NCBI RefSeq assembly: GCF_002197845.1
Contig: NZ_NIDE01000005.1
Location: 1-64,000 of the forward strand
DNA: 64,000 nucleotides
DNA from: Fimbriiglobus ruber
GTDB taxonomy: Bacteria; Planctomycetota; Planctomycetia; Gemmatales; Gemmataceae
Direction of reading: 5' to 3'
Under the pieces are notes generated by a model. It did not search any database and was not told the DNA's origin. It saw only the letters and a list, made by a program, of their open reading frames with translations. The position numbers were made by a program, and so were the translations under genes. How positions within the stretch are numbered: position 1 is the first letter of the stretch; the number at the start of each line of letters is the position of its first letter. This document shows positions 1-64,000 of this stretch, in pieces.

Positions 1-86
1 GAGACTGTCGCGTCCTGCGAGTCCCGGAGCGTGTTGAGGGACCGGGTCTGCTGGGCCTTCCCGTCACTGGCGGACGCGCCCGACAT
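1..86 (-). CDS. 5' end of an unknown gene, running off the window
   Basis: An ATG on the minus strand at 86 opens a frame that stays open to the window edge (28 codons). Almost every codon ends in G or C, as in the real genes here. A GGAG lies about 9 nt upstream of the ATG. The visible N-terminus (MSGASASDGKAQQ...) is polar, with no signal peptide, and I do not recognise it. The call rests only on codon use and the ribosome-binding site. Confidence 0.4.
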   Translation of the reverse strand, partial: MSGASASDGKAQQTRSLNTLRDSQDATV

Positions 87-231
87 AAGCAGACTCCGGA
101 GGGCAAGGAGATGTTGAGTGATTATCATCGCCGGTGGTCTGGCGCGTCAAGTCGGTGGAGAGATGCGCGAACAAAAGACTCGAAGGCTCAGGCAGTTAGG
201 TCCTCCTCAAACCCCATGCGCTCGCAACACG

Positions 232-273
232 AACGGCGCGGGCGGGCGGGTTGCCCCGCCCGCCCGCGCCGTT
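232..273 (-). terminator. Perfect 19-bp GC hairpin after the giant surface-protein gene
   Basis: Arms 232-250 and 255-273 are perfectly complementary around a 4-nt loop, about 20 nt past the TAA at 292. There is no clear U-tract on the minus-strand side. It is therefore a probable terminator or 3'-end stabilising hairpin, not a textbook intrinsic terminator. Confidence 0.55.
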
Positions 274-291
274 CGACCCGACCGGACCCGA

Positions 292-3200
292 TTAGCCGAC
301 GTACACGCCGCCGGTGAACCCGGGGAACGCGTCGAGGCTGTACGCGTCTTGCGGGGTGTTGCCGCCGGCCGCCAGGATGCTCTGGCCGGTGTACGCCGTC
401 ACCGTCGACCCGTCCCCGGCCCCGTCGCCGGCGACGACGCCGATGTCGCTGCTGCCGTCGAGATCCTTCGCGGCGACCGGAACCCCACTGCGGTTGTTCG
501 GGTCGCCGGCGAAGAAGTTCGCCAGCGGGGTCTGCACGTTATTCACGATGTCCGACCCGTCCAGGATCAGAACCCGCGGCCCGCCGCCCGGACCGGCCCC
601 GAGGATCAGGTCGGCCTTCCCGTCCCCGTTCACGTCGCCGACGGCCACGTACGCCCCGTTCTGGACCGACGGCTCGAACGCGAAGAAGTCCGCGAACAGC
701 TTGGTCGGGGTTTGGGACCCGGAGACGACCGAGAGGCCGTCGTACCCGGCCACCCGCGGGCCGCCGCCGAACCCGGCCGAAACGATCAGGTCCCCGTACC
801 CGGCCCCGGTGAGATCGCCGACGGCCGCCCGGGCCCCGCCGCGGAAGTTCGGGTCCTGGATGCCGAAGAACCGGGCCACCTGGTCGACCTGGCCTTGCGC
901 CGCGGCCGCCCCGTCGTACACGACCACGACCGGCCCGCCGCCCTCGTCCGGGGTGACGATCAGGTCGGGGTAACCCTTGCCGGTCAGATCCCCGGCCGCG
1001 ACGAACACCCCGCCGGTGAACGTGGACTCGAACGGCTGGACGCTGAAGATCACCGCCCCGGTCTTCCCGTCCAGGATCTCGACCTGGCTCGGCATGCCCG
1101 GCCCGGATCCGACCACGTAGTCCGGGACGCCGTCGCCGTTGAAGTCGACCGTGGTCACCCGGACCCCGCCGGTGAACGACGGGTCGAAGACGGTGAACGA
1201 CGTCTTGAGCGACCCGTCCGGGTTGTACACGTTCACGAGCGGCCCGCCGCCCGCCCCGGCCCCGACGGCCGTGATCCCGTTCGACGACGGGTACGCGGAG
1301 GTCCCGATCGTGAGCGTCGCGGGGACGAACGTGATCGCGTAGTTGGGGTTGTTCAGGGTGCCCTGGGTGATCGCGTACGCCCCGGCCGGGCTGCCGGCGG
1401 TCGCGGTGGTCGCCAGCGACCCGGACAGGGTGTCGGACCCGAGCAGGCCGGTCGCCGTGTAGGTCAGCGACGGGATCGCCTGGCCGATCGGGGCCGTCTG
1501 GTTGTTGGCGGTGACGGTCAGCGGGGCCTGGGACACGGTCACCGCGGCCGCCGCGGACGTCCCGGTGTTGAAGTTGGCACTCGCGACGTACTGGGCGGTC
1601 ACGTTGTACGCCCCGGCGGGCAGGCCGGCCGAGCTGAACGTCGCCTGGTACTGGCCGTTGACGGCGGCGATCGTCCCGCTGCCGAGGAACGTCGACCCGC
1701 TCGCGAACTGGACCGTCCCGCCGATCAGATTCTTGGCCAGCGACGGGTACAGGACGGACACCGTCGCGGTGAACGTCGCCGTCGTCCCATACACGGTCGG
1801 GCTGTTGGTGGCGAGGGTGACGGTCGGGCCGGCGTCGTAAACGACGACCCCGGCGGTCGCCGGGGACCCGGCGTTGCCGGCCGCGTCGGAGTACGTCAGG
1901 GTCGCGGTGTACCCGCCGTCCGGGACGACCGCGCCGGTCGCGTCCTGCCCGTTCCAGGTCACCGAAACGGTCGCCCCGGTCCCGGTGTACGTCTGCACGA
2001 CGTTGCCGTTCGGGTCGGTGATGGTCACCGCCCACGGGCCCGGGTGGGCGTCGGCGATCACGGTGGAGAACGTCACCGCGGTCTTGGCCCCGGCGGCCGG
2101 GTCGGCCGGGGCGATGTTCGGCGTCGACCCGTTCAGCCCGGCCGTCGCCGGCGGGGTGTTGTCGACGATCACCCCGGTGGTGATCGGGGCGCTGCTGATC
2201 GGCGTCCCCTGGTTCCCGGCCGAGTCCTGGAACGTGAGGGTCGCCGTGTACGCCCCCTCGGGCACCGGGTTCCCGTTGAAGTCGGCCCCGTTCCACGTCG
2301 CGGAGACGGCCGTCCCGGTGCCGGTGAACGACTGGACCTGGTTCCCGTTCGCGTCGGTGACGGTCACCGACCAGGAGAGGGTCACCCCGGCCGCGCCGGC
2401 GAGGGTGTCCGTGAACGTCGTGGTCGTCTTCGCCCCCGGGCTGGCGACGTCCGAGAACACCGGGTTGCTGGCGACCAGCGGGCCCGCCGTCGGGGAGGTG
2501 TTGTCGACGACCACGCTGGCGGACACCGCGGGGGCCGTCTGGCCGTCCGCGTCGACGAACGTCAGGGTGCCGGTGTACGTCCCGTCCGGCACGAACCCGC
2601 CGGGCGTGCCGTCCGTCCCGTCCCACACCTGGGACACCGCCGTCCCGGTCCCGGTGAACACCCGGACCGGCGCCCCGGTCGCCGCGGACGTGATCGTCAG
2701 TGTCCAGTTGACCGTCGTGTTGAAGTCCTGGATGGTGTCGGTAAAGGTCGCGACGTCGTCCACCCCGACGCTCGTCGGGTTGTTCGGGGAGATGGCCGGC
2801 GGGGTGACGACGAGCGGCCCGGCCGCCGGCGGGTTGACCACCTGGGTGTACGGGGTCGCGTCGGACGGGGCCGCGTTGACGTTGTCCCCGTTGAAGTGCG
2901 CGGTGATCGTGTACGACCCGGTGATGAGCCGGTGCGCGAGGGCGGCCTGCGGGTCGAACGTGGCCACCCCGGACGCGTTCACCGGCACGGCCGGGTACGT
3001 GACCCCGTCGAGGGTGAACGTGACCGTGTCGGTCGTCGGGATGGCGGCCGCCCCGGCCTCCGGGGTGACCGTCGCGGTAATCATGACGGTCTGGCCGTCG
3101 GCCGACGGGTTGACCGTCGACCCGAGCGTCACGCTCGTGGCCGCGAGAACTTTCGTCAGGACCACGGAATCGGAGTTGTAGGTCACGCCGAACTTCTGCC

Positions 3201-4350
3201 CGTTGATGAACGCGCTCGTCCCGGACGCGAACTCCCCGGACACCGTCCCGGTCGTCTGTAGGATGGTAAAGGTGTCGCCCACCTGGACGTTGCCGGCGAC
3301 CGACCCGCCGAGCGCGGCCCCGGTCACGTCGGCGTTCCCGGTCACGTTCAACTGGGTGTAGTCGACGTTGGCCGTCGGCGTCGGGTGGGTCGGCGCGGAC
3401 AGCTGGACCGCGAGCGTGGTCTGCGGCCCCATCGTCACGTCGCCGGTGTCCAGGCCGACGTTCGGGGTGCCCGAGAGTTCCGGAGCGATGACCCCGACAG
3501 CCGGGCTCTGGCCGCCCGCGAACCCGCTCACTTCGCCCGCGGCCCCGGTCCCGGCCAGCGTCCCGCCGGTCAGCGAGACGGAATTGATCGAGCCGGTGCT
3601 GGCGAGCCGCAGGGTGCCGGCGGCGATCGTCGTGGGGCCCGTATAACTGTTGGCGGCGTCGAGCTCCATGACCCCGGTGCCGGTCTTCGTGAGGCCCTCG
3701 CTGGACGTCCCGACGATCGGGGCGGTGACCACGAGGTCGGTCCCGGCGGGCCCGGCGGCGACCGCGAACGTCCGGGTCGTCCCGTTCAAATTAAGATCCC
3801 CCGGGCCGGCGATCACCGCGGGCGCGGCGCCCGACGTGGCCGCCACGTCCCCGGCGAGGACGACTTGCCCGCCGGCGGCCGCGGTGATCGTCCCGCCGGT
3901 CATGTTCACGCCGCCGGCGGTCAACTGGCCGGCCGGCCCGGTCGTGACCTGGCCGCCGGTGACCGTGAGCGCGGCGACGGTCTGGGCGTTCCCTTGCAGG
4001 CCCGCCGTGCCGTTCGAGAGGACGGTCACGGCGTCCGCGGCCGGGAGCTGGTTCGACCCGCCCCAGAGGGCGAACGCCGGGCCGGACGCCCCGTCCCCGA
4101 CGGTCAGGGGGCCCGCCACGGCGATCGCCCCGCCCGTCTTGTCCAGGTTGAACGTCCCCTGGACGACTTGCGTCTGACCCGTGTAGGTGTTGCTGGTCGC
4201 GCCCGAATACGTGACGGCCCCCGCGGGCGTCCCGGGCTGCCCGTTCACGGTGACCCCGAACCCGGCGCCGCCGTCGGTGATCGGCTGATCGACGACGAGT
4301 GTACTCCCGGAAGCCGCGCCGAGGCTCGCGTTGCTGCCGAGGGTGATCAC
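292..4350 (-). CDS. C-terminal part of the giant surface protein (beta repeats, Ig-like segments, FG-GAP repeats)
   Basis: This 1,352-codon frame continues the gene upstream (4347-14594) rather than being an independent gene. Its first residues (VITLGSNASLG) complete an autotransporter-type repeat whose first half lies in the other frame, and its GTG start has no ribosome-binding site. Residues 1-290 carry more beta-strand repeats. Residues about 400-1050 hold Ig-like and FlgD-like segments, with GTGTAVSATWNG-type units repeated three or four times and MBG-like stretches. The last 270 residues hold FG-GAP/integrin-alpha-type repeats (DFNGDGVPDYVVG, DVNGDGKADLILG) with calcium-binding Asp/Asn patterns. 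The product is probably an extracellular or cell-envelope adhesin-like protein. The protein ends at GVYVG* with no anchor visible. Confidence 0.85.
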   Translation of the reverse strand: MITLGSNASLGAASGSTLVVDQPITDGGAGFGVTVNGQPGTPAGAVTYSGATSNTYTGQTQVVQGTFNLDKTGGAIAVAGPLTVGDGASGPAFALWGGSNQLPAADAVTVLSNGTAGLQGNAQTVAALTVTGGQVTTGPAGQLTAGGVNMTGGTITAAAGGQVVLAGDVAATSGAAPAVIAGPGDLNLNGTTRTFAVAAGPAGTDLVVTAPIVGTSSEGLTKTGTGVMELDAANSYTGPTTIAAGTLRLASTGSINSVSLTGGTLAGTGAAGEVSGFAGGQSPAVGVIAPELSGTPNVGLDTGDVTMGPQTTLAVQLSAPTHPTPTANVDYTQLNVTGNADVTGAALGGSVAGNVQVGDTFTILQTTGTVSGEFASGTSAFINGQKFGVTYNSDSVVLTKVLAATSVTLGSTVNPSADGQTVMITATVTPEAGAAAIPTTDTVTFTLDGVTYPAVPVNASGVATFDPQAALAHRLITGSYTITAHFNGDNVNAAPSDATPYTQVVNPPAAGPLVVTPPAISPNNPTSVGVDDVATFTDTIQDFNTTVNWTLTITSAATGAPVRVFTGTGTAVSQVWDGTDGTPGGFVPDGTYTGTLTFVDADGQTAPAVSASVVVDNTSPTAGPLVASNPVFSDVASPGAKTTTTFTDTLAGAAGVTLSWSVTVTDANGNQVQSFTGTGTAVSATWNGADFNGNPVPEGAYTATLTFQDSAGNQGTPISSAPITTGVIVDNTPPATAGLNGSTPNIAPADPAAGAKTAVTFSTVIADAHPGPWAVTITDPNGNVVQTYTGTGATVSVTWNGQDATGAVVPDGGYTATLTYSDAAGNAGSPATAGVVVYDAGPTVTLATNSPTVYGTTATFTATVSVLYPSLAKNLIGGTVQFASGSTFLGSGTIAAVNGQYQATFSSAGLPAGAYNVTAQYVASANFNTGTSAAAAVTVSQAPLTVTANNQTAPIGQAIPSLTYTATGLLGSDTLSGSLATTATAGSPAGAYAITQGTLNNPNYAITFVPATLTIGTSAYPSSNGITAVGAGAGGGPLVNVYNPDGSLKTSFTVFDPSFTGGVRVTTVDFNGDGVPDYVVGSGPGMPSQVEILDGKTGAVIFSVQPFESTFTGGVFVAAGDLTGKGYPDLIVTPDEGGGPVVVVYDGAAAAQGQVDQVARFFGIQDPNFRGGARAAVGDLTGAGYGDLIVSAGFGGGPRVAGYDGLSVVSGSQTPTKLFADFFAFEPSVQNGAYVAVGDVNGDGKADLILGAGPGGGPRVLILDGSDIVNNVQTPLANFFAGDPNNRSGVPVAAKDLDGSSDIGVVAGDGAGDGSTVTAYTGQSILAAGGNTPQDAYSLDAFPGFTGGVYVG

Positions 4351-7300
4351 GTTGTCCCAGACGTTGGTGGTGGCCCCCCGCTCTGGAGTGCCCCGTCCCC
4401 GTTGGCCCCGGCCCCGTTGAGGGTCAGAGCTTCGGAACTCACCGTGATCCCGCCCAAAAGCGCCAGGGTTCCCCCGGCGTTGACCACGGTCCCTTCGGAC
4501 CCGTCTACGAGCGGGGCCACGACCGCCGTCGGGCCGGGGGCGACGATGGCGCTGGTCATCAGCGGGAGGTTGGCGTTCGCGAGCCCCCCTCCGAACGTGA
4601 CGACGTACAGGTTCGCGACCGACGCCGAGGGCGCCACGGTCACGGTCCCGCCCTGACTGGTAATCGAGGGCAGGCTGTTGAGGGCGGCCTGGATGGCCGC
4701 CGCGAGGGTCGCCGGGGGCTCGGCGTTGGCCACCGTGATGGGGGTCGAGGTCGCGCCCTCGAACGTCAGGTCGAACGACCCGGCCGTCCCGAACGCCAGG
4801 ATCGTCTGCTGCTCCGAGACGATCTGGCCGAGGGCGGACGGGTTCTCGATCGCGAGGTAGCCGGCGTCGACGAACGTCTCGCCCGTGTAAGTGTTGGCGA
4901 CCGGGAGGACGACGACCCCGGCCCCGATCTTGGTCAGGGCGGCGGCCGGGACGGGGGCCGGGCTCGGGTCCTGGACGGTCCCCGCGAGGGTCAGTACGGT
5001 CCCCGCGTTCGCCGCGACGGAGGAGTCGGTGGCGAGGGTGACGGGGCCGCTGAGCGTGTTGTTGCCGCCGTCGTTCAGCAGCGCCCCGGCCCCGTTAAAC
5101 CCGGCCCCGTTAAGGGTCAGGGAGATCGGCAGGACGGTAATAGAGGCCCCGACGTTGGTCGGGTCGCCGTCGATCTCGAGCGTTCCCCCGGCGTTGACGA
5201 CGGTGCCGCCGTTCGGGGGCGTGCCCAGGGACGCCGGGTTGTAAATCAGCAGGACACCGTTGTCGACCGTCGTCTGACCGGTGTACGAATCCGCCTCGAC
5301 GAGGGCGACCGTGCCGGTCCCGACCTTGTCCAGGCCGAACGAGCCGCCCGCTTCCGTGACGGACCCGCTAAGGTTGACCGACGCCCCGGCGACCGCCCCG
5401 ACGTTGATCGTGGAGGACGGGGTGGTCGCCGGGACGAGCGTGAACCCGCCGGTCGGGGGCGGGAGCGGGAGGATCAGCTGCACCGGGGCGCTGTTCAGGA
5501 TGATCGGCCCGACCCAGGCGGTCGCCCCGCCGGCCGCGAGGAGGGCACCGGAGTCGACGTTGTTGGAGGTGTCGGCCGCCCCGATGATTCCCTGGCCGGA
5601 CAGGTACAGCGTCCGCCCGGCCACGATCACGTTCGGGCTGCCGGCCGGGGACTGGATTTGCAGCTGGCCCCCGTCGAGAACCCGGACGACGTCCGTCGGG
5701 CCCGCCGGGGTGCCGAGGGCGGTCGCGTTCTCGACGTCGATCGCCCCCTGGTTGATGACCGTACTCCCGCCATAGCTGTCCGCGTCGGCCAGGATCAGGG
5801 TCCCGGTCAGTTCCTTGGTCAGCTGGACGTTCTGACTCAGGTCGCTGATCGTCCCCGCCCCTTTCAGGACGCCGAGCTTGGTCCCGATCGTCAGGGTCGT
5901 CCCGGGGTCGACGCCGACCGTCACCCCGATCTGCTCGGTGGCGTTGGTGGTCACGTCCGTGACGGTCGTGTTCGTCTCCAGGGTGATCGCGCCGGTGTAC
6001 GTGTTGTTCCCGCTAATGTTGCGGAGCGCGCCCGTGTAGTGGTTGTTGAAGAGGATGCCGTCGCCGTTCAGGAGGATCGGCTCGCTTTCGAGGTCGGCCG
6101 ACAGCTCGAGGGCCGACCCGGCGTCCACGATCGTCCCGGCGAACGTCCCGCCCGGGTTGATCATCGTCACGACCACGTTCGGCGGGGTCGTACTCGTCGG
6201 GACGGCCGCTCCGGTGTCGTTCGCGGTGATCTGGGGGACGTACTTCTTGGTCAGCGCGCCCCCGAACTGGATGTAGTACAGGGTCTGGACGGTCGCGTCT
6301 TGTTGGACGACCACCGACCCGCCGATGCCGCCGATCGTGGACAGACTGTTGAGGTCGGTCTGGATGATGGCCGCCAGGTTCGCCGACGACGTCGGGTCGA
6401 TCGGGGCCGTGGTCTGCCCGTTGAAGGATAGGGTGAACGTCTGGGGCGTTCCGGTCTGCGGGAGCAACACGTTCACCGACTGCTTCGACGAGTTCTCCTG
6501 CACCACGGTCGCGCCGATCGGGCCGCCGGTCACCAGCCCGAAGTCGCTCGCGTGCTGGTTCGCGAAACCGGGGGTCAGGTACGGCAGTCCCCCGGCCACG
6601 CCGGGGTCGAACGCCCCGCCGAACGTGATCGTGAAATTGTTCTTGTTGGCCTGCTGGGTGACCGTCACGGAACCGCTCAGCTGCGGGAACCCCGGCGGGG
6701 TAGTCGGCGGGATCGTCCGGACTTGGTAGACGCTCGTCAGATTGTTAAGTGCGGCCTGGATGTCGGACGCCAGGGTCGGCGACGCGGCGTTCAGGTCGGT
6801 CGTGGTCACGTTGCCGAACGTCAGGGTGAACCACCCGGTCAGGGGCCCGGTCCCGTTGATGTTGATCTGGTCGATCGGCGGGTGTTCGTAATCGACGTGG
6901 TCCGTCATCGGTCCGGTGAGGGGCGCGCCGATCAGGAGGTTATTGCTCTGGCTGAACGCCGGGCCGGTGAACGTGATCGTGTACCGGGTGGTGCCCCCGA
7001 CGCCCAGCTGGTTCGTGGGGCCGCCGCTCGGGGAGACTACGATGTTGGCCCCGGCCAGCGTCGAGAGCCCGTTGAGAGCCGCCTGGATGTCCGAGCCGAG
7101 GGTGGCCGGATTCTTGGTCGGGTCGACGGTGATCGGATTCGCCGTTTGCACGCCCCCGTACGACAGGGTCAGCTGGCCCGTCCCGGCGCCGGTCAGCGTG
7201 ATGTCGAGGTACTGGACGGCCGCCTGCTGGATGGACGGGGTCACGCTCGTCACGCCGGTGAACGGGACGACGACCGGTACGGTCGGGGTGGCGGCCTCGG

Positions 7301-10300
7301 CCACGACGAACGGGTTCAGGTTGGTCGCGTTCTGTAAGGTGCCGCCGAACGTGACCGTGTAGACCGGCGCGGTGCCGGCGACGGCCACGGTCGCCCCAGC
7401 CGCGCCGACGTTGGACAGGTTGTTGAGCGCCGCCTGAATGGCACCGGCGGTGTCGGTGGTGATGGGCGCGGTGGTCTGCCCGTTGAACGTCAGGACGAAC
7501 GGGGTCGTGACCCCGGTCAGGTCCAGCGGGAGCTGGCCGGTCGGGGGGGCGACGTACGGGCTGGCGACGATCAGGGGGACGTTGGTGTCGGCCAGGCCGC
7601 TGGTGAAGGTGACGGTGAAGATGCCGCCGCCCCCGGTGACGTTCACGGCCCCGCCGACGCCGCCGATGGTCGTGAGGGCGTCGAGCGCGTTCGCGATGTC
7701 GCCCCTCAGGGTGGGCGAGCTGGCGTCGAGGGAGCCGGTCGTCGCCCCGTTGAAGGTCAGGACGAAGGACCCTTGCACCCCGGTCACGGTCAGCTGCTGG
7801 ATCGAGCTGACGTTCGTCGCGGTCACGACGCCGTAGGTGTTGGTGACGATGGTCGGGACGGCCTGGGCGGCGAGCGCGCCCTGGAAGGTGACCAGGTACC
7901 CGGTCCCGGTCGCGTTGTTCGGGCCGGTGAGGGGCGGGGTGACCAGCACCGAGGAGGCGGCGGCCCCGCCGATGGTCGAGAGGTTGTCGAGGGCGGTCTG
8001 GATGGCCTGGGCCAGCAGGGTCGGCGACAGGGTGGCGTCGATCAGGGGGGTCGTCTGCTGCTCGAACGTCAGGGTGAAGAACCCGGACGCCGTCTTGACG
8101 AAGACGAACTGGTTGCCGGGGGTACTCACGGTCGAAGCGGACGCGCCGAGGGCGTCCGGGTTGTTGGTGATCAGCACCCCCTCCCCGACCTCGGTGATCC
8201 CGGCGTACGAGTTCGTCCCGGACAGGGTCACGTTCCCCTGGCCGACTTTCGTGAGGCGAGCGGGGGTCGTGGTGCCGGGGTTCGCGTCGCTGATCGACCC
8301 GATGATGTTCAGCTGGGCGGTCGTGATGCCGTCCTGGATGGTCTGGGTGCCGTTCGCGCTAATGGTCGTGTCCGCGGCCAGGGCGATCGGGCCGGTCCAG
8401 ACGGACGACCCGGTACTCGCCCGCAGGGCCCCGGTGGCGGGTTGGGCGTCGTTCAGGAAGAGCTGGAACGCCCCCCGCCCGTACGTCGCGGCGGTGAGCG
8501 TGTTGAGGGACAGGTTCAGGGTCAGGTCGCGGACCTGGACGGTCGGCATCCCGGACCCGAACTGGGTCCAGGTGACGGCGCCCGCCGCCAGCTGGTAGAC
8601 GCCGTTGTCGTTGCCGACGTACACGCTCCCGTCCCGGGGGTCAACGGCGACCGACCAGGTCGGGATCTGCGGGAGGTTCCCGCTGATGTCCGTCCAGGTC
8701 TGCCCGGCGTCCGTCGACTTGAGGATCCGCTCGCCCTGGTTGACGCTCGCGCTGCTGGTGATGTAAACGACGTCCCGGTCGCTCGGGTCGACGGCGATGC
8801 TCGAAATGTCGGTGATCGAGAACGCGTTCAGGACGGGGGACCGGTCGACCCACGAGGTGCCGCCGTTCTTCGTCAGGTACACGTGCGTCCCGTCGGTGAC
8901 GTAAATCGTGTTCTTGTCGTAGGAGTTCGCCCCGATATCCGTCACGAGCGGGAAGCCCGGGTCGGCGACGAACGAGCCCTGGTTGGTGGCCAGGCCGATG
9001 GCCGTGACCGTCCCGGACGAGAGCGGGAGGTTGATGTTCGCCCACGTGACCCCCCCGTCGAACGATTCTTGAAGGAGGTTGGACGGGGAGGGGCTGATCG
9101 GAGCGACGGGCGGGGTGAAGTTCGCGTCGATACCGGTACTGGCGTTCGGGTTGTCGCCCCCGACCACCAGTCGGTTGCCGTTTTGGGTGTCGACGGCGAA
9201 GGGGAAAACGGTGTGGTTGGGGTAGAAGCCGGTGTGGAGGATGGGGAGCGTGGACAGGGGCGCCCAGGTCTGCCCGCCGTCGGTCGACTTGAGGATTTCG
9301 CCGCCGTTGGTCGCGACGCTCTCGTAGAGGATGCTCGGGGTTTGCTGGTTCTGCTGGACGCTGAGAATATCCCCGCCGCCGGTCGGGATTCCGGTCCCCG
9401 TGGGGCTGTTGGTGAAGGTCACGGTCCCGTTCGTTCGCGTCCCGTACACCGCCTGGGTCGAGTCGGTCGGGTACGCCGCGACGCCCGTGACCTGGAGGTC
9501 GGTCAGGTCGCCGTTCAGGTCGGACCACGCGCCGGTGGTGGCCGGGTTCGTCCCGGGGTTGAATTCCCAGATCCCGCCGTCCGTCCCGAGCACGATGTTG
9601 CTGTTCGGGTTGGTCGGATCGACGATGGCGATCGCGTGGTCGCCGGTCACCGGGCCGTGGCCGGAGGTGTCGGTGGTGAGGTCGGTCCAGGTATTCCCGC
9701 CGTCCGTGGTCAGGAGGAACTGGTCGGCCCCGCTGGCGTTGGACTGGCCGCCCAGGTACACCGTACTCGCGTTGGTGGCGAGCAGGACCGAGTCGTAATA
9801 CCCTTGGTTCCCCAGGAAGTTCGCGGGGAGGGTTTTGACCGCGGACCAGGTGACGCCGCCGTTGGTGCTGACCTCGACGTACCGCAGGGTTCCGGCGAGG
9901 GCCCCGTACGCGGGGACGTCGGTCGGGTACGACACGGTCGCGTACAGGGTCGTGTTCTCGAGGGGTACGTAGCTCGAGCCCGGGCCCGGGAAATCCGGGG
10001 ACAGGTCCGGGTTCGTCGCGACGGCGACGATCTTGATGTCCCCGAGCTGCTCGAACTGTTGCGTCGGGAAATTCCACACGGGCGTCGTCCCGCTAAAATC
10101 TCCGACCGGGAACGACGAGCTGGCGCCGCCGACCGCGCCGTTTCCCGGCCCCGCGTACCAGGTGGCGGCTATGTTGGTTAATGACGGACCGTTCGGGTTC
10201 GACGCCGACGGGGGGGCCGGGTCTTCCACGCGGTAGACGCCGTTGTTGTACGAGGACGAAGCGGCGAACGTTCCGTTGATGTACTTCGTCCCGAGGGCGG

Positions 10301-13300
10301 CGTACAGGACGCCGCTGGGGGCGAGAGAGATGCTGGTGAAAGAGGCGGGCGTGGCATCGCCGGTGACGAGGGCCGGGAAGTCGAGGCGGAAGTCGTCGTC
10401 CGGGCCGGGCGACCCCGGTCCCTTGTTGGAGGCCTGCCGGTTGTTCGACGGGGACCCGGTCAGGTCGTACCACGTGGAATCCCCGCCGTAGTACCGCCAG
10501 ACGCCGGCCGGGGCGACTTCGGTCGGGGCGTTGGTGATCTGGTTGCTGGTCGCCACGTAGATCAGGTCGGACTGGCTCGGGTCGACCACGATCTGTTCGA
10601 CGGCCTGGCCGTACAGCGGGTTGTCGTGGGGCTGGGCCGGGTCGGTCAGAAGGGTCCAGGTCTGGCCGCCGTCGGTCGACTTGTACACCCCCGTCCCGTA
10701 ATACGAGTCGGCGATCTGGCCGGGGGCGGTGATGGCGTTGGTGGGGGTGTTCGACCCGTTGGCGAGCGCGTCCGGGGTGTCGAGTTGGTCGGCCTCGCCG
10801 GTCCCGAGGTACACGACGTTCGGGTCGTTCGGGGCGACGGCGATCGCCCCACTGAACATGGCAAAGGGGTTCTGGGTGGTGTTCTGGCCCGGGATCGCGT
10901 CGGTCAGTTGGACCCAGGTCACGCCGCCGTCGAGGGTCTTCCACGCCCCGCCGCCCGCCGTCGAGATGTAAATGATGTTGGGGTTCGTCGGGTCGACCGC
11001 CGTCCCGGTCACCCGCCCGGAGACCGGGAGGGAGCCGGGGGCTTCCCCGTCGTTCTCCGGGGACGGGCCGGTGCTGAACCAGCTGACCGGGATCTCGGAC
11101 GGGGTGGACGCCGCGTCCGGCCCGCTGCCGGCCAGGGACAGCGGCTCGCCGGCGATGGTGACGTTCCCCTCGAGTTGGATCTGGGCCCCGCTGGCGACCG
11201 TCGTCCCCGCGGTCCCGGCCGGGTTGGACGTGGCCCCGAGGGCCTGGCTGTTCTCGACGGTGAGGACGCCCGCGCCCACGACCGTCTGCCCGCGGTACGA
11301 GTTGCCCGCCCCGCCGAGGGCCAGATCCCCGGTCCCGAGCTTGGCGAACCCGGACCCGTTCGGGTCGGCGTTGCTCGCGTCGTCGATGGTCCCGAACAGC
11401 GACAGGCGCGTGTTCGCGGCGGTGTCGATGGAGACGCTCGTGTTCAGGGTGACCGGGCCGCGCCACATGTTATCGGCCGACGCGTTCTCCACCGTCAGGT
11501 TGGCCGGGCCGGCGTTCCCGGTCGCGCCGCCGGCCCCGGTGACGACGAGTTGATACGGGTTCTGGATCAGGGTGTTCCCGGCGAAGGTGACGACGAAGGC
11601 GGTCGCGGACGCGCTGGCGACACTCACGGACCCGCCGATCCCGTTGATCGTCGACAGGCCGTTAAGGGCGGTCTGGATGTCGCTGGCCAGCGTGGGCGAG
11701 GTGACGGACAGGGGGCCGGTGGTCACCCCGTTGTACGTCAGGGTAAATGTCCCGGTCGATCCCCCGACGACGACGTTCTGGATCGCGGTGGACCCCTGAC
11801 CGTTCAGAATGAGCTGCTCGTCCCACACCTGGATGCCGGACGTCAGGCCGCCGTTGTCCGTCGGGAGCGTGGCCCCGAGCGCGAGCGTCGCGCCGGCCTC
11901 GACGGTGGTGGTCGTCTGCGTGAGGACTTCCGACTGGTTGGTCGTGCCGGTCGACTGCGTCCCGAGGGCCGTGTCGCTCTGGGCCTGGAGGATACCCTGC
12001 TGAATGTCCACCGGGCCGGTGTAGGTGCCGGGGCCCTGGACGTTCAACTGGCGGGAGCCGAGTTTGGTGATCCCGCCCGGGCCGACCGTCCCGTCGATGA
12101 TTTTCCCGGTCGTGGTCAGTTCGCTCGGGAGGTCGGCGTCGACCTGCTCGACGCCGATCCCGACCTGCCCACCGATCCCGGCCTGACTGCCGAGGGTAAT
12201 TTGCCCGGTGAGGGTGTTGATCCCACCGATGTTCATCAGCGCGCCTTTGTTGCTGATGAGGCCGAACGGGTGCGTGATGCCGAACCCGTTGAGAACCAGG
12301 TTGTTGTCGATCGTCAGGGCGTCGGCCGGGTTCGCGTCCGGGGCTTTGATATGGAGGGCGGCCCCGTTCATCACGGTGACGGCCGGCTGGAGCGCGTCCG
12401 GGATGGCCTGGTTGTGATCGTTGCCCAGGTTCGGGTCGTAATTGAAGGGGGTCAGGATGGAGAGCCGTTCCCCCTGGTTCTTTTCACCGAGGGCGAAGTC
12501 GTTCTCGGCCGTGATCCACCCGGCGTCGATCGTGGTCGCGCCTTCGTACAGGTTGTGCTGGGCCAGCACGAGTTGGCCGGTCCCGTCCTTATAAAGCGTC
12601 GGGGAGACGTCGGTCGGCGCACCGAACGGGGGCGGGACCGTGTCGAGGATGTCGTACCACTGGTCGGTCTCGTCGATGACCCCGGTCACGGTCAACTTGT
12701 AGTCGTCCGCGAAATACCCGCTGTCCGCGGTCTCGTGGCCGCCGCGGACGTCGGCGTCGACGCCGATGCCGTCGCCGTTCCCGTCCGTGTTCAGATCGAT
12801 CGGCCCGGCCCAGGTGTTGATCCCGGCAATGCTGAGGAGGGCGCCGGTCCCGTTGATGCCGCGGCCGCTGATGAAGAGCTGGTTCGAGACCGTCAGCGCG
12901 GTCGCGACCCCGGTCACGGAATCGGCGAACAGATTCCGCCCGTGGGCGTCCGAATGGGAGAAGCCCGGGGGCGGGGGCGGGAGCAGGCTGAGGGGGGTCG
13001 GGTTACCGGCTTCGGCCTCGAGTTCGAGGGCGGCCCCCGAGGGCGTGTCGTTGACGAACACGCTGTTCGTCCCGAGGGCCTGGGAGTCGCGGATGTTCAG
13101 GGCGCCGGTCATGACGGTGGTCGTGCCGGTGTACGTATTGTGGTTGGTGAGGACGACTTCCCCGGTGTCGACCTTGGACCAGTTCTGGTTCCCGATGGCG
13201 TTGTTACTGGAATCGACGCCGGTCCCGATGACGCCCTCGATCACGAGGACGGTACCCTGCTCGGCCCCGATCGACGTCGCCGCGCCGTTCGGCGGCGCGC

Positions 13301-14594
13301 TGCCGAGGAACACGTTCCCGGCCCAGACGTTGTTGCCGGAGATGTTGCTCAGCGCGCCGGACCCGACCCCGGTCAACCCCGGTCCGTTGCCGTTGAGGGT
13401 GAGGGCCTCGTTCAGCACCGTGAACCCGACGTCGGTCGGGTCGAACAGCTGGAGCTGGCCGCTCTCGGTGGGCGACGTGTTGACGATCGTGCCCTTGGCG
13501 TAGTCCTCCGCCGGGGCCGTGCCGGTGGGCGGCAGGACGGGCGGCGGGGCGACGAGCGCGGCCCCGAGCGAGAGGGGGTCCTGGATCTGCAGGACGCCGT
13601 CGTTAATGACCGTCTGCCCGTGGTACGTGTTCCCCCCGACGTGGCTGAACACGACCTCGCCCGAACCTTCCTTGGTCACGGTCTGCTGGGTCAAGTCGCT
13701 GATCTGCCCGGAGATGTTCAGGACGGTGCCCCCGGCGGCCCCGATGGTCGTGTTGCTGTCCATCTGGATCGGGCCGTTCCAGACGTTCGTCCCGGCGATG
13801 CTCAGGAGGGCGCCGTTGGCGATCGGCCCGGGGCCGTTCACGATCAGGGGCTCGTTGATCGTACCGGCGACGTTGTTGAGCTGGAGCTGGGCGTTCTGGC
13901 TGACGGTCGTTTGGTTGCCGCCCGTGGACGACCCGAGTGCGTTCGCGTTGGTGATCTCCAGGATGCCGGTGTTCACCTTGATCGTGCCGGTGAACGGGCT
14001 GTTGTCGGCGGTCAGTTCCAGCGTCCCGAAGTCGTTCGTCGCCAGGGACGGGACGGCGGCCGAGACGTCCGTGATCTGGCCGTTGACGACGAGGGTCGAG
14101 CCGACGCTGATGTTGAACGACAGGGTGGGGTCCGACACGCCGGTCTGCACGGAGAGGTTGATGGGCGCGTTGATCGTCCCGGTGATGGCCGCGTTGACCC
14201 CGTTGTTGAGGGTCAACGTCCCGCTGCCCGAGTCGGTCGTCTTGACGAGCGAGAACTCGTTCCCGTTGATTATGTAGCCGCCGGAAGCGATCGTAATGGA
14301 TTTGAAGGACGGAAAGCCGCCGGGGATGGTCAGGTTGTCGTTGGTGGTCCGCTGCGTCGCGCTGGCCGGGAAAACGAGGTCGTCGAGGGTCGCCAGGGTC
14401 GGGTTCCCGCTGGGCGCGACGTTGCCGCTCCAGTTGCCCGGGTTACCCCAGTCGGGATTTCCGCCGCCCCCGGTCCAGGTGAACGTGGTCGGAACCCAGC
14501 GGGCTTCCAACTGCTCCATCCGCAGTTTTGGGGACCGGGCCGACCGCTTGCGTTTGCCCCCGAGATTCAGCGGGCCCCAGAAAGACTGCGACAT
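4347..14594 (-). CDS. Giant surface protein, N-terminal part: LEPRxLL-like motif, autotransporter-type repeats, Asp-box propeller
   Basis: 3,415 codons; the ATG at 14594 is preceded by AAGGAG. Residues 1-35 are basic and contain MEQLEARWVP (26-35), a divergent form of the planctomycete LEPRxLL motif found at the N-terminus of giant exported proteins. Dozens of autotransporter-associated beta-strand repeats follow (pattern NTYTGxTTVxxGxLxIxxxxALG). Residues about 1200-2045 form a sortilin/BNR-type region with many Asp-boxes (STDGGQTWT, TLDGGVTWVQ). Residues about 2150-2750 contain repeated units of about 90 residues (FxLTFNGxTTxPI...SDIQAALNxLSTIGG). The frame ends at TGA 4347 just after a G6 run; one extra G joins it to the 292-4350 frame, giving about 4,770 residues. 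The protein is likely secreted and adhesive or structural. Confidence 0.85.
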   Translation of the reverse strand: MSQSFWGPLNLGGKRKRSARSPKLRMEQLEARWVPTTFTWTGGGGNPDWGNPGNWSGNVAPSGNPTLATLDDLVFPASATQRTTNDNLTIPGGFPSFKSITIASGGYIINGNEFSLVKTTDSGSGTLTLNNGVNAAITGTINAPINLSVQTGVSDPTLSFNISVGSTLVVNGQITDVSAAVPSLATNDFGTLELTADNSPFTGTIKVNTGILEITNANALGSSTGGNQTTVSQNAQLQLNNVAGTINEPLIVNGPGPIANGALLSIAGTNVWNGPIQMDSNTTIGAAGGTVLNISGQISDLTQQTVTKEGSGEVVFSHVGGNTYHGQTVINDGVLQIQDPLSLGAALVAPPPVLPPTGTAPAEDYAKGTIVNTSPTESGQLQLFDPTDVGFTVLNEALTLNGNGPGLTGVGSGALSNISGNNVWAGNVFLGSAPPNGAATSIGAEQGTVLVIEGVIGTGVDSSNNAIGNQNWSKVDTGEVVLTNHNTYTGTTTVMTGALNIRDSQALGTNSVFVNDTPSGAALELEAEAGNPTPLSLLPPPPPGFSHSDAHGRNLFADSVTGVATALTVSNQLFISGRGINGTGALLSIAGINTWAGPIDLNTDGNGDGIGVDADVRGGHETADSGYFADDYKLTVTGVIDETDQWYDILDTVPPPFGAPTDVSPTLYKDGTGQLVLAQHNLYEGATTIDAGWITAENDFALGEKNQGERLSILTPFNYDPNLGNDHNQAIPDALQPAVTVMNGAALHIKAPDANPADALTIDNNLVLNGFGITHPFGLISNKGALMNIGGINTLTGQITLGSQAGIGGQVGIGVEQVDADLPSELTTTGKIIDGTVGPGGITKLGSRQLNVQGPGTYTGPVDIQQGILQAQSDTALGTQSTGTTNQSEVLTQTTTTVEAGATLALGATLPTDNGGLTSGIQVWDEQLILNGQGSTAIQNVVVGGSTGTFTLTYNGVTTGPLSVTSPTLASDIQTALNGLSTINGIGGSVSVASASATAFVVTFAGNTLIQNPYQLVVTGAGGATGNAGPANLTVENASADNMWRGPVTLNTSVSIDTAANTRLSLFGTIDDASNADPNGSGFAKLGTGDLALGGAGNSYRGQTVVGAGVLTVENSQALGATSNPAGTAGTTVASGAQIQLEGNVTIAGEPLSLAGSGPDAASTPSEIPVSWFSTGPSPENDGEAPGSLPVSGRVTGTAVDPTNPNIIYISTAGGGAWKTLDGGVTWVQLTDAIPGQNTTQNPFAMFSGAIAVAPNDPNVVYLGTGEADQLDTPDALANGSNTPTNAITAPGQIADSYYGTGVYKSTDGGQTWTLLTDPAQPHDNPLYGQAVEQIVVDPSQSDLIYVATSNQITNAPTEVAPAGVWRYYGGDSTWYDLTGSPSNNRQASNKGPGSPGPDDDFRLDFPALVTGDATPASFTSISLAPSGVLYAALGTKYINGTFAASSSYNNGVYRVEDPAPPSASNPNGPSLTNIAATWYAGPGNGAVGGASSSFPVGDFSGTTPVWNFPTQQFEQLGDIKIVAVATNPDLSPDFPGPGSSYVPLENTTLYATVSYPTDVPAYGALAGTLRYVEVSTNGGVTWSAVKTLPANFLGNQGYYDSVLLATNASTVYLGGQSNASGADQFLLTTDGGNTWTDLTTDTSGHGPVTGDHAIAIVDPTNPNSNIVLGTDGGIWEFNPGTNPATTGAWSDLNGDLTDLQVTGVAAYPTDSTQAVYGTRTNGTVTFTNSPTGTGIPTGGGDILSVQQNQQTPSILYESVATNGGEILKSTDGGQTWAPLSTLPILHTGFYPNHTVFPFAVDTQNGNRLVVGGDNPNASTGIDANFTPPVAPISPSPSNLLQESFDGGVTWANINLPLSSGTVTAIGLATNQGSFVADPGFPLVTDIGANSYDKNTIYVTDGTHVYLTKNGGTSWVDRSPVLNAFSITDISSIAVDPSDRDVVYITSSASVNQGERILKSTDAGQTWTDISGNLPQIPTWSVAVDPRDGSVYVGNDNGVYQLAAGAVTWTQFGSGMPTVQVRDLTLNLSLNTLTAATYGRGAFQLFLNDAQPATGALRASTGSSVWTGPIALAADTTISANGTQTIQDGITTAQLNIIGSISDANPGTTTPARLTKVGQGNVTLSGTNSYAGITEVGEGVLITNNPDALGASASTVSTPGNQFVFVKTASGFFTLTFEQQTTPLIDATLSPTLLAQAIQTALDNLSTIGGAAASSVLVTPPLTGPNNATGTGYLVTFQGALAAQAVPTIVTNTYGVVTATNVSSIQQLTVTGVQGSFVLTFNGATTGSLDASSPTLRGDIANALDALTTIGGVGGAVNVTGGGGIFTVTFTSGLADTNVPLIVASPYVAPPTGQLPLDLTGVTTPFVLTFNGQTTAPITTDTAGAIQAALNNLSNVGAAGATVAVAGTAPVYTVTFGGTLQNATNLNPFVVAEAATPTVPVVVPFTGVTSVTPSIQQAAVQYLDITLTGAGTGQLTLSYGGVQTANPITVDPTKNPATLGSDIQAALNGLSTLAGANIVVSPSGGPTNQLGVGGTTRYTITFTGPAFSQSNNLLIGAPLTGPMTDHVDYEHPPIDQININGTGPLTGWFTLTFGNVTTTDLNAASPTLASDIQAALNNLTSVYQVRTIPPTTPPGFPQLSGSVTVTQQANKNNFTITFGGAFDPGVAGGLPYLTPGFANQHASDFGLVTGGPIGATVVQENSSKQSVNVLLPQTGTPQTFTLSFNGQTTAPIDPTSSANLAAIIQTDLNSLSTIGGIGGSVVVQQDATVQTLYYIQFGGALTKKYVPQITANDTGAAVPTSTTPPNVVVTMINPGGTFAGTIVDAGSALELSADLESEPILLNGDGILFNNHYTGALRNISGNNTYTGAITLETNTTVTDVTTNATEQIGVTVGVDPGTTLTIGTKLGVLKGAGTISDLSQNVQLTKELTGTLILADADSYGGSTVINQGAIDVENATALGTPAGPTDVVRVLDGGQLQIQSPAGSPNVIVAGRTLYLSGQGIIGAADTSNNVDSGALLAAGGATAWVGPIILNSAPVQLILPLPPPTGGFTLVPATTPSSTINVGAVAGASVNLSGSVTEAGGSFGLDKVGTGTVALVEADSYTGQTTVDNGVLLIYNPASLGTPPNGGTVVNAGGTLEIDGDPTNVGASITVLPISLTLNGAGFNGAGALLNDGGNNTLSGPVTLATDSSVAANAGTVLTLAGTVQDPSPAPVPAAALTKIGAGVVVLPVANTYTGETFVDAGYLAIENPSALGQIVSEQQTILAFGTAGSFDLTFEGATSTPITVANAEPPATLAAAIQAALNSLPSITSQGGTVTVAPSASVANLYVVTFGGGLANANLPLMTSAIVAPGPTAVVAPLVDGSEGTVVNAGGTLALLGGITVSSEALTLNGAGANGDGALQSGGPPPTSGTT

Positions 14595-15334
14595 CGGACG
14601 CTCCTTGATGATCGGTCTATGAATCCTAAATCCGGTCCGGAATGAGTGTTCGCTGCGAACGGCCGGCCGAACACGTCGCCCGCGTCAAAAGCGGGCCGCG
14701 CGCCCCGTCCGGTGGGACGCCGGCCGGCCGGCCGAAAACGAGTCGAGAGACGCACATAGCCGCCACGACTCGTTCCACCATTCCCGCCATGTCATTCGTG
14801 CCAGCACGTGATCGATTATGTTCCCGCGGTGATCGTCGCGCGAACCCGCCGGCCCGCCGACACCGTCTCCCCCGATCGGTGCGATTGACGGCGCCTCACG
14901 GGGGCCGAATCGCCCGCGCGGAATCACCACTCTCAAAATTTCGCCAAGACGCACGGGGGTCAAGAAATACCGGGTTTGTTTCCCTGTGCGCATTGCGTAG
15001 TCGATTGCCGTTGGGCGTTCTGCGCCGATCGGCCCGTTTAATCTGTCGGGCCGAATTCTCGACGCATACCGGATCGGCTGGTTGCGCTACCCCGCGGCTG
15101 TTTCGCGAGTCCCGAGGGGCGCGGTGGTGGATCGGCCCCCGTCGCACTCCGTTTCGGCGCCGGGCAAACGGTATGGCGCGCGAACGACGCGGATATTCTC
15201 TCCGGCAGCCAAAAACGGTGCGTCGTGTAAGAAACCCACGACCCGAAGAATTATTTCAGGAGGATCGCAACTTGTTGTGAATAACGAAATTGAATTTAAC
15301 CTGTGACGTGCATACGGCCGATAAAAGTGGGAGC
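14595..15334. other. Long gene-poor stretch upstream of the giant surface-protein gene
   Basis: About 740 nt between the start of the surface-protein gene and the end of the response regulator gene. The open frames here lack third-position G/C preference, ribosome-binding sites and recognisable protein features. Apart from the Shine-Dalgarno next to 14594 I see no RNA gene or clear promoter. It may be the long leader of the giant gene or decayed DNA. Confidence 0.5.
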
Positions 15335-15355
15335 GCGGGCGGCGTTTCCGCCCGC
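15335..15355 (-). terminator. Probable terminator of the response-regulator gene
   Basis: An 8-bp GC hairpin (arms 15335-15342 and 15348-15355, loop of 5) lies just past the stop codon of the minus-strand response regulator. A moderately T-rich stretch (CACTTTTATC) follows on that strand. Confidence 0.5.
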
Positions 15356-15375
15356 CGAAGGGGACGCGGAAGGGG

Positions 15376-15768
15376 CTAGCGGCGGACGTATTCGCCGAGC
15401 TGATCGGCGACCTCGCTCGGGTCGGCCGGCTTGGTGAAGTGCAGGTCGAACCCGGCGTCCGTCGCCCGTTCCAGGTGGGCGTGGTCGCCGTAGGCGGTGA
15501 CCGTCGCCAGCACGAGCGACTGCGGCCGCTCGGTGGCCTGCTCGCGGAGCCGGCGGGCGAGTTCGTACCCGTCCATGCCCGGCATACTGATGTCCAGCAC
15601 GCACGCGTCGGGCGAGAAGCCGGAGGCCACGTCGAGCGCGGCCTTCCCGTCGAAGCAGGTCCGGACGTCGTACCCGGCGGCCTGGAGAAGAAACGACAGC
15701 GTGGTGGCGGCGTCTTCGTTATCGTCCACCACGAGAATGCGTGGCGTGTGGTCGATCATTTCGGTCAT
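15376..15768 (-). CDS. Single-domain CheY-like response regulator
   Basis: 130 residues making one receiver domain and nothing else. Visible are the acidic pair D15-D16, phospho-acceptor D59 (VLDISMPGMDG), the switch Thr in ATVTAYGD and the conserved Lys in FTKPADP. An upstream in-frame ATG would add 52 residues, but the ATG at 15768 has a GAGGTG ribosome-binding site and starts directly before the domain. With no output domain it probably acts as a phosphorelay intermediate or binds a partner protein. No histidine kinase is adjacent. It is divergent from the M20 peptidase gene across about 176 nt that must hold both promoters. Confidence 0.9.
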   Translation of the reverse strand: MTEMIDHTPRILVVDDNEDAATTLSFLLQAAGYDVRTCFDGKAALDVASGFSPDACVLDISMPGMDGYELARRLREQATERPQSLVLATVTAYGDHAHLERATDAGFDLHFTKPADPSEVADQLGEYVRR

Positions 15769-15944
15769 AAAGCACCTCGGATTCTGTTCGGGAGATAGTA
15801 AGCAAGTCGAGTGCCAAAGAAGTCGGGCGGGAATTTTCCGGACCCGCGTCCGGCGGTTCTCTCGCCCGCGGCCCATAAAACAACCTGACACGACTGCCGC
15901 TCGGCCCGGCGGCCACACCCACACACCCTTGAGTAACGGACGCC

Positions 15945-17099
15945 ATGACGCTCGATCCGCGCGCCCTGCTGGCCGATTTGGTCAAGCTCCCCTCGGTCAA
16001 CCCGATGGGGCGGACGGACGTCCCGGCGAACCTTGCCTATGAAGGGCGGGTGACGGATTACCTGGAAGGGCACCTCCGCGCACTCGGGGTTCCTTACGAG
16101 CGGCAGCAGGTTGCCTCGGGCCGCGACAACCTCGTCGCCCGGTACGTTCCGCCGGGCGCCCCGCCGTTCAGCGTCATCTGGGAGGCGCACCAGGACACCG
16201 TTCCGGTGGACGGCATGGTGATCGATCCGTTCGCCGCGCGGGTGGACGGTGACCGGCTGTACGGCCGCGGGGCGTGCGACGTGAAAGCCGGCATCGCGAC
16301 CATGCTGACCGCGTTCGCCCGGCTGGTCCACGAGAAGCCGGCCGGATCGGCGGCCGTCGTCCTCGCGTTCACCGTGGACGAGGAGCACACGTTCCTCGGC
16401 GTCCAGCACCTCATGGCGAGCGGGGTCCGGGCGGATTGCGCGGTGGTCGCCGAGCCGACCGGGCTGGAAGTCGTCCGCGCGCACAAGGGGGTCGTCCGGT
16501 GGGCGATCGAGACGCCCGGGGTGGCGTGCCACAGTTCGCGGCCGGAGCGCGGGGTGAACGCCATTTACCGGATGGGTCGGCTGCTCACCCGGATCGACGA
16601 GTACGCGACCGCCCTCCGCGGCCGGCCCGCCGACCCGCTCCTCGGCCCGCCGACTCTGAGTGTCGGCATGATCCAGGGTGGGGCGAGCCCGAACACCGTG
16701 CCCGATTACTGCCGGATCGAAATCGACCGCCGGCTGATCCCCGGCGAGAGCCCGGCCGCGGCCGTCGCGGACGTCACCGCGTTCCTCCGCGCGGCTCCCG
16801 AGATCGACTTCCCGTTCACGGTCGTCGAGCCCAAACTCGCGTGCCCGCCGCTGCCGCCGGACGGGTCGGAGGAACTGACCGCCCGCCTGGGCCGGGCGAT
16901 CGACGCGGTGGCCGGTTCGCATCGCGTCGCAGCCGTGCCCTACGGGACCGACGCTTCGACGATCGCCGCGGCGGGGGTTCCGGCCGTCGTGTTCGGCCCC
17001 GGCGACATCGCGCAAGCCCACACGAAGGACGAGTGGATCGATCTGCCCGAGGTCGAGCGGGCGGTGGAGGTGCTGTACCGGTTCGCGTGCGGGAAATGA
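15945..17099 (+). CDS. M20-family metallopeptidase/deacylase (ArgE/DapE/ACY1 type)
   Basis: 384 residues, the usual size for the family. The two-zinc site is readable: H82 and D84 in AHQDTVP, bridging D112 in GRGACDVKAG, catalytic E146 with E147 in TVDEEHTF, E170 in VAEPTG, and a late His in the C-terminal part (AQAHTKDE). A lid/dimerisation domain lies around residues 185-300. Members hydrolyse N-acyl amino acids or related amides in the cytosol (acetylornithine, succinyl-diaminopimelate, aminoacyl substrates). Substrate cannot be read from sequence, and no arginine or lysine biosynthesis genes are nearby. Confidence 0.88.
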   Translation: MTLDPRALLADLVKLPSVNPMGRTDVPANLAYEGRVTDYLEGHLRALGVPYERQQVASGRDNLVARYVPPGAPPFSVIWEAHQDTVPVDGMVIDPFAARVDGDRLYGRGACDVKAGIATMLTAFARLVHEKPAGSAAVVLAFTVDEEHTFLGVQHLMASGVRADCAVVAEPTGLEVVRAHKGVVRWAIETPGVACHSSRPERGVNAIYRMGRLLTRIDEYATALRGRPADPLLGPPTLSVGMIQGGASPNTVPDYCRIEIDRRLIPGESPAAAVADVTAFLRAAPEIDFPFTVVEPKLACPPLPPDGSEELTARLGRAIDAVAGSHRVAAVPYGTDASTIAAAGVPAVVFGPGDIAQAHTKDEWIDLPEVERAVEVLYRFACGK

Positions 17100-17232
17100 C
17101 GGGGGTGATGAGCAACGCCCGCGTGACATTTCGGGAATCGCACGTTAGATTAACCCCAACGCGGGCCGCCGAGGTGGCGGTCCGTGGGGGAAAAAAGGCC
17201 ATCCCGCGCCAGGCGGGGCGGAGGTATTGTTC

Positions 17233-17385
17233 GTGAGCATCGTTCGCGTCGGGTTGTCGGAGAACAAGGGGTACGGGGACGGGTACGACGCCATCTTCGG
17301 GAAGAAGAAGAGCCCCGCGGCGGCCGCCAAGAAGCCGGCTCCCGCAGTCAAGAAGCCGGCCAAGAAGGCAGCCAAGAAGAAGTAA
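17233..17385 (+). CDS. Small basic Lys/Ala-rich protein (50 aa)
   Basis: A GTG start preceded by GGAGG (17220-17224) opens a 50-codon frame ending at TAA 17383-17385. The N-terminal half (SIVRVGLSENKGYGDGYD) is followed by AIFGKKK and a tail of repeated AKKPA/AAKK units with about 16 lysines. It resembles short planctomycete proteins starting MSIVRVGLSE that I have seen only as hypothetical. The tail is like histone-H1-type or other nucleic-acid-binding basic tails, so DNA or RNA binding is an inference. It ends 20 nt before a strong terminator hairpin, which supports a real transcript. Confidence 0.72.
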   Translation: MSIVRVGLSENKGYGDGYDAIFGKKKSPAAAAKKPAPAVKKPAKKAAKKK

Positions 17386-17405
17386 ATCGCACACGTTCGA
17401 CGATC

Positions 17406-17450
17406 ACGCCCGCGGCCGCGCGACCACTCAGGTCGCGCGGCCGCGGGCGT
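17406..17450. terminator. Perfect 20-bp hairpin between convergent genes
   Basis: Arms 17406-17425 and 17431-17450 are fully complementary around a 5-nt loop, followed by TTGTGTTTGC on the plus side. It lies between the small basic protein (plus) and the alcohol dehydrogenase (minus) and probably terminates both. Confidence 0.85.
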
Positions 17451-17469
17451 TTGTGTTTGCCCCCCGCGC

Positions 17470-18489
17470 TCACCCCGCCATGTCGTTTTTCAGCACGATC
17501 CGGTAGCGGGCTTTTCCGGCCCGCAGGTGCGCCAGCGCGTCGTTGACCTTGGACATGGGGAACGTCTCGATGACCGGCGCGATCCGGTGCCGGCCGCAGA
17601 AGTCGAGCATGGTGGCGGTCGTCGCCGGGCTGCCGAGCGGCGACCCGGAAATCGATTTCTGCCCGATAATCAGGGGGAACGCGGCCAACGAGATCGGCTC
17701 CGGGACCGCGCCGACGAAGTGCAGCCGGCCCCGCGGGGCGAGGGCGTTGACGTACGTGGCCCAGTTCAGCGAAACGTTCACCGTGACCAGGATGAAGTCG
17801 AACGCCCCAGCCAACTTCGCCATTTCTTTGTCGTCCCGGGAGTTCACGACGTGGTGGGCGCCGAGCTTCTTCGCCTCGTCGGTCTTCCCGGCCGACGACG
17901 AGAACGCGGTCACCTCGCAGCCCCACTTGTTCAGGAATTGAAGCGCCAGGTGCCCCAACCCGCCGATCCCGACGACCCCGACCCGGCTCGTGGGCAGGAC
18001 GCCGAACTGGACGACCGGGTTGAACACGGTTACGCCGCCGCAGAAGAGTGGGCCGGCCACAGCCAGGTCGAGGGCGTCGGGCAGGGGTGTCGCCCAGAGC
18101 CAGTGCGCGCGGACGCGGTCGGCGAACCCGCCGTACCGGCCGACGATGGTCGACTCGACTGTCGGGCAAAGGTTGTGGTTCCCGGTCAGGCACTGGTGGC
18201 AGTGCAGGCAGCTTTCCGAATACCACCCCAGACCGACCCGGTCGCCGACCGTCACGGTTTTCACGTGCGACCCGATCGCCCCGACCGTGCCGACGACCTC
18301 GTGGCCGGGGACGAAGGGGTATTTCGACATACCCCACTCGTTGTCGAGCATGGACAGGTCGGAGTGGCAGAGGCCGCAGTGGGTGACGCGGATTTCGACG
18401 TGCTCGTCGCCGAGGGGGCCGGGATCGAATTCGAACGGCTTCAGGTCGCCCTTGGCTTGCTGGGCGGCGTAGGCGCGGATCGCGGGCAT
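17470..18489 (-). CDS. Zinc-dependent NAD(P) alcohol dehydrogenase (cinnamyl-alcohol-dehydrogenase/YahK type)
   Basis: 339 residues in the cytosolic MDR superfamily; oxidises alcohols or reduces aldehydes with NAD(P)H. The N-terminal GroES-like domain has the catalytic-zinc ligands in CGLCHSD and PGHEVVG and the structural-zinc cluster CLHCHQCLTGNHNLC. The Rossmann nucleotide site is GIGGLGHLAL. The ATG at 18489 is preferred over a GTG two codons upstream because AGGAG sits 5 nt before it. The position after the fingerprint that would separate NADP from NAD preference reads SSSAGK; serines rather than an acidic residue favour NADP. The gene stands alone. Confidence 0.9.
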   Translation of the reverse strand: MPAIRAYAAQQAKGDLKPFEFDPGPLGDEHVEIRVTHCGLCHSDLSMLDNEWGMSKYPFVPGHEVVGTVGAIGSHVKTVTVGDRVGLGWYSESCLHCHQCLTGNHNLCPTVESTIVGRYGGFADRVRAHWLWATPLPDALDLAVAGPLFCGGVTVFNPVVQFGVLPTSRVGVVGIGGLGHLALQFLNKWGCEVTAFSSSAGKTDEAKKLGAHHVVNSRDDKEMAKLAGAFDFILVTVNVSLNWATYVNALAPRGRLHFVGAVPEPISLAAFPLIIGQKSISGSPLGSPATTATMLDFCGRHRIAPVIETFPMSKVNDALAHLRAGKARYRIVLKNDMAG

Positions 18490-18689
18490 GGGCACTCCTG
18501 TGCGGGGGAAAGCGGGCGAGCGCTGGGTTCGGGAACGACAGCCGCATTCTTAGACGGCCGCCGTCGCTTCTGCCAATCACTAGGCGGACGGTTGTGACAG
18601 TGCTGAATGAAAGGGGGCCGGCCGGCCGAATTCGGCTTGCACGAACCGGCCGGATATGCGGTAATTCGCGCGTCACGGAGGACACCAGG

Positions 18690-19694
18690 ATGCCGGATAC
18701 ACTGCCCTTCGTTGCCGCGCGGGCGTCAACGGTCGGTACGTCGCGCGAGTGGCCCGACGTTGCCGCCGCCGCCCTTCAACTCCTCGCCAGGTTGCGAGAC
18801 GCCGTCCACACCGCGGTCAAGTTCCGCGACACGGCCCGCGCCCTGGAAGATCGTTCGCCGGCCCGGCGCTGGGGCGTGCCGCCACTATTTTTCTTCGACC
18901 CCCGGGCCCAGGCCGAGTGGTCAGACGCCCGCCCCGGTGCCGAACCGTTCACCGCTGACGCAGCCCGGCGCGACCCGGCCGGCGCGGCGGCGTGGGCCGC
19001 GGTGCGGGAACTGTCCGACGACGCCCTCAGCATCCTGTCGGCTTCCGCCGAGGCGCGGCACGCGGCCCGGGCGACGCCGGGGCTGGTGGCCGCGGTGCGG
19101 TCGCTTGCCCCTGACCTTTCCCGCGCGAGACGGCTCGCCGACGTTCTGGCGATCCCGGACGACGAGGTGTTCCGGGTGATTCACCCGGCCGCCGGGTTCG
19201 GGGTTCGCGTCACCACCCGCGGCGTGGCAGACGTTTACCAATTTCATGCGCTCCTCGCCGCCGAGGTTACGGGCGACCCCGGCCGCGGGTTGTTGCCCGG
19301 CTCACGCCCCGACCCCCGCGTCCGTGAGTTGTACCGCGATCAAACGGCCGACCCGATCGACCCCGTGGCGGCCACCGCGGAGTTCCAGCTGTTCCGCTCC
19401 TCCGCTCTTCGTCCAGACGGCACTTTGCCGGACGGGTTCGCCGGGTCGGACCACTGGCTTTGGGGTCCGGAACCGCTCGCCGTCGTCGCTCGGGAGCGGG
19501 GCGAGCGCGTCGTCTTGCTCGGCGAGCCCGCGTTCCGCAAAACCTGGGACGCCGTCCGGCGGCTTCCCCTAGTGGCGGGCGACCTCTCCGTGATCGAGTT
19601 CCTGTCCGCCGATGAGGTGGCCGCGTGGATCGCGGCGCGGGCCGGGAAGCGGCAGCCGGAACGATCCGCCAGACCCATCCGCTTAGCCGCCTGA
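18690..19694 (+). CDS. Unknown protein (334 aa)
   Basis: I do not recognise a family. The frame opens at 18594, but the ATG at 18690 has GGAGGACACCAGG before it and begins at the point where GC-rich codon use becomes regular. The product is rich in Ala, Arg and Asp, without signal peptide or membrane segments, so probably cytosolic. Residues about 60-200 are predicted mostly helical; a mixed segment follows (VIHPAAGFGVRVTTRGVADV, WLWGPEPLAVVARERG). It is divergent from the alcohol dehydrogenase across about 200 nt and precedes the oxidoreductase by 181 nt, so probably a separate transcript. Confidence 0.75.
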   Translation: MPDTLPFVAARASTVGTSREWPDVAAAALQLLARLRDAVHTAVKFRDTARALEDRSPARRWGVPPLFFFDPRAQAEWSDARPGAEPFTADAARRDPAGAAAWAAVRELSDDALSILSASAEARHAARATPGLVAAVRSLAPDLSRARRLADVLAIPDDEVFRVIHPAAGFGVRVTTRGVADVYQFHALLAAEVTGDPGRGLLPGSRPDPRVRELYRDQTADPIDPVAATAEFQLFRSSALRPDGTLPDGFAGSDHWLWGPEPLAVVARERGERVVLLGEPAFRKTWDAVRRLPLVAGDLSVIEFLSADEVAAWIAARAGKRQPERSARPIRLAA

Positions 19695-19875
19695 AGGGGC
19701 AACCCGCTGTCCCCAGGGGTCGCACCTGCCTCGTCTCTCATTTTCCCCCATCACGTCATTCGGCTGATTGACCGCGGCTACCCCGGCCGATTAGACTAGG
19801 TCGCATACCCTCACGCGCCTCGCCGCGCACTCGCCTGCCACCACTTTCCGTTGCCCCGCTCCGGAGCATTTCGCA

Positions 19876-21348
19876 ATGAACGCGTTTAATCGTCGTGAAT
19901 TCCTCGAACGGTCGGCGATCCTGTCCGCCGCCGTGGCGGCCGGCGCGAGCCTGCCCGCGGGCGCGGCCGAGGCGCCGGTCAAGACGGCCGCCCGCGCCGC
20001 CAACGACCGCCTCCGCGTCGCCGTCGTCGGGGTCCGCGGCCGGGGCATGAGCCACGTGGCGGGATTCCTCTCCAAGAACGCCAACTGCACCATCGATGTC
20101 GTGTGCGATTGCGACGAGGCCGTCATCGGCAAGGCGGTCGACTCGATCAAGAAGGCCCAGGGCGAGGCCCCGCGGTACGAAAAAGACATCCGCAAGGTGA
20201 TCGACGACAAGAACATCGACGTCGTCTCGATCGCCACGCCGAATCACTGGCACGCGCTGATGGCCGTATGGGCCATGCGGGCCGGGAAGGACGTGTACGT
20301 CGAGAAGCCGGCCACCCACAACGTCCACGAAGGGCGGCTGATGATCGAAGCGGCCCGGAAGTACAACCGCATCTGCCAGGTCGGGACACAGAGCCGGAGT
20401 ACGACCGGGATGCGGGCGGCGATCGAGTTCATCCACGCCGGCAAGATCGGCAAGGTCGACCTGGCGTACGCCACTTGCTACAAGCCGCGCAACAGCATCG
20501 GGAAGGTCGACAAGCCGACCGCCCCGCCGGCCTCGATGGACTACGACCTGTGGTGCGGCCCGGCCCCGAAGCTGCCGGTCATGCGGAAGGGCCTGCACTA
20601 CGACTGGCACTGGATCTGGGCCTACGGCAACGGCGACCTGGGGAACCAGGGCGTTCACGAAATGGACAAGGCCCGGTGGGGCTTGGGCCAGACCACCATG
20701 CCGGCGTCCGTCGTTAGCCTCGGCGGGCGGTTCGGGTACGTCGACGACGGCGAGACGGCGAACACCCAGCTCGCCCTGTTCGATTACGGCAGCTCCCACA
20801 TGATCTTCGAGGTCCGCGGGCTGAAGACGGACGATTACAAGGGCGTCAAAGTCGGGAACATCTGGTTCGGCGAAAACGGGTACGTCGTCTGCCCGAGCTA
20901 CAGCAGTGGTCTGGCGTACGACAAGGACGGCAAGCAGATCGCGAAGTTCGGCGGCGGCGGGGACCAGTCGCACTTCGACAACTTCGTCAAGGGCGTTCGC
21001 AGCCGGAAGCTCACCGACCTGAACTGTGAAGTCGCTGAGGGGCACCTGTCGGCCGCCCTCTGTCACCTCGCGAACATCAGCTACCGGCTCGGCAAGGAAA
21101 CCCCGTTCGACGCGAACCTGACCGAACTCGCCGGGACCAAGGACGCGGCCGTGGTCGAGGCCGTGTCCCGCATGAAGTTGCACCTCACGGACAACAAGGT
21201 CGATCTCGCCAAGGCGATCGGCCGCGTCGGCCCGAAACTGACCATCGACCCGAAGACCGAGAAGTTCACCGGGTCCGACGTGGCCAAGGCGAACGACATG
21301 CTCTTCCGCGAATACCGCAAGGGGTTCGACATCACGGAAGCGGTGTAA
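19876..21348 (+). CDS. Tat-exported Gfo/Idh/MocA-family oxidoreductase
   Basis: 490 residues. The N-terminus carries a twin-arginine signal (NRREFLERSA) and a short hydrophobic stretch ending at an Ala-rich cleavage region near residue 30. The mature protein starts with a Rossmann fold (VAVVGVRGRGMSHVAG), then VVSIATPNHWHALMAVWA and the EKPATHNV motif whose Lys is catalytic in the family. The C-terminal alpha/beta domain follows (GNQGVHEMDKARWGL). Family members use bound NAD(P) on sugars or sugar derivatives; Tat export with folded cofactor is typical of the many planctomycete paralogs. Substrate unknown. A terminator follows. Confidence 0.92.
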   Translation: MNAFNRREFLERSAILSAAVAAGASLPAGAAEAPVKTAARAANDRLRVAVVGVRGRGMSHVAGFLSKNANCTIDVVCDCDEAVIGKAVDSIKKAQGEAPRYEKDIRKVIDDKNIDVVSIATPNHWHALMAVWAMRAGKDVYVEKPATHNVHEGRLMIEAARKYNRICQVGTQSRSTTGMRAAIEFIHAGKIGKVDLAYATCYKPRNSIGKVDKPTAPPASMDYDLWCGPAPKLPVMRKGLHYDWHWIWAYGNGDLGNQGVHEMDKARWGLGQTTMPASVVSLGGRFGYVDDGETANTQLALFDYGSSHMIFEVRGLKTDDYKGVKVGNIWFGENGYVVCPSYSSGLAYDKDGKQIAKFGGGGDQSHFDNFVKGVRSRKLTDLNCEVAEGHLSAALCHLANISYRLGKETPFDANLTELAGTKDAAVVEAVSRMKLHLTDNKVDLAKAIGRVGPKLTIDPKTEKFTGSDVAKANDMLFREYRKGFDITEAV

Positions 21349-21380
21349 CCGAGTGACTTGAGTCATCAGTCAACAACAAC

Positions 21381-21410
21381 GCCCGCCCGCTATCGGGGCG
21401 GGCAGTTTCG
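21381..21410 (+). terminator. Terminator after the oxidoreductase gene
   Basis: An 8-bp stem GCCCGCCC/GGGCGGGC (21381-21388 and 21396-21403, loop of 7) is followed by AGTTTCG, 33 nt past the stop codon. Confidence 0.65.
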
Positions 21411-21490
21411 TTATCCGAGCCGATATTGAGGGGGAAGGTTCTGAAAAACCAATTTTCCCTTAGCCCCGGCCGTGAGCCGGCGGGACCGGA

Positions 21491-21766
21491 TCAAACCTTG
21501 CTCTGTTCGGCGGTGAGGCGCGACCGCTCAAACCACCACCACATCAACCGCCCCCAAAGGTAGCCTCCCGGCGGGAAGCCGAGCAACCCGAGGCCGATGA
21601 CGAGCCAGAAAGGCGGATGCGGGTCCGAGATGTACCAGAACCCGATGCTCCACAGAACGCCCACCGACAGGCCCCATCCGCAGACGCCGTAGAGCCAGAC
21701 GAAGCGCTGGCGGCCCATTTGTCGCGTTTGCTGCCAGCGATTCCATTTTTGAGACGTTTCTGCCAC
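21491..21766 (-). CDS. Small two-pass membrane protein
   Basis: 91 residues from a GTG at 21766 with GGAG 8 nt upstream; an ATG 11 codons earlier lacks a good site. A basic N-terminus (QKWNRWQQTRQMGRQR) precedes two hydrophobic segments: about residues 24-47 (Trp/Gly-rich) and 52-77 (PPFWLVIGLGLLGFPPGGYLWG). Probably an inner-membrane protein with both ends inside. No family recognised. Confidence 0.65.
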   Translation of the reverse strand: MAETSQKWNRWQQTRQMGRQRFVWLYGVCGWGLSVGVLWSIGFWYISDPHPPFWLVIGLGLLGFPPGGYLWGRLMWWWFERSRLTAEQSKV

Positions 21767-21839
21767 GACAAGCACTCCGCTTGGGTCAAAGGGACACAAA
21801 GGGCGTCCTACTCACCCAAGCGAGAGTTCCGGGAATCTG

Positions 21840-22242
21840 TTACAAGCCCCGCGAAATTTGATGGCCCGTGGACCTTGTGCTTTCCACACGTCGCTGCATA
21901 GTATGGCGCTGTGCCAGACGGAGTGGCAGAGGCATGAAAACCTGGGTCGAGTCAGCTTTCGAGATTCTTGTAGTCGCGTAGTTTCTCTGCTTCGTTCTCG
22001 CTTTGCCGATATTCGTAGTGGTCGACACCCGCAATAATTAGGCGCATGGTAACACCGGGGTGTACGGTTACTTGCACACGCTCGCCCGAGTGCCGCCGCT
22101 GGCTGTGGCCGCACAGGTGTATCTGGTGTTGGTCGTAGGATGGATATTCGACTTCTGGCGAGAATAGCACGGTCGTACTTGAGCAGGCCGAAAATCACCG
22201 GACTTAACGTGCCGTGCCAACTCGTTCATTGGACCCCGACTC
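21840..22242. other. Lower-GC stretch with one doubtful small ORF
   Basis: About 400 nt with lower GC than its surroundings. A minus-strand frame at 21952-22170 encodes a 72-residue polar peptide (VQVTVHPGVTMRLIIAGVD... and an acidic/basic tail). It could be a real small or broken gene, but it lacks a clear ribosome-binding site and the usual codon bias. I see nothing else in the stretch. Confidence 0.3.
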
Positions 22243-22500
22243 ATGAACCTGCCTGAACCCGACGCTGAGCGGTTGGACGACTACCGCTTCCAAATGGGCC
22301 ACGACGCGGGCAACCTCGCCCTGGTCCTCGACAACCTGACCGACGTCCTCCGCCTGCTCGGCCAGCACAAAGTCTATTGCCGGGTCGAGAAGGGGTTGCG
22401 CGCCGGCGAACCGCCCCTCGACATCGTGGAACTGACTCGATTGCTCGAAGCGACGAAGGACCTGGTGAAGGACTCGCTGCTTCGGTTGAAGAGTCAATAA
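22243..22500 (+). CDS. Small unknown helical protein (85 aa)
   Basis: Starts at ATG 22243. The protein is acidic to neutral and predicted almost all helical (DAERLDDYRFQMGHDAGNLA, then a Leu-rich helix LVLDNLTDVLRLLG and IVELTRLLEATKDLVKDSLL). There is no signal peptide. Codon use is like that of neighbouring genes. No family recognised. It converges on the M48 protease gene 84 nt away. Confidence 0.65.
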   Translation: MNLPEPDAERLDDYRFQMGHDAGNLALVLDNLTDVLRLLGQHKVYCRVEKGLRAGEPPLDIVELTRLLEATKDLVKDSLLRLKSQ

Positions 22501-22583
22501 GGGGCAATGATGGGCATGCGCGTCGCGAGGTCGAACGAGGTCGACGTGCAAGTCAATCAACGAGGTCAACCCTGGCGGTCGGC

Positions 22584-24422
22584 CTATTTGTTCGAGTCGG
22601 CCTCCTGCCTCTTCCGATTCTGATAATCCGCCGCGGCCCGGTACCGCCCGTAGTAGTGATTGATGACGTTGATGACTTCCTGTTGGTTGGAAAACGTCGA
22701 CATCTTGATGGACTGCGATTGTTTGCCGTCGCGCTGGTAGGCGATCTTCAGCACCCTGTTTTGGTCCAGGGACAGGTTCGTGATCTCCGCGTATCGAATC
22801 GGCTCGGGCCAAGTCGTGTAATTCATTTTTTCGTAGTCGAGATCGAGTACCCCCTGGTTACCGGCTGCGGTGAGCGGCGGAAAAGTTTTGACCACGATCT
22901 CGCACTCCTCCGGGGTCTCGGGGAGGAAGCGGAAGGGCAGAGAGTGTTCGTGGATCAAGCGAAATCGTTCCTCGTACTGCCGCCACTGCTCGCGTTCCAT
23001 CTGTTCGGCCGACGGGATGTACTGATACCACCTGCCGTCTCCGGTGGTCGTCAGTAAGGTTTGGGTGTCCGCGGACTCGAGCGGCTTACCGACGGCTTGC
23101 AACCGCTGAGACAGCGGCGGGTGAGAGTCGAAGGGGTGGGCCGAAGCCAGTTGGCCGATGTCCGCCCCCGACACGAAGCACGCCGCATAGCCGTGAAACC
23201 CCTGTTCGATCCGCTCGCACACGTTGGCGGCATCCAATACCCGCTCGTGTTTGAAGAGATTTTGCTCCACGCCATTCCGGTACCGGGAGTAGGCGACCGT
23301 TCGCAGAAGGCCGCCGGCGAAATCCATTGCCGAGGTCGTTTCCACGGCAATCCGGTCGGCGCGGTGTTCTCGCCGGCGGCTCTGCCTGCCAAGTGAGAGT
23401 CGGTAGAGCGCCCGGAAGAACAGCATGAAGTAGTAGATCGGCGCCGTCAAACCGCCGTCGCGGAGCGCGAGCAGGTAGTGGTCGTAACGGCTCAGCATCG
23501 GTGAAATCTTGCCGGAGTACAGGGTGTCCTGACCACTGAAATGCGCCATCTCGTGCGCCAGAATCGCTTCCGCCTCGCTACCCTGCAACTGTTTGAGGAG
23601 CGACAGGCTGACAAAGAGCGTTCGCCCGCAGTACGTCTTGCCCCCGACGATCACCTCGCGCTCGGTCACGAAAAAGTTGTCGTCGATCCCGGCAATGATT
23701 TGGTCCGGAAGTTGGGTTCCCACCTTGTCGCAGATCCGGCGCAACTCGTCCCAAATGGGCGCGGCATCGTCCTTCGTAAGTACCTGGCCCGCGACAACGA
23801 AGTCGTCTTTGACCCGCTTGAAGATGGCGGCGATCACGACGGCGACCGCGACCAGTGCCAGTAGGCCGGAAACCAGGATCAGCTTTACGGAAAAGAAATT
23901 GAACCACAAAGCCGTGACCCAGAACGATAAGGCGACGACCAGAATCCCTTGTGCCGCCGTCTGAAAGGCGCCGCAGATCCGTAGAACGTGCCAACCGACC
24001 AAGAGGCTGAGATACTGAACGTCCTGCGAATAGAGCGACAGCACCACGCACATCCCGGCGAGCAGGAACACGGCGACCCCGACCAGCACCGATGCGGCAG
24101 ACAGCAAGATCATCCAGCGAAAGGTCGCGTAGTGGAATTGGGTGTTGTCGGGCAATTTCGACGCGATTTCCTTGTCCAAGATGAGCTGAGAGAAGGGGAC
24201 ATTGGTGAAGAACGCGACGGCCCGTGCGCGTTCTTCCTCGGAGAGTGATTGATCCGCGCGAATTTGTTCGAGGACGGAGTCGCGCATCTGAGCGTCGAAA
24301 CGGGCTTGGGCGTGACGGAAAAAGAAAAAGGAGAACACAGGAATAAGAAAGACGAGAAATGCCGGAAGAACGAAAGACGAGAAAAATCGGAACTTCGGTG
24401 TCTTTTGGCGAGTCGCACTCAC
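22584..24422 (-). CDS. M48-family membrane metalloprotease (HtpX-like)
   Basis: 612 residues, much longer than HtpX (about 290). Transmembrane segments lie at about residues 13-35, 102-132, 135-170 and 172-200. The catalytic zinc motif HEMAH is at 290-294 and the third ligand region EHRADR follows near residue 357, so the active site is complete and probably faces the cytosol. The last 150 residues are soluble, follow an H-P-P-L-S-Q-R-L motif typical of the family, and are of unknown role. The GTG start at 24422 has GGAG 8 nt upstream; the overlapping ATG is out of frame. Members degrade damaged membrane proteins. No operon partner seen. Confidence 0.88.
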   Translation of the reverse strand: MSATRQKTPKFRFFSSFVLPAFLVFLIPVFSFFFFRHAQARFDAQMRDSVLEQIRADQSLSEEERARAVAFFTNVPFSQLILDKEIASKLPDNTQFHYATFRWMILLSAASVLVGVAVFLLAGMCVVLSLYSQDVQYLSLLVGWHVLRICGAFQTAAQGILVVALSFWVTALWFNFFSVKLILVSGLLALVAVAVVIAAIFKRVKDDFVVAGQVLTKDDAAPIWDELRRICDKVGTQLPDQIIAGIDDNFFVTEREVIVGGKTYCGRTLFVSLSLLKQLQGSEAEAILAHEMAHFSGQDTLYSGKISPMLSRYDHYLLALRDGGLTAPIYYFMLFFRALYRLSLGRQSRRREHRADRIAVETTSAMDFAGGLLRTVAYSRYRNGVEQNLFKHERVLDAANVCERIEQGFHGYAACFVSGADIGQLASAHPFDSHPPLSQRLQAVGKPLESADTQTLLTTTGDGRWYQYIPSAEQMEREQWRQYEERFRLIHEHSLPFRFLPETPEECEIVVKTFPPLTAAGNQGVLDLDYEKMNYTTWPEPIRYAEITNLSLDQNRVLKIAYQRDGKQSQSIKMSTFSNQQEVINVINHYYGRYRAAADYQNRKRQEADSNK

Positions 24423-24694
24423 AACCGCATCTCCATATTATTTTCGGCCGGGTCGACCAGTGTTCGTCGCCGCCGGTCTAATGGTGGACAGCCCGGGACA
24501 CGAAGAACCTCCCTACTACTATTGCTCATTTTTTCCCAGTCTGCGGATGCCTTCTGTCCCGGCTGAAATCCCTTGTACGGCAAGACACAATCGTCCGACT
24601 TTTCGCCCGCCGCCGGGTTAGCAACGGCGCGTTATATGATCGCCACGGACCACTGCGTACGCTTGTTTCTTGCGGCCGTTAGCGGCTACAGCCC

Positions 24695-25096
24695 TCATTC
24701 AGCCGGCAGGGTGTACTCGAAGTCGTAGAAGTGTTTGCCTTGTGTGATCTCGATCCCCATTCGTCCGGTCAGCCCCGTTAACTCGCCCGTTCCCGAATCC
24801 GGCACCACCGTAATGAGCAGTTGCGGCTCGCCCCGGTTCATGGTCGCGCTGTGCTGGAGGACGAAGGCACCAGTTCGGCCGCCGAGTGTCCCGGTCACGC
24901 GCTCGATCGCGACGTACCCGGCTGAGCCTTTGACTGCCGTGCCAGCCGACAACATCTCGCCCTTGCTGGTAGCCTCCAACTCGCCGTGGAATTGCTTGTC
25001 GATCGACAGGTGGCCGAGCAGATTTCCCTCGGTGGTGTTGTAAGTCGGTAAGGGGTCGAGTTTGACCTCAAACGATCCGCGCACCTTGTTCGCCAT
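24695..25096 (-). CDS. DUF3224-family protein
   Basis: 133 residues from the ATG at 25096, which has GAGGTC upstream; the frame extends further 5' without support. The pattern G(S/T)FEVKLDPLP, SIDKQFHGELEATSKGEML, GYVAIERVTGTLGGRTGAFVLQHSATM and ELTGLTGRMGIEI matches DUF3224, small beta-barrel-like cytosolic proteins of unknown function. Length fits the family. It lies 72 nt downstream of the secreted hydrolase gene on the same strand and could be co-transcribed with it. Confidence 0.85.
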   Translation of the reverse strand: MANKVRGSFEVKLDPLPTYNTTEGNLLGHLSIDKQFHGELEATSKGEMLSAGTAVKGSAGYVAIERVTGTLGGRTGAFVLQHSATMNRGEPQLLITVVPDSGTGELTGLTGRMGIEITQGKHFYDFEYTLPAE

Positions 25097-25168
25097 GATG
25101 ACCTCGTTTCTGGTTTCGTCTGCTGACGGGCTCGCCAGTATTTCCCGGGCCACCTCACTCTCGCAAGC

Positions 25169-26890
25169 TCAGTACGCCGGGCGGAGGATCGGCCCCTCGT
25201 CGCTCAACAAGCTACACAGGTCGGCCGCATACAGGACGTGGCGCACGTCCCGCGGCTTGCCGTCGACCGTGACTGTGCGCGACATGAGCCGGACGCCGTG
25301 GCTGTAGTCGACGTAGGTGTCCCGGTGGACGATCGTGAGCGGTTGGATCGCCTTGCCGTCGGGCTTGTGCCAGCCGTAGATCGCCACGCGGTTTGATTTC
25401 TCGGCCAGGCGATTTGTTATCACGATGTCCTTTTTGACGCCCGCGACCAGTTCGCCGGGCTTCTCGCCCGCCAACTGTTCTTTGATGAGCGTGTTGTGCC
25501 GCAAGAACGTCGCGGGCGACTCGCGAGCCTCGGTCATTGGCTTCGGATCCCACTTCACGGACGCGGCGCGGTACACCTCGTCGACCACCTTGCGAGTCGG
25601 CAGCGCGCAGCCGAAGGCGTCGGCGATGCGGGCTGCCGTCATCGGGGTCATGGGCACTCGCACGAAGTCGGCGTCACTGCCGACGGCAAGATAATCGGGC
25701 ATCACCTCGAACGTCGCCGTGTGTTCCTTGCCGGCCGCATCTTTGGCTTTGACCGTGACCCTCCGGAACGCGCGGAGGAAATCCGGGATGTTACCGCGGA
25801 GGATTTCCCGCTCGATCGCTTCCTCGCGGGCGGCCGGGGTCAGTCCGTCGAGCGTTTGGAAAAAGGCCGTTCCGCCGACGGCATCGGCCGGCCGCTTCGG
25901 AATGCCGGGGGCGGGTTGTACCCATTCCGTGTACGCCCGCGGTCCGCCGAAGGTGCCCCAGACCGGCTTCGCGGCCGGGTCGGTCAGCCCGCGCAAGAGG
26001 CCGTTCATCTCGCCGACGAGGGCCGTGTGCAAGATGCGGTTCTTCGGGTTGGCGTGGACAATGAGCGCGAGGCGGCCGTCGAGGGCGGTGCGGGTGGTGA
26101 TGTCGTCGGTCGTGGTCTCGGCGAACGTCATGTCGCGGGCAAACCGCGCCTGCATTCGCCCGGTCGCCCGGAACGTGCCGCCGTCCGCGCCAACGACCGG
26201 CTTGCCGTTAACCATCACATTTCGGTCGTCGTAGGCGATCACCACTAACCGACGGCTGGGGTCGCCTTTCAGCCACGCGAGCAGTTTGTCGCCGTGCTTG
26301 TCGGCATCGCTGTAGCTGTAGTTGGCGTCGAGGCCCACGACGCGGTCGACGGCATCCGGGATCGCGTCCGCGCCATCAAGGTAGCCGAACAGGAAGCTGC
26401 CCCCGCCGCTGTGCCCGGCGAGGCTGATTCGGACGTTGTCGCCCGGCACCCACGTCCGCACCGCTTCGACGATCTTCCGGACGCGGGCCGGACCGTCTTT
26501 GAACTTCCGCTTCCACGCCGGCCAGCTCAGCCCTTCCGCCTCGGTGCAGACGAGGACGATGTTCTCTTCTGGTGAAATCGTTCGTAGCTTGCGAACCTGG
26601 GCGGCGACGTGTTGGATGTCGAAGTGCCAGTCGAGGCCGGCGGCCGGGCCGCAGCCGAGGGTTTGTTCGATGGTATTGCCGTTGGGCGTCGCGAAGACAA
26701 CCAGTCGTGTCGGCTTCGTCGGATCAAACTTGGCGGGTGCGTTGGCAAGTACGCGGACCCCGTCGCCGACCCACTCCTCGCGCACACTCTCACCGAACCA
26801 GACGCTCTTACGAAAGCCCGGCAGGTCGGCCGCGGGCGCCGGGGCCGCGACCAGAACGGCAAGAACGGCCACGACTGTCAGACGGAGCAT
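25169..26890 (-). CDS. Secreted alpha/beta-hydrolase-like protein
   Basis: 573 residues. Signal peptide at 1-21 (hydrophobic, ending APAPAA). Residues 60-270 look like an alpha/beta-hydrolase core with a strand-nucleophile motif RISLAGHSGGGS (candidate nucleophile S161). A conserved-looking region WPAWKRKF precedes it. Residues about 270-573 form one or two extra domains, with a second soluble segment ending RHVLYAADLCSLLSDEG. The charge-relay Asp and His cannot be placed confidently. Probably periplasmic or extracellular; substrate unknown. Confidence 0.78.
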   Translation of the reverse strand: MLRLTVVAVLAVLVAAPAPAADLPGFRKSVWFGESVREEWVGDGVRVLANAPAKFDPTKPTRLVVFATPNGNTIEQTLGCGPAAGLDWHFDIQHVAAQVRKLRTISPEENIVLVCTEAEGLSWPAWKRKFKDGPARVRKIVEAVRTWVPGDNVRISLAGHSGGGSFLFGYLDGADAIPDAVDRVVGLDANYSYSDADKHGDKLLAWLKGDPSRRLVVIAYDDRNVMVNGKPVVGADGGTFRATGRMQARFARDMTFAETTTDDITTRTALDGRLALIVHANPKNRILHTALVGEMNGLLRGLTDPAAKPVWGTFGGPRAYTEWVQPAPGIPKRPADAVGGTAFFQTLDGLTPAAREEAIEREILRGNIPDFLRAFRRVTVKAKDAAGKEHTATFEVMPDYLAVGSDADFVRVPMTPMTAARIADAFGCALPTRKVVDEVYRAASVKWDPKPMTEARESPATFLRHNTLIKEQLAGEKPGELVAGVKKDIVITNRLAEKSNRVAIYGWHKPDGKAIQPLTIVHRDTYVDYSHGVRLMSRTVTVDGKPRDVRHVLYAADLCSLLSDEGPILRPAY

Positions 26891-26914
26891 CGCGGACCTG
26901 CATGCGTGGAAGGA

Positions 26915-27829
26915 TCAAGCCTTCCGGCGGACGCCGAAGGCGGTGTTCCGGGCGGGGGCTTTCACCAGCTCGAACGGCGCCCGGTGGCCGAAGGCTTGCG
27001 CTACCTCGTCCGCACGTTTAGCGTCGAGTGGGCCGCGGTGGGCGTGCAGTAGGTAGCGGAGCGTCAGCGGCTCCTTACGGGTCGTTGCGCGGGGGCCATT
27101 GTAACACACCGACGCGGCCATCCACCCGTCCGCGCGGACGTGCCACGCCGACGGGTAGCCGGGGTTCGTGGGGTGGTCGAAGTACGTGATTCCTTCCTTG
27201 TGTCCGCCGGCCTGTTCGCCGCTGTAATCCATCCACGCGGCTGGCTTCCCGAAGATGGCCGGCTCCCCGGTCGCCCCGTCGCTGTTGGTCAGCGTCCCGC
27301 CGCCGAAGAAGACTGAGAGCGCCTTCGCCACCCGCACGGCGAAGAACCCGAAGTTCGTTTTCCCGAATTCCAACATCTCGGCAGACGGGCGAAACACGGT
27401 CTGGACCTCGACGAAGGTCTCGCGGTCCGGACCGGGGATGACGGCCGCGAACAGATCCTGTTCGAGCAGTTCCTTGGGGTCGTGGCCGTCGAACCAGCCG
27501 AGCCGGACGGCCAGAATCGCCTCGTTATCGCCATCCTGATAGGCGAGCCATTGTTTCTGGCGAACGCGGGCGACCGTGACATCGGACCAGAAGTTGACGC
27601 CGCTGACCTTCTCGTGCGCGAACCAGACGGAGCGGTGGTGTTCGTGGTCCGGGGCACCGGGGTGGCCCATCCGGGTCAGTGATTCGCCGGACGCCGGACC
27701 GACGAGCGGGTAAAAGAACGGCCGCGGGTAGAGCGGGCCGAAGTGCCACCGGAACCGCTCGGCCCCGTCGATCCGGAAACTGACCTGGTGATCCGGCAGT
27801 GGGAGCAGCGTGCAGCGCGGGACGGGCAT
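26915..27829 (-). CDS. DUF6807 (PmoA-type) family protein
   Basis: 304 residues. The His-rich signature GHPGAPDHEHHRSVWFAHEK (about residues 55-74) and the C-terminal stretch ending in DAKRADEVA fit the DUF6807 or 'methane oxygenase PmoA' family. That family is a set of proteins common in planctomycetes and Bacteroidetes, unrelated to true particulate methane monooxygenase. No signal peptide is apparent. It lies 24 nt upstream of the secreted hydrolase gene in the same direction, so the two are probably one operon. A role in carbohydrate or glycoside breakdown is often suggested by context but is not shown here. Confidence 0.8.
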   Translation of the reverse strand: MPVPRCTLLPLPDHQVSFRIDGAERFRWHFGPLYPRPFFYPLVGPASGESLTRMGHPGAPDHEHHRSVWFAHEKVSGVNFWSDVTVARVRQKQWLAYQDGDNEAILAVRLGWFDGHDPKELLEQDLFAAVIPGPDRETFVEVQTVFRPSAEMLEFGKTNFGFFAVRVAKALSVFFGGGTLTNSDGATGEPAIFGKPAAWMDYSGEQAGGHKEGITYFDHPTNPGYPSAWHVRADGWMAASVCYNGPRATTRKEPLTLRYLLHAHRGPLDAKRADEVAQAFGHRAPFELVKAPARNTAFGVRRKA

Positions 27830-27872
27830 GGGAGTCGCCTCCGGGGTTAGCGGTCGGGACTATTAGAGTTAA

Positions 27873-27970
27873 GGAGTCGCGCCAAAATAAGTTACCGGAG
27901 AAAGTCTCGGAAACTCATCGATCGTAGTTAGCCAACGGAAGATTCCGGTAACTTATTTTGGCGCGACTCC
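27873..27970. mobile_element. 98-bp MITE-like palindromic element
   Basis: A perfect 27-bp inverted repeat (27873-27899 and 27944-27970) encloses 44 nt. The element is flanked on both sides by TAA (27870-27872 and 27971-27973) in direct orientation, as expected for a 3-bp TNA target duplication. It has no coding capacity. It lies in the divergent region upstream of the DUF6807 gene and the next gene. I see no second copy or parent transposase with these ends in the window. It could also work as a cruciform or RNA hairpin. Confidence 0.7.
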
Positions 27971-28088
27971 TAACTACCTACCTACACACAGGCTGATCTA
28001 CCCGGCTAACCGCCTGGCGACTAAATTTCCATCCTGCGACCTGATAATTGTACACTACGGTGATTCACGGAATTCAGGGGTACTTGCC

Positions 28089-28556
28089 GTGCCTGCTTCT
28101 GATCCTACTGACCCTATTTACGAAGAACCCGATTTGAATTGCCGGCATTTCCTGACGTGCATGGCTGTTTGGCGGGATGAGTCGAAAAAGGGGACCGAGT
28201 TCGGCGTCAGTCGGATTCTCGTTCGTGTTGTGCCAGAAGATGATAAAGGGTACCCGTTCAAAATCGAGCGCCTATTCGCCTACTTTCAACTGTTCGGAAC
28301 GCCGGGCCAATACCCGCTGAGAGTTCGTCTCGTGCGTGTTCAATCCGAACGATACTATGAAGAGACGGAAGCCTTCGAGCAGGAGTGGGCCGCTTTTGAA
28401 GTGCCTATCGAGGACGACGATTTTACGGTCGGTGTTGGGGTACAATTAAGGTCGGTCACCTTCAGCGAAGAAGGCGTGTACGAATTTCAACTTTTGTGGG
28501 GCGGCCGCACCGAACCACTTGCCCGAGAGCGAATCCAAGCGTTGGGTGAATTATGA
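28089..28556 (+). CDS. Unknown protein (155 aa) of a coupled low-GC pair
   Basis: GTG start at 28089. The product is acidic and predicted mostly beta with no signal peptide. Landmarks are NCRHFLTCMAVW near the start, IERLFAYFQLFGTPGQYPLR in the middle and EEGVYEFQLLWGGR near the end, a layout seen in short DUF6941-like proteins; that link is weak. Its GC content is clearly lower than that of neighbouring genes and codon choice is less biased, suggesting acquisition. It overlaps the next gene by 4 nt. Confidence 0.75.
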   Translation: MPASDPTDPIYEEPDLNCRHFLTCMAVWRDESKKGTEFGVSRILVRVVPEDDKGYPFKIERLFAYFQLFGTPGQYPLRVRLVRVQSERYYEETEAFEQEWAAFEVPIEDDDFTVGVGVQLRSVTFSEEGVYEFQLLWGGRTEPLARERIQALGEL

Positions 28557-28804
28557 CCGACAAAACGCGCGCGAGTATTGGCAACGAAAGAATTGTGTTC
28601 TTTGACCTGGGAGAACCGGTCACGTTAACTGAAGAACAACGGGCCTGGCGCACCGTTACCATCAAGACGCGCGAGCGATCGGAAGTTATAGTCCCTTTGA
28701 ACCCGCTTTCGCCCGCAACGGCGGAAGTCGTCAAACCCAAGACGTCGACGGACGAAACGGCAGAGAATGTTGCACCGGCCGTCGACTCGGTGCCAAACGA
28801 CTGA
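28553..28804 (+). CDS. Unknown small protein (83 aa), translationally coupled
   Basis: The ATG at 28553 overlaps the preceding stop (ATGA), so translation is probably coupled. The product has a mixed N-terminal half (ERIVFFDLGEPVTLTEEQRA) and a Pro/Thr/Ala/Val-rich acidic tail that is probably disordered. Same lower GC as its partner. No family recognised; function probably linked to the upstream gene. Confidence 0.68.
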   Translation: MTDKTRASIGNERIVFFDLGEPVTLTEEQRAWRTVTIKTRERSEVIVPLNPLSPATAEVVKPKTSTDETAENVAPAVDSVPND

Positions 28805-28992
28805 CGAAAGCGCTCACATCACGGGGCCGAAAAATGGCCGACCATGTCGGCCATACACCTCTTGACCGACGCACTCCCGGAACCAACCAACCGGCTCCGA
28901 GTGCCGCTCTAACATTTCAATGATCGCAGGCCGAACTTTCTTGTCGCATCGAACAGTCGATCTTCGCTCGTTTTTTCGTTGCGATCGCCCAA

Positions 28993-29982
28993 TCACAGCC
29001 GGGCGATCGGCTCGTCGGGTAGGCCGAGTTTGGCCCGCCGGGCGATCTCGTCGGCGTAGACTTCCCGCCGGTCGACGAAGAACATCCCGCCCTTCGCGCC
29101 GCGGAGGCGGATGCGCCAGTAGGTGCCCCAGGCGAGCAACTTCTCCGGCCAGAGCGCGTGCGGCCGGCCGCCGCCGTACTCGCCCTGGAAGTATTCGCCC
29201 GCCTTCACTGGCGGGCGGACGACGGCGCTCGCGCCGCCCGGCCGCTTGAGCGCGTACACGTCCCGCGCCCAGTTCCCGGTGAGCAGGTTGGCCGCCGCAA
29301 AGGGGGCCTTGTTGCCCCACAACACCCGGTCCTTCGGGCCGTTCGCGTTGCAGTTCCAGGCGAACAACGTCCGCAGGCAGCAGACGAAATACGCGAACTC
29401 GCGCGGAGAGTATTCCCGCTGGCGGAAGAGGACGAGGACTTCCCGCCGCTCGGCGCGCACGAACCGGACCACCTCGGCCCGGAACCGCGGGTCGGTGAAG
29501 TACGAAAATGCCTCGCGGAAGTCGGTAAAAACAAAAATCCCACTGTTGTAGTGGGACGTGCCGTGCATGTAGTTGATCGCGTGCGGCATCCGCCGGCGCG
29601 GGCCGACCGGGATCTCGGGGACCACGGCCGACCGGGCGACGCGGTCGGCCAGGAGTCGCCCGGTCTTGCCGATCACGTCGGCGTCGGCCGGGAAGTCGGC
29701 CGCGTCCGAGCCGCGGGGGGTGCGGAAGACGACGTTCTGCTCCCAGACCGGTTCGCCGGTGTCGGGGTTCAGGCCGGTGACCCACGGGTGGTCCGGGCCG
29801 ATCAACCCGGCCGGGAGCGGGCGGACTTGCGTAATGTCGATGACGCGAGCGATCGCGAGCCCGTTGTGGGCCATCTGGTACGCCCACCGGAACGGGAGCC
29901 CGGCCCAGTAGGCGACTGCCCCGCCGGCCCGCGAGGGGCGCGTCGGTGTGCGGTGGAAAACGGCCGGGGCGGGAGCGTGCAT
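28993..29982 (-). CDS. Unknown protein (329 aa)
   Basis: The frame is open to 30396, but its upstream part is antisense-frame overlap with the ArsI-like gene. The ATG at 29982 (MHAPAPAVFHR) begins the credible protein, 30 nt after the upstream gene's stop. There is a Trp/Tyr-rich N-terminal region, then RMPHAINYMHGTSHYNSG, a central segment with two Cys (YFVCCLRTLFAWNCNANGP), and WGTYWRIRLRGAKGGMFF near the end. No signal peptide or membrane segment. Probably co-transcribed with the ArsI-like gene. No family recognised. Confidence 0.78.
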   Translation of the reverse strand: MHAPAPAVFHRTPTRPSRAGGAVAYWAGLPFRWAYQMAHNGLAIARVIDITQVRPLPAGLIGPDHPWVTGLNPDTGEPVWEQNVVFRTPRGSDAADFPADADVIGKTGRLLADRVARSAVVPEIPVGPRRRMPHAINYMHGTSHYNSGIFVFTDFREAFSYFTDPRFRAEVVRFVRAERREVLVLFRQREYSPREFAYFVCCLRTLFAWNCNANGPKDRVLWGNKAPFAAANLLTGNWARDVYALKRPGGASAVVRPPVKAGEYFQGEYGGGRPHALWPEKLLAWGTYWRIRLRGAKGGMFFVDRREVYADEIARRAKLGLPDEPIARL

Positions 29983-30011
29983 CGTGCGGTTCGAGCTGGC
30001 AGCGGGGTGGG

Positions 30012-30611
30012 TCACACGCGGCAGGTCGTTTCGGCGGGTTCGGCGGTCTCGGCCGGGATCGGCGTGCGGCCGGACTCCGGCCGCTTCCGGAACGTGTTGT
30101 TCCACGCCCGGCGGATCAGCCCGCGGACGCCGAACGCCTTGAGCGGGGCCGCGTACAGCTTGATCTTCTTGTCCTTCTCGCCCCAGTCCGGAACGTCGTC
30201 GTGCAGGACGTACACTTCCCACAGCGTTTCGTCCGGGTCGGTGATCCACAGTTTGGTCTGGCGGGCGTAGCAACACTTCACGTCGTCCTGCTCGCCGACC
30301 CGCGCGCCGACCGTCCGCAGGCGGGCCTGGATCGCCCGCAGGTGTTCGACCGACACGACCCGCAGCCCGAGGTGGTTGAGCGGCCCGCCGGCGCACGCCC
30401 GCTTGGGCTTGAGCGACAGGATCAGGGGCGGGGAATCGATCTCGAACTTGGCGTAGTCCGCGTAGAACTTCGCCGGCCCGCTCCCGAGCAGGGCGGTGTA
30501 AAACTCGACCGACCGGGCCAGGTCGGACACGTTCAGGGAGGCGTGGAACTTGATCACGCTGGTCGCGTGGTCGGGCGTCCGGTTGGGGGCCGGGGCGGGA
30601 GTCGGAGTCAC
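30012..30611 (-). CDS. ArsI/CadI-like vicinal-thiol dioxygenase (organoarsenical C-As lyase family)
   Basis: 199 residues in the VOC/glyoxalase fold. Candidate metal ligands are H23 (FHASLNVSD), H80 (NHLGLRV) and E132 (LWEVYVLHDD), with a vicinal pair C113-C114 in VKCCYARQ. The spacing H-57-H-33-CC is close to what I recall for ArsI, which uses non-haem iron to cleave the C-As bond of trivalent methyl or aromatic arsenicals; cadmium-induced CadI proteins share the motif. Residues about 150-199 are an extra basic tail (LIRRAWNNTFRKR). An ArsR-type repressor gene lies divergently 247 nt upstream, fitting arsenic-responsive control. Substrate remains inferred. Confidence 0.78.
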   Translation of the reverse strand: MTPTPAPAPNRTPDHATSVIKFHASLNVSDLARSVEFYTALLGSGPAKFYADYAKFEIDSPPLILSLKPKRACAGGPLNHLGLRVVSVEHLRAIQARLRTVGARVGEQDDVKCCYARQTKLWITDPDETLWEVYVLHDDVPDWGEKDKKIKLYAAPLKAFGVRGLIRRAWNNTFRKRPESGRTPIPAETAEPAETTCRV

Positions 30612-30857
30612 GGGGTCGCCTCGGGTGAACAGGGCTCAGCGAGTCGGCGGCGGGCTGGGGCCGTTATTCTAAGTACGCGCCCCGCCCGGCGACACAATAA
30701 CTACCGGTTTGGATTCAAGATATTTACACCCTGTCCGCCGGCACCCGACCGGCCGGCCCGAATCCGCGCGCGCGGTTTTTTGCCGACTGCGTTAAGTCTC
30801 GTAAAGTAAATGCGTCCGTTTCAAGTCATTCTGCGGCCGAGCCGGTCGAGGTGTCGT

Positions 30858-31208
30858 GTGAAAAAAGACCCCCTGCAACCCGGCCGGTGTGCCGAACTCC
30901 TCGCGGCGTTGGCGGCACCGGAGCGACTGAAAATCATCCGGTTCCTGGTCGACGGCCCGAAAAACGTGACCGAAATCGCCGAGATGTTGAACGTCCCGGC
31001 GGTGAACGTCTCGCACCACCTCAACGTCCTGAAGGTCTCCGACTTGATTACCCGGAAAAAACAGGGCAGGTTCGTCCTGTACTCCCTCTGCCCGGGCGTC
31101 ATCAAGGAGGCCGCCGCCGCGGGCGTACCGGAAGTAGCCCTCAACCTGGGCTGCTGCCGGCTCGATCTCCCGACCGGGTCGAGCCCGCTCCCGCCCGCGG
31201 GTTCGTGA
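30858..31208 (+). CDS. ArsR-family winged-helix repressor
   Basis: 116 residues from a GTG at 30858 with GAGG just upstream; an ATG 16 codons earlier lacks a site. The winged helix-turn-helix is complete: CAELLAALAAPERLKIIRFL, then KNVTEIAEMLNVPAVNVSHH and LNVLKVSDLITRKKQGRFVLYSL. Cysteines lie at 11, 78 and the adjacent pair 99-100 (NLGCCRLDL). The pair is a candidate As(III)/metal site, though it is not at the classical alpha-3 CVC position. It probably represses itself and the divergent ArsI-like gene until metal or arsenical binds. I could not assign an operator in 30612-30857. Confidence 0.85.
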   Translation: MKKDPLQPGRCAELLAALAAPERLKIIRFLVDGPKNVTEIAEMLNVPAVNVSHHLNVLKVSDLITRKKQGRFVLYSLCPGVIKEAAAAGVPEVALNLGCCRLDLPTGSSPLPPAGS

Positions 31209-31215
31209 CCGGCTG

Positions 31216-31626
31216 TCACTTCAGTTCGATCAGGTAATCCGACAAACCGCCTTCCGGCACGTCGACGGTCAGCGGTGTCGTCTTGACGTTGCGGTACGGC
31301 AGGAGTTCCTTTTCCGGGCGGCGACCGAGGTCGAGCGTGATCTTATAAGCTCCGGGGACGACGCCTTCGCCGCGGGGCGTTTCCATTTTGAACGAGCCGT
31401 CCAACTGAAGGATGGCGCTGGCCATTTCGCCCTGGTTGCCCTTCTCCACGTCCGGCTGGAGGAAGATCGTGGCGGCCGTCACGCCCTCGTTTTTGAACAC
31501 CACCCGCCCGGTCACGGGGGCGAGCTTCACCCCCCGCCCGTCCGACGACCCGCACCCGGCGACGAGGGCGAGGAAGAGCCCGCCGACCGCGGCCCGCGCG
31601 ACCGACCGCATGTGAACCGTCGCCAT
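31216..31626 (-). CDS. Planctomycete lipoprotein with a carboxypeptidase-regulatory-like domain
   Basis: 136 residues. The N-terminal signal ends in a lipobox LVAGC (Cys at about residue 25), so the protein is lipid-anchored. The mature part is a single beta-sandwich-like domain: VTGRVVFKNEGVTAATIFLQ, AILQLDGSFKMETPRGEGVVPGAYKI, and PLTVDVPEGGLSDYLIELK. Such small lipoproteins (transthyretin/CarboxypepD_reg-like) are abundant in planctomycetes and of unknown role. The start at 31626 has GGAG 8 nt upstream. It converges on the ArsR gene with 7 nt between stops. Confidence 0.85.
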   Translation of the reverse strand: MATVHMRSVARAAVGGLFLALVAGCGSSDGRGVKLAPVTGRVVFKNEGVTAATIFLQPDVEKGNQGEMASAILQLDGSFKMETPRGEGVVPGAYKITLDLGRRPEKELLPYRNVKTTPLTVDVPEGGLSDYLIELK

Positions 31627-31875
31627 GCCCGATACTCCCGGAGAACGCTGGTAGTGGGGTTACCGCTCTCGCACGCTTGCCCTTTCAGGCAGGTGACGAG
31701 GGGATTGGGGACATGATAGGAATCCCGACATGCCCGGAAGCAGAGTGCGTGAACTCTGTGGGCAGCTCGGCTGATTGATCGGAAAACCGAAGGGCACCGG
31801 TGCCTTTCCCGCTCGCACGGTCGCGGCGCCAGGATATACTGGCGAACAGAAGTTACCCGATGGTAAAGGCTCTAC

Positions 31876-32144
31876 ATGCCATTACCCCACATTTCAACCC
31901 ATGAAGCTGCCATCTTGGCCCGCGTGATTCAGCCGGGCGCCGGTGATTTGTCCCTCGCGGCTGCCAGGGCTCTCCTGAAACTCGGTTTTACGACGCCGAC
32001 CGGCAGAGGATGCACGATCTGGCCGTGAAAAATCAGGAGGGCGATATTTCCGCCGCCGAACAGGACGAACTGGACGGTTATCGTCGCGTCGGCCGTTTGC
32101 TCGATCTCATCGGTGCCAAAGCCCGACTTTCGTTGAAAACTTGA
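31876..32144 (+). pseudogene. Frameshifted small conserved-type gene (about 89 aa when joined)
   Basis: From ATG 31876 the frame encodes MPLPHISTHEAAILARVIQP, continues through LSLAAARALLKLGF and then runs into nonsense and a stop. One added base near 31986-31992 (a TTTT run) switches to a frame encoding DADRQRMHDLAVKN, QDELDGYRRVGRLLDLIGAK and ARLSLKT, ending at TGA 32142-32144. The join ALLKLGF-(Y)DADRQRMHDL reads as one protein of a kind I recall from planctomycetes as a short hypothetical. Either a real frameshift or a sequencing deletion. Confidence 0.65.
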
Positions 32145-32232
32145 CGACTTAAAAAGTGGCAGCGTCGCCCGCAATCTGGTAGGCTATTTCCAATTCCCAC
32201 CTCCCCACCACGACAGGCTCGGAGCCTCGCTG

Positions 32233-32973
32233 ATGATCCGCCGCTCGCGCGTCGCGTGTTTTGTCGCCCTCTCCCTCATCGGCACCGCCGCCATGACTCC
32301 CGCCGCCGACGTCAAGACCGGGGCCGTGCAAAAGACGTTCAAGAACGACGACGGGACGGAATCGCCGTACGTCGTTTACGTCCCCAAAGCCTACGACGGA
32401 ACGACAGCCCTCCCGGTCATCCTGTTCCTGCACGGGTCCGGGGAAACCAAGGGCGGCGCGAAAATGCCCTTCGACCAGGGGCTCATGAACAAGCACTACC
32501 AGAAGCAAGAAGAGAAATTCCCGGCCATCGTCGTCGTCCCGCAGTCCGAAAAGCGGACTTGGAAAGCCGACTCGGCGGACGCCAAACGGGCACTCGCCAT
32601 GCTCGACGCCACGACGAAGGAATACAAGACCGACCCCGCCCGCGTTTACCTGACCGGCCTCTCGATGGGCGGGTACGGGACGTGGTCGCTGGCCGTCGCC
32701 CACCCGGAAAAATGGGCCGCGATCGTCCCCGTCTGCGGCGGCGGCGACCCGAAAGCTGCCGAGAAGATCAAGGACATCCCGTGCTGGTGCTTCCACGGCG
32801 ACAAGGACGACGCGGTCAAGGTCGAGAAGTCCCGCGAGATGATCGAGGCCCTCAAGAAGGCCGGCGGGGATCCGAAGTACACCGAGTACGCCGGCGTCGG
32901 GCACAACTCGTGGGACCGCGCGTACGACACCGACGAACTGTACACCTGGCTGTTCGCCCAGAAAAAGAAGTAG
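32233..32973 (+). CDS. Secreted alpha/beta-hydrolase (carboxylesterase/PHB-depolymerase-like)
   Basis: 246 residues. Signal peptide at 1-25 (VACFVALSLIGTAAMTPAAD). The catalytic triad is readable: oxyanion strand LFLHGSGE, nucleophile Ser in YLTGLSMGGYGTW, Asp in CFHGDKDDAV and His in GVGHNSWDR. The compact core without a lid fits the dienelactone-hydrolase/phospholipase-carboxylesterase and feruloyl-esterase-like group. Likely periplasmic or extracellular ester hydrolysis, perhaps of carbohydrate esters. A terminator separates it from the next gene. Confidence 0.88.
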   Translation: MIRRSRVACFVALSLIGTAAMTPAADVKTGAVQKTFKNDDGTESPYVVYVPKAYDGTTALPVILFLHGSGETKGGAKMPFDQGLMNKHYQKQEEKFPAIVVVPQSEKRTWKADSADAKRALAMLDATTKEYKTDPARVYLTGLSMGGYGTWSLAVAHPEKWAAIVPVCGGGDPKAAEKIKDIPCWCFHGDKDDAVKVEKSREMIEALKKAGGDPKYTEYAGVGHNSWDRAYDTDELYTWLFAQKKK

Positions 32974-32985
32974 AACTCCCACTGC

Positions 32986-33021
32986 CCCGCGGATTCGTAA
33001 CCCCGCGGGTTTCGTTTTTTT
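32986..33021 (+). terminator. Intrinsic terminator after the esterase gene
   Basis: A 7-bp stem (CCCGCGG 32986-32992 with CCGCGGG 33003-33009, loop of 10) is followed directly by TTTCGTTTTTTT. The T-tract makes it the most classical terminator in the window. Confidence 0.75.
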
Positions 33022-33050
33022 CCGTCCGACTCGTAATCGAGGAGATCCGC

Positions 33051-34621
33051 ATGTCCGCGAATAAACCGTCCCGCCGCGGGTTCATCAAGGCGTCGGCGAC
33101 GGTCGGGGCCGCCGCCGGCGCCGCACTGTCGATGCCGGCCACGAGCTACGCCAAGATCGTCGGGGCCAACGGCAAAATCAACGTCGGCTTCCTCGGCGTC
33201 GGCGGCCGCTGCCAGCAGCACGTCGACGTGATCCTGCACATGCAAAAAGAGGGCAAGCCGGTCACCCCGTTCGCCGTCTGCGACGTGTGGGACGGGCAGG
33301 CCGTTCAGGGCGTGATCAAGGGTCGCGGGCTGTACCCGACCGCCGAGCGGTGCGGAATCCCGAAGGACGACGCCAAGCGCGTCACCAAGGACTACCGGGA
33401 AGTCATCGGGAACAAAGATGTCGACGTGATCGTCGTCGCGACTCCGGACCACTGGCACGCCCGGATGGCGATCGACGCCCTCGAAGCCGGCAAGGACGTG
33501 TACTGCGAAAAGCCGATGACCCGGACGATCCCCGAGGCCCAGGCTGTCGTGGACGCCTGGAACAAGTCCGGCCGCGTGATGTGCGTCGGCGTCCAGTCGA
33601 TGGCCGACCCGACCTGGGCCGAGGCCCACAAGTACATCGCCGAAGGTAACATCGGGCACGTACTCCAGGGCCAGACCAGCTACTACCGGAACAGCAGCGT
33701 CGGCCAGTGGCGGTACTACCCGCTGACCAAGGAAATGTCCCCGAAGACGGTCGACTGGGACATGTGGCTGGGGACCAAGTTCGACGTGAACGGTGAGAAG
33801 CTCGGGCCGTCCGCGAAGGACGCGCCGTTCGACCGGGCCGTGTGGGCCCAGTGGCGGTGCTACTGGCAGTTCGGCGGCGGCATGTTCACCGACCTGTTCG
33901 TCCACCAGACGACGCACCTGATCCGGGCGATGGGCGTCCGCTACCCGCGGCGGGTGGTCGGGGCCGGCGGGCTCTACCTCGAGTACGACACCCGGGACGT
34001 GCCGGACACGGCCACCGTGGTCGCCGACTACGACGAGGGGTGCCAGTTCGTGGTCGCCGCGACCATGTGCAACGACACCCAGCTCGGCGAAGTCATCCGC
34101 GGCCACCTGGCCACGATCAAGTTCTCCTCCGCCATCAACGGCGACTTCATCAAGGGGTTCGAGGTGTACGGCCAGAACATCGCCGGCGGCCCGCAGAAGC
34201 CGGGGGGGGCGGGGGCGACAAGCCGGTGTACTCCTACGAGAGCCCGAAGTACAAAGAAAAATCGAAGATGGAAGAGCAGGCGACCTACGCTCTGTGGGAC
34301 CACTTCCTGGAATGCGTCCGCGGGAAGAACCGGGAGACGCTGTGCACGCCGGACCTCGGGGCCGCCGCGTTCTCGACCGTGAACATGGGCGTCCAGAGCT
34401 ACCGGTTCGGGAAGGTCCTGTTCTGGGACAAGGAACAGCGGAAGACGACCGACGCCGACGCGAGTTGGGCGGCCGCGTGGGAGAAGCGGTCCAAGCAGCG
34501 GGGCAAGCCGAACCAAATCCAGGGGTGGGCGGCCGGCGACAAGGGCAGCACCCTGACCCCGCCCGCGTACCAGAAGCTGGAAGGCCCGTGGGTCGACGGC
34601 AAAGACCCGGCCGGGGCGTAA
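33051..34621 (+). pseudogene. Tat-exported Gfo/Idh/MocA oxidoreductase with one apparent frameshift
   Basis: Starts at ATG 33051 with GAGGAG upstream. Tat signal SRRGFIKASA, then the Rossmann motif VGFLGVGGRCQQHV, VVATPDHWHARMAI and EKPMTRTI, as in the paralog at 19876. At the G8 run 34202-34209 the frame is lost after GGPQKPGG. One added G restores DKPVYSYESPKYKEK and the full C-terminal part (ATYALWDHFLECVRGKN, WAAAWEKRSKQ) to the stop at 34621, giving about 523 residues. Because both halves are intact and strongly biased in codon use, the gene may be functional and the shift an under-called homopolymer. Role: NAD(P)-dependent oxidoreductase outside the cytosol, substrate unknown. Confidence 0.85.
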
Positions 34622-34641
34622 TCGGGTAGCAGCTAAGAATC

Positions 34642-34681
34642 AGCCCCGGGTCCACGCGGCCGATCGCGTGGACCCGGGGCT
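34642..34681. terminator. Perfect 17-bp hairpin between convergent genes
   Basis: Arms 34642-34658 and 34665-34681 are fully complementary (loop of 6), followed by CGATTATTTG on the plus side. It lies between the oxidoreductase and the 3' end of the DUF1559 gene and probably serves both. Confidence 0.8.
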
Positions 34682-35200
34682 CGATTATTTGTGGGATCGG
34701 CATTTGGCTCGGATGTTCCGAACGAGCAAGGTGTTACTCCGGCCATTGAACAATTTCGCCGCCGTTGATGCTAGCGAGCGGGATGATGATCGGTTCGGCC
34801 GCGTAGGAAAGGAAGCGGACGGACCCGTCGGCGAAGAGGAAGTTCGCCCCGCCCGGGTGGAGGCTCCAGTAATGGTTCCGGTCGCACGGGTTGTCGAGGC
34901 GCCCGGGACCGAACGTTCGCTTGCCTATCGTGCAGGGATCATTGATAAAGTAGAGGCCCGCGCCGGCAACTAACCCCCCGTTCGGTCCGCGGTGCCCGCG
35001 CGCCGAAAAATGAAACCCCGGGTACCACCACCCAGCCTGGTATGTGTCGGGGGGCGGTCGCTCCCCGACCATGAGCGTTTGCGACGCACCGTCTGTAATG
35101 TCCGTCAGCCGAGTTCCGGGGCTGCCCTCCAAGACCCCCAGAAAACCAACCGCCGCCCCGGGTGGTAGCGAGCCATAATTTCCGACATAAGAAGTAAATC

Positions 35201-36479
35201 CAGTAGTTCAAAATCCCCGTGAGTGAAACCCTTTATTCTTTAAACAGTTATGTTCGCGTATCAGAAAGCGTTTCGTTGTCGTTATTTCCTTGAGCAAGTA
35301 CGGCCAACATCCACCTGAACTGGAATCGTTTCGATGCCGCTTGCACTCGCGGGTGCCTGTCCTCCCCGAACCAGAGCGCCTGAAACCACACCCAAAGGTT
35401 TCGCAGCAACAGGGCCAGACCCACGAAGAACGATCGCAGGATCGGGTTCCGGGTACTGGTCCGGATTCGCGCCTGACCGAGTTGCCGATAGCTGCTTTCG
35501 ATCCCGAACCGTGTGCGATACGCGTCACGCACGTCCCTCGGTGCACCCGACACACGCCAGCTGGCGAATACCAACGTCTTGGCCCGCCGCTTGTTCGTCC
35601 GGTGGTGGCGGTAGCTCTTGTAACTCACACAGACCCTCACGGTCACCTCCTCACCCTTGTGACGGTGCGTGTGACGATACCAGCCGGCGGGCTTGCGCCG
35701 GAACATCCGCCATCCCGTGGACTTCTTCCCGCGACGCGGCTTCCGCCCGCGCATCACCACGGGCATCAGGAAGGGACAGTTGCGCTCCTGGAGAAACTGC
35801 ATCACGGCGACGCTGAAAAACCCCCGATCCAGAAGCAGTTTGCGAATCCTCACGCCGCTGTTCCCGACCTCGGTCAGGAGTCGTTGCAGAACCTCGACCG
35901 TCGAGTCTTCCGCCCGGACCCACGTGTACGCCAGGGTATACCTGTGCCCATGATGAATCAGACAGGCGGTGGCGTAGGTAAAAAACGTGGTCGTCCCGAG
36001 CGTGGCTTGTTGCCCCGGACGTGATTCTTGGGACCGTGTCCGTGATACGGAATTTCGTGGTAATCGATCGCCAGATCCCGAGACCGGCGGCGCGTGTTCG
36101 GCGGCAGCGGTTCGCGCAAGGCGTGGTTCAGCTTGGCTTCGAGCGGCTTGCGCTGTTTGGGCAGACGCGACTTCAATTCGCTGCGCGCCGTCTGATCGGA
36201 GATCGTACCCAGACGAAGGCAGGCCCCGAACAACGAGATGATGTTGGCCGCAGCCGTCAACACGACCTGGAGCAGAACCGGCGCAGAACATTTGCGCGAA
36301 CTCGATGGTCTGAAGATCGGAGAGATCAGTTCCGCAGCCCGATCTTGAATTTGCCGGGAACACAGTTTAGGCTTCTTGGCAGAACGCATGTTTCGCCACT
36401 CCATGGCTAGGTCGTGCTAACCCACTATGGAGCCGAAACATGCGTTTTTTTCAAGACCACCTCCAATTTTGAACTACTG
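35201..36479 (-). mobile_element. IS4-superfamily (ISH3-type) insertion sequence, 1,279 bp
   Basis: Both ends carry the inverted repeat CAGTAGTTCAAAAT (14 bp). The host sequence AAATC is duplicated at 35196-35200 and 36480-36484, a perfect 5-bp target duplication. Length, repeat size and the 5-bp duplication fit the ISH3 group. It is inserted within the DUF1559 gene in the same orientation. The intact duplication suggests recent insertion. Confidence 0.93.
35248..36404 (-). pseudogene. ISH3-type DDE transposase, in two frames
   Basis: The N-terminal frame (from 36404 or the ATG at 36389) encodes SAPVLLQVVLTAAANIISLF and LAIDYHEIPYHG with the first catalytic Asp. It must shift near 35995-35997 to the frame that encodes TTTFFTYATACLIHHGH, LLLDRGFFS (second Asp) and YRTRFGIESSYRQLGQARIR (catalytic Glu with the Y-x2-R-x3-E pattern). 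One added G in a GGG run, or a -1 ribosomal slip, joins them into about 385 residues. All three catalytic residues are present. The site is not a typical slippery heptamer, so a deletion or sequencing error is as likely as programmed frameshifting. Confidence 0.85.
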
Positions 36480-36935
36480 AAATCCCATACTCACACTCAT
36501 TTCGTCCATGATACCGTCTGTATGTGCCACGGTGAGCCGCCCGTCGTCCGGGCAGACCAGGACGGGGACGACCGCGGATAAACCAGTGTGTGGCGGATTG
36601 TGGAAGGGGGAAGGGTCCACCAGGGCGGCGGCGACGGCCTCGCGGTAAAGGCTTTCTTGCTCAAAATAAGGAGTCGCGTACACCATCCAGCTGAACACGT
36701 AACTCGGGATTCCCGCAGGAGGGTCGTCCGACGGAAACCGGCCCTTGGCGTCGTGGTACGCGTGGAGGGCGATCCCGATTTGGCGGAGATTGTTTTCGCA
36801 CTTCAGCCGACTGGCGGCAGTGCGGGTCGACTGGACGGCCGGCAGTAGGAGCCCGATCAGGATGGCGATCAGCCCGATCACGACGAGAACCTCGACCAGG
36901 GTGACTCCCCGGCGACTTCTTCGAAGCATGATTTC

Positions 36936-38036
36936 TCACTCCCCGGATCGCCCGCGGCGCCGACGGCGGACGACAGAAATCAGAAGACCGATCAGGACTA
37001 AACCAACCCCCGCGGGCGCGATCCAACGGGTCGCCGACTTGGGCTCTTCGGTCGTCTCCGACGTCGACACGGGTTGCGTCGTGGACGCCCCTTCGCGGAC
37101 CGGCGGGGGCGCTTTGCCGAGCGGGATTTCGGGGCCAATCGCCCGCCCGTCGGACGTGATGCGGTAGGACGTGCCCCGAATCCCGTCCGACAGGATAATG
37201 CCCTCCGGGAAGCGAAATGTCATCACACCAGCCGGGATGGGCTTATTGACGGCGATGTTGCTGATCACGGTCGTACTGACCGTGCCCGGCGTGTCGATGG
37301 GTCCCGAACTGCCTTCCACCCTCTCCGGAAAATAAACGCCGGGCGAACATTCTTTGAACGAGGTGACTTGTTCGACCCGGTCGAAGTTCGGTACGTCGCG
37401 AGCCCGATAATTGATCTGGCGGACCAGATAATTGACGGCGGGGTCCAAAAAGACATCGATCTCCCACGCAGTCGCGTCAGGCGGCTTGGCGGGAAATGAC
37501 AGTGTCAGGAGCGTCAACTGTCGTCCCCCAGCTTTGACCGACTGGCCTCCCGTCACTTTAGCCGCCAGTTCGACCAGTTGCTCCAGCGGCACGTTCTGAA
37601 TGGTGCCCGGGACGTTGAGTACGAGTAACCCCCGGACCCAGGCGTCACACCGACCGATATACCGGCTCGGTCGCTTGTCTTTGGACGCCCCGATCGAAGA
37701 CTGGTTGGTTGGAGACCGATGGGTCACGGAATCCCTGACGGAATCTCGCCAGACGGCGTCGGTGGCCTCCCCGGAGTCTCGCATTTTCGCCCGAGTCGCT
37801 TGCGGGGTAAACCAGTAATCACACGAACACGGCTGAGAAGCCTCGCGCTTCGGTTCGGTGATTTTGAGGTCGAACTCGACGTGACACGAACACGTTTCGA
37901 TGGCTTCCCGCGCCGCCCGGTGGGACGCCACTGCGGTCCGGACGGGAACCGGGAGGTCGGCGGTCTCGGCTTCCGCCACCCAGAATGTCAGGACGGCATA
38001 CACGGAGGCAGTGAACCTCGTCCGGTAGAAAGTCAT
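36936..38036 (-). CDS. Secreted or membrane-anchored unknown protein, partner of the DUF1559 gene
   Basis: 366 residues. A hydrophobic N-terminal segment (FTASVYAVLTFWVAEAETAD) looks like a signal peptide. A large soluble part carries two CSC motifs (ETCSCHVEFD, QPCSCDYWF). A Pro/Thr/Ser-rich linker at about 305-330 leads to a C-terminal membrane helix (WIAPAGVGLVLIGLLISVV) followed by RRRRRGR. This gives an exported protein anchored at its C-terminus with an Arg-rich cytoplasmic tail. The central region resembles outer-membrane lipoprotein carrier-like beta sheets only loosely. It directly precedes the interrupted DUF1559 gene, so the IS insertion probably truncates the shared transcript. 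Confidence 0.8.
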   Translation of the reverse strand: MTFYRTRFTASVYAVLTFWVAEAETADLPVPVRTAVASHRAAREAIETCSCHVEFDLKITEPKREASQPCSCDYWFTPQATRAKMRDSGEATDAVWRDSVRDSVTHRSPTNQSSIGASKDKRPSRYIGRCDAWVRGLLVLNVPGTIQNVPLEQLVELAAKVTGGQSVKAGGRQLTLLTLSFPAKPPDATAWEIDVFLDPAVNYLVRQINYRARDVPNFDRVEQVTSFKECSPGVYFPERVEGSSGPIDTPGTVSTTVISNIAVNKPIPAGVMTFRFPEGIILSDGIRGTSYRITSDGRAIGPEIPLGKAPPPVREGASTTQPVSTSETTEEPKSATRWIAPAGVGLVLIGLLISVVRRRRRGRSGE

Positions 38037-38532
38037 TGATCTCTCCGAGATGAGCCCAAGGGAACGCCAACCGACAACGAGAACCCTCCGATAAAACCGA
38101 ACAATCTGTTTGTTTGTAGATTAGTGTGCCGTGCCGACCAATAAACTGGTCGGTAAATTCTTTCAAGGGACTATAACACGAGTACGTTTTCGGTGCCAAG
38201 TGTCGAAGTGCAAAAACTATCGGTGTCCGACGAAAGCGCCTCTGTAGTGTGTGCCCGCGGGCGGGGGTTGCCCGCCGGACCGATCCGCGCGGCGACTGAT
38301 ACCGACCTTCCCAACCTCCGGCGTGGTAGTGGTTATGCTTGTGGGCGGAAACGGGTAGCGACCCGGCAGGTATTCAAAATCCACCTCCGTGGCGCGTATT
38401 CTTTTGACCGAAATCCCGGGTCGTGGGCAGCGAATACTTTGCCAGTATGTTCCGTGGACTTCTGTCTTTCCTGCGGTCGATACGATAACCTCGTGCCGCC
38501 CTCGCCCGTTTTGATTCCACCGGGCGGCCGCC
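38037..38532. other. Gene-poor stretch
   Basis: About 500 nt between the divergent 36936 gene and the YidC-like remnant. Frames here lack codon bias. The first 100 nt are AT-rich (AACAATCTGTTTGTTTGTAG) and probably hold the promoter of the minus-strand gene. A GC-rich imperfect hairpin lies near 38254-38280. No other feature seen. Confidence 0.4.
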
Positions 38533-39150
38533 GTGGCCGAGAACCATGCGCCAGAAAATTTTACCAACGCCCTCTTCGTCCTCATCGCCGCGGGGTGGTG
38601 GCACGTCGACAAAACGTACTTCCCCGAGCTGGCGCCGAAAGTGCCAACCCGACTGGAGACGCACCGCGAGACCGTCATGGCGGTAACCGGGGCAGTCGTG
38701 TCGCCAACGGAACCAGCCTCGAAGTTGGATGGCGAGTTCTTCATCCGAGCAGAGGAAAAGGCCAAGGGGGTGCCGAAGCCGCCCGAGCCGGACAAGGCCA
38801 CCCCGCGGCTCGATCCCGAGTTGGTCGCGATCGGGGATGAGTCGTTCGCCACCCAGGCGCTGCTCACCACCCAGGGCGGGGCGGTCCAACAGCTCACCCT
38901 GAACCACTTCGACGAGGCGAACCGACTCGTCCTGGAAGTGAAGCAGGCGGACGGGAAGCCGCAGCCGCTCCGCCCGATCCCGGCGTCATCCGCCCGTGGG
39001 ACAAGACCAGCCTCAAGAAAGAAGAGCCGTTCCCCACGCTCGTTCCCGGAAAAGTGACTGCGTTCGCCACCCAGGCGATGTAGTCGGAACCGTCGTACGT
39101 CGTCCCCCACTACCCGTCCGACGACGACCCCGAGCGCGGGGCCGGCGGGA
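38533..39150 (+). pseudogene. Decayed N-terminal fragment of a YidC-like membrane insertase
   Basis: The frame from 38533 encodes a hydrophobic start, a Pro/Glu/Lys linker and then LVAIGDESFATQALLTTQGG and AVQQLTLNHFDEANRLVLEV, like the periplasmic domain of planctomycete YidC. Near 38982 one missing G shifts the frame; the correct continuation GVIRPWDKTSLKKEEPFPTL runs to an in-frame TAG at 39081-39083, and homology-like sequence (SEPSYVVPHYPSDDDPERG) goes on after it. The five C-terminal membrane helices of YidC are absent. A shift, a stop and a truncation make this a true pseudogene. YidC identity is from memory of the family pattern. Confidence 0.55.
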
Positions 39151-39219
39151 GGGCCCAGCCGACGCAGAGCGGCCACCATCTGCGGAACCGTACCGGCCCG
39201 CGTTCGGAGGGTCATCCGA

Positions 39220-39663
39220 ATGGCATTGCGGAAGCGCGGCCAGTGGTGGTACGGCGACAGCCAGGCGGACATTCGCGCCGAGGTCGCGCGGTACAGCCAG
39301 CTAGCCGGGTATCTCGCCGAACACTTCGCCGACGCCGCGTGTCCATGTGGCGGCCGGGTCTTCGCCCTCCTGCTCGACGACGAGGTCGGGGTCGCCAGCC
39401 GGGTGTGCGCTGCTTGCGACGCCGAGGCCCATCCGATCGGTGATAGCTCCGAGTACGCGGACGAGGCCGAGGAAGAGGAGTGCGCCTGCCCGTGTGGGGA
39501 AGAGGCGTTCGAGATCACGGTCGGCGTCTCGTTGTACCCCGGCAGCGAGGACGTGCGGTGGCTCTATCTCGGGTGCCGTTGCCCGAAGTGCGGGCTGACG
39601 GCCGTGTACGGGGACTGGAAGAACGAGTTCATCGGCTATCGGGAGTTGTTAGCCCGGGTGTAA
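39220..39663 (+). CDS. Small Cys-rich, zinc-ribbon-like unknown protein
   Basis: 147 residues. Cysteines come in pairs: CPCGG (about 42), CAACDAE (about 64), CACPCGEE (about 88) and GCRCPKCGL (about 119), suggesting two zinc ribbons flanking an acidic linker (SSEYADEAEEEE). N-terminus MALRKRGQWWYGDSQADI with a Trp pair. No signal peptide. Similar small proteins are found near secreted or phage-type genes, but I do not recognise a family. Probably a transcript of its own or with the 39738 gene. Confidence 0.75.
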   Translation: MALRKRGQWWYGDSQADIRAEVARYSQLAGYLAEHFADAACPCGGRVFALLLDDEVGVASRVCAACDAEAHPIGDSSEYADEAEEEECACPCGEEAFEITVGVSLYPGSEDVRWLYLGCRCPKCGLTAVYGDWKNEFIGYRELLARV

Positions 39664-39737
39664 GCGAGCGAGCGACTTGCCCGGCCCGGCGGCACCCGCG
39701 GCCCGGGTGTCTTTTTCCGTTCGGCGCGAGGTTCGTC

Positions 39738-40313
39738 ATGGGCTTGTTTGATTTCCTTCGGCCGAAGCCGCAAAAGTCGTCGACCGGCGACCCCGGCGGC
39801 GGCGATCTGCCCGAGGCTCGCTGCCACCACTACACGCTCGCCCATTACGCCCTGAGACAAATGGCGTTCGCCGAGCCGCTGACTTTTCTGGGCACCCTGG
39901 CGTCGCCCGGCGCACACGGATTTCTGGCTCGCATGATCGGGAATGTGTCGGAGTTTTGCACGGAGCGCGAACCGCGGTCGGACTTCGGGGCCGAGGATCT
40001 GACCGTTCACAAGGTCCGCGTGGGGCGTTACCCCGGTGCCGTGATCGAAATGCCCCGGCCGCGGGCGGCGGCCGAGGCGTTTTTTGTGGCGGCGGTGTTG
40101 ATGGCCGATTTGGAGCGGGGGCGGCCGGACCCGCAAGATTTAACCTTGCGCTATCTCACCCTGGAAAAAGGCTTCGTATTCGGGGGCCCGCCTCGCACCG
40201 TTCTCTGCGAGTGGACGGCCGACGGGAAGCACTTGAATTACGGCGACGGGCCGCCGCCCGAGTTGCAGGCTTTCGTCGGGGCGGTGGAAGCGTTGCTGTC
40301 GAAGGGTGAGTAG
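39738..40313 (+). CDS. Unknown protein (191 aa)
   Basis: Starts at ATG 39738 (MGLFDFLRPKPQKSS), an N-terminus typical of small bacterial proteins with a short amphipathic helix and a basic linker. The rest is an alpha/beta domain: HHYTLAHYALRQMAFAEPLT, VGRYPGAVIEMPRPRAAAEA, LTLRYLTLEKGFVFGGPPRT and a final helix. The longer frame from 39480 is overlap with the preceding gene. No family recognised; it lies 74 nt after the Cys-rich gene on the same strand. Confidence 0.75.
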   Translation: MGLFDFLRPKPQKSSTGDPGGGDLPEARCHHYTLAHYALRQMAFAEPLTFLGTLASPGAHGFLARMIGNVSEFCTEREPRSDFGAEDLTVHKVRVGRYPGAVIEMPRPRAAAEAFFVAAVLMADLERGRPDPQDLTLRYLTLEKGFVFGGPPRTVLCEWTADGKHLNYGDGPPPELQAFVGAVEALLSKGE

Positions 40314-40546
40314 CCGCCGCCGTATTTGGGGACGGCGCGACCTCGCGCGCCGCCGCGTCTGACATCCCGTAACGTCGCGACCCACATCATATTGTCGGAC
40401 CGTTCTCATTTATCACAGCGCCCCACACTCCTCTTGCGTAGAATAGATACCCTATTGACTCTCCAATCGGGTCGGCCCGACGGGCTGGCGCGAGTTCCGC
40501 GACAACGAATCTCGTATCCGGTGGAAACCGGGCGGGTCAGGCCACC

Positions 40547-41848
40547 ATGCATCAGCCGACTTCCGAGCCCGGTGAACGCCTGGCCGCGCTGGCCACGCAT
40601 CTGGACGGGCGGCGCGAGGTGATCCTGGAGACGTGGCACCGGGCGGCGGACGAAGACCCGGTGCTGACGACCGGACCGTCTCTCCCGTACGCCCAGTTCC
40701 GGGACCACATCCCGCACCTGCTCAACACCTTCGCGCGGACGCTCCGGACCCGCGCCACCGACGCCACCGCCCCGGCCGCGAGCGGGCAGTGGGTGGCCGT
40801 CGCGCACGGCTTGCAGCGGTGGCAGCAGGGGTATCGGCTCCGCGAGGTGACCCGCGAGCTGGGCCTGCTCCATTCCTGCGTGGCGGACGAACTCGAGGCG
40901 TACACGCTGGCCAACCCGGCCGTCGAGCCGGGGGTGATGGCCGTCGCCCGGCGGGCGTGGGCCGAACTCTGCTGGCGGAGCATCGGCGAGAGCACCGAGG
41001 AATACCACCGGCTCCAGCAGGCCGAGGCGGCCGGGCATGCCCGCGACCTGGCCCTCGCCCTGGACGAAGTTCGCGACACCGAACGGCGGCGGGCGGAAGC
41101 CTGGCGGGAAGCCGCCCACGACCTGCGCGGGAACGTCGGGGTCGTGAAAACGACGACCTCGATCCTGGGCGTCAAGGGGGTGCCGGAGTCGGCCCGGGAG
41201 AAAGCCGTCGACATGCTCCAGCGGAACGTGGCCGCCCTCCAGGCCATGCTGGACGAACTCCTGAGCCTGGCCCGCCTGGAGGCCGGCCACGAGCGGCGGG
41301 ACGCGAAGCCGTTCGACGCGGCCGAACTCCTCTCCGGCCTGTGCGCCAACCTCCAGCCGATGGCCATCGAGCGCGGCCTGTACCTGAACGTGACCGGCCC
41401 GACGACGTTGCCGGTGGTGGGCGACGCGGCGAAGGTCGGCCGCGTCGCCCAGAACCTGCTGATCAACGCCCTGAAGTACACCGCCCGCGGCGGCGTCACG
41501 GTCACCTGGGCCGAAGGAAGTGCGGGGGACGAGGCCCGCTGGTTGTTCGTCGTGGCCGACACCGGCCCCGGCATCCACGTCGGCCCCGCCGCGGCGATCG
41601 CCGAAGCCGTCAAGGAGGCGACCACCGCCGCCAAGGACGCCTCGCGCCCGCCGGACACGGGCGCGACCGAGCCCACGCCGGCTGCTCAAGCCGGCCGCGC
41701 CCAACCGGGCGAGGGCATCGGGCTGTCGATCGTGAAACGCCTGTGCGAACTGCTCGACGCGACCCTGGAATTGGAGAGCAAGGCCGGGGAAGGGTCGACG
41801 TTCCGCGTCCGCATGCCGCGCCGGTACGACGCGGCCCCGGGCGCGTGA
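40547..41848 (+). CDS. Cytosolic sensor histidine kinase with RsbRD-type N-terminal domain
   Basis: 433 residues, no membrane segment. Residues 12-150 match an RsbRD/RsbT-co-antagonist N-terminal helical sensor (ILETWHRAADEDPVL, GLQRWQQGYRLREVTRELGL). The dimerisation and phosphoacceptor helix has H191 in REAAHDLRGNVGVVKTTTSI. ATPase boxes: N box NLLINALKYT, G1 DTGPGIHVG, G2 GEGIGLSIVKRL, separated by an unusually long Ala/Pro-rich insert of about 45 residues. The response regulator gene 200 nt downstream is the nearest possible partner, but that one has its own kinase. RsbRD-type domains usually sense internal stress signals. Confidence 0.9.
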   Translation: MHQPTSEPGERLAALATHLDGRREVILETWHRAADEDPVLTTGPSLPYAQFRDHIPHLLNTFARTLRTRATDATAPAASGQWVAVAHGLQRWQQGYRLREVTRELGLLHSCVADELEAYTLANPAVEPGVMAVARRAWAELCWRSIGESTEEYHRLQQAEAAGHARDLALALDEVRDTERRRAEAWREAAHDLRGNVGVVKTTTSILGVKGVPESAREKAVDMLQRNVAALQAMLDELLSLARLEAGHERRDAKPFDAAELLSGLCANLQPMAIERGLYLNVTGPTTLPVVGDAAKVGRVAQNLLINALKYTARGGVTVTWAEGSAGDEARWLFVVADTGPGIHVGPAAAIAEAVKEATTAAKDASRPPDTGATEPTPAAQAGRAQPGEGIGLSIVKRLCELLDATLELESKAGEGSTFRVRMPRRYDAAPGA

Positions 41849-41950
41849 GTAACGCGACGGACGATCACTGTCGTTAGATAAGGTTTTCTTCATCTCGAAC
41901 CCGCCGGGCTCCGGCTCTGTAATCATAGATTTGGTGCGATCAGGGCGTGG

Positions 41951-42006
41951 TACGTTGCCAATCATCCCGGGGTACTCTTCGCGACCCCGGGGCGACTGGC
42001 AACGTA
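41951..42006. promoter_or_regulatory. Nested inverted repeat upstream of the response-regulator gene
   Basis: Outer arms TACGTTGCCA (41951-41960) and TGGCAACGTA (41997-42006) enclose inner arms CCCGGGGT (41966-41973) and ACCCCGGG (41984-41991), with equal 5-nt spacers on each side. The motif AACGTACCATCCCGG (42015-42029) repeats part of it. It lies 49 nt before the start codon, where an autoregulating OmpR-type regulator would bind, but could also be an RNA hairpin. Confidence 0.6.
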
Positions 42007-42054
42007 GCCCCACAACGTACCATCCCGGCTCATTTTCGCGCGGGAGGACACCCG

Positions 42055-42741
42055 ATGAGCTTGCGCGTGCTGGTGATCGAAGACGAGCCGGAGATCGCGG
42101 ACTACCTCGTGCGCGGGTTGCGCGAAGAAGGGCTCGTGGTCGAACACGCGGCCGACGGGCACGACGCGCGGGCGCGGCTGCGGGCGGGCCCGTGGGACGT
42201 CGTGCTCCTCGACTGGTGGCTCCCCGGCCCGGACGGGGCGACCGTCCTGCGCGCGTACCGGGCGGACGGGGGGACGGCGCCGGTCCTCTTCCTGACCGCC
42301 CGGGACGCCATCCCGGACCGCGTCCGCGGGCTCGACGCCGGGGCGGACGACTACCTGTGCAAGCCGTTCGCGTTCGACGAACTCCTGGCCCGCGTCCGCG
42401 CCCTCGCTCGCCGGGGGCCGACCGGGGGCGGGACCACCCTGTCCGTCGCCGGCGTCACAGTCGATCTGGCGACGCGGACCGCCCACCGGGAGGGCAAGCG
42501 GCTCGCCCTGACGACCAAGGAAGAAGCCCTGCTCATCTTCTTCCTCCGCCACCCGGACGAGGTGCTGTCCCGCACCCGCATTTACGAACACGTCTGGGAC
42601 GAGCGGTACGACGGGTGTTCGAATTCGCTGGAAGTTCACGTCGTGGAACTGCGGCGGAAGCTCGAAGTCCACGGCCCGCGGCTCATCCACACCCTCCGCG
42701 GGCGGGGCTACCGGTTCGGCGCCGCGGACGACCCGGCATGA
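42055..42741 (+). CDS. OmpR/PhoB-family response regulator
   Basis: 228 residues from ATG 42055, preceded by GGGAGG. Receiver domain 1-118 with acidic E9-D10, phospho-acceptor D53 (VVLLDWWLPGPDG), Thr in LFLTARD and Lys in DDYLCKPFAFDE. Winged-helix DNA-binding domain at about 130-226 (LALTTKEEALLIFFLRHPDE, SNSLEVHVVELRRKLE, IHTLRGRGYRFG). It overlaps the kinase gene by 4 nt (ATGA), so they are one transcriptional and translational unit. Likely target: its own promoter, through the inverted repeat upstream. Confidence 0.95.
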   Translation: MSLRVLVIEDEPEIADYLVRGLREEGLVVEHAADGHDARARLRAGPWDVVLLDWWLPGPDGATVLRAYRADGGTAPVLFLTARDAIPDRVRGLDAGADDYLCKPFAFDELLARVRALARRGPTGGGTTLSVAGVTVDLATRTAHREGKRLALTTKEEALLIFFLRHPDEVLSRTRIYEHVWDERYDGCSNSLEVHVVELRRKLEVHGPRLIHTLRGRGYRFGAADDPA

Positions 42742-44189
42742 CGCTCACCGGCCGCCTCATCACGTTCTTCCTGACCGGCCTCGCCGTCGTGCTGGTCGGG
42801 TTCTCGGGCACCCTCTACCTGCTCGCCCGCGGCCACCTCGCGCGGCAGCGGGACGACCGCCTCCGGGCAACCCTGGATACCCTGGCCGCGTCCGCCGAAC
42901 TCGAACCCGGCGGCGTCGAGTGGGAGCCCCACGGCCGCCCGCCGTCGTCGCGCCCGCGGGACGACGAGGGGGCGATCCGCTGGGCCGTCACGGGGCCGGG
43001 CGGGAAAATCTTGGACCGGTCGACCGACCCGCCCGAGTACGCCGGCCTGCACGTGTTCGACGCCGACACCGCCCGCCCGTTTTGGTACGACGATCCGGAC
43101 GGCCGGCGGTGGCGGGTCGGCGAGCGCCGCATCGACGACCGGGCGCCGGAACAGGTCAGCAAGGAGCCGAGTGAGAAATTCCACAAGTATTTGATTCTGA
43201 CGGCGGCCGTCTCCGGCGAGCCGACCGAGGCCGTTCTCACCAGGCTCGCGGCCGTCCTCACCGGAACGTCGGTCGTGGTGTGGTTGGTGTCGCTGGTCGG
43301 CGGGCGGTGGGTCTGCCGGTCGGCGCTGCGCCCCGTCACCCGGATGGCCGCCGACGCCCGGGCGATGACCGCCGACGACTTCACCGGCCGGCTCCCCGTT
43401 CCCAAGACGGAAGACGAACTGGCCGAATTGGGCAGCGCGTTCAACGGGTTGCTGGACCGGGTGCGCGAGGCGTACGAGCGGCAGCGGCAGTTCGCCGGAA
43501 ACGCCTCGCACCAGTTCCGCACGCCACTCGCCGCGCTGCTCGGGCAGGTCGAAGTCTGCCTGCGACACCCCCGCGAGCCCGGCGAGTACCAACGCGTGCT
43601 ATCGATCGCGCTAGCCCAGGGGCGCCATCTGCGACAAATCCTCGACGCCCTCCTTTACCTGTCCCGGGCCGACGCCGACGCGGCCGTGACCGACCTCGCC
43701 CCACTCGACCTGGCACGATGGGCGGAGGATCATCTCAAGGACTGGGCGGGACACCCCCGCGGCGCAGACGTGCGGTTCGAGTACGCGGCCGTCAGCCCCG
43801 CGACAATCCGCGCCCACGCCCCGCTCCTCGGCCAACTCCTCGACAATCTCCTCGACAACGCCTGCAAATACAGCCAGCCGGGAACGCCGGTAGTGGTCCG
43901 GGTACTGCCCGGCAACGGCGAGGTCGTACTGACCGTGGAAGACCGGGGGGTCGGGATTTCCCCCGGCGACCTGGCCCGCGTGTTCGACCCGTTCTTCCGG
44001 TCCGAGGCCGCCCGAACGACGGGCCGGCCCGGGGTCGGCCTGGGGCTGACGATCGCCCAGCGCATCTGCACGCTGCTCGGGGGTCGCCTCACCGCCGAAA
44101 GCGAGCCGGGCGTCGGTAGCCGGTTCGCGGTTACTTTCCCACTCGTGCCGCCCCTTCCCCCCGCGGACATCCCTCCCGTTACAGGGTAA
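42738..44189 (+). CDS. Membrane sensor histidine kinase, cognate to the 42055 regulator
   Basis: 483 residues. TM1 at 8-30 and TM2 at about 168-188 flank a periplasmic sensor of about 135 residues. A HAMP domain follows at about 189-245 (ALRPVTRMAADARAMTADDF). Phosphoacceptor H258 in GNASHQFRTPLAALLGQ. ATPase boxes: N LLDNLLDNACKYSQ, G1 VEDRGVGISPGD, F DPFFRS, G2 GVGLGLTIAQ. This is the complete EnvZ/QseC-type layout. The stimulus is unknown; the periplasmic domain has no metal-binding cluster. Confidence 0.95.
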   Translation: MTLTGRLITFFLTGLAVVLVGFSGTLYLLARGHLARQRDDRLRATLDTLAASAELEPGGVEWEPHGRPPSSRPRDDEGAIRWAVTGPGGKILDRSTDPPEYAGLHVFDADTARPFWYDDPDGRRWRVGERRIDDRAPEQVSKEPSEKFHKYLILTAAVSGEPTEAVLTRLAAVLTGTSVVVWLVSLVGGRWVCRSALRPVTRMAADARAMTADDFTGRLPVPKTEDELAELGSAFNGLLDRVREAYERQRQFAGNASHQFRTPLAALLGQVEVCLRHPREPGEYQRVLSIALAQGRHLRQILDALLYLSRADADAAVTDLAPLDLARWAEDHLKDWAGHPRGADVRFEYAAVSPATIRAHAPLLGQLLDNLLDNACKYSQPGTPVVVRVLPGNGEVVLTVEDRGVGISPGDLARVFDPFFRSEAARTTGRPGVGLGLTIAQRICTLLGGRLTAESEPGVGSRFAVTFPLVPPLPPADIPPVTG

Positions 44190-44565
44190 AGCGGGGTGGG
44201 CCAGCGAAGACGGGTGCGGTCGGGATCCCCGGGTTCACACCCTGTCTGTTACCCGGATCGTGTTAATCTGGGGCGTCGTCCGACGGCTTGGCTCCCACCG
44301 CCTGTCTCGCGAGTCGTTGGCCGAGCAGGAGATCGGTCAACCGCTGGTATCCCTGCCACAAGCTCATCCAACCTGGCGGGCCGTCCCCTTTCCGTCCCAA
44401 GTACCTGCCCAACCGGGTCATCCTGGCCACCCACCTGGCGAACCTGTCGTACCGGACCGGCAAGAAGATCTTCTGGGACGCGGACCGGAAAGAAGTCATT
44501 GGCAGCTGAGGGGCGATGGCCGCGGCGTGAGGCGGCGGGGACTCATTTGAAGTTCCAGGGGCGGT
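44190..44565. other. Intergenic stretch containing an oxidoreductase remnant
   Basis: About 375 nt at the left border of the accessory island. The only recognisable content is the Gfo/Idh/MocA C-terminal fragment at 44396-44509. The remainder lacks biased coding frames. Confidence 0.5.
44396..44509 (+). pseudogene. C-terminal fragment of a Gfo/Idh/MocA oxidoreductase
   Basis: The frame PKYLPNRVILATHLANLSYR, then TGKKIFWDADRKEVIGS*, matches the end of Tat-type planctomycete Gfo/Idh/MocA proteins (HLANISYRxGR...WDxExE). Nothing upstream encodes the Rossmann domain. It is therefore a remnant of a third paralog, left by recombination at the island edge. Confidence 0.55.
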
Positions 44566-45030
44566 CTATCGTTGCTCGGCGGACCGCCAGCCCAGGCTGA
44601 ACCGACCGCTCTCCGTCAACGACACCCACCACGGCGGCAACGCCGGCCCGAGGATGTGGAATGGCGGGTTGCCCTCCTGCAGGTGGTACATGTGCGCCAC
44701 CTCAGCCACGAGCCGGTCCGTCACACAAACCTCAATGTAGGTGTGCTCGGCGTTAGCGCCGTGGACCGACAGGTTAACCCACTGCGGTACCTTGCCATCC
44801 ACCCACAGGTACTTCCGCGCCCGTAGCGGTTCCACGTCCCGGAGTTGAGCGGGCAACAGCAACCGGCCGCCGAGGAACTCCACCTGGCCGAACTGATCCG
44901 TCGGCCGGCCTGCCGCCGCGAAGTCGAACCGCAACGATGCGGGTAGCTCTTCGACCAGGAATTGCTGAGCGAAGTCATGACATACGGTCGCGGCGCGGTC
45001 GAACGCAGGAATAAACCATGCCAACTCCAC
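44566..45030 (-). CDS. Unknown protein (154 aa)
   Basis: GTG start at 45030 with GGAAGGTG upstream. A soluble alpha/beta protein: MELAWFIPAFDRAATVCHDF, LPASLRFDFAAAGRPTDQFG, VDGKVPQWVNLSVHGANAEH, EVCVTDRLVAEVAHMYHLQE, and NPPFHILGPALPPWWVSL. No signal peptide. Not recognised; similar small proteins appear beside immunity-like genes, but that is only context. It lies 116 nt downstream of the DUF4375 gene and may share its transcript. Confidence 0.7.
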   Translation of the reverse strand: MELAWFIPAFDRAATVCHDFAQQFLVEELPASLRFDFAAAGRPTDQFGQVEFLGGRLLLPAQLRDVEPLRARKYLWVDGKVPQWVNLSVHGANAEHTYIEVCVTDRLVAEVAHMYHLQEGNPPFHILGPALPPWWVSLTESGRFSLGWRSAEQR

Positions 45031-45145
45031 CGCAACACCTTCCTTAGCCGAACAGCCAAGTTCGGCAGCCCCGCTGCACGAACGACTCTACCCCTATGGA
45101 GCCATCGTGAGGAGGAATCTGCTACAGGCCTTGTTCGGCGTGCTT

Positions 45146-45736
45146 TTACTCGGTGACGAACTCAGTCCGGTGAACGCACACATACCCCGCGAGCCGAGTG
45201 AGCAGGGTGTGGTGGAAACCCCGCGACTGCTGCACCCACTCTTGCCGTTCATTGTACCCATGCTTGTCGAAATAAGTCTTATCGAACCACCCGAGCTCTA
45301 ATAACTCGTAGGTCTGCCGGAACGACACCCAATTCGGGTTGTCCCGCCCCTGAATCCACTCGGCCCGCAACTCGAGCCACCGATCTTTCTTGCCGACCAA
45401 TGCCTCCAGCGCCCGATCGTAGTTGGCTTGAAGTTCGGGCAAGGTCAACTGCTCAATCCAGTCCGCCACGTCGAAGATGTGCTCGGTGCAGTTCCAGAAG
45501 AATTGGGTGACGCCACCGTTCTTCACTTGGCTGTCGAAAGTCCCAAGTTGGATCAGCATCCGCTGCCCAGCCGTCAGCTCCTTGAGCCGCTCGGGCTGCT
45601 CATAGACCTCGTGTGTGATCCGCTCGTTACGGTCGATGAGAGTCTCGTAGTAGCCGTCGATCGGATATTCGTCATCCGCAGGAATAGCGTCGAACTCCGC
45701 GACAGACAACACCCGACGACGATCAACACCCGACAT
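45146..45736 (-). CDS. DUF4375-domain protein
   Basis: 196 residues. The core QVKNGGVTQFFWNCTEHIFD at about residues 88-107 is the DUF4375 hallmark (E/QVxNGGxxQFFWN), followed by helices (LPELQANYDRALEALVGKKD). DUF4375 proteins (DMP19-like) are cytosolic, acidic and of unproven role, often in toxin/immunity or accessory neighbourhoods. The IS5-type element ends 35 nt upstream of its ATG, so its native promoter has been displaced. Confidence 0.82.
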   Translation of the reverse strand: MSGVDRRRVLSVAEFDAIPADDEYPIDGYYETLIDRNERITHEVYEQPERLKELTAGQRMLIQLGTFDSQVKNGGVTQFFWNCTEHIFDVADWIEQLTLPELQANYDRALEALVGKKDRWLELRAEWIQGRDNPNWVSFRQTYELLELGWFDKTYFDKHGYNERQEWVQQSRGFHHTLLTRLAGYVCVHRTEFVTE

Positions 45737-45770
45737 CCGTGCGCCCTCTTTCGCCGAACGACATAGCTCA

Positions 45771-46721
45771 GAGCCTGTCCGGGAAGACTATTTTGATGCA
45801 ACTCTATATTTAAACGGGGGATAACGCCCTTGTGGATCCATGCGATTGAGGATCAGCTGGATTGACCGCACACGAATCATGGATTCGCTGGAACTATTCA
45901 GTCGCTCATAATTACGACTCAACCGCCGGGCCCGCCCGAGCCACCCGAACGTCCGCTCGACGACCCACCGCTTGGGTAACAGGGTGAACCCCTTCACCCC
46001 GTCCGGTCGGCGAACGATGACGAGTTCCCATCCGAGTTCCGGGTGGCCGTCTTTCCACCCGTTCAGGGCATGGTTGTGGTACTTCCCGTCGGCCCACACG
46101 ACCTTCAATCGCGGGTACGCGTCACGGTCCAACCCTTCGAGTACGGTCGGGGCCGCGGCCGCGTCGTCGACGTGCCCGGCGGTCACCGCCACGACCATCA
46201 GCAGGCCCAGCGTATCGACCACGAGCGACCGCTTCCGGCCCTGGATTTTCTTGCCCGCATCGTACCCGTTCCCGCCCGCGTGTTCGGTCCCCTTGACCGA
46301 CTGGCTGTCGATGCTCGCGGCACTCGGGGTCCGCTCGTGGCTCGGGGCGTGGACTTCCCGATACCCCTCCCGGAGGACATCCAGGAGTTCTTGCCAGGTG
46401 CCATCGTCCCGCCACTGGGCGAAGTATTCGTACACCGTACTCTTGGCCGGGAAGTCGTGCGGGAGCATCGACCACTGACACCCCGACCGGTTCACGTACC
46501 AGATCGCGTTCCGCACCTCCCGGAGGTCCACCGACCGGGGGCGTCCTCCGGGTCGGGCGGCCGGCAGGACGACCTGGATGATCTCCCATTGGAGGTCGGT
46601 CAAATCTGTCGGATACGGTTTGCGAACGGTCGCATCCATGACTTCGCTCCTCGAGTACGAAGGAGCGACTAACTTAAAAGAGACGCACAACTTACAGCAA
46701 GGTCACTTTTCGGACAGCCTC
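45771..46721 (-). mobile_element. IS5-family (IS1031-type) insertion sequence, 951 bp
   Basis: Ends GAGCCTGTCCGGGAAG and, on the other strand, GAGGCTGTCCGAAAAG form an imperfect 16-bp terminal repeat (13 of 16). TCA is duplicated at 45768-45770 and 46722-46724, the 3-bp TNA target duplication typical of the IS1031 group. It carries one intact transposase gene and is probably active or recently active. Confidence 0.93.
45788..46639 (-). CDS. IS5-family DDE transposase
   Basis: 283 residues from ATG 46639 (MDATVRKPYPTDLTDLQWEI); the frame extends 17 codons upstream without need. N-terminal helix-turn-helix region WEIIQVVLPAARPGGRPRSV and NAIWYVNRSGCQWSMLPHDF (IS5 DUF4096-type). Catalytic triad: Asp in ASIDSQSVKG, Asp in VWADGKYHNH, Glu in WVVERTFGWLGRARRLSRNY. 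No frameshift, so a complete enzyme. Confidence 0.95.
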   Translation of the reverse strand: MDATVRKPYPTDLTDLQWEIIQVVLPAARPGGRPRSVDLREVRNAIWYVNRSGCQWSMLPHDFPAKSTVYEYFAQWRDDGTWQELLDVLREGYREVHAPSHERTPSAASIDSQSVKGTEHAGGNGYDAGKKIQGRKRSLVVDTLGLLMVVAVTAGHVDDAAAAPTVLEGLDRDAYPRLKVVWADGKYHNHALNGWKDGHPELGWELVIVRRPDGVKGFTLLPKRWVVERTFGWLGRARRLSRNYERLNSSSESMIRVRSIQLILNRMDPQGRYPPFKYRVASK

Positions 46722-46765
46722 TCAGCAACGGCGGGAGCCGAGTGAGCTACGAACCCCCAGAAATG

Positions 46766-46999
46766 CTACATACCCCCGCCGTCTGCCGCAGTGCCTGGGG
46801 CGGCGTCTCCGGCCTGCGGGGACGACTCCTTGCCTTTAACCGGTATTGCCCTTCCGCGGATTCTTCGCAGCGTGAGACCGACCTGGCTTTGAGGCACGCT
46901 CGGAGCGTTCTCGCGGATGTAAGCCTTTATAACCGCATCGGGAGCATCGGAACCAAGCTCCTGCAATGCCTGCCGCACCCAATCGGTCGTGCCGCCCAT
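46766..46999 (-). CDS. Unknown small protein (77 aa)
   Basis: The ATG at 46999 overlaps the upstream stop (TGATG), so translation is coupled. Helical N-terminal half (WVRQALQELGSDAPDAVIKA, YIRENAPSVPQSQVGLTLRR) resembles a small DNA-binding or KfrA-like helix bundle, weakly. The C-terminal third is Gly/Ala/Pro-rich and likely disordered. It lies 45 nt before the IS5-type element; together with the upstream gene and, before the insertion, the DUF4375 gene it may have formed one operon. Confidence 0.65.
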   Translation of the reverse strand: MGGTTDWVRQALQELGSDAPDAVIKAYIRENAPSVPQSQVGLTLRRIRGRAIPVKGKESSPQAGDAAPGTAADGGGM

Positions 47000-47289
47000 C
47001 AGTCAGCCCCCGTTTCGTCGCCTTGAACCTCGATCAGACTTGTAACGGTGATCTTGAAGGTGCCGTCCTCCTGCCGCCTCTCAAGACGATACGCGGTAAT
47101 GTCTATCTCGTCCCACTCCTGCGTGACAGCCAAAAGCACTCGGGCCAAGTGGATCGCTTGTTCCTTGTTGAGTCGAATGCCGACGGTTTGGAGGTCGGCA
47201 ATGGTGCGCTTGGTGTCTTCGGTTGGGTAGATACGCTCACAGCGGACATTGCTGTCGATGCTGATCGCACGCGCCGATTGCCTTCCCAT
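46999..47289 (-). CDS. Unknown small protein (96 aa)
   Basis: The AAGGAGGG ribosome-binding site is best placed for the ATG at 47289 (MGRQSARAISIDSNVRCERI); ATG 47295 is 2 codons upstream but too close to the site. Alpha/beta composition (TIADLQTVGIRLNKEQAIHL, ARVLLAVTQEWDEIDITAYR, FKITVTSLIEVQ). No family recognised. Coupled to the 77-residue gene. Confidence 0.68.
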   Translation of the reverse strand: MGRQSARAISIDSNVRCERIYPTEDTKRTIADLQTVGIRLNKEQAIHLARVLLAVTQEWDEIDITAYRLERRQEDGTFKITVTSLIEVQGDETGAD

Positions 47290-47389
47290 CAGCATGCCCT
47301 CCTTCGCCTGACTTGTTATTAGATTGCCCACGCGCAATCTTTCGCTTGTGCCCAATCAGACCACGTTGTTTGACGCAGATCAAGCTGCT

Positions 47390-47563
47390 GGGTGCCGCAG
47401 TTACGGCAGCCCGCGATCGCGCGATCTACCCCACTAACGGAGCTTGCGTACGCCCCCCCGCATCCGGCGACGCGTCTCACTTCTTGACCGCGATCACCGC
47501 GTCCAGCGGCGATGGCGTGCGGTACCCTTGCACGCCCGCGAAGCCGACCTGGGTGAGCAGGTC
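47390..47563. repeat. Left copy of a direct repeat: 3' end of an O-methyltransferase gene
   Basis: On the minus strand 47477-47563 encodes DLLTQVGFAGVQGYRTPSPL and DAVIAVKK followed by a stop, 25 of 28 residues identical to the end of the methyltransferase at 53444-54469. Similarity continues through about 85 nt past the stop (from AGCTGCTG at 47393), matching 53349-53443. Nothing of the upstream methyltransferase part is present; the TIR-NLR gene ends 32 nt away instead. Confidence 0.85.
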
Positions 47564-47594
47564 CGGGATCGGACAGCTGCAGCGGGTCCGTGTC

Positions 47595-50500
47595 TCAGTG
47601 GCCGCGTTCCAGGGCGTCAGCTTCGTCCCCCCGGCCGAGCTTGCGGAGCAGATCGCCGAGCGCGGCACGGCTCTTCGCGAGGTCGGGGTGGGCGGGGTCG
47701 AGCACGGTTTCGCGTGCCGCCAGAGCCCGGCGGTGGAGCGCCTCCGCCTCGTCGAGGCGGTTAAGAGCCCGGAGCAACTCGGCGAGCTTGTACAGGCCGC
47801 TGGTCGTGTCGATGTGGGCGGGGTCGAGCACGGCTTCGCGTGCCGCCAGAGCCCGGCGGTGTAACGCCTCCGCCTCGACAGGGTGGCCAAGGGCCGCGAG
47901 GATTTCCGCTAGGATGTCAAGGCTCTTGGCCGTCTCGGGGTGGCCCGGCCCCAACGCCGCCTCGCGGATCGCCAGAGCACGACGGCCGACCGACTCGGCA
48001 TCGTCGAGCGACAATCGCGCCTGGAGGAACTCGGCGAGACTGTGCAGGCCTTTGGCCGTGGTGGGGTGATGGAGCCCCAGCGCCGCTTCACGAAGTTCGA
48101 GTGACCGGCGGTAGAGCGGTTCGGCCCCGGAGAGGTCGCCACGGTCCTTGAACAACTCGGCAAGAAAGACGAGGCTACTGGCCGTGTCGGGATGGACAGG
48201 GCCGAGCAGCCGTGTACGCGACTCGAGGCTGCTGCGGAAAAGCCGCTCGGCTTCGTCGTATCTGCCCTGCTGTTGGAGGACCCAGGCCAGGTTGTTGCGA
48301 CTGGCTGATGTATCGGAGTGGTCAGGGTCGTGGGCCTTCTCTCGCACCGCCAGAGCGTGGCGGTGGAGTGCTTCCGCCTCGGCGTACACCCCCCGTTCCT
48401 GAAGGACCCAGGCCAGGTTGTTGGCACTCAGAGCGATATCGGGATGGTTGGGTCCGAAGAGTTTTTCCCGGGTCGCCAAGATGCGGCGGTAGAGTGCCTC
48501 CGTCTCGGCGTAGCAGCCGCGGACATCAAGTAGCCAGGACAGGTCGGATGCGGCGTTCAGAGTGTCGGGGTGATCGGGGCCGAGCACCCGTTCATGAGTT
48601 TCTAGAGCGCAGCGGTTGAGAGACTCGGCCTCCGCGTATTCACCCCGATCTCGAAGAAAGGCTGCAAGGAAGTTGCGGGACCATGCCGTCTCGGGATGGT
48701 CGGGGCCAAGAGCTTTCTCGCGCACCGCCAGGGCACGGCGGTAGAACGATTCGGCCTCAGCATGCGCGCCCCGCTCTTTGAGTAGAAAAGCCAAATTACC
48801 CAGAAGCACGGCGATTTGCGGGTTTTCCACCCCGAGAGTTGACTCGCAGATCGGGAGCGCCCGACGGTAGAGTAGCTCGGCCTCCGCGAGGTCACCGCGA
48901 ATCTGGCGGATTCCAGCCAGGTTGTTCACGGCGTAAGCGGTGTCAATATGATCGGACCCTCTGGCGACCTCGTAGGCCGCCAGAGCGCGACGGTAGAGCG
49001 CCTCGGCTTCCGGATAATTGTTGCGATTCTTAAGGAACGAGGCTAGATATTTGTAATACTTGGCCGTCTCGGGGTGATCGGGGCCAAGCTGCCGCTCCTG
49101 GGTCGCCAAAGCGCGGCGAAGTAGCGCCTCGCCCTCCGCGTAGCCGCCGGCGTGCTCGAGTAGGTAGGCGAGGCGATTGAGTGTCGACACGGTGGCGGGG
49201 TGGTCTGGTCCCAGTGCCTCCTCGCACACCCCCAGCGATCGACGGAGTAATGCCTCGGCCTCCGGGTATTCGCCACGTTTTTGAAGGAGCGACGCTAAGT
49301 TATCGAGGCTAGCGGTGGTGATTGGGTGGTCGGGCCCCAGACCCGCCTCGCGCACCGAAAGCGACCGACGGAAGAACAACTCGGCCTCGGCAAAGACACC
49401 CTGGCCCTGGAGCGCCCAGGCCAAGTTGTCGAGTGCGGTGGCGGTATCGGGGTGGTTAGGCCCAAGACTCGTCTCGCGCGACGCGAGAACGCGGCGGAGC
49501 AGCGTTTCGGCCTCGGCAAACACTCCGCGATTCCAGAGGAGCACGGCCAGGTTCTTCAAGCTGCCAATCGTGTCGCTGTGATCGGGGCCGAGGGTCTTCT
49601 CGCGCACCGCCAGGGCGCGGCGGCGGAGGGGCTCGGCGTCCTCGTATGCGCCCTGTTCCTGGACAACCCACGCCACGAAGTCGATCGCGTCGGCCGTCTC
49701 GGGATGGTCGGGACCACGCGAGACTTCGCAGGCCGCCAGGGCTCGGCGAAACAGGGCTTCGGCCTCCTCGTACATGCCTCGCAGCTGAAGAACCTGGGCC
49801 AGTTCGCGGACATAATAGGACGTGTCGGGGTGGTCCGGGCCGAGCAGTGCCTCCCGTATCATCAGCCCGCGGCGGAACAACGCCTCCGACTCGCCGTAGG
49901 AACCTTGCCCCCGCAGGAAGATGGCTAAATAACCCAAGCTGTGCGCGGTGTCGGGATGGTCGGGGCCTTGCGCCCGCTCGCGAATCTCCAGGCTGCGGCG
50001 GTGTAGGACCCCGGCCTCGGCGTACTGCCCGGTGGCTTCTAGCAGCCGGGCCAGTTGGTTGAGGCCTCCGGCGAGGCTCGAGTGGTCGGGACCGAACGCG
50101 GCCTCGCGCACCGCCAGCGACCGGCGAAAGAGCGACTCCGACTCCGCGTACTGCCCTAGATCTAGAAGCAGCATCGCCAGACTGACAAGGACATTGGCGG
50201 TGTGCGGGTTGTTCGGGCCGAGTTCCCGCTCGTAGATAGGCAAGGCGCGCCGGAGTAGTGCCACGGCCTCGTCATTCCGATCCAGTCGCTTGAGCAGGTT
50301 GGCGAGCGCGTTCAGACTGAAGCCGGTTTGCAGATGCTCGGGCCCAAAGGTATTCTCGCGGGCGGCCATGGCACGGCGGTAGTGCGCTTCGGCCTCCGCG
50401 AACCGCCCGACATCCGTGAACAGGTCGGCGAGGCTGTTCAGGCTATCCGCCGTCTCGGCGTGGCCGGTGGCTAGGGCCGTCTCTCGCGCTTCCAGCGCGC

Positions 50501-53024
50501 GGCGGCCGAGGGCCTCGGCTTCGGTGTAACGCCCGCGGGTCTTGGCGAGCCTGGCGAGGTTGGCAAGGGCGTCGATGGTTTCGGAATGGCCGGGGCTGTA
50601 AGAGGCCTCGCGGATCGCTAGCACGCGCCGGAACAGCAGCTCGGCCCCGGTGTAGTCGCCACGTTCGTGCAGGAGCCGGCCCAGGTATTCGAGATCCAAT
50701 GACACTTGCGGGTGTTCCGAACCGTATGACGCCTCGTTAATGGCCAGGGCGCGGCGGAAGAGCGACTCGGCCTCTCCGGGCTTGCCCCTTTCGGCGATGA
50801 TCGATGCCAGGGTGCGGAGCGATACCGCGGTCTCGGGATGGTTTGCGCCCAGTCGCTTCTCGCGGGTCGCCACGGCGCGGCGGATCAAGGGCTCGGCCGT
50901 ACCGAATTCTCCGCAGAAGATGCCCAGGAACTGCGCGAGGCCGACAAGGCTTTCCGCCGTATCGAGGTGGTCGGGCCCCAGTGCTTTCTCCCGGATTTCC
51001 AGGACCCGCCGGAGGTAGGGCCCGGCCGAGATCCGGTTCTCGGTCTGGAAGATCAAGCCGCCCAGGTGACCGAGGCTCGTGGCCGTGTCGGGGTGGTCGG
51101 GACCAAGCGCCGCCTCGCGGACCGCCAGCGCGCGCCGAAAGCAGGTTTCCGCGGCCGAGTGTTCGCCCCGATCCTGCAGGACCAAGCCGAGCTGGCCGAG
51201 ACTCCGGGCCGTGTCTGGGTGGTCCCGGCCGGCGGACCGCTCGCGGAGCGCCAGCGCGGTCCGGTAGTGGGGCTCGGCCGCGGCATACTGGGCACGCTCC
51301 CGGAGATACGAACCCGCCCGGTCGAGTACGCTAACCGCCGCCCCCGAATGAATTCCGAACCGCTCGACCAACTCGCCGCAGGCCAGCCAGTGGGGCAAGA
51401 GTGTCTCGCACTCGGGCCAGGTCGCGAACGCGACCGCGGGGGACGCCCGGTCGAGGGCCTGAACGACGCGATCGGCCCAGTCTCGGCGGTCGCCGTCGCT
51501 CAGACCGTCGAGGACGACCGCCTGGACCAGCCGGTGGACGTCATAAGACCGCGCGGCCGCGTCGCGGCGGACGAGCGAGTACCGGGTCAACGGGGTCAAC
51601 AGTTCGTTCAGCGCGCGGGCGGGGTTGCCTCCGCCGGCCAGAGCGGCCGCCAGCCGCCCGCCCAGCGACGCGGCCCCCGCGACTGCCAGGTTGTACGGGA
51701 CTCGATCGGGTGCGAAGAAGGCGCTGGCAGTCAACAGCTCGACGGCCGCTTCGGAGCGGGACCGTACGGCCTCGAGACTCTTAGTCCAGGTCGTGCGGAC
51801 GGTGTCACGTGACCCGCCGGCGACCGGTCCGTGCTTCTCTAGTAGGTCGAGCCGGAGCCGGCGGAAGTCGCCGAGGTAATCCTCGAATCGGTCGTCGTGT
51901 ACGGCCACGTAAGCCGCAGCCTGTTCGAGCGCGAGCGGTAAGTATCCCAGCTCCCTGGCCAGGCTCTCGGCCGCGGACCGCTCGCGGGGGTCGCCGTCCA
52001 CACGCCGGGTGCGCGCGAGCAGGAACGCGCGGGCCTCGTCGGCGGCCATTCGCTCGAGGTCGACCAGGCGGTCGACGTTCAGGACGTCGAGGTTGTGGGC
52101 GCGTGACGTGATCAGGACGTGCCCGCCCGGGGCATGGGGCAGGTAGTCGCGTACTAGCGCCGGCTCGTCGGCGTTGTCCAGGATCAACAGGTAGCCGTCC
52201 TCGCGGGCCAACCAGTGCTTGACGGCCTCACGGGTCTCCTCGGCGTTGCGGGCGTCTTTCTCGGGCAGGCCGAGGATGGTGGCGATCGTGTGATAGTCGG
52301 AGCTTAGCAACGCCTCGGAGTCGGCCCGCGCCCAGAAGACCGCGCGGTATTCGGCCCGGTGGCGGTAGGCGAACTCGACGACCGTCTGCGTCTTTCCCAC
52401 TCCTCCGAGCCCGACAAGGGCCACAGTCAGGGGCGACGCGGACGCCAGTGACCCGCGGCCAGCGAACGCCTCGCGGAGCTCGTCGAGCGTGGCCGCGCGG
52501 CCCGTGAAGAACCGGTTGCGGGCGAACGGCATGATCCACAGGCCCGCGGCGGCCCGTGCTCGTGCCGCCGCGGGAGGTGGCGGTGGTGGCGGCGATGCGG
52601 AGACCGCTAGCAACTTCTTGCAGATCGCCACCCACTCCCGGTCGCGGTCGGCCTCCGACAGGCCCGCCAGCGGACGCTGGGGGTTGTTCGCGGCCTGGTA
52701 GTGGACCAGCTCCGTCTGCTCGAAGTTGGCATGCCGCAGGGCAACCCAAAGAACCCGCTTGCCGGCCAGAAGGGGGGGCAGCTCGTGCCGCGCAATGAAC
52801 TCCGAGGCAAGGAAGCTCGGGCTGACGAGCAGGACCCCGACGTCGGCGTCGGCTAGCGACGCCGCGATTTCGTCGCGCCACCGCGATGATGCCGCGATCA
52901 TCGTGTCGTCCCACAGCTCCACCAACGCCCCCCGCGCCAGGGGGGTCAGGTGCTCCCGGAACTCCTCCAGCCACAGCCGGTCCTTGTGGCTGTAACTGAT
53001 GAAGATCTTGATCGGTTGAGCCAT
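47595..53024 (-). CDS. TIR - NB-ARC - TPR protein (NLR-like candidate immune receptor)
   Basis: 1,809 residues, cytosolic. Residues 1-140: TIR domain (KIFISYSHKDRLWLEEF, VGVLLVSPSFLASEFIARHE with the candidate NADase Glu, E81). A proline-rich linker covers 142-152. Residues about 168-430: NB-ARC/STAND ATPase with Walker A GLGGVGKT (205-212), Walker B GYLLILDNAD (277-286), sensor VLITSR and a GLPLAL-type motif (LGYLPLALEQAAAYV). From about residue 590 to the end: about 29 TPR units of 42 residues, mostly with the kinesin-light-chain-type linker LGPDHPDTA. This is the layout of animal and plant NLRs and of bacterial STAND defence ATPases: TPRs sense, the ATPase oligomerises, TIR consumes NAD+. 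The related FxSxx-COOH TPR proteins of actinobacteria share it, but I see no FxSxx peptide or radical-SAM gene here. All motifs are intact. Confidence 0.92.
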   Translation of the reverse strand: MAQPIKIFISYSHKDRLWLEEFREHLTPLARGALVELWDDTMIAASSRWRDEIAASLADADVGVLLVSPSFLASEFIARHELPPLLAGKRVLWVALRHANFEQTELVHYQAANNPQRPLAGLSEADRDREWVAICKKLLAVSASPPPPPPPAAARARAAAGLWIMPFARNRFFTGRAATLDELREAFAGRGSLASASPLTVALVGLGGVGKTQTVVEFAYRHRAEYRAVFWARADSEALLSSDYHTIATILGLPEKDARNAEETREAVKHWLAREDGYLLILDNADEPALVRDYLPHAPGGHVLITSRAHNLDVLNVDRLVDLERMAADEARAFLLARTRRVDGDPRERSAAESLARELGYLPLALEQAAAYVAVHDDRFEDYLGDFRRLRLDLLEKHGPVAGGSRDTVRTTWTKSLEAVRSRSEAAVELLTASAFFAPDRVPYNLAVAGAASLGGRLAAALAGGGNPARALNELLTPLTRYSLVRRDAAARSYDVHRLVQAVVLDGLSDGDRRDWADRVVQALDRASPAVAFATWPECETLLPHWLACGELVERFGIHSGAAVSVLDRAGSYLRERAQYAAAEPHYRTALALRERSAGRDHPDTARSLGQLGLVLQDRGEHSAAETCFRRALAVREAALGPDHPDTATSLGHLGGLIFQTENRISAGPYLRRVLEIREKALGPDHLDTAESLVGLAQFLGIFCGEFGTAEPLIRRAVATREKRLGANHPETAVSLRTLASIIAERGKPGEAESLFRRALAINEASYGSEHPQVSLDLEYLGRLLHERGDYTGAELLFRRVLAIREASYSPGHSETIDALANLARLAKTRGRYTEAEALGRRALEARETALATGHAETADSLNSLADLFTDVGRFAEAEAHYRRAMAARENTFGPEHLQTGFSLNALANLLKRLDRNDEAVALLRRALPIYERELGPNNPHTANVLVSLAMLLLDLGQYAESESLFRRSLAVREAAFGPDHSSLAGGLNQLARLLEATGQYAEAGVLHRRSLEIRERAQGPDHPDTAHSLGYLAIFLRGQGSYGESEALFRRGLMIREALLGPDHPDTSYYVRELAQVLQLRGMYEEAEALFRRALAACEVSRGPDHPETADAIDFVAWVVQEQGAYEDAEPLRRRALAVREKTLGPDHSDTIGSLKNLAVLLWNRGVFAEAETLLRRVLASRETSLGPNHPDTATALDNLAWALQGQGVFAEAELFFRRSLSVREAGLGPDHPITTASLDNLASLLQKRGEYPEAEALLRRSLGVCEEALGPDHPATVSTLNRLAYLLEHAGGYAEGEALLRRALATQERQLGPDHPETAKYYKYLASFLKNRNNYPEAEALYRRALAAYEVARGSDHIDTAYAVNNLAGIRQIRGDLAEAELLYRRALPICESTLGVENPQIAVLLGNLAFLLKERGAHAEAESFYRRALAVREKALGPDHPETAWSRNFLAAFLRDRGEYAEAESLNRCALETHERVLGPDHPDTLNAASDLSWLLDVRGCYAETEALYRRILATREKLFGPNHPDIALSANNLAWVLQERGVYAEAEALHRHALAVREKAHDPDHSDTSASRNNLAWVLQQQGRYDEAERLFRSSLESRTRLLGPVHPDTASSLVFLAELFKDRGDLSGAEPLYRRSLELREAALGLHHPTTAKGLHSLAEFLQARLSLDDAESVGRRALAIREAALGPGHPETAKSLDILAEILAALGHPVEAEALHRRALAAREAVLDPAHIDTTSGLYKLAELLRALNRLDEAEALHRRALAARETVLDPAHPDLAKSRAALGDLLRKLGRGDEADALERGH
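47600..51254 (-). repeat. About 29 tandem 126-bp TPR-coding repeats
   Basis: The C-terminal two thirds of the TIR-NLR gene are made of 42-codon units read in register. Each has A-E-x-L-x-R-R-x-L/A-x-x-R-E near the middle and a G-P-D-H-P-D/E-T linker. Unit length is constant, so unit gain or loss by recombination would keep the frame. DNA similarity is moderate; residues have diverged in helix A more than in the linker. Confidence 0.85.
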
Positions 53025-53348
53025 AACCGCACCCTAAAACAGGTCGGATGCGCCCGACCAATGAGTTTCTATACTAATGTGACTGTGGGCGCCACAGAAG
53101 GAGCGAGTCGGCGCGGAGGGACGCCCGGCGGTTGACGGAATTCTGCCGTCCCACCGGAATTACGTCCAAGCTGCGCAGGGGGGCACGCCTCACTCGATCA
53201 TAGGGAGGAATCTAGCTAGAGAAAAGACAGGGTGACCGGTAAGGACATCATTCCCACGGCAATCATCCATAAGAGGCCGAATGCCCCAACTCAGTGGCCT
53301 GGCCTCTCAGCACCAACGCCCTTGGAACCGGCCCATGCGGCCGGAGCC
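53025..53348. other. Upstream region of the TIR-NLR gene
   Basis: About 320 nt between the start of the TIR-NLR gene and the right direct repeat. Lower GC in places (TTTCTATACTAATGTGACTG, ATAGGGAGGAATCTAGCTAG). It presumably holds the promoter. No ORF with coding bias, inverted repeats or operator recognised. Confidence 0.4.
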
Positions 53349-53530
53349 AGCTGCTGAATGCCGCCGTTTCGGTAGCCTGCGATCGTACGCGACCTCCCCC
53401 ATTAACGAGGCTTGTGCACGCCCGCTGCATCTGGCGGCCCGCCTCACTTCTTGACCGCAATCACCGCGTCCAGCGGCGACGGCGTGCGGTACCCGTGGAC
53501 GCCCTCGAAGCCGACCTGGGTGAGCAGGTT
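53349..53530. repeat. Right copy of the direct repeat (3' end of the intact O-methyltransferase gene)
   Basis: This copy is the true 3' end and downstream flank of the methyltransferase gene; it matches 47393-47563 with small indels (the intergenic part is about 11 nt longer). Together the two copies bracket 5.8 kb containing the TIR-NLR gene and its upstream region. Confidence 0.85.
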
Positions 53531-54469
53531 CGCGTACTCGCCCAGCGTCCGCTCCTTGCCCTCGGTGCAAACGAGCATGTTGAGCGACTGGAGGACCGCC
53601 CAGTCCGGGCCGGACTTGTCGTCGTTCAGCAACTTCTCGGCGATCAGGACCGCGCCGCCGGCGGGTAGCGCCTCGTAAATACGGGTGAGCAGCTTGAGGA
53701 TCTTGGGCTCGGACCAGTCGTGCAGGATGCGGCCGAGGGCGTACACGTCGCCGGGCGGGAGCGGGTCGGTGAAGAAGTCGCCGGCCGCGAAGTCGACGCG
53801 GGCGGCCACGTTCGTCGCGCCGACCACCTCGCGGGCCAGCGGGATCGCTTCCGGAAGGTCGAACACGACCCCGCGGAGGCCGGGGTAATGACGGCAGGCG
53901 GCCACCGCCAGGTGTCCGGTCGCGCCGCCCAGGTCGACGAACGTGGTGAACCGGGACAGGTCGACCGCCGCGACCACGTGCGGCGAACTCATCAGCCCGA
54001 AGCCGTGCATGCCAAACAGAAACTCCCGCTTCATCTCCTCGGTACGGAAGAAGTGCGAGAAGATCGGCGCGTCCCACCCGTAGGTCTGCTTCCAGCGGTT
54101 CGTCCCCTCGCGGATCGCGTCGCCGAGGTTGGCCCACATCTTCCACAGGACGGCGTTCGAGTAGTTGACGTACCCGAGCATCCGCCGCGGGCTCTCCTTG
54201 GTCAAGTACGCGGCGGCCGCGGGCGTGTTCGCGTACCCACCGTTCTCGCGGGCCAGGAGGCCGACGGCCGTACACCCGCCGAGCAACCGCTCCAGGGCGT
54301 CCGGGTCGGCGGACAGCTCGGTCGCCAGCGCGGCGGTCGTTTTGGGGCCGCCGGCCAGGGCGTCGAACACGCCGAGCCCGGCGGCCGTGAACATGACCTG
54401 GGATTTGCGGAAGGCGTTGAGCAATTCGAGGACGGGCGTCGGGTCGGGCGCGGTCGGGTCTTGCGGCAC
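53444..54469 (-). CDS. SAM-dependent O-methyltransferase (ASMT/HIOMT, caffeate-OMT type)
   Basis: 341 residues, normal for the class. N-terminal dimerisation helices (VLELLNAFRKSQVMFTAAGL, ALATELSADPDALERLLGG). SAM site FVDLGGATGHLAVAACRHYP (GxGxG-type loop, with Ala replacing one Gly). Acidic loop VVFDLPEAIPLAREV and LGRILHDWSEPKILKLL with the catalytic-type His of the class (LHDW). Probable small-molecule hydroxyl methylation in secondary metabolism; substrate unknown. Its 3' end is duplicated next to the TIR-NLR gene. Confidence 0.9.
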   Translation of the reverse strand: MPQDPTAPDPTPVLELLNAFRKSQVMFTAAGLGVFDALAGGPKTTAALATELSADPDALERLLGGCTAVGLLARENGGYANTPAAAAYLTKESPRRMLGYVNYSNAVLWKMWANLGDAIREGTNRWKQTYGWDAPIFSHFFRTEEMKREFLFGMHGFGLMSSPHVVAAVDLSRFTTFVDLGGATGHLAVAACRHYPGLRGVVFDLPEAIPLAREVVGATNVAARVDFAAGDFFTDPLPPGDVYALGRILHDWSEPKILKLLTRIYEALPAGGAVLIAEKLLNDDKSGPDWAVLQSLNMLVCTEGKERTLGEYANLLTQVGFEGVHGYRTPSPLDAVIAVKK

Positions 54470-54617
54470 GGCGAAGCCTCAATGGGGAAGAGGGCGAACG
54501 GGCGGCGGGGACTGTCTTACGGAAAGGGTCGGGCGCGTGCCCGCCACCTTGTCGGCCGCCCGGCCGCGCAACAGATTAACCCTTTGCACTCATTGTCCAC
54601 ATTCGCAGGGATAGTCC

Positions 54618-55688
54618 ATGGACGACCGCGCGCACGCCTTTTTGAAGCAAGTCCTCGAAACGCCGAGTCCGTCGGGGTATGAGCAGCCGGTGCAGGCCGT
54701 CGTCCGCGGGTGGGCTCGGGAGTTCGCCGACGAGGTGAAGACGGACTCGCACGGCAACGTGTTCGCGGCCCGGTTCCCCGAAGGCCGGCCGGCCGACGCC
54801 CCGCGGGTCATGCTCGCCGGGCACTGCGACCAGATCGGGCTCATGGTCCAGTACGTCGACGGCGAGGGGTTCCTGTACGTCCAGCCGATCGGCGGGTGGG
54901 ACATGCAGATCCTCCTCGGCCAGTACCTCACCGTCTGGACGAAAACCGGCCCGGTGACGGGCGTGGTCGCCCGCCGGGCGATCCACCTGATGTCGAGTGA
55001 CGAGCGGAACCGGGTGCCGCAGTTCACCGACGTGTGGGTCGACATCGGCTGCAAGAACAAGGAAGAAGCCGAGCAACTCGTCCGGCACGGCGACCCGGTC
55101 ACGTTCGCTCTGGGCTACCGCGAGCTGCGGAACGGCCTGGCCGCGTCGCCGGCGATGGACGACAAGGTCGGGCTGTGGGTGGTGATGGAGGCCCTCCGCC
55201 TGCTCCGCGAACGCCCGCTCCGGGCGGCCGTGTACTCGGTGTCGACGGTGGCCGAGGAAATCGGCCTGCGCGGGGCGACCACGGCGACGTACGCCGTCGA
55301 CCCGCACGTCGGGATCGCGGTCGACGTCTGCCACGCGACCGACACGCCGGGGAACGACAAGAAGCAGGTCGGGGAGACGAAGTGCGGGGCCGGCCCGGTC
55401 CTGTTCCGCGGGCCGAACATCAACCCCCGCGTACTCGATAAGCTCGAAGAGATCGCGGCGGCCCACGGCATCCCCGTCCAGGTCCGCGGGGCGCCGAAGG
55501 CGACGGGGACGGACGCGAACGCGATGCAGATCACCCGCCGGGGCGTGGCCGTCGCGCTGGTCGGCATCCCGAACCGGTACATGCACAGCCCGGTCGAGGT
55601 GGTCCACCGGGACGACCTGACGAACGCCGCCCGCCTGCTGGCCGAGTTCTGCGCGGCCGTCGGCCCGGAGAACGACTGGACGCCGTGA
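54618..55688 (+). CDS. M42-family metallopeptidase (glutamyl-aminopeptidase/FrvX-like)
   Basis: 356 residues, family length. Two-zinc site readable: His in LAGHCDQIGLM, bridging Asp in ASPAMDDKVGLW, Glu-Glu in STVAEEIGLRG, Asp in VDVCHATDTP and His in RYMHSPVEVVH. These are cytosolic aminopeptidases forming large tetrahedral assemblies that trim peptides. Divergent from the methyltransferase gene across 148 nt. Monocistronic. Confidence 0.92.
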   Translation: MDDRAHAFLKQVLETPSPSGYEQPVQAVVRGWAREFADEVKTDSHGNVFAARFPEGRPADAPRVMLAGHCDQIGLMVQYVDGEGFLYVQPIGGWDMQILLGQYLTVWTKTGPVTGVVARRAIHLMSSDERNRVPQFTDVWVDIGCKNKEEAEQLVRHGDPVTFALGYRELRNGLAASPAMDDKVGLWVVMEALRLLRERPLRAAVYSVSTVAEEIGLRGATTATYAVDPHVGIAVDVCHATDTPGNDKKQVGETKCGAGPVLFRGPNINPRVLDKLEEIAAAHGIPVQVRGAPKATGTDANAMQITRRGVAVALVGIPNRYMHSPVEVVHRDDLTNAARLLAEFCAAVGPENDWTP

Positions 55689-55814
55689 CTCCGGCCGGCT
55701 TTGTCGGGTCCGACGTCCCACTTTCACGAGAGCTTCACCTCGGGCTCACCTGCACCGCGTACACTCCCTGCGGACAATTTGGGTATCGTTCGCGTTGCCG
55801 CAGGGAGTGGGTCG

Positions 55815-56381
55815 ATGAACCGCCGGTGGGTTGTTGTGTTGGCCATCGTCCTCGTCGCGGGCACGGCCGCCGCGGCGGCCTTCTGGCCCACCCCGCGGCG
55901 CCGCGCGGTCGCGCGGGTCGCGGAACTCGATGGCATGTTCCGGGAAGAGTCCGAAGAGGACGCCGAAGGCGGGCAGCACCCGGTCGTGTCCGTCACACTG
56001 GCCTTTCGCACCGTGGGTAGCGCGGACCTCGCCCTCCTCCGCGACATCCGGCCGCTCCATCGGATTTATCTGGACGGGAGTACGGTCACGGACGCCGACC
56101 TGGCCGACCTGGACGAGTGCGACACCCTGGACGTATTAAGCCTGAGCGTGACCAAGGTGACGGACGCCGGCCTGGTTCACGTGGCCAAGCACCCGAACTT
56201 GCGCGTCTTGAACATTCGCAAAACGCAGGTCTCGGACGCCGGCCTGGTACACCTCCGCGGGCTGTCGCGACTCGCCACCCTGAACGTCTGGGAGAGCAAC
56301 GTCACGACCCGCGGGCTCGGAGAATTACGCCGCTCAATTCCGGGACTGAGGGACGACATGTCGGCGACCGATGACGACTGA
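55815..56381 (+). CDS. Membrane-anchored leucine-rich-repeat protein
   Basis: 188 residues from ATG 55815 (GGGAG upstream). One N-terminal hydrophobic segment (WVVVLAIVLVAGTAAAAAF) without a clear cleavage site, so a signal anchor or lipid-free signal peptide. Then RNI/GALA-type leucine-rich repeats of about 24 residues: YLDGSTVTDADLADLDECDT, LSLSVTKVTDAGLVHVAKHP, LNIRKTQVSDAGLVHLRGLS, and a last one at NVTTRGLGELRRSI. Such proteins are common in planctomycetes and probably bind partner proteins outside the cytosol. Confidence 0.85.
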   Translation: MNRRWVVVLAIVLVAGTAAAAAFWPTPRRRAVARVAELDGMFREESEEDAEGGQHPVVSVTLAFRTVGSADLALLRDIRPLHRIYLDGSTVTDADLADLDECDTLDVLSLSVTKVTDAGLVHVAKHPNLRVLNIRKTQVSDAGLVHLRGLSRLATLNVWESNVTTRGLGELRRSIPGLRDDMSATDDD

Positions 56382-56552
56382 TGCGACATCTCGAGCTCGT
56401 CAGTCGTCCGCGATCATCTTTCTCGATTCCACTTCCAACGCACCCGCCCGCCCGCGATAATCCCCGGCCGCGAACCGACCCGGTGCGACGCGGGAACTGG
56501 ATTTACATAACCATATTCGGACGTGCCGGCGAAACCTTACTGATGGTCGTCC

Positions 56553-57188
56553 ATGCTCGATTTCCCGCTCACCGCGTTCCTGTCAATCCTGTTCCTCGTC
56601 GACCCGCCGGGGACGATCCCGGCGTTCATCGTCCTCACCGCCAAGTACGACCCGGCCCGCCGGCGGCGGACGGCCCTGGTCGCGTGTACGGTGGCGACGC
56701 TCACCCTGGCCGCGTTCGCGGCGATCGGCGAGTACCTGTTTCATTACCTCGGGCTGACGCTCCCGGCGTTCCAGATCGCGGGCGGGCTGATTCTCTTCCT
56801 GGTCGCGCTCGACATGATCCGAGCCCAGCGGTCGACCCAGGAAGACCCGGAAGAAATGAAGGAGGGGGCGGGCGCGGCGGACGTGGCGGTCGCCCCGCTG
56901 GCGATCCCGCTGCTGGCCGGTCCGGCCGCCCTGTCGACGGTCACGGTCCTGATGTCCCAGGCCAGGGACACGTTCCAGGCGGCGACCGTGTACGCGGCCA
57001 TCGGCCTCACCGGGGTGGTGTGCTACTTCACCCTCCGCCTCGCCGCCCCGATCCAGCGGCGGCTCGGGACGACGGGCATCCACGTCTTCGGCCGCGTCCT
57101 GGGGCTCGTCCTCGCCGGAATCGCGGTCCAGTTCGTCCTCGACGGCCTGGCCGCGGCCGGACTGATCGCGAAGGTGGGAGCGAAGTGA
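56553..57188 (+). CDS. MarC-family integral membrane protein
   Basis: 211 residues with six hydrophobic segments. Starts LDFPLTAFLSILFLVDPPGT, the MarC hallmark LxxxxxDPxGxxP, and contains AVAPLAIPLLAGPAALST (the second conserved block P-x-x-GPG/A). MarC/UPF0056 proteins are inner-membrane proteins of unknown transport function; the old link to multiple antibiotic resistance was withdrawn. Stops 7 nt before the convergent DUF1501 gene. Confidence 0.92.
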   Translation: MLDFPLTAFLSILFLVDPPGTIPAFIVLTAKYDPARRRRTALVACTVATLTLAAFAAIGEYLFHYLGLTLPAFQIAGGLILFLVALDMIRAQRSTQEDPEEMKEGAGAADVAVAPLAIPLLAGPAALSTVTVLMSQARDTFQAATVYAAIGLTGVVCYFTLRLAAPIQRRLGTTGIHVFGRVLGLVLAGIAVQFVLDGLAAAGLIAKVGAK

Positions 57189-57195
57189 TTCCGGT

Positions 57196-58626
57196 TCAAG
57201 TCAACAGCGCTGGGATGACGTTGCCGTAAACGTCGGTGAGCCGGCGGTCGATGCCGTTGTGGCGGAAGATCAACTTCGTGTGGTCGATGCCGAGCAGGTG
57301 CAGGATTGTGGCGTGGATGTCGTAGACCGGCGTTGGCTTGTCCGCGACCTTGTACGACCACTCGTCGCTGGCCCCGTAGGTGGTGCCGCCCTTGATGCCG
57401 CCGCCGGCCAGCCAGAGGGTGAACGCGAACGGGTTGTGGTCGCGGCCCGCGCCGCCCTCGGTGCAGGGCATCCGGCCGAACTCGGTCGTCCACATCACGA
57501 TCGTGTCGTCGAGCAGCCCGCGCTGCTTCAGATCCTTAAGGAGTGCCGCGGTCGGCTGGTCCATGCTCCGGCCCATCTCGCCGTGGTCCTTCAGGATGTT
57601 CTCGTGGCTGTCCCAGTTGCGCCGCGGGATGCCGTTGTCGGCCCCGTTCCACAGCTGCACGAAGCGGACACCCCGCTCCAGCAACCGGCGGGCGATCAGG
57701 CAGTTCCGGCCGAACTCCGCCGTCTCCCTGGCGTCCTGGCCGTACTGCTTCTTCGTCTCGACTGTCTCCTTGGAGAGATCGAGAACCTCGGGCGCCGATG
57801 TCTGGAGTTTGGCGGCCAGTTCGTAAGCGTTGATGCGGGCGTCGAGCCGGCTGTCACCGGGGCGAGCGGCCGCGTGGGTCCGGTTCAGCTGGTTCAGGGC
57901 CGCGAGCGCGTCGGCGTCGCCCGCGGGCGTGGCGAACGTACCTTGGGGCGCGTTCAAGTCGAAGATCGGCGGCGACGCGCCCGGCCGGAGCATGGTCCCC
58001 TGGTGGGCGGCCGGGAGGAACCCGGGGCCCCAGTTCGCCGGGCCGTTGGGCGCGTACCCGCGGTCGTCCGGGATGACCACGAACGTCGGCAGGTTGTCGC
58101 TCAGGCTGCCCAACCCGTAACCGACCCACGCGCCCATCGCCGGGAAACCCGGCAGCGCGAACCCGGTCGCCTGGAGGTACGTCGCGGGGCCGTGGACGTT
58201 CGACGCCGTGACCATCGAGTGGACGAAGGCGATGTCGTCGGCGCAGCTCCCGATGTGCGGCAGCAGCTTGCTGACGTGCTTGCCGGACCGGCCGAACTGC
58301 TGCCAGCCCCACGGGTTCTTGAGGCACATGCCGGGGAAGCTCTGGAAGAGTTCCACCTTCCTGCCCGGGTCGAACTTCTTGCCGTGCATCTGGTCGAGCT
58401 TCGGCTTGTAGTCGAACGTGTCGACCTGGCTCGCCGCGCCGGACATGAAGAGCTGCACGACACGCTTGGCCTTCGCCTTGTGGTGCAGCCCGCCGTTGAA
58501 CTCCGGCTTACCCTTGTCCGCGGCGAGCAGCCCCTCGCGGCCGAGCAGATGCGCGAGGGCGATGCCGCCCAGGCCGCCGCCCATCTGCCAGAGGAACTGC
58601 CGCCGGTCGGTCGAATATAGGTCCAC
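57196..58626 (-). CDS. DUF1501 protein with Tat-like signal
   Basis: 476 residues. The GTG at 58626 follows GAGGTG by 5 nt; the longer frame to 58800 overlaps the upstream gene. N-terminus STDRRQFLWQMGGGLGGIAL is a twin-arginine signal. Landmarks of DUF1501 (sulfatase-like, alkaline-phosphatase fold): VVQLFMSGAASQVDTFDYKP, QVDTFD with candidate metal Asp, ARRLLERGVRFVQLWNG, WDSHENILKDH, DTIVMWTTEFGRMP and GRDHNPFAFTLWLAGGGIKG. It follows the DUF1549/DUF1553 gene by 16 nt; the pair is a planctomycete signature, thought to act outside the cytosol, perhaps on sulfated or complex polysaccharides. Confidence 0.93.
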   Translation of the reverse strand: MDLYSTDRRQFLWQMGGGLGGIALAHLLGREGLLAADKGKPEFNGGLHHKAKAKRVVQLFMSGAASQVDTFDYKPKLDQMHGKKFDPGRKVELFQSFPGMCLKNPWGWQQFGRSGKHVSKLLPHIGSCADDIAFVHSMVTASNVHGPATYLQATGFALPGFPAMGAWVGYGLGSLSDNLPTFVVIPDDRGYAPNGPANWGPGFLPAAHQGTMLRPGASPPIFDLNAPQGTFATPAGDADALAALNQLNRTHAAARPGDSRLDARINAYELAAKLQTSAPEVLDLSKETVETKKQYGQDARETAEFGRNCLIARRLLERGVRFVQLWNGADNGIPRRNWDSHENILKDHGEMGRSMDQPTAALLKDLKQRGLLDDTIVMWTTEFGRMPCTEGGAGRDHNPFAFTLWLAGGGIKGGTTYGASDEWSYKVADKPTPVYDIHATILHLLGIDHTKLIFRHNGIDRRLTDVYGNVIPALLT

Positions 58627-58642
58627 GATGACACCTCGGCCG

Positions 58643-61132
58643 CTAATCGATGTAGATGAATTCGTTGGCGTTGAACAACACGCGGCAGAACTGCGCCAGC
58701 CCGCGCTTCTCGACGAGCGGGACCAGCAGGTCGACCTCCGCCTGCGTCGGCATGCGCCCGAAGGCGATGCGGAACCCGGCTTCGATCTGCTTCTGAACAC
58801 TATCGCCGACCCGTGTCAGTCGTTTCGCGAACAGTTCCGACTGCTTGAGGAGGAACGGGTCGTTGAGCAGCGCCAGGCTCTGCTGAGCCGTGATCGTCGT
58901 GTTGCGGACGGGCGTGTTGATGCTCGGGTCGGCGCAGTCGAGGCATTCGAGGAACGGGTTGGAGACGCTCCGCACCGTGAAGCGGTAGACCGTGCGCCGC
59001 CAGTTGTTCGGGTCGTTGATGCGGGCGACGTCGGTGTGGTCGTACACGGGCGACTTGTCGTCCTTGTAGCGGAACAGCTCGAAGCCCGGGCCGCCCATCC
59101 TTTGATCGAGGCTGTCGCTGACGACCAGCACCGCGTCGCGAACGGCTTCGGCCTCCAGGCGGGCGCGGTTCTGCCGCCACAGGAGCCGGTTGTCCGCGTC
59201 GATCTTCGCGGCCTTCTCGTCGGTCGCCGAGGATTGCCGGTAAGTGCTGCTCGTGACGATCAACTTGTGCAACGTTTTGAGCGATTCACCGTCACTCTGG
59301 AAGCGGTCGGCGAGGTAGTCGAGCAGTTCGGGGTGCGACGGCGTGGAGCCGTTCTTGCCGAAGTCGCTGGGCGTATCGACGATGCCGCGGCCGAAGTGGT
59401 ACTGCCAGACGCGGTTGACGATCGTTCGCCGGGTCAACGGATTCTTGGGGTGAACGAGCCAGTCGGCGAGCGCCAACCGTCGGGCGCCTTCACTGCCGCC
59501 CGTGGGGAACGCGACGTCCACTTCGGTCACGCACGAGGCGGCGCCCGGCAGCACGAGTTCGCCGGGCTTTTGTACGTCGCCGCGTTTGAGGAAAGGAATC
59601 GGCCGCGGGACGATCGACTCGATGGAGTAGACCTTGGCTGGGGCGGGCAAGGCTTCCAACTCTTTCGACAGCGCGGCGTATTCCGCGACGCGCTTCTCGA
59701 ACTTCGCCCGTAGTGCATCGTCTGCCGGTGGACGGAGCCACTTCCGACCGTCGAAGCCGTCGGTGAGAAACGCCGCCGACCACGCAGGGGCCGCAAGCGA
59801 ATCGAGGGCGGTGACTGCGACCCCGGGCACGTCTTCGCCTTTGTTCGTAACCCCGATTTCGGACAGGGCGAAAAGATAGGCGTCGTTGGCCTGTTTCCAG
59901 AGGAGTGAAGCCGTGACGCGGACGTAACGCCCCTTTTTTTCGTTGCCGAGAACGACGACCGGCTTGGTTCCGGGGTTCTCGAAATCGACGAGCGTTTTAT
60001 CCGCGACCGTCTCACTCTTCGCGAACGTGGGATCGTCGCTCACCGCGACCGTGAACCGGAGCGGGAAGCCGTACCCTTCAGCCGCCACGTCCACCGGCTG
60101 CGCCGGGTAAAGCTGGATCGTGTCGACCGACACGGACTTCCCGAGGTCGACCTGGACCCACTTGGTCGTGTCGGCCTCGCTGGCGACCGCGCTGTGCCAG
60201 CCGGCCGGCAGGGTCGCGGCGACGGCCGCCCGTTTCTTCTCCAGGTCGGCGCGCTTGCCGGCGTCCGGGTCGGCGACGACGCGGTCGCGCCGCTCGACGC
60301 CCGCGAATACGGCCTGGACCCGGTAGTAATCCGTCTGCGGGATCGGGTCGAACTTGTGGTCGTGGCAGCGGGCGCAGTGGACGGTCAGACTGGCGAACGT
60401 GGTCATGGTGTTCGCGAGCATGTCGTCGCGGTCGATGAGCCGGGTCTTGAGCTTGTCGACCGTGCCCTCGCGCAGTTCGTTGTGCGCCTCGAAATCCCAC
60501 GGCCCGGCGGCGATGAAGCCGGTGGCGATCAGCGCCGCCGGGTCTTTGGGATAGAGGATGTCACCGGCCAGTTGCTCGCGGACGAACCGCGAATACGGCG
60601 TGTCGTCGTTCAGGCTCTTGATGACGTAATCGCGGTACAGCCAGGCGTTCGGCCGCCTCTTATCGCGGTCGTACCCGTGGGTGTCGCCGTAGTGAACGAC
60701 GTCGAGCCAGTGTCGGCCCCAGCGCTCACCGTATCGGGGAGACGCGAGCAAGCGGTCGACCAATTTCTCGTAGGCGGCGTCGGTCTTGTCGTTGACGAAC
60801 GCGTCGATCTCCTCCGGCGTCGGCGGCAGGCCGTGCAGGTCGAAGGTGAGCCGGCGGATCAGCGTCGCGCGGTCCGCATCGGGCGACAGGCTCAGCCCTT
60901 TCGCTTCCAGTTTGGCCAGGATAAAGATGTCGATCGGGTTGCGGACGCGGGCAGTCGCCTTGACCGTGGGAGCCTTCGGATTTTCCACGGGCCGGAGCGA
61001 CCACCACCGGGCCTCGGCTTTCCCGGCGGGTTCGGGCGGAGCGGCGATACTCGAAACCGGAAGCGCTGCGAGAACCAGGAAGAGGAGCAGACGGCGGGTT
61101 CCGTGCCCGATGTGGTTGTCAGTCGCGAACAC
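58643..61132 (-). CDS. DUF1549/DUF1553 protein with CxxCH motif
   Basis: 829 residues. Hydrophobic signal at about 14-31 ([20 protein letters not shown]). DUF1549 covers about 60-270 ([60 protein letters not shown]) and ends with [20 protein letters not shown], a CxxCH haem-c-type motif. A discoidin-like segment lies at about 310-430 ([20 protein letters not shown]). DUF1553 covers about 545-800 ([48 protein letters not shown]). Exported; function unproven. Operon with the DUF1501 gene. Confidence 0.94.
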
Positions 61133-61318
61133 CGTTCACCCCGATCGCAACACGCTGATAGTGTCTCGCCGGCGCTTTGGGAAAGGCCCAGACAAGCGAC
61201 GCGACTCGTGGGGGTAGAAATATTGAGAACATGGCAACTGTCACGATGTCGCACTTCTTCGGAGAGGTGTCCGGGGCGGGGCGGTACGAGAAGAATTCGA
61301 GAGAGTGTCGCGGCCGAG

Positions 61319-61540
61319 ATGGCGAAACACGCGATGAGCCTCGACGTCATCCTGGCCCACCGGCGGTTCGCCGGGTCGGCCATCGGCGGCATCGCCGAGA
61401 CTCAGGAAATGCTCGACTTCTGCGCCGAACACGACATCGCGAGCGGCGTCGAGCAGATCCCGATCCAGAAGATCAATGAGGCCTACGACCGCCTACTCAA
61501 GGGTGACGTGAAATACCGATTCGTGATCGACATGGCATCG
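61319..61540 (+). pseudogene. C-terminal remnant of a zinc alcohol dehydrogenase
   Basis: The frame encodes [60 protein letters not shown] and SLK, the last part of YahK/AdhC-type NADP alcohol dehydrogenases. The catalytic and Rossmann domains are missing and the normal stop after SLK is lost. It is less like the intact dehydrogenase at 17470 than like other members, so not a fragment of that gene. Confidence 0.8.
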
Positions 61541-61649
61541 TTGAAGGCGCGAAGGGACACCGCCCCCGGTATCCCTTCCCTGCTCAGGCGCACCCGGGGC
61601 ACGCTTCGCGAGCCCGCACCCCGGGCTTACTCGAGAAATGAGTTCGCCG

Positions 61650-62048
61650 TTACTCCGGCACCGCGATCTCGTTGACGACCTTTTCGACGCCCGCGGTGCC
61701 CTCGGCCAGCTCGTTAGCCAGGCGCTTTTGCGCCTCGTTCGCGACCACGCCGCGGATCTTGACCTCCCCCGCGCTGGCCCCGGGGGCCACGGTCACGTCC
61801 GCGCCGTCCATTTTTTTGTCCGCCCGAATCCGGATGCGGACTTTTTCTTCGACCGGAAGCGAGTCGCCCGGCTTGAACGCGAGAAACGGGCCCACCACCT
61901 TGGAGGTTTCCGGCAGGGCGCCCTTTACTTTTTTGCCGACGACCTCACCCACGCGGGCCAGGGTGTCCGGGTCCGACTTGTTACTCCCGGCGACCGCCCC
62001 GCCGACGATCGCGATCGAGACCGCGACGCCCAAGACACGCTTCCACAT
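61650..62048 (-). CDS. BON-domain protein with N-terminal membrane segment
   Basis: 132 residues from ATG 62048 (GAGGG upstream); the frame extends 29 codons 5' without support. N-terminal hydrophobic segment [18 protein letters not shown] (signal or anchor). BON domain at about 65-130: [40 protein letters not shown] and [21 protein letters not shown] domains bind phospholipid or stabilise the envelope under osmotic stress. Divergent from selD. Confidence 0.85.
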
Positions 62049-62263
62049 GTCAGCTGCCCTCGCCCGGCTACTCACGGGAACACCACTCATGATTTCGTTC
62101 GCGGCACAATCTTCTTGTGTGCGAAAGACTAGCACATTTTTCCCAAGTTGCGCGGCCGGCGGCCGACGACTCTTTCCGACCGTCGTGGGCCGGGCCGGCG
62201 GGCGGCCGTAGAATGACTCGGACGCGGGCGGGCCGCGCCACGAACCCCGGCCGAGACACTGCC

Positions 62264-63316
62264 ATGCAGCCCGACCAAGAACTGCGGCTCTCCGACTTCG
62301 CGTCCTGCGCGGGCTGCGCGAGCAAATTGCCGCCCACCAGCATCTCCCAACTTCTGGGCTTCATCCCCCCGACGCACGACCCGAACCTGCTCGTCGGCAC
62401 CGAAACGCACGACGACGCGGGCGTCTACCGCATCGCGCCCGACCTGGCCCTGGTGCAGACCGTCGACTTCTTCCCGCCGGTCGTCGACGACCCGTTCGTG
62501 TACGGCCAAATTGCCGCCGCGAACGCGCTCAGCGACGTGTACGCAATGGGCGGCGTGCCGGCCACCGCACTCAACCTCGTCGCCTACCCGGACGACAAGA
62601 TCGGCCCCGAGTGGCTCGGCCGGATCCTCGCCGGCGGCGCCGAGCGGTGTCGGGCGGCCACGTGTACGATCGTCGGCGGCCACACGATCCGTGACGCCGT
62701 CATCAAGTTCGGCATGGCCGTGACCGGGACCATCCACCCGGACCGGGTCGTGACCAACGCCGGCGCGCGGCCCGGCGACGTGCTGGTGTTGACCAAGCCG
62801 CTCGGGGTCGGGTTCGTCACTACCGCGGCCAAGAAGCGCGGGTGCCCGCCGGACCTGCTGGCCGCCGCGTACGCGAGCATGGTGCGGCTCAACAAGGACG
62901 CCTGTACCGCCATGCTCGCGGTCGGGGTCAGCGCGGCGACGGACGTGACCGGGTTCGGCCTCGCCGGCCACGGCTTCGAGATGGCGGACGGGTCGAAGGT
63001 CACTCTCCGGCTCCGGCTCGCCGCGCTGCCCCTCCTCCCGGGGATCGAGCAAATCGACGTGGTCACCTACCGCACCCGGGCGAGCAAGACGAACCGCGAA
63101 TACACGGAGTCGCAGACCCGCTTCGAGGGAACGCCGGACGCCTACCGGCGCGAGTTCCTGTACGACCCGCAGACGTCCGGCGGCCTGCTCATCAGCGTCC
63201 CGGCGGCCCGCGCGGCCGCGCTCGTCGGGCGGCTGAAAGAGTCGGGCGAACTCGCGGCGGCGGTCATCGGCGAAGTCACCGAGCAAGACGGCGCCGCGCT
63301 GGTCGTGACGGGGTGA
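62264..63316 (+). CDS. selD: Selenide, water dikinase
   Basis: 350 residues from ATG 62264. Makes selenophosphate from selenide and ATP for selenocysteine and selenouridine. Active site SCAGCASK: catalytic Cys18 and Lys21 correspond to C17 and K20 of E. coli SelD; the intervening residues are Ala-Ser instead of Gly-Cys. No in-frame TGA, so a Cys rather than Sec enzyme. Further landmarks: DDAGVY, LVQTVDFFPPVVDDPFVYGQ, AANALSDVYAMGG, TIVGGHTIRD, TDVTGFGLAGHGFEMA and DPQTSGGLLIS. No selA, selB, ybbB/selU or Sec tRNA is visible in the window. Confidence 0.95.
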   Translation: MQPDQELRLSDFASCAGCASKLPPTSISQLLGFIPPTHDPNLLVGTETHDDAGVYRIAPDLALVQTVDFFPPVVDDPFVYGQIAAANALSDVYAMGGVPATALNLVAYPDDKIGPEWLGRILAGGAERCRAATCTIVGGHTIRDAVIKFGMAVTGTIHPDRVVTNAGARPGDVLVLTKPLGVGFVTTAAKKRGCPPDLLAAAYASMVRLNKDACTAMLAVGVSAATDVTGFGLAGHGFEMADGSKVTLRLRLAALPLLPGIEQIDVVTYRTRASKTNREYTESQTRFEGTPDAYRREFLYDPQTSGGLLISVPAARAAALVGRLKESGELAAAVIGEVTEQDGAALVVTG

Positions 63317-63343
63317 CCGAAGAAATGTCGCGAGGGAACGGAC

Positions 63344-63796
63344 ATGATCCAGGGCCTACGGACGGTGATTTATCACGTCTCGGACTTGAATCGGGCGAAG
63401 GCGTGGTACGCGCAGGTCGTCGGGCGGGAGCCGTATTTCGACGAGCCGTACTACGTCGGATTTGACGTCGGTGGGTTCGAACTCGGGTTGGTCCCGGACG
63501 GAAAGTCCGGGCCGGGCGGGACCGTGGCCTACTGGGGCGTCCCGGACGCGGCCGCCGAGTGGGACCGCTTGCTCGCGCTCGGGGCGACGCCGCGGGAACC
63601 CGTGCAGGACGTCGGCGGGGGCATCAAAGTCGCCACCGTCGCCGACCCGTTCGGGAACTCGTTCGGCGTCATCGAGAACCCGCACTTCTCGGTCGAGAAA
63701 GTGCGGCAGTCAGTCGTCGACGTCGGCCCGCGGTTAATGCCGGTTACTGCCCGGGGACCGCGGGGGGTACGGCGGCCGCCGGGGCCGGGTCCGTGA
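63344..63796 (+). CDS. VOC/glyoxalase-superfamily protein
   Basis: 150 residues, 27 nt after selD. One VOC module (LRTVIYHVSDLNRAKAWYAQ, VGFDVGGFELGLVPDGKSGP, VATVADPFGNSFGVIENPHF). The domain is complete by about residue 120; the last 30 residues (Arg/Pro/Gly-rich) run antisense through the end of the next gene and are probably a chance extension lacking an earlier stop. Metal-dependent enzyme or ligand-binding protein; substrate unknown. Possibly co-transcribed with selD. Confidence 0.82.
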   Translation: MIQGLRTVIYHVSDLNRAKAWYAQVVGREPYFDEPYYVGFDVGGFELGLVPDGKSGPGGTVAYWGVPDAAAEWDRLLALGATPREPVQDVGGGIKVATVADPFGNSFGVIENPHFSVEKVRQSVVDVGPRLMPVTARGPRGVRRPPGPGP

Positions 63797-64000
63797 AGCC
63801 GGTCTGCTGGACCGGACCTTGCGCGTTCGGCGGGACCGCGGTCATGTCTTCGAGGAACTGCCGGGCGTCGGCGTACTGCGGGTCGATGGCGAGGGCCGCC
63901 TGGATCTGTTGCTTGCCTTCGTCGACCCGGTTCATGTCGATCAGTACGCGGCCCAGGTAGAAACGGGCCTGGGACTCCGGCATCACCTTCACGAACGCCG
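63744..64000 (-). CDS. C-terminal end of a TPR protein (continues beyond the window)
   Basis: The minus-strand frame is open at the window edge. It shows a TPR (SQARFYLGRVLIDMNRVDEG, KQQIQAALAIDPQYADARQF LEDM in two adjoining helices) and then a disordered Ala/Pro/Gln-rich tail. The 3' ends of this gene and the VOC gene overlap by 53 nt on opposite strands. Function unknown; the full gene lies to the right. Confidence 0.75.
   Translation of the reverse strand, partial: AFVKVMPESQARFYLGRVLIDMNRVDEGKQQIQAALAIDPQYADARQFLEDMTAVPPNAQGPVQQTGFTDPAPAAAVPPAVPGQ

What the first reader, a model, noticed from the sequence alone, without database searches (positions are those of the whole stretch)
47390..53530. 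TIR-NB-ARC-TPR gene bracketed by two copies of a methyltransferase 3' end
The 5.4-kb NLR-like gene lies exactly between two direct repeats of about 175 bp (47393-47563 and 53349-53530), both being the end of the O-methyltransferase gene plus its downstream flank. The encoded last 28 residues match at 25 positions, yet the DNA has diverged, so the event is old. Either the gene was inserted with duplication of the target region, or it replaced most of a tandem methyltransferase copy. Cargo genes placed at the 3' end of a conserved gene that is then restored resemble defence-island cassettes integrating at a fixed site.
Basis: partly seen in the sequence, partly recalled or inferred. Interest (0 to 1): 0.8.

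Follow-up and report, generated by a model that had tools for sequence, protein, structure and literature searches.

The report
Immune-like gene between duplicated gene ends
A bacterial immune-receptor-like gene sits between two diverged copies of the end of its neighbour gene, most likely because incoming DNA that carried its own copy of that gene end recombined in; the same layout at three unrelated genes of this genome argues against a special defence-gene docking site.

Summary
A ~184-bp direct repeat (47384-47566 and 53350-53533, ~85% identical, only these two places in the 12.36-Mb genome) brackets an intact 1,809-aa TIR / NB-ARC-like / TPR gene; 25 of the last 28 methyltransferase (MTase) residues match. 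The fixed-site defence-cassette reading is not supported: the MTase is patchy (21 of 95 family genomes) with variable neighbours, other MTase loci examined have no orphan tail, relatives of the NLR elsewhere are not bracketed, and no recombinase or common core was found. The same layout (gene, cargo, orphan 3' end) recurs at three unrelated genes in 1.66 Mb of this genome. In the U32 peptidase case the intact gene's last ~130 codons are foreign in composition and less like orthologues than the orphan end, so those repeats were already diverged when the insert arrived. I favour RecA-type integration of incoming DNA carrying its own MTase 3' end plus the NLR (single crossover or homology-facilitated illegitimate recombination). 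Divergence then need not mean age. The main rival is an old tandem MTase duplication, one copy of which the NLR largely replaced; the MTase tail is too short to settle which copy is native.

The parts
53350..53533 (-). Proximal repeat copy: last codons of the intact MTase gene plus ~94 bp of 3' flank
47384..47566 (-). Distal repeat copy: orphan MTase 3' tail (28 codons plus stop, stop at 47477-47479) plus ~93 bp of 3' flank
   Evidence: only other match in the genome
53444..54469 (-). Intact O-methyltransferase (Methyltransf_2 plus dimerisation domain), 341 aa
   Evidence: PF00891 3.9e-57, PF08100 4.7e-22; orthologues
47595..53024 (-). TIR - NB-ARC-like NTPase - ~28 TPR (42-aa) protein, 1,809 aa, the bracketed cargo
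52728..53006 (-). TIR domain (residues 7-99), Glu81 in the SPSF...HEL segment
   Evidence: TIR_2, 42.6 bits; ThsB TIR-like
51906..52442 (-). NB-ARC/STAND-like NTPase core (residues 195-373): P-loop GLGGVGKT at 205, Walker B LLILDN at 279, LITSR at 304, GYLPLAL at 360
47680..51278 (-). TPR array, 126-bp period (28 copies listed)
53025..53349 (-). 325-bp spacer between the proximal repeat and the NLR start; no similarity to MTase upstream DNA or elsewhere in the genome
47567..47594 (-). 28-bp junction between the NLR stop and the orphan MTase tail
54618..55688 (+). M42 aminopeptidase, divergent neighbour of the MTase; pair shared with two Fimbriiglobus MAGs (G084, G085)

Best explanation
The structure is most likely the scar of one horizontal-transfer event. 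Incoming DNA carried a related MTase's 3' end, its short 3' flank and, downstream, the TIR-NB-ARC-TPR gene. It recombined with the resident MTase through the shared 3' end: either a linear fragment whose ends were joined into a circle entered by a single crossover, or it entered by homology-facilitated illegitimate recombination. The MTase stays whole, the NLR now lies behind it, and a second MTase 3' end with its downstream DNA is left as an orphan. The repeat edge inside the coding region (47566) is the random joining point; the other edge (47384) is where donor and recipient flanks stop being alike. The ~15% difference is then donor-recipient divergence, not age. Shown: the repeat, the intact NLR, the lineage-specific extra tail, the lower divergence in the coding part, the same architecture at three other loci, and a foreign end in one of them (U32). 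Inferred: which MTase copy is native, the recombination pathway, and the NLR's role (from its domains: TPR sensing, NB-ARC oligomerisation and TIR NADase leading to abortive infection, as in bacterial TIR/STAND defence proteins).
For: Repeat and intact NLR. Only this genome has the orphan tail among the MTase loci examined; two genomes with the same M42-MTase neighbourhood have a single 3' end. Coding tail less diverged than flank, 5/84 v 19/92, p = 0.007, changes mostly at third positions, as expected if both copies were functional gene ends until the event. Three parallel cases in 1.66 Mb of the same genome: U32 peptidase, DUF1501 protein (two cassettes), SDR. In the U32 case GC3 falls from ~0.93 to 0.47-0.69 in the intact gene's last ~105 codons while the orphan keeps 0.70-0.93, and the orphan is closer to orthologues in 24 of 28 untied comparisons (sign test p = 0.0002), so the intact gene's end came in with AT-rich cargo (GC 0.45). 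Published experimental parallel: in E. coli, DNA carrying a lacZ-end fragment mostly integrated by single crossover of circularised molecules, leaving partial lacZ duplications of 109-950 bp (PMC3240628); in Vibrio cholerae T6SS loci the addition of modules with displacement of older gene parts is explained by homology-facilitated illegitimate recombination (PMC5361080).
Against: In the MTase case neither composition nor the 28-residue tail shows which copy is foreign. No donor genome with this NLR next to an MTase was found; NLR relatives share only 33-39% identity and lie elsewhere. In the DUF1501 case the orphan copies, not the gene's own end, are the decayed ones, so U32 may not represent all cases. 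Nearest relatives are distant (58-68% aa in the MTase), so the pre-insertion downstream side cannot be aligned.
Confidence: 0.5

Rival explanations
1. The MTase gene with its 3' flank was once duplicated in tandem; both copies were kept for a long time, then an NLR insertion with deletion removed all but the last 28 codons of the second copy.
For: Coding tail less diverged than flank fits a long period as two working genes. G112 of the same family has two full MTase copies, 95% identical over 1,069 bp, in the same orientation with about 8 kb of unrelated genes between them.
Against: Needs two events; no remnant of the second copy's 5' part or of MTase upstream DNA lies between the repeats. The U32 parallel cannot be paralogue decay, because the gene's end differs sharply in composition from its body.
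Confidence: 0.3
2. The NLR is a cargo cassette integrated by a site-specific recombinase at an attachment site in the MTase 3' end, with target duplication and gene restoration.
For: Repeats flank the insert closely, the gene end is restored, and the repeat edge has a 24-bp identical run. In U32 the native-to-foreign switch and the start of the orphan fall within a few codons of each other.
Against: No recombinase between the repeats; the MTase is not a conserved site (21 of 95 genomes); the other MTase loci examined show no cargo between such tails, G112's two whole copies apart; the four loci share no apparent core motif; the divergence is far above that of attachment repeats.
Confidence: 0.08
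3. The NLR inserted once and duplicated the target itself; the copies have since diverged neutrally.
For: Layout fits.
Against: A ~184-bp duplication is far longer than usual transposon target duplications (general knowledge); the orphan would be free of selection from birth, so its coding part should have diverged about as fast as the flank; 5/84 v 19/92 is against this, though not decisive.
Confidence: 0.07

Closest known systems
Single-crossover integration of circularised DNA and homology-facilitated illegitimate recombination (E. coli, PMC3240628; also S. pneumoniae, A. baylyi and P. stutzeri as cited there)
   Same: Incoming DNA with homology to a gene end integrates and leaves a partial duplication of that end (109-950 bp in E. 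coli) beside the cargo
   Different: Here natural, in a planctomycete, with 15% diverged copies and an NLR as cargo; not demonstrated experimentally
Displacement of T6SS effector genes and Rhs C-terminal displacement (Vibrio cholerae, PMC5361080)
   Same: Orphan 3' gene parts left downstream of an inserted module; homology-facilitated illegitimate recombination proposed
   Different: There the conserved 5' part is shared and the 3' parts differ; here the 3' end itself is duplicated and the gene product is unchanged
Integrative elements at gene 3' ends (attachment-site duplication)
   Same: Gene end restored, direct repeats at both ends
   Different: No integrase, no short core common to the loci, divergent long repeats, site not conserved
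Bacterial TIR-STAND/NLR-like proteins (NB-ARC plus TPR), incl. NCBIfam FxSxx_TPR NF040586
   Same: TIR_2, NB-ARC-like NTPase motifs, TPR_10 array
   Different: Below the FxSxx_TPR cut-off (266 of 300 bits) and the NB-ARC gathering score (23.0 of 23.5); best relatives found 33-39% identical

Membership tests
TIR-NB-ARC-TPR (NLR-like STAND) protein | TIR domain | tested here: met
   TIR_2 42.6 bits, cut-off 28; ThsB-like TIR
TIR-NB-ARC-TPR (NLR-like STAND) protein | NB-ARC NTPase with P-loop, Walker B, GLPL-like motif | tested here: inconclusive
   motifs present; Pfam NB-ARC 23.0 bits, just under its 23.5 cut-off; AAA_22 and DUF7779 above theirs
TIR-NB-ARC-TPR (NLR-like STAND) protein | C-terminal TPR array | tested here: met
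   28 TPR_10 stretches, 126-bp period
TIR-NB-ARC-TPR (NLR-like STAND) protein | NADase activity and phage defence | not testable with these tools
   needs experiment
FxSxx-COOH system TPR protein (NF040586) | score at or above the curated cut-off | tested here: not met
   266 of 300 bits
Site-specific cassette at a fixed gene end | Recombinase gene within the element | tested here: not met
   only the NLR gene between the repeats
Site-specific cassette at a fixed gene end | Other loci with cargo between the same repeats, or excised circle | tested here: not met
   no orphan tail at the other MTase loci; one genome, G112, has two whole MTase copies with genes between; circles not testable
Site-specific cassette at a fixed gene end | Common core sequence at junctions | tested here: not met
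   no core apparent across four loci
Homology-driven additive integration (single crossover or homology-facilitated) | Partial duplication of the gene end next to cargo | tested here: met
Homology-driven additive integration (single crossover or homology-facilitated) | One duplicated end is of foreign origin | tested here: inconclusive
   shown for U32; MTase tail too short; in DUF1501 the orphans look decayed

The most novel reading that the evidence does not exclude
This genome may carry a general, still unknown mechanism that inserts accessory genes into the 3' ends of many different host genes, each insert bringing a matching replacement end for its own target gene, without a recombinase in the insert.
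Probability: 0.08. Interest if true: 0.75.

Novelty: new member of a known kind. Interest (0 to 1): 0.35.

Why it matters
It shows how a large NLR-like gene can settle behind another gene without breaking it, and warns that divergence between flanking repeats does not date an insertion. The repeated pattern (gene, cargo, orphan 3' end) in one 12-Mb planctomycete genome gives a simple signature with which traces of incoming DNA can be counted in bacteria with very large genomes.

Tried and rejected
First neighbour script printed nothing because of my own file error, repeated. Shared terminator structure of the flanks: no unusual folding (z 0.12 and -0.62). Remnant of the MTase 5' part or of its upstream DNA between the repeats: none. 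NLR relatives bracketed by repeats of a neighbour's end elsewhere: none. Common junction core: none apparent. Many repeat pairs in the background scan are IS copies or small palindromic repeats and were set aside. Tail-versus-head asymmetry was counted over 1.66 Mb, but numbers are small and partly antisense or IS artefacts, so I make no statistical claim. An assembly artefact is unlikely: the copies differ by 15%.

Full report
Observation. A direct repeat of about 184 bp (47384-47566 and 53350-53533) is present as described: 157 identities, 25 mismatches and 3 gap positions. A search of the whole own genome (12.36 Mb, 20 contigs) with 47390-47563 finds only these two places. The repeat holds the last 28 codons and the stop of the methyltransferase (MTase) gene 53444-54469 (minus) and about 93 bp of 3' flank; 25 of 28 residues match. 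Between the copies lies one intact 1,809-codon gene, 47595-53024 (minus), with TIR_2, NB-ARC-like motifs, DUF7779 and 28 TPR_10 stretches. Pfam NB-ARC itself scores 23.0 bits, just below its cut-off of 23.5, and NCBIfam FxSxx_TPR 266 of 300, so I call it NLR-like by domain content and motifs.

Organism. The two genomes given as the same genus (G001, G002) have MTase contigs of the same lengths as contigs titled Fimbriiglobus sp. in the named collection.

Divergence. In the coding tail 5 of 84 nt differ, 4 of them at third codon positions; in the flank 19 of 92 aligned nt differ, plus 3 gap positions (Fisher p = 0.007). The copies therefore seem to have spent most of their separate history as working gene ends. 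This fits both an imported gene end and an old tandem paralogue; it fits less well a target duplication made at insertion.

Relatives. An MTase of this subfamily (E <= 1e-100) occurs in 21 of 95 family genomes, including the window's own, with neighbours that mostly differ. The divergent M42 peptidase-MTase pair with the MarC-like gene is shared by the window, G084 and G085; downstream of the MTase those two have other genes and a single MTase 3' end. None of the other family MTase loci fetched, nor any of 80 loci of the named genome collection, has an orphan tail (one 20-residue match at 50% identity, E 0.009, in L294 I take as chance). The exception in kind is G112, with two full MTase copies, 95% identical over 1,069 bp and about 8 kb apart. 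The NLR N-terminal half has no match at E <= 1e-40 in other genomes of the family, and 33-39% relatives in five genomes of a phylum sample; in six fetched loci these relatives are not bracketed by repeats of a neighbouring gene's end.

Parallel cases in the same genome. A scan of 1.66 Mb (C5 1-864 kb, C17 1-400 kb, C1 1-400 kb) shows three further 'gene - cargo - orphan 3' end' loci: a U32 peptidase (named by eye from its sequence; C5:313115-315682) with an AT-rich WD40-like ORF and a short HINT-like ORF (both names by eye, not tested) before its orphan end; a DUF1501-type protein (also named by eye; C17:256771-258087) followed by two cassettes of repeat-rich ORFs, each ending in a tail copy; and an SDR (by eye; C1:561-1406) with a methyltransferase-like gene between the copies. 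Cargo differs in all, and the junctions share no apparent core.

The U32 case is the informative one. GC3 of the intact gene is about 0.93 up to codon ~720 and 0.47-0.69 after codon 750, while the orphan has 0.70-0.93. Over codons 751-855 the orphan is closer than the gene's own end to orthologues in 24 of 29 genomes, 4 the other way, one tie (sign test p = 0.0002; the genomes are related, so the p-value is optimistic). So the orphan is most likely the displaced native end, and the intact gene's end came with the cargo. The copies were already different when they met. In the DUF1501 case, by contrast, the gene's own end is the conserved one and the orphans have lost conserved residues, so direction differs between cases.

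Mechanism. Published experiments in E. coli found that incoming molecules with a lacZ-end fragment mostly integrated after circularisation by a single crossover, leaving a partial lacZ duplication of 109-950 bp (PMC3240628). Homology-facilitated illegitimate recombination is the explanation proposed for displaced gene parts in Vibrio cholerae T6SS arrays (PMC5361080). Either path gives the layout seen here without a recombinase, explains a repeat edge at an arbitrary codon 28 bp from the NLR stop, and explains divergence without age. I put this at 0.5, a tandem MTase duplicate largely replaced by the NLR at 0.3, and a site-specific cassette at 0.08.

Limits. The MTase tail is too short to show which copy is native, no donor was found, and the nearest relatives are distant. 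The background scan used a simple gene caller and about 13% of the genome. The NLR's defence role is an inference from domains only.

Noticed in passing
G000:C5:310926-315682 (in locus L142): U32-peptidase-like gene whose last ~105-130 codons are AT-rich and less like orthologues than an orphan copy of the native end 1.8 kb downstream, with a WD40-like and a HINT-like ORF between.
   Followed up: yes
G000:C17:256771-262558 (loci L220, L221): DUF1501-type gene end repeated twice downstream, each copy after an ORF of ~66-aa repeats (two cassettes in tandem).
   Followed up: partly
G000:C1:561-3313 (locus L228): SDR-type gene with its last 367 bp repeated (94%) behind a 353-aa methyltransferase-like gene.
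   Followed up: partly
L058 6146-16307 (G112:C230): Two full MTase copies, 95% identical, about 8 kb apart with repeat-rich surface-type proteins and a sigma-factor-like gene between.
   Followed up: partly
window 45788-46690: IS5-family transposase gene just beyond the orphan tail region; a near-identical copy is at G000:C1:366383-367285.
   Followed up: no
L314 6304-10037: In a Bryobacterales MAG, a recombinase-like gene has an orphan copy of its own 3' end 2.5 kb downstream.
   Followed up: no
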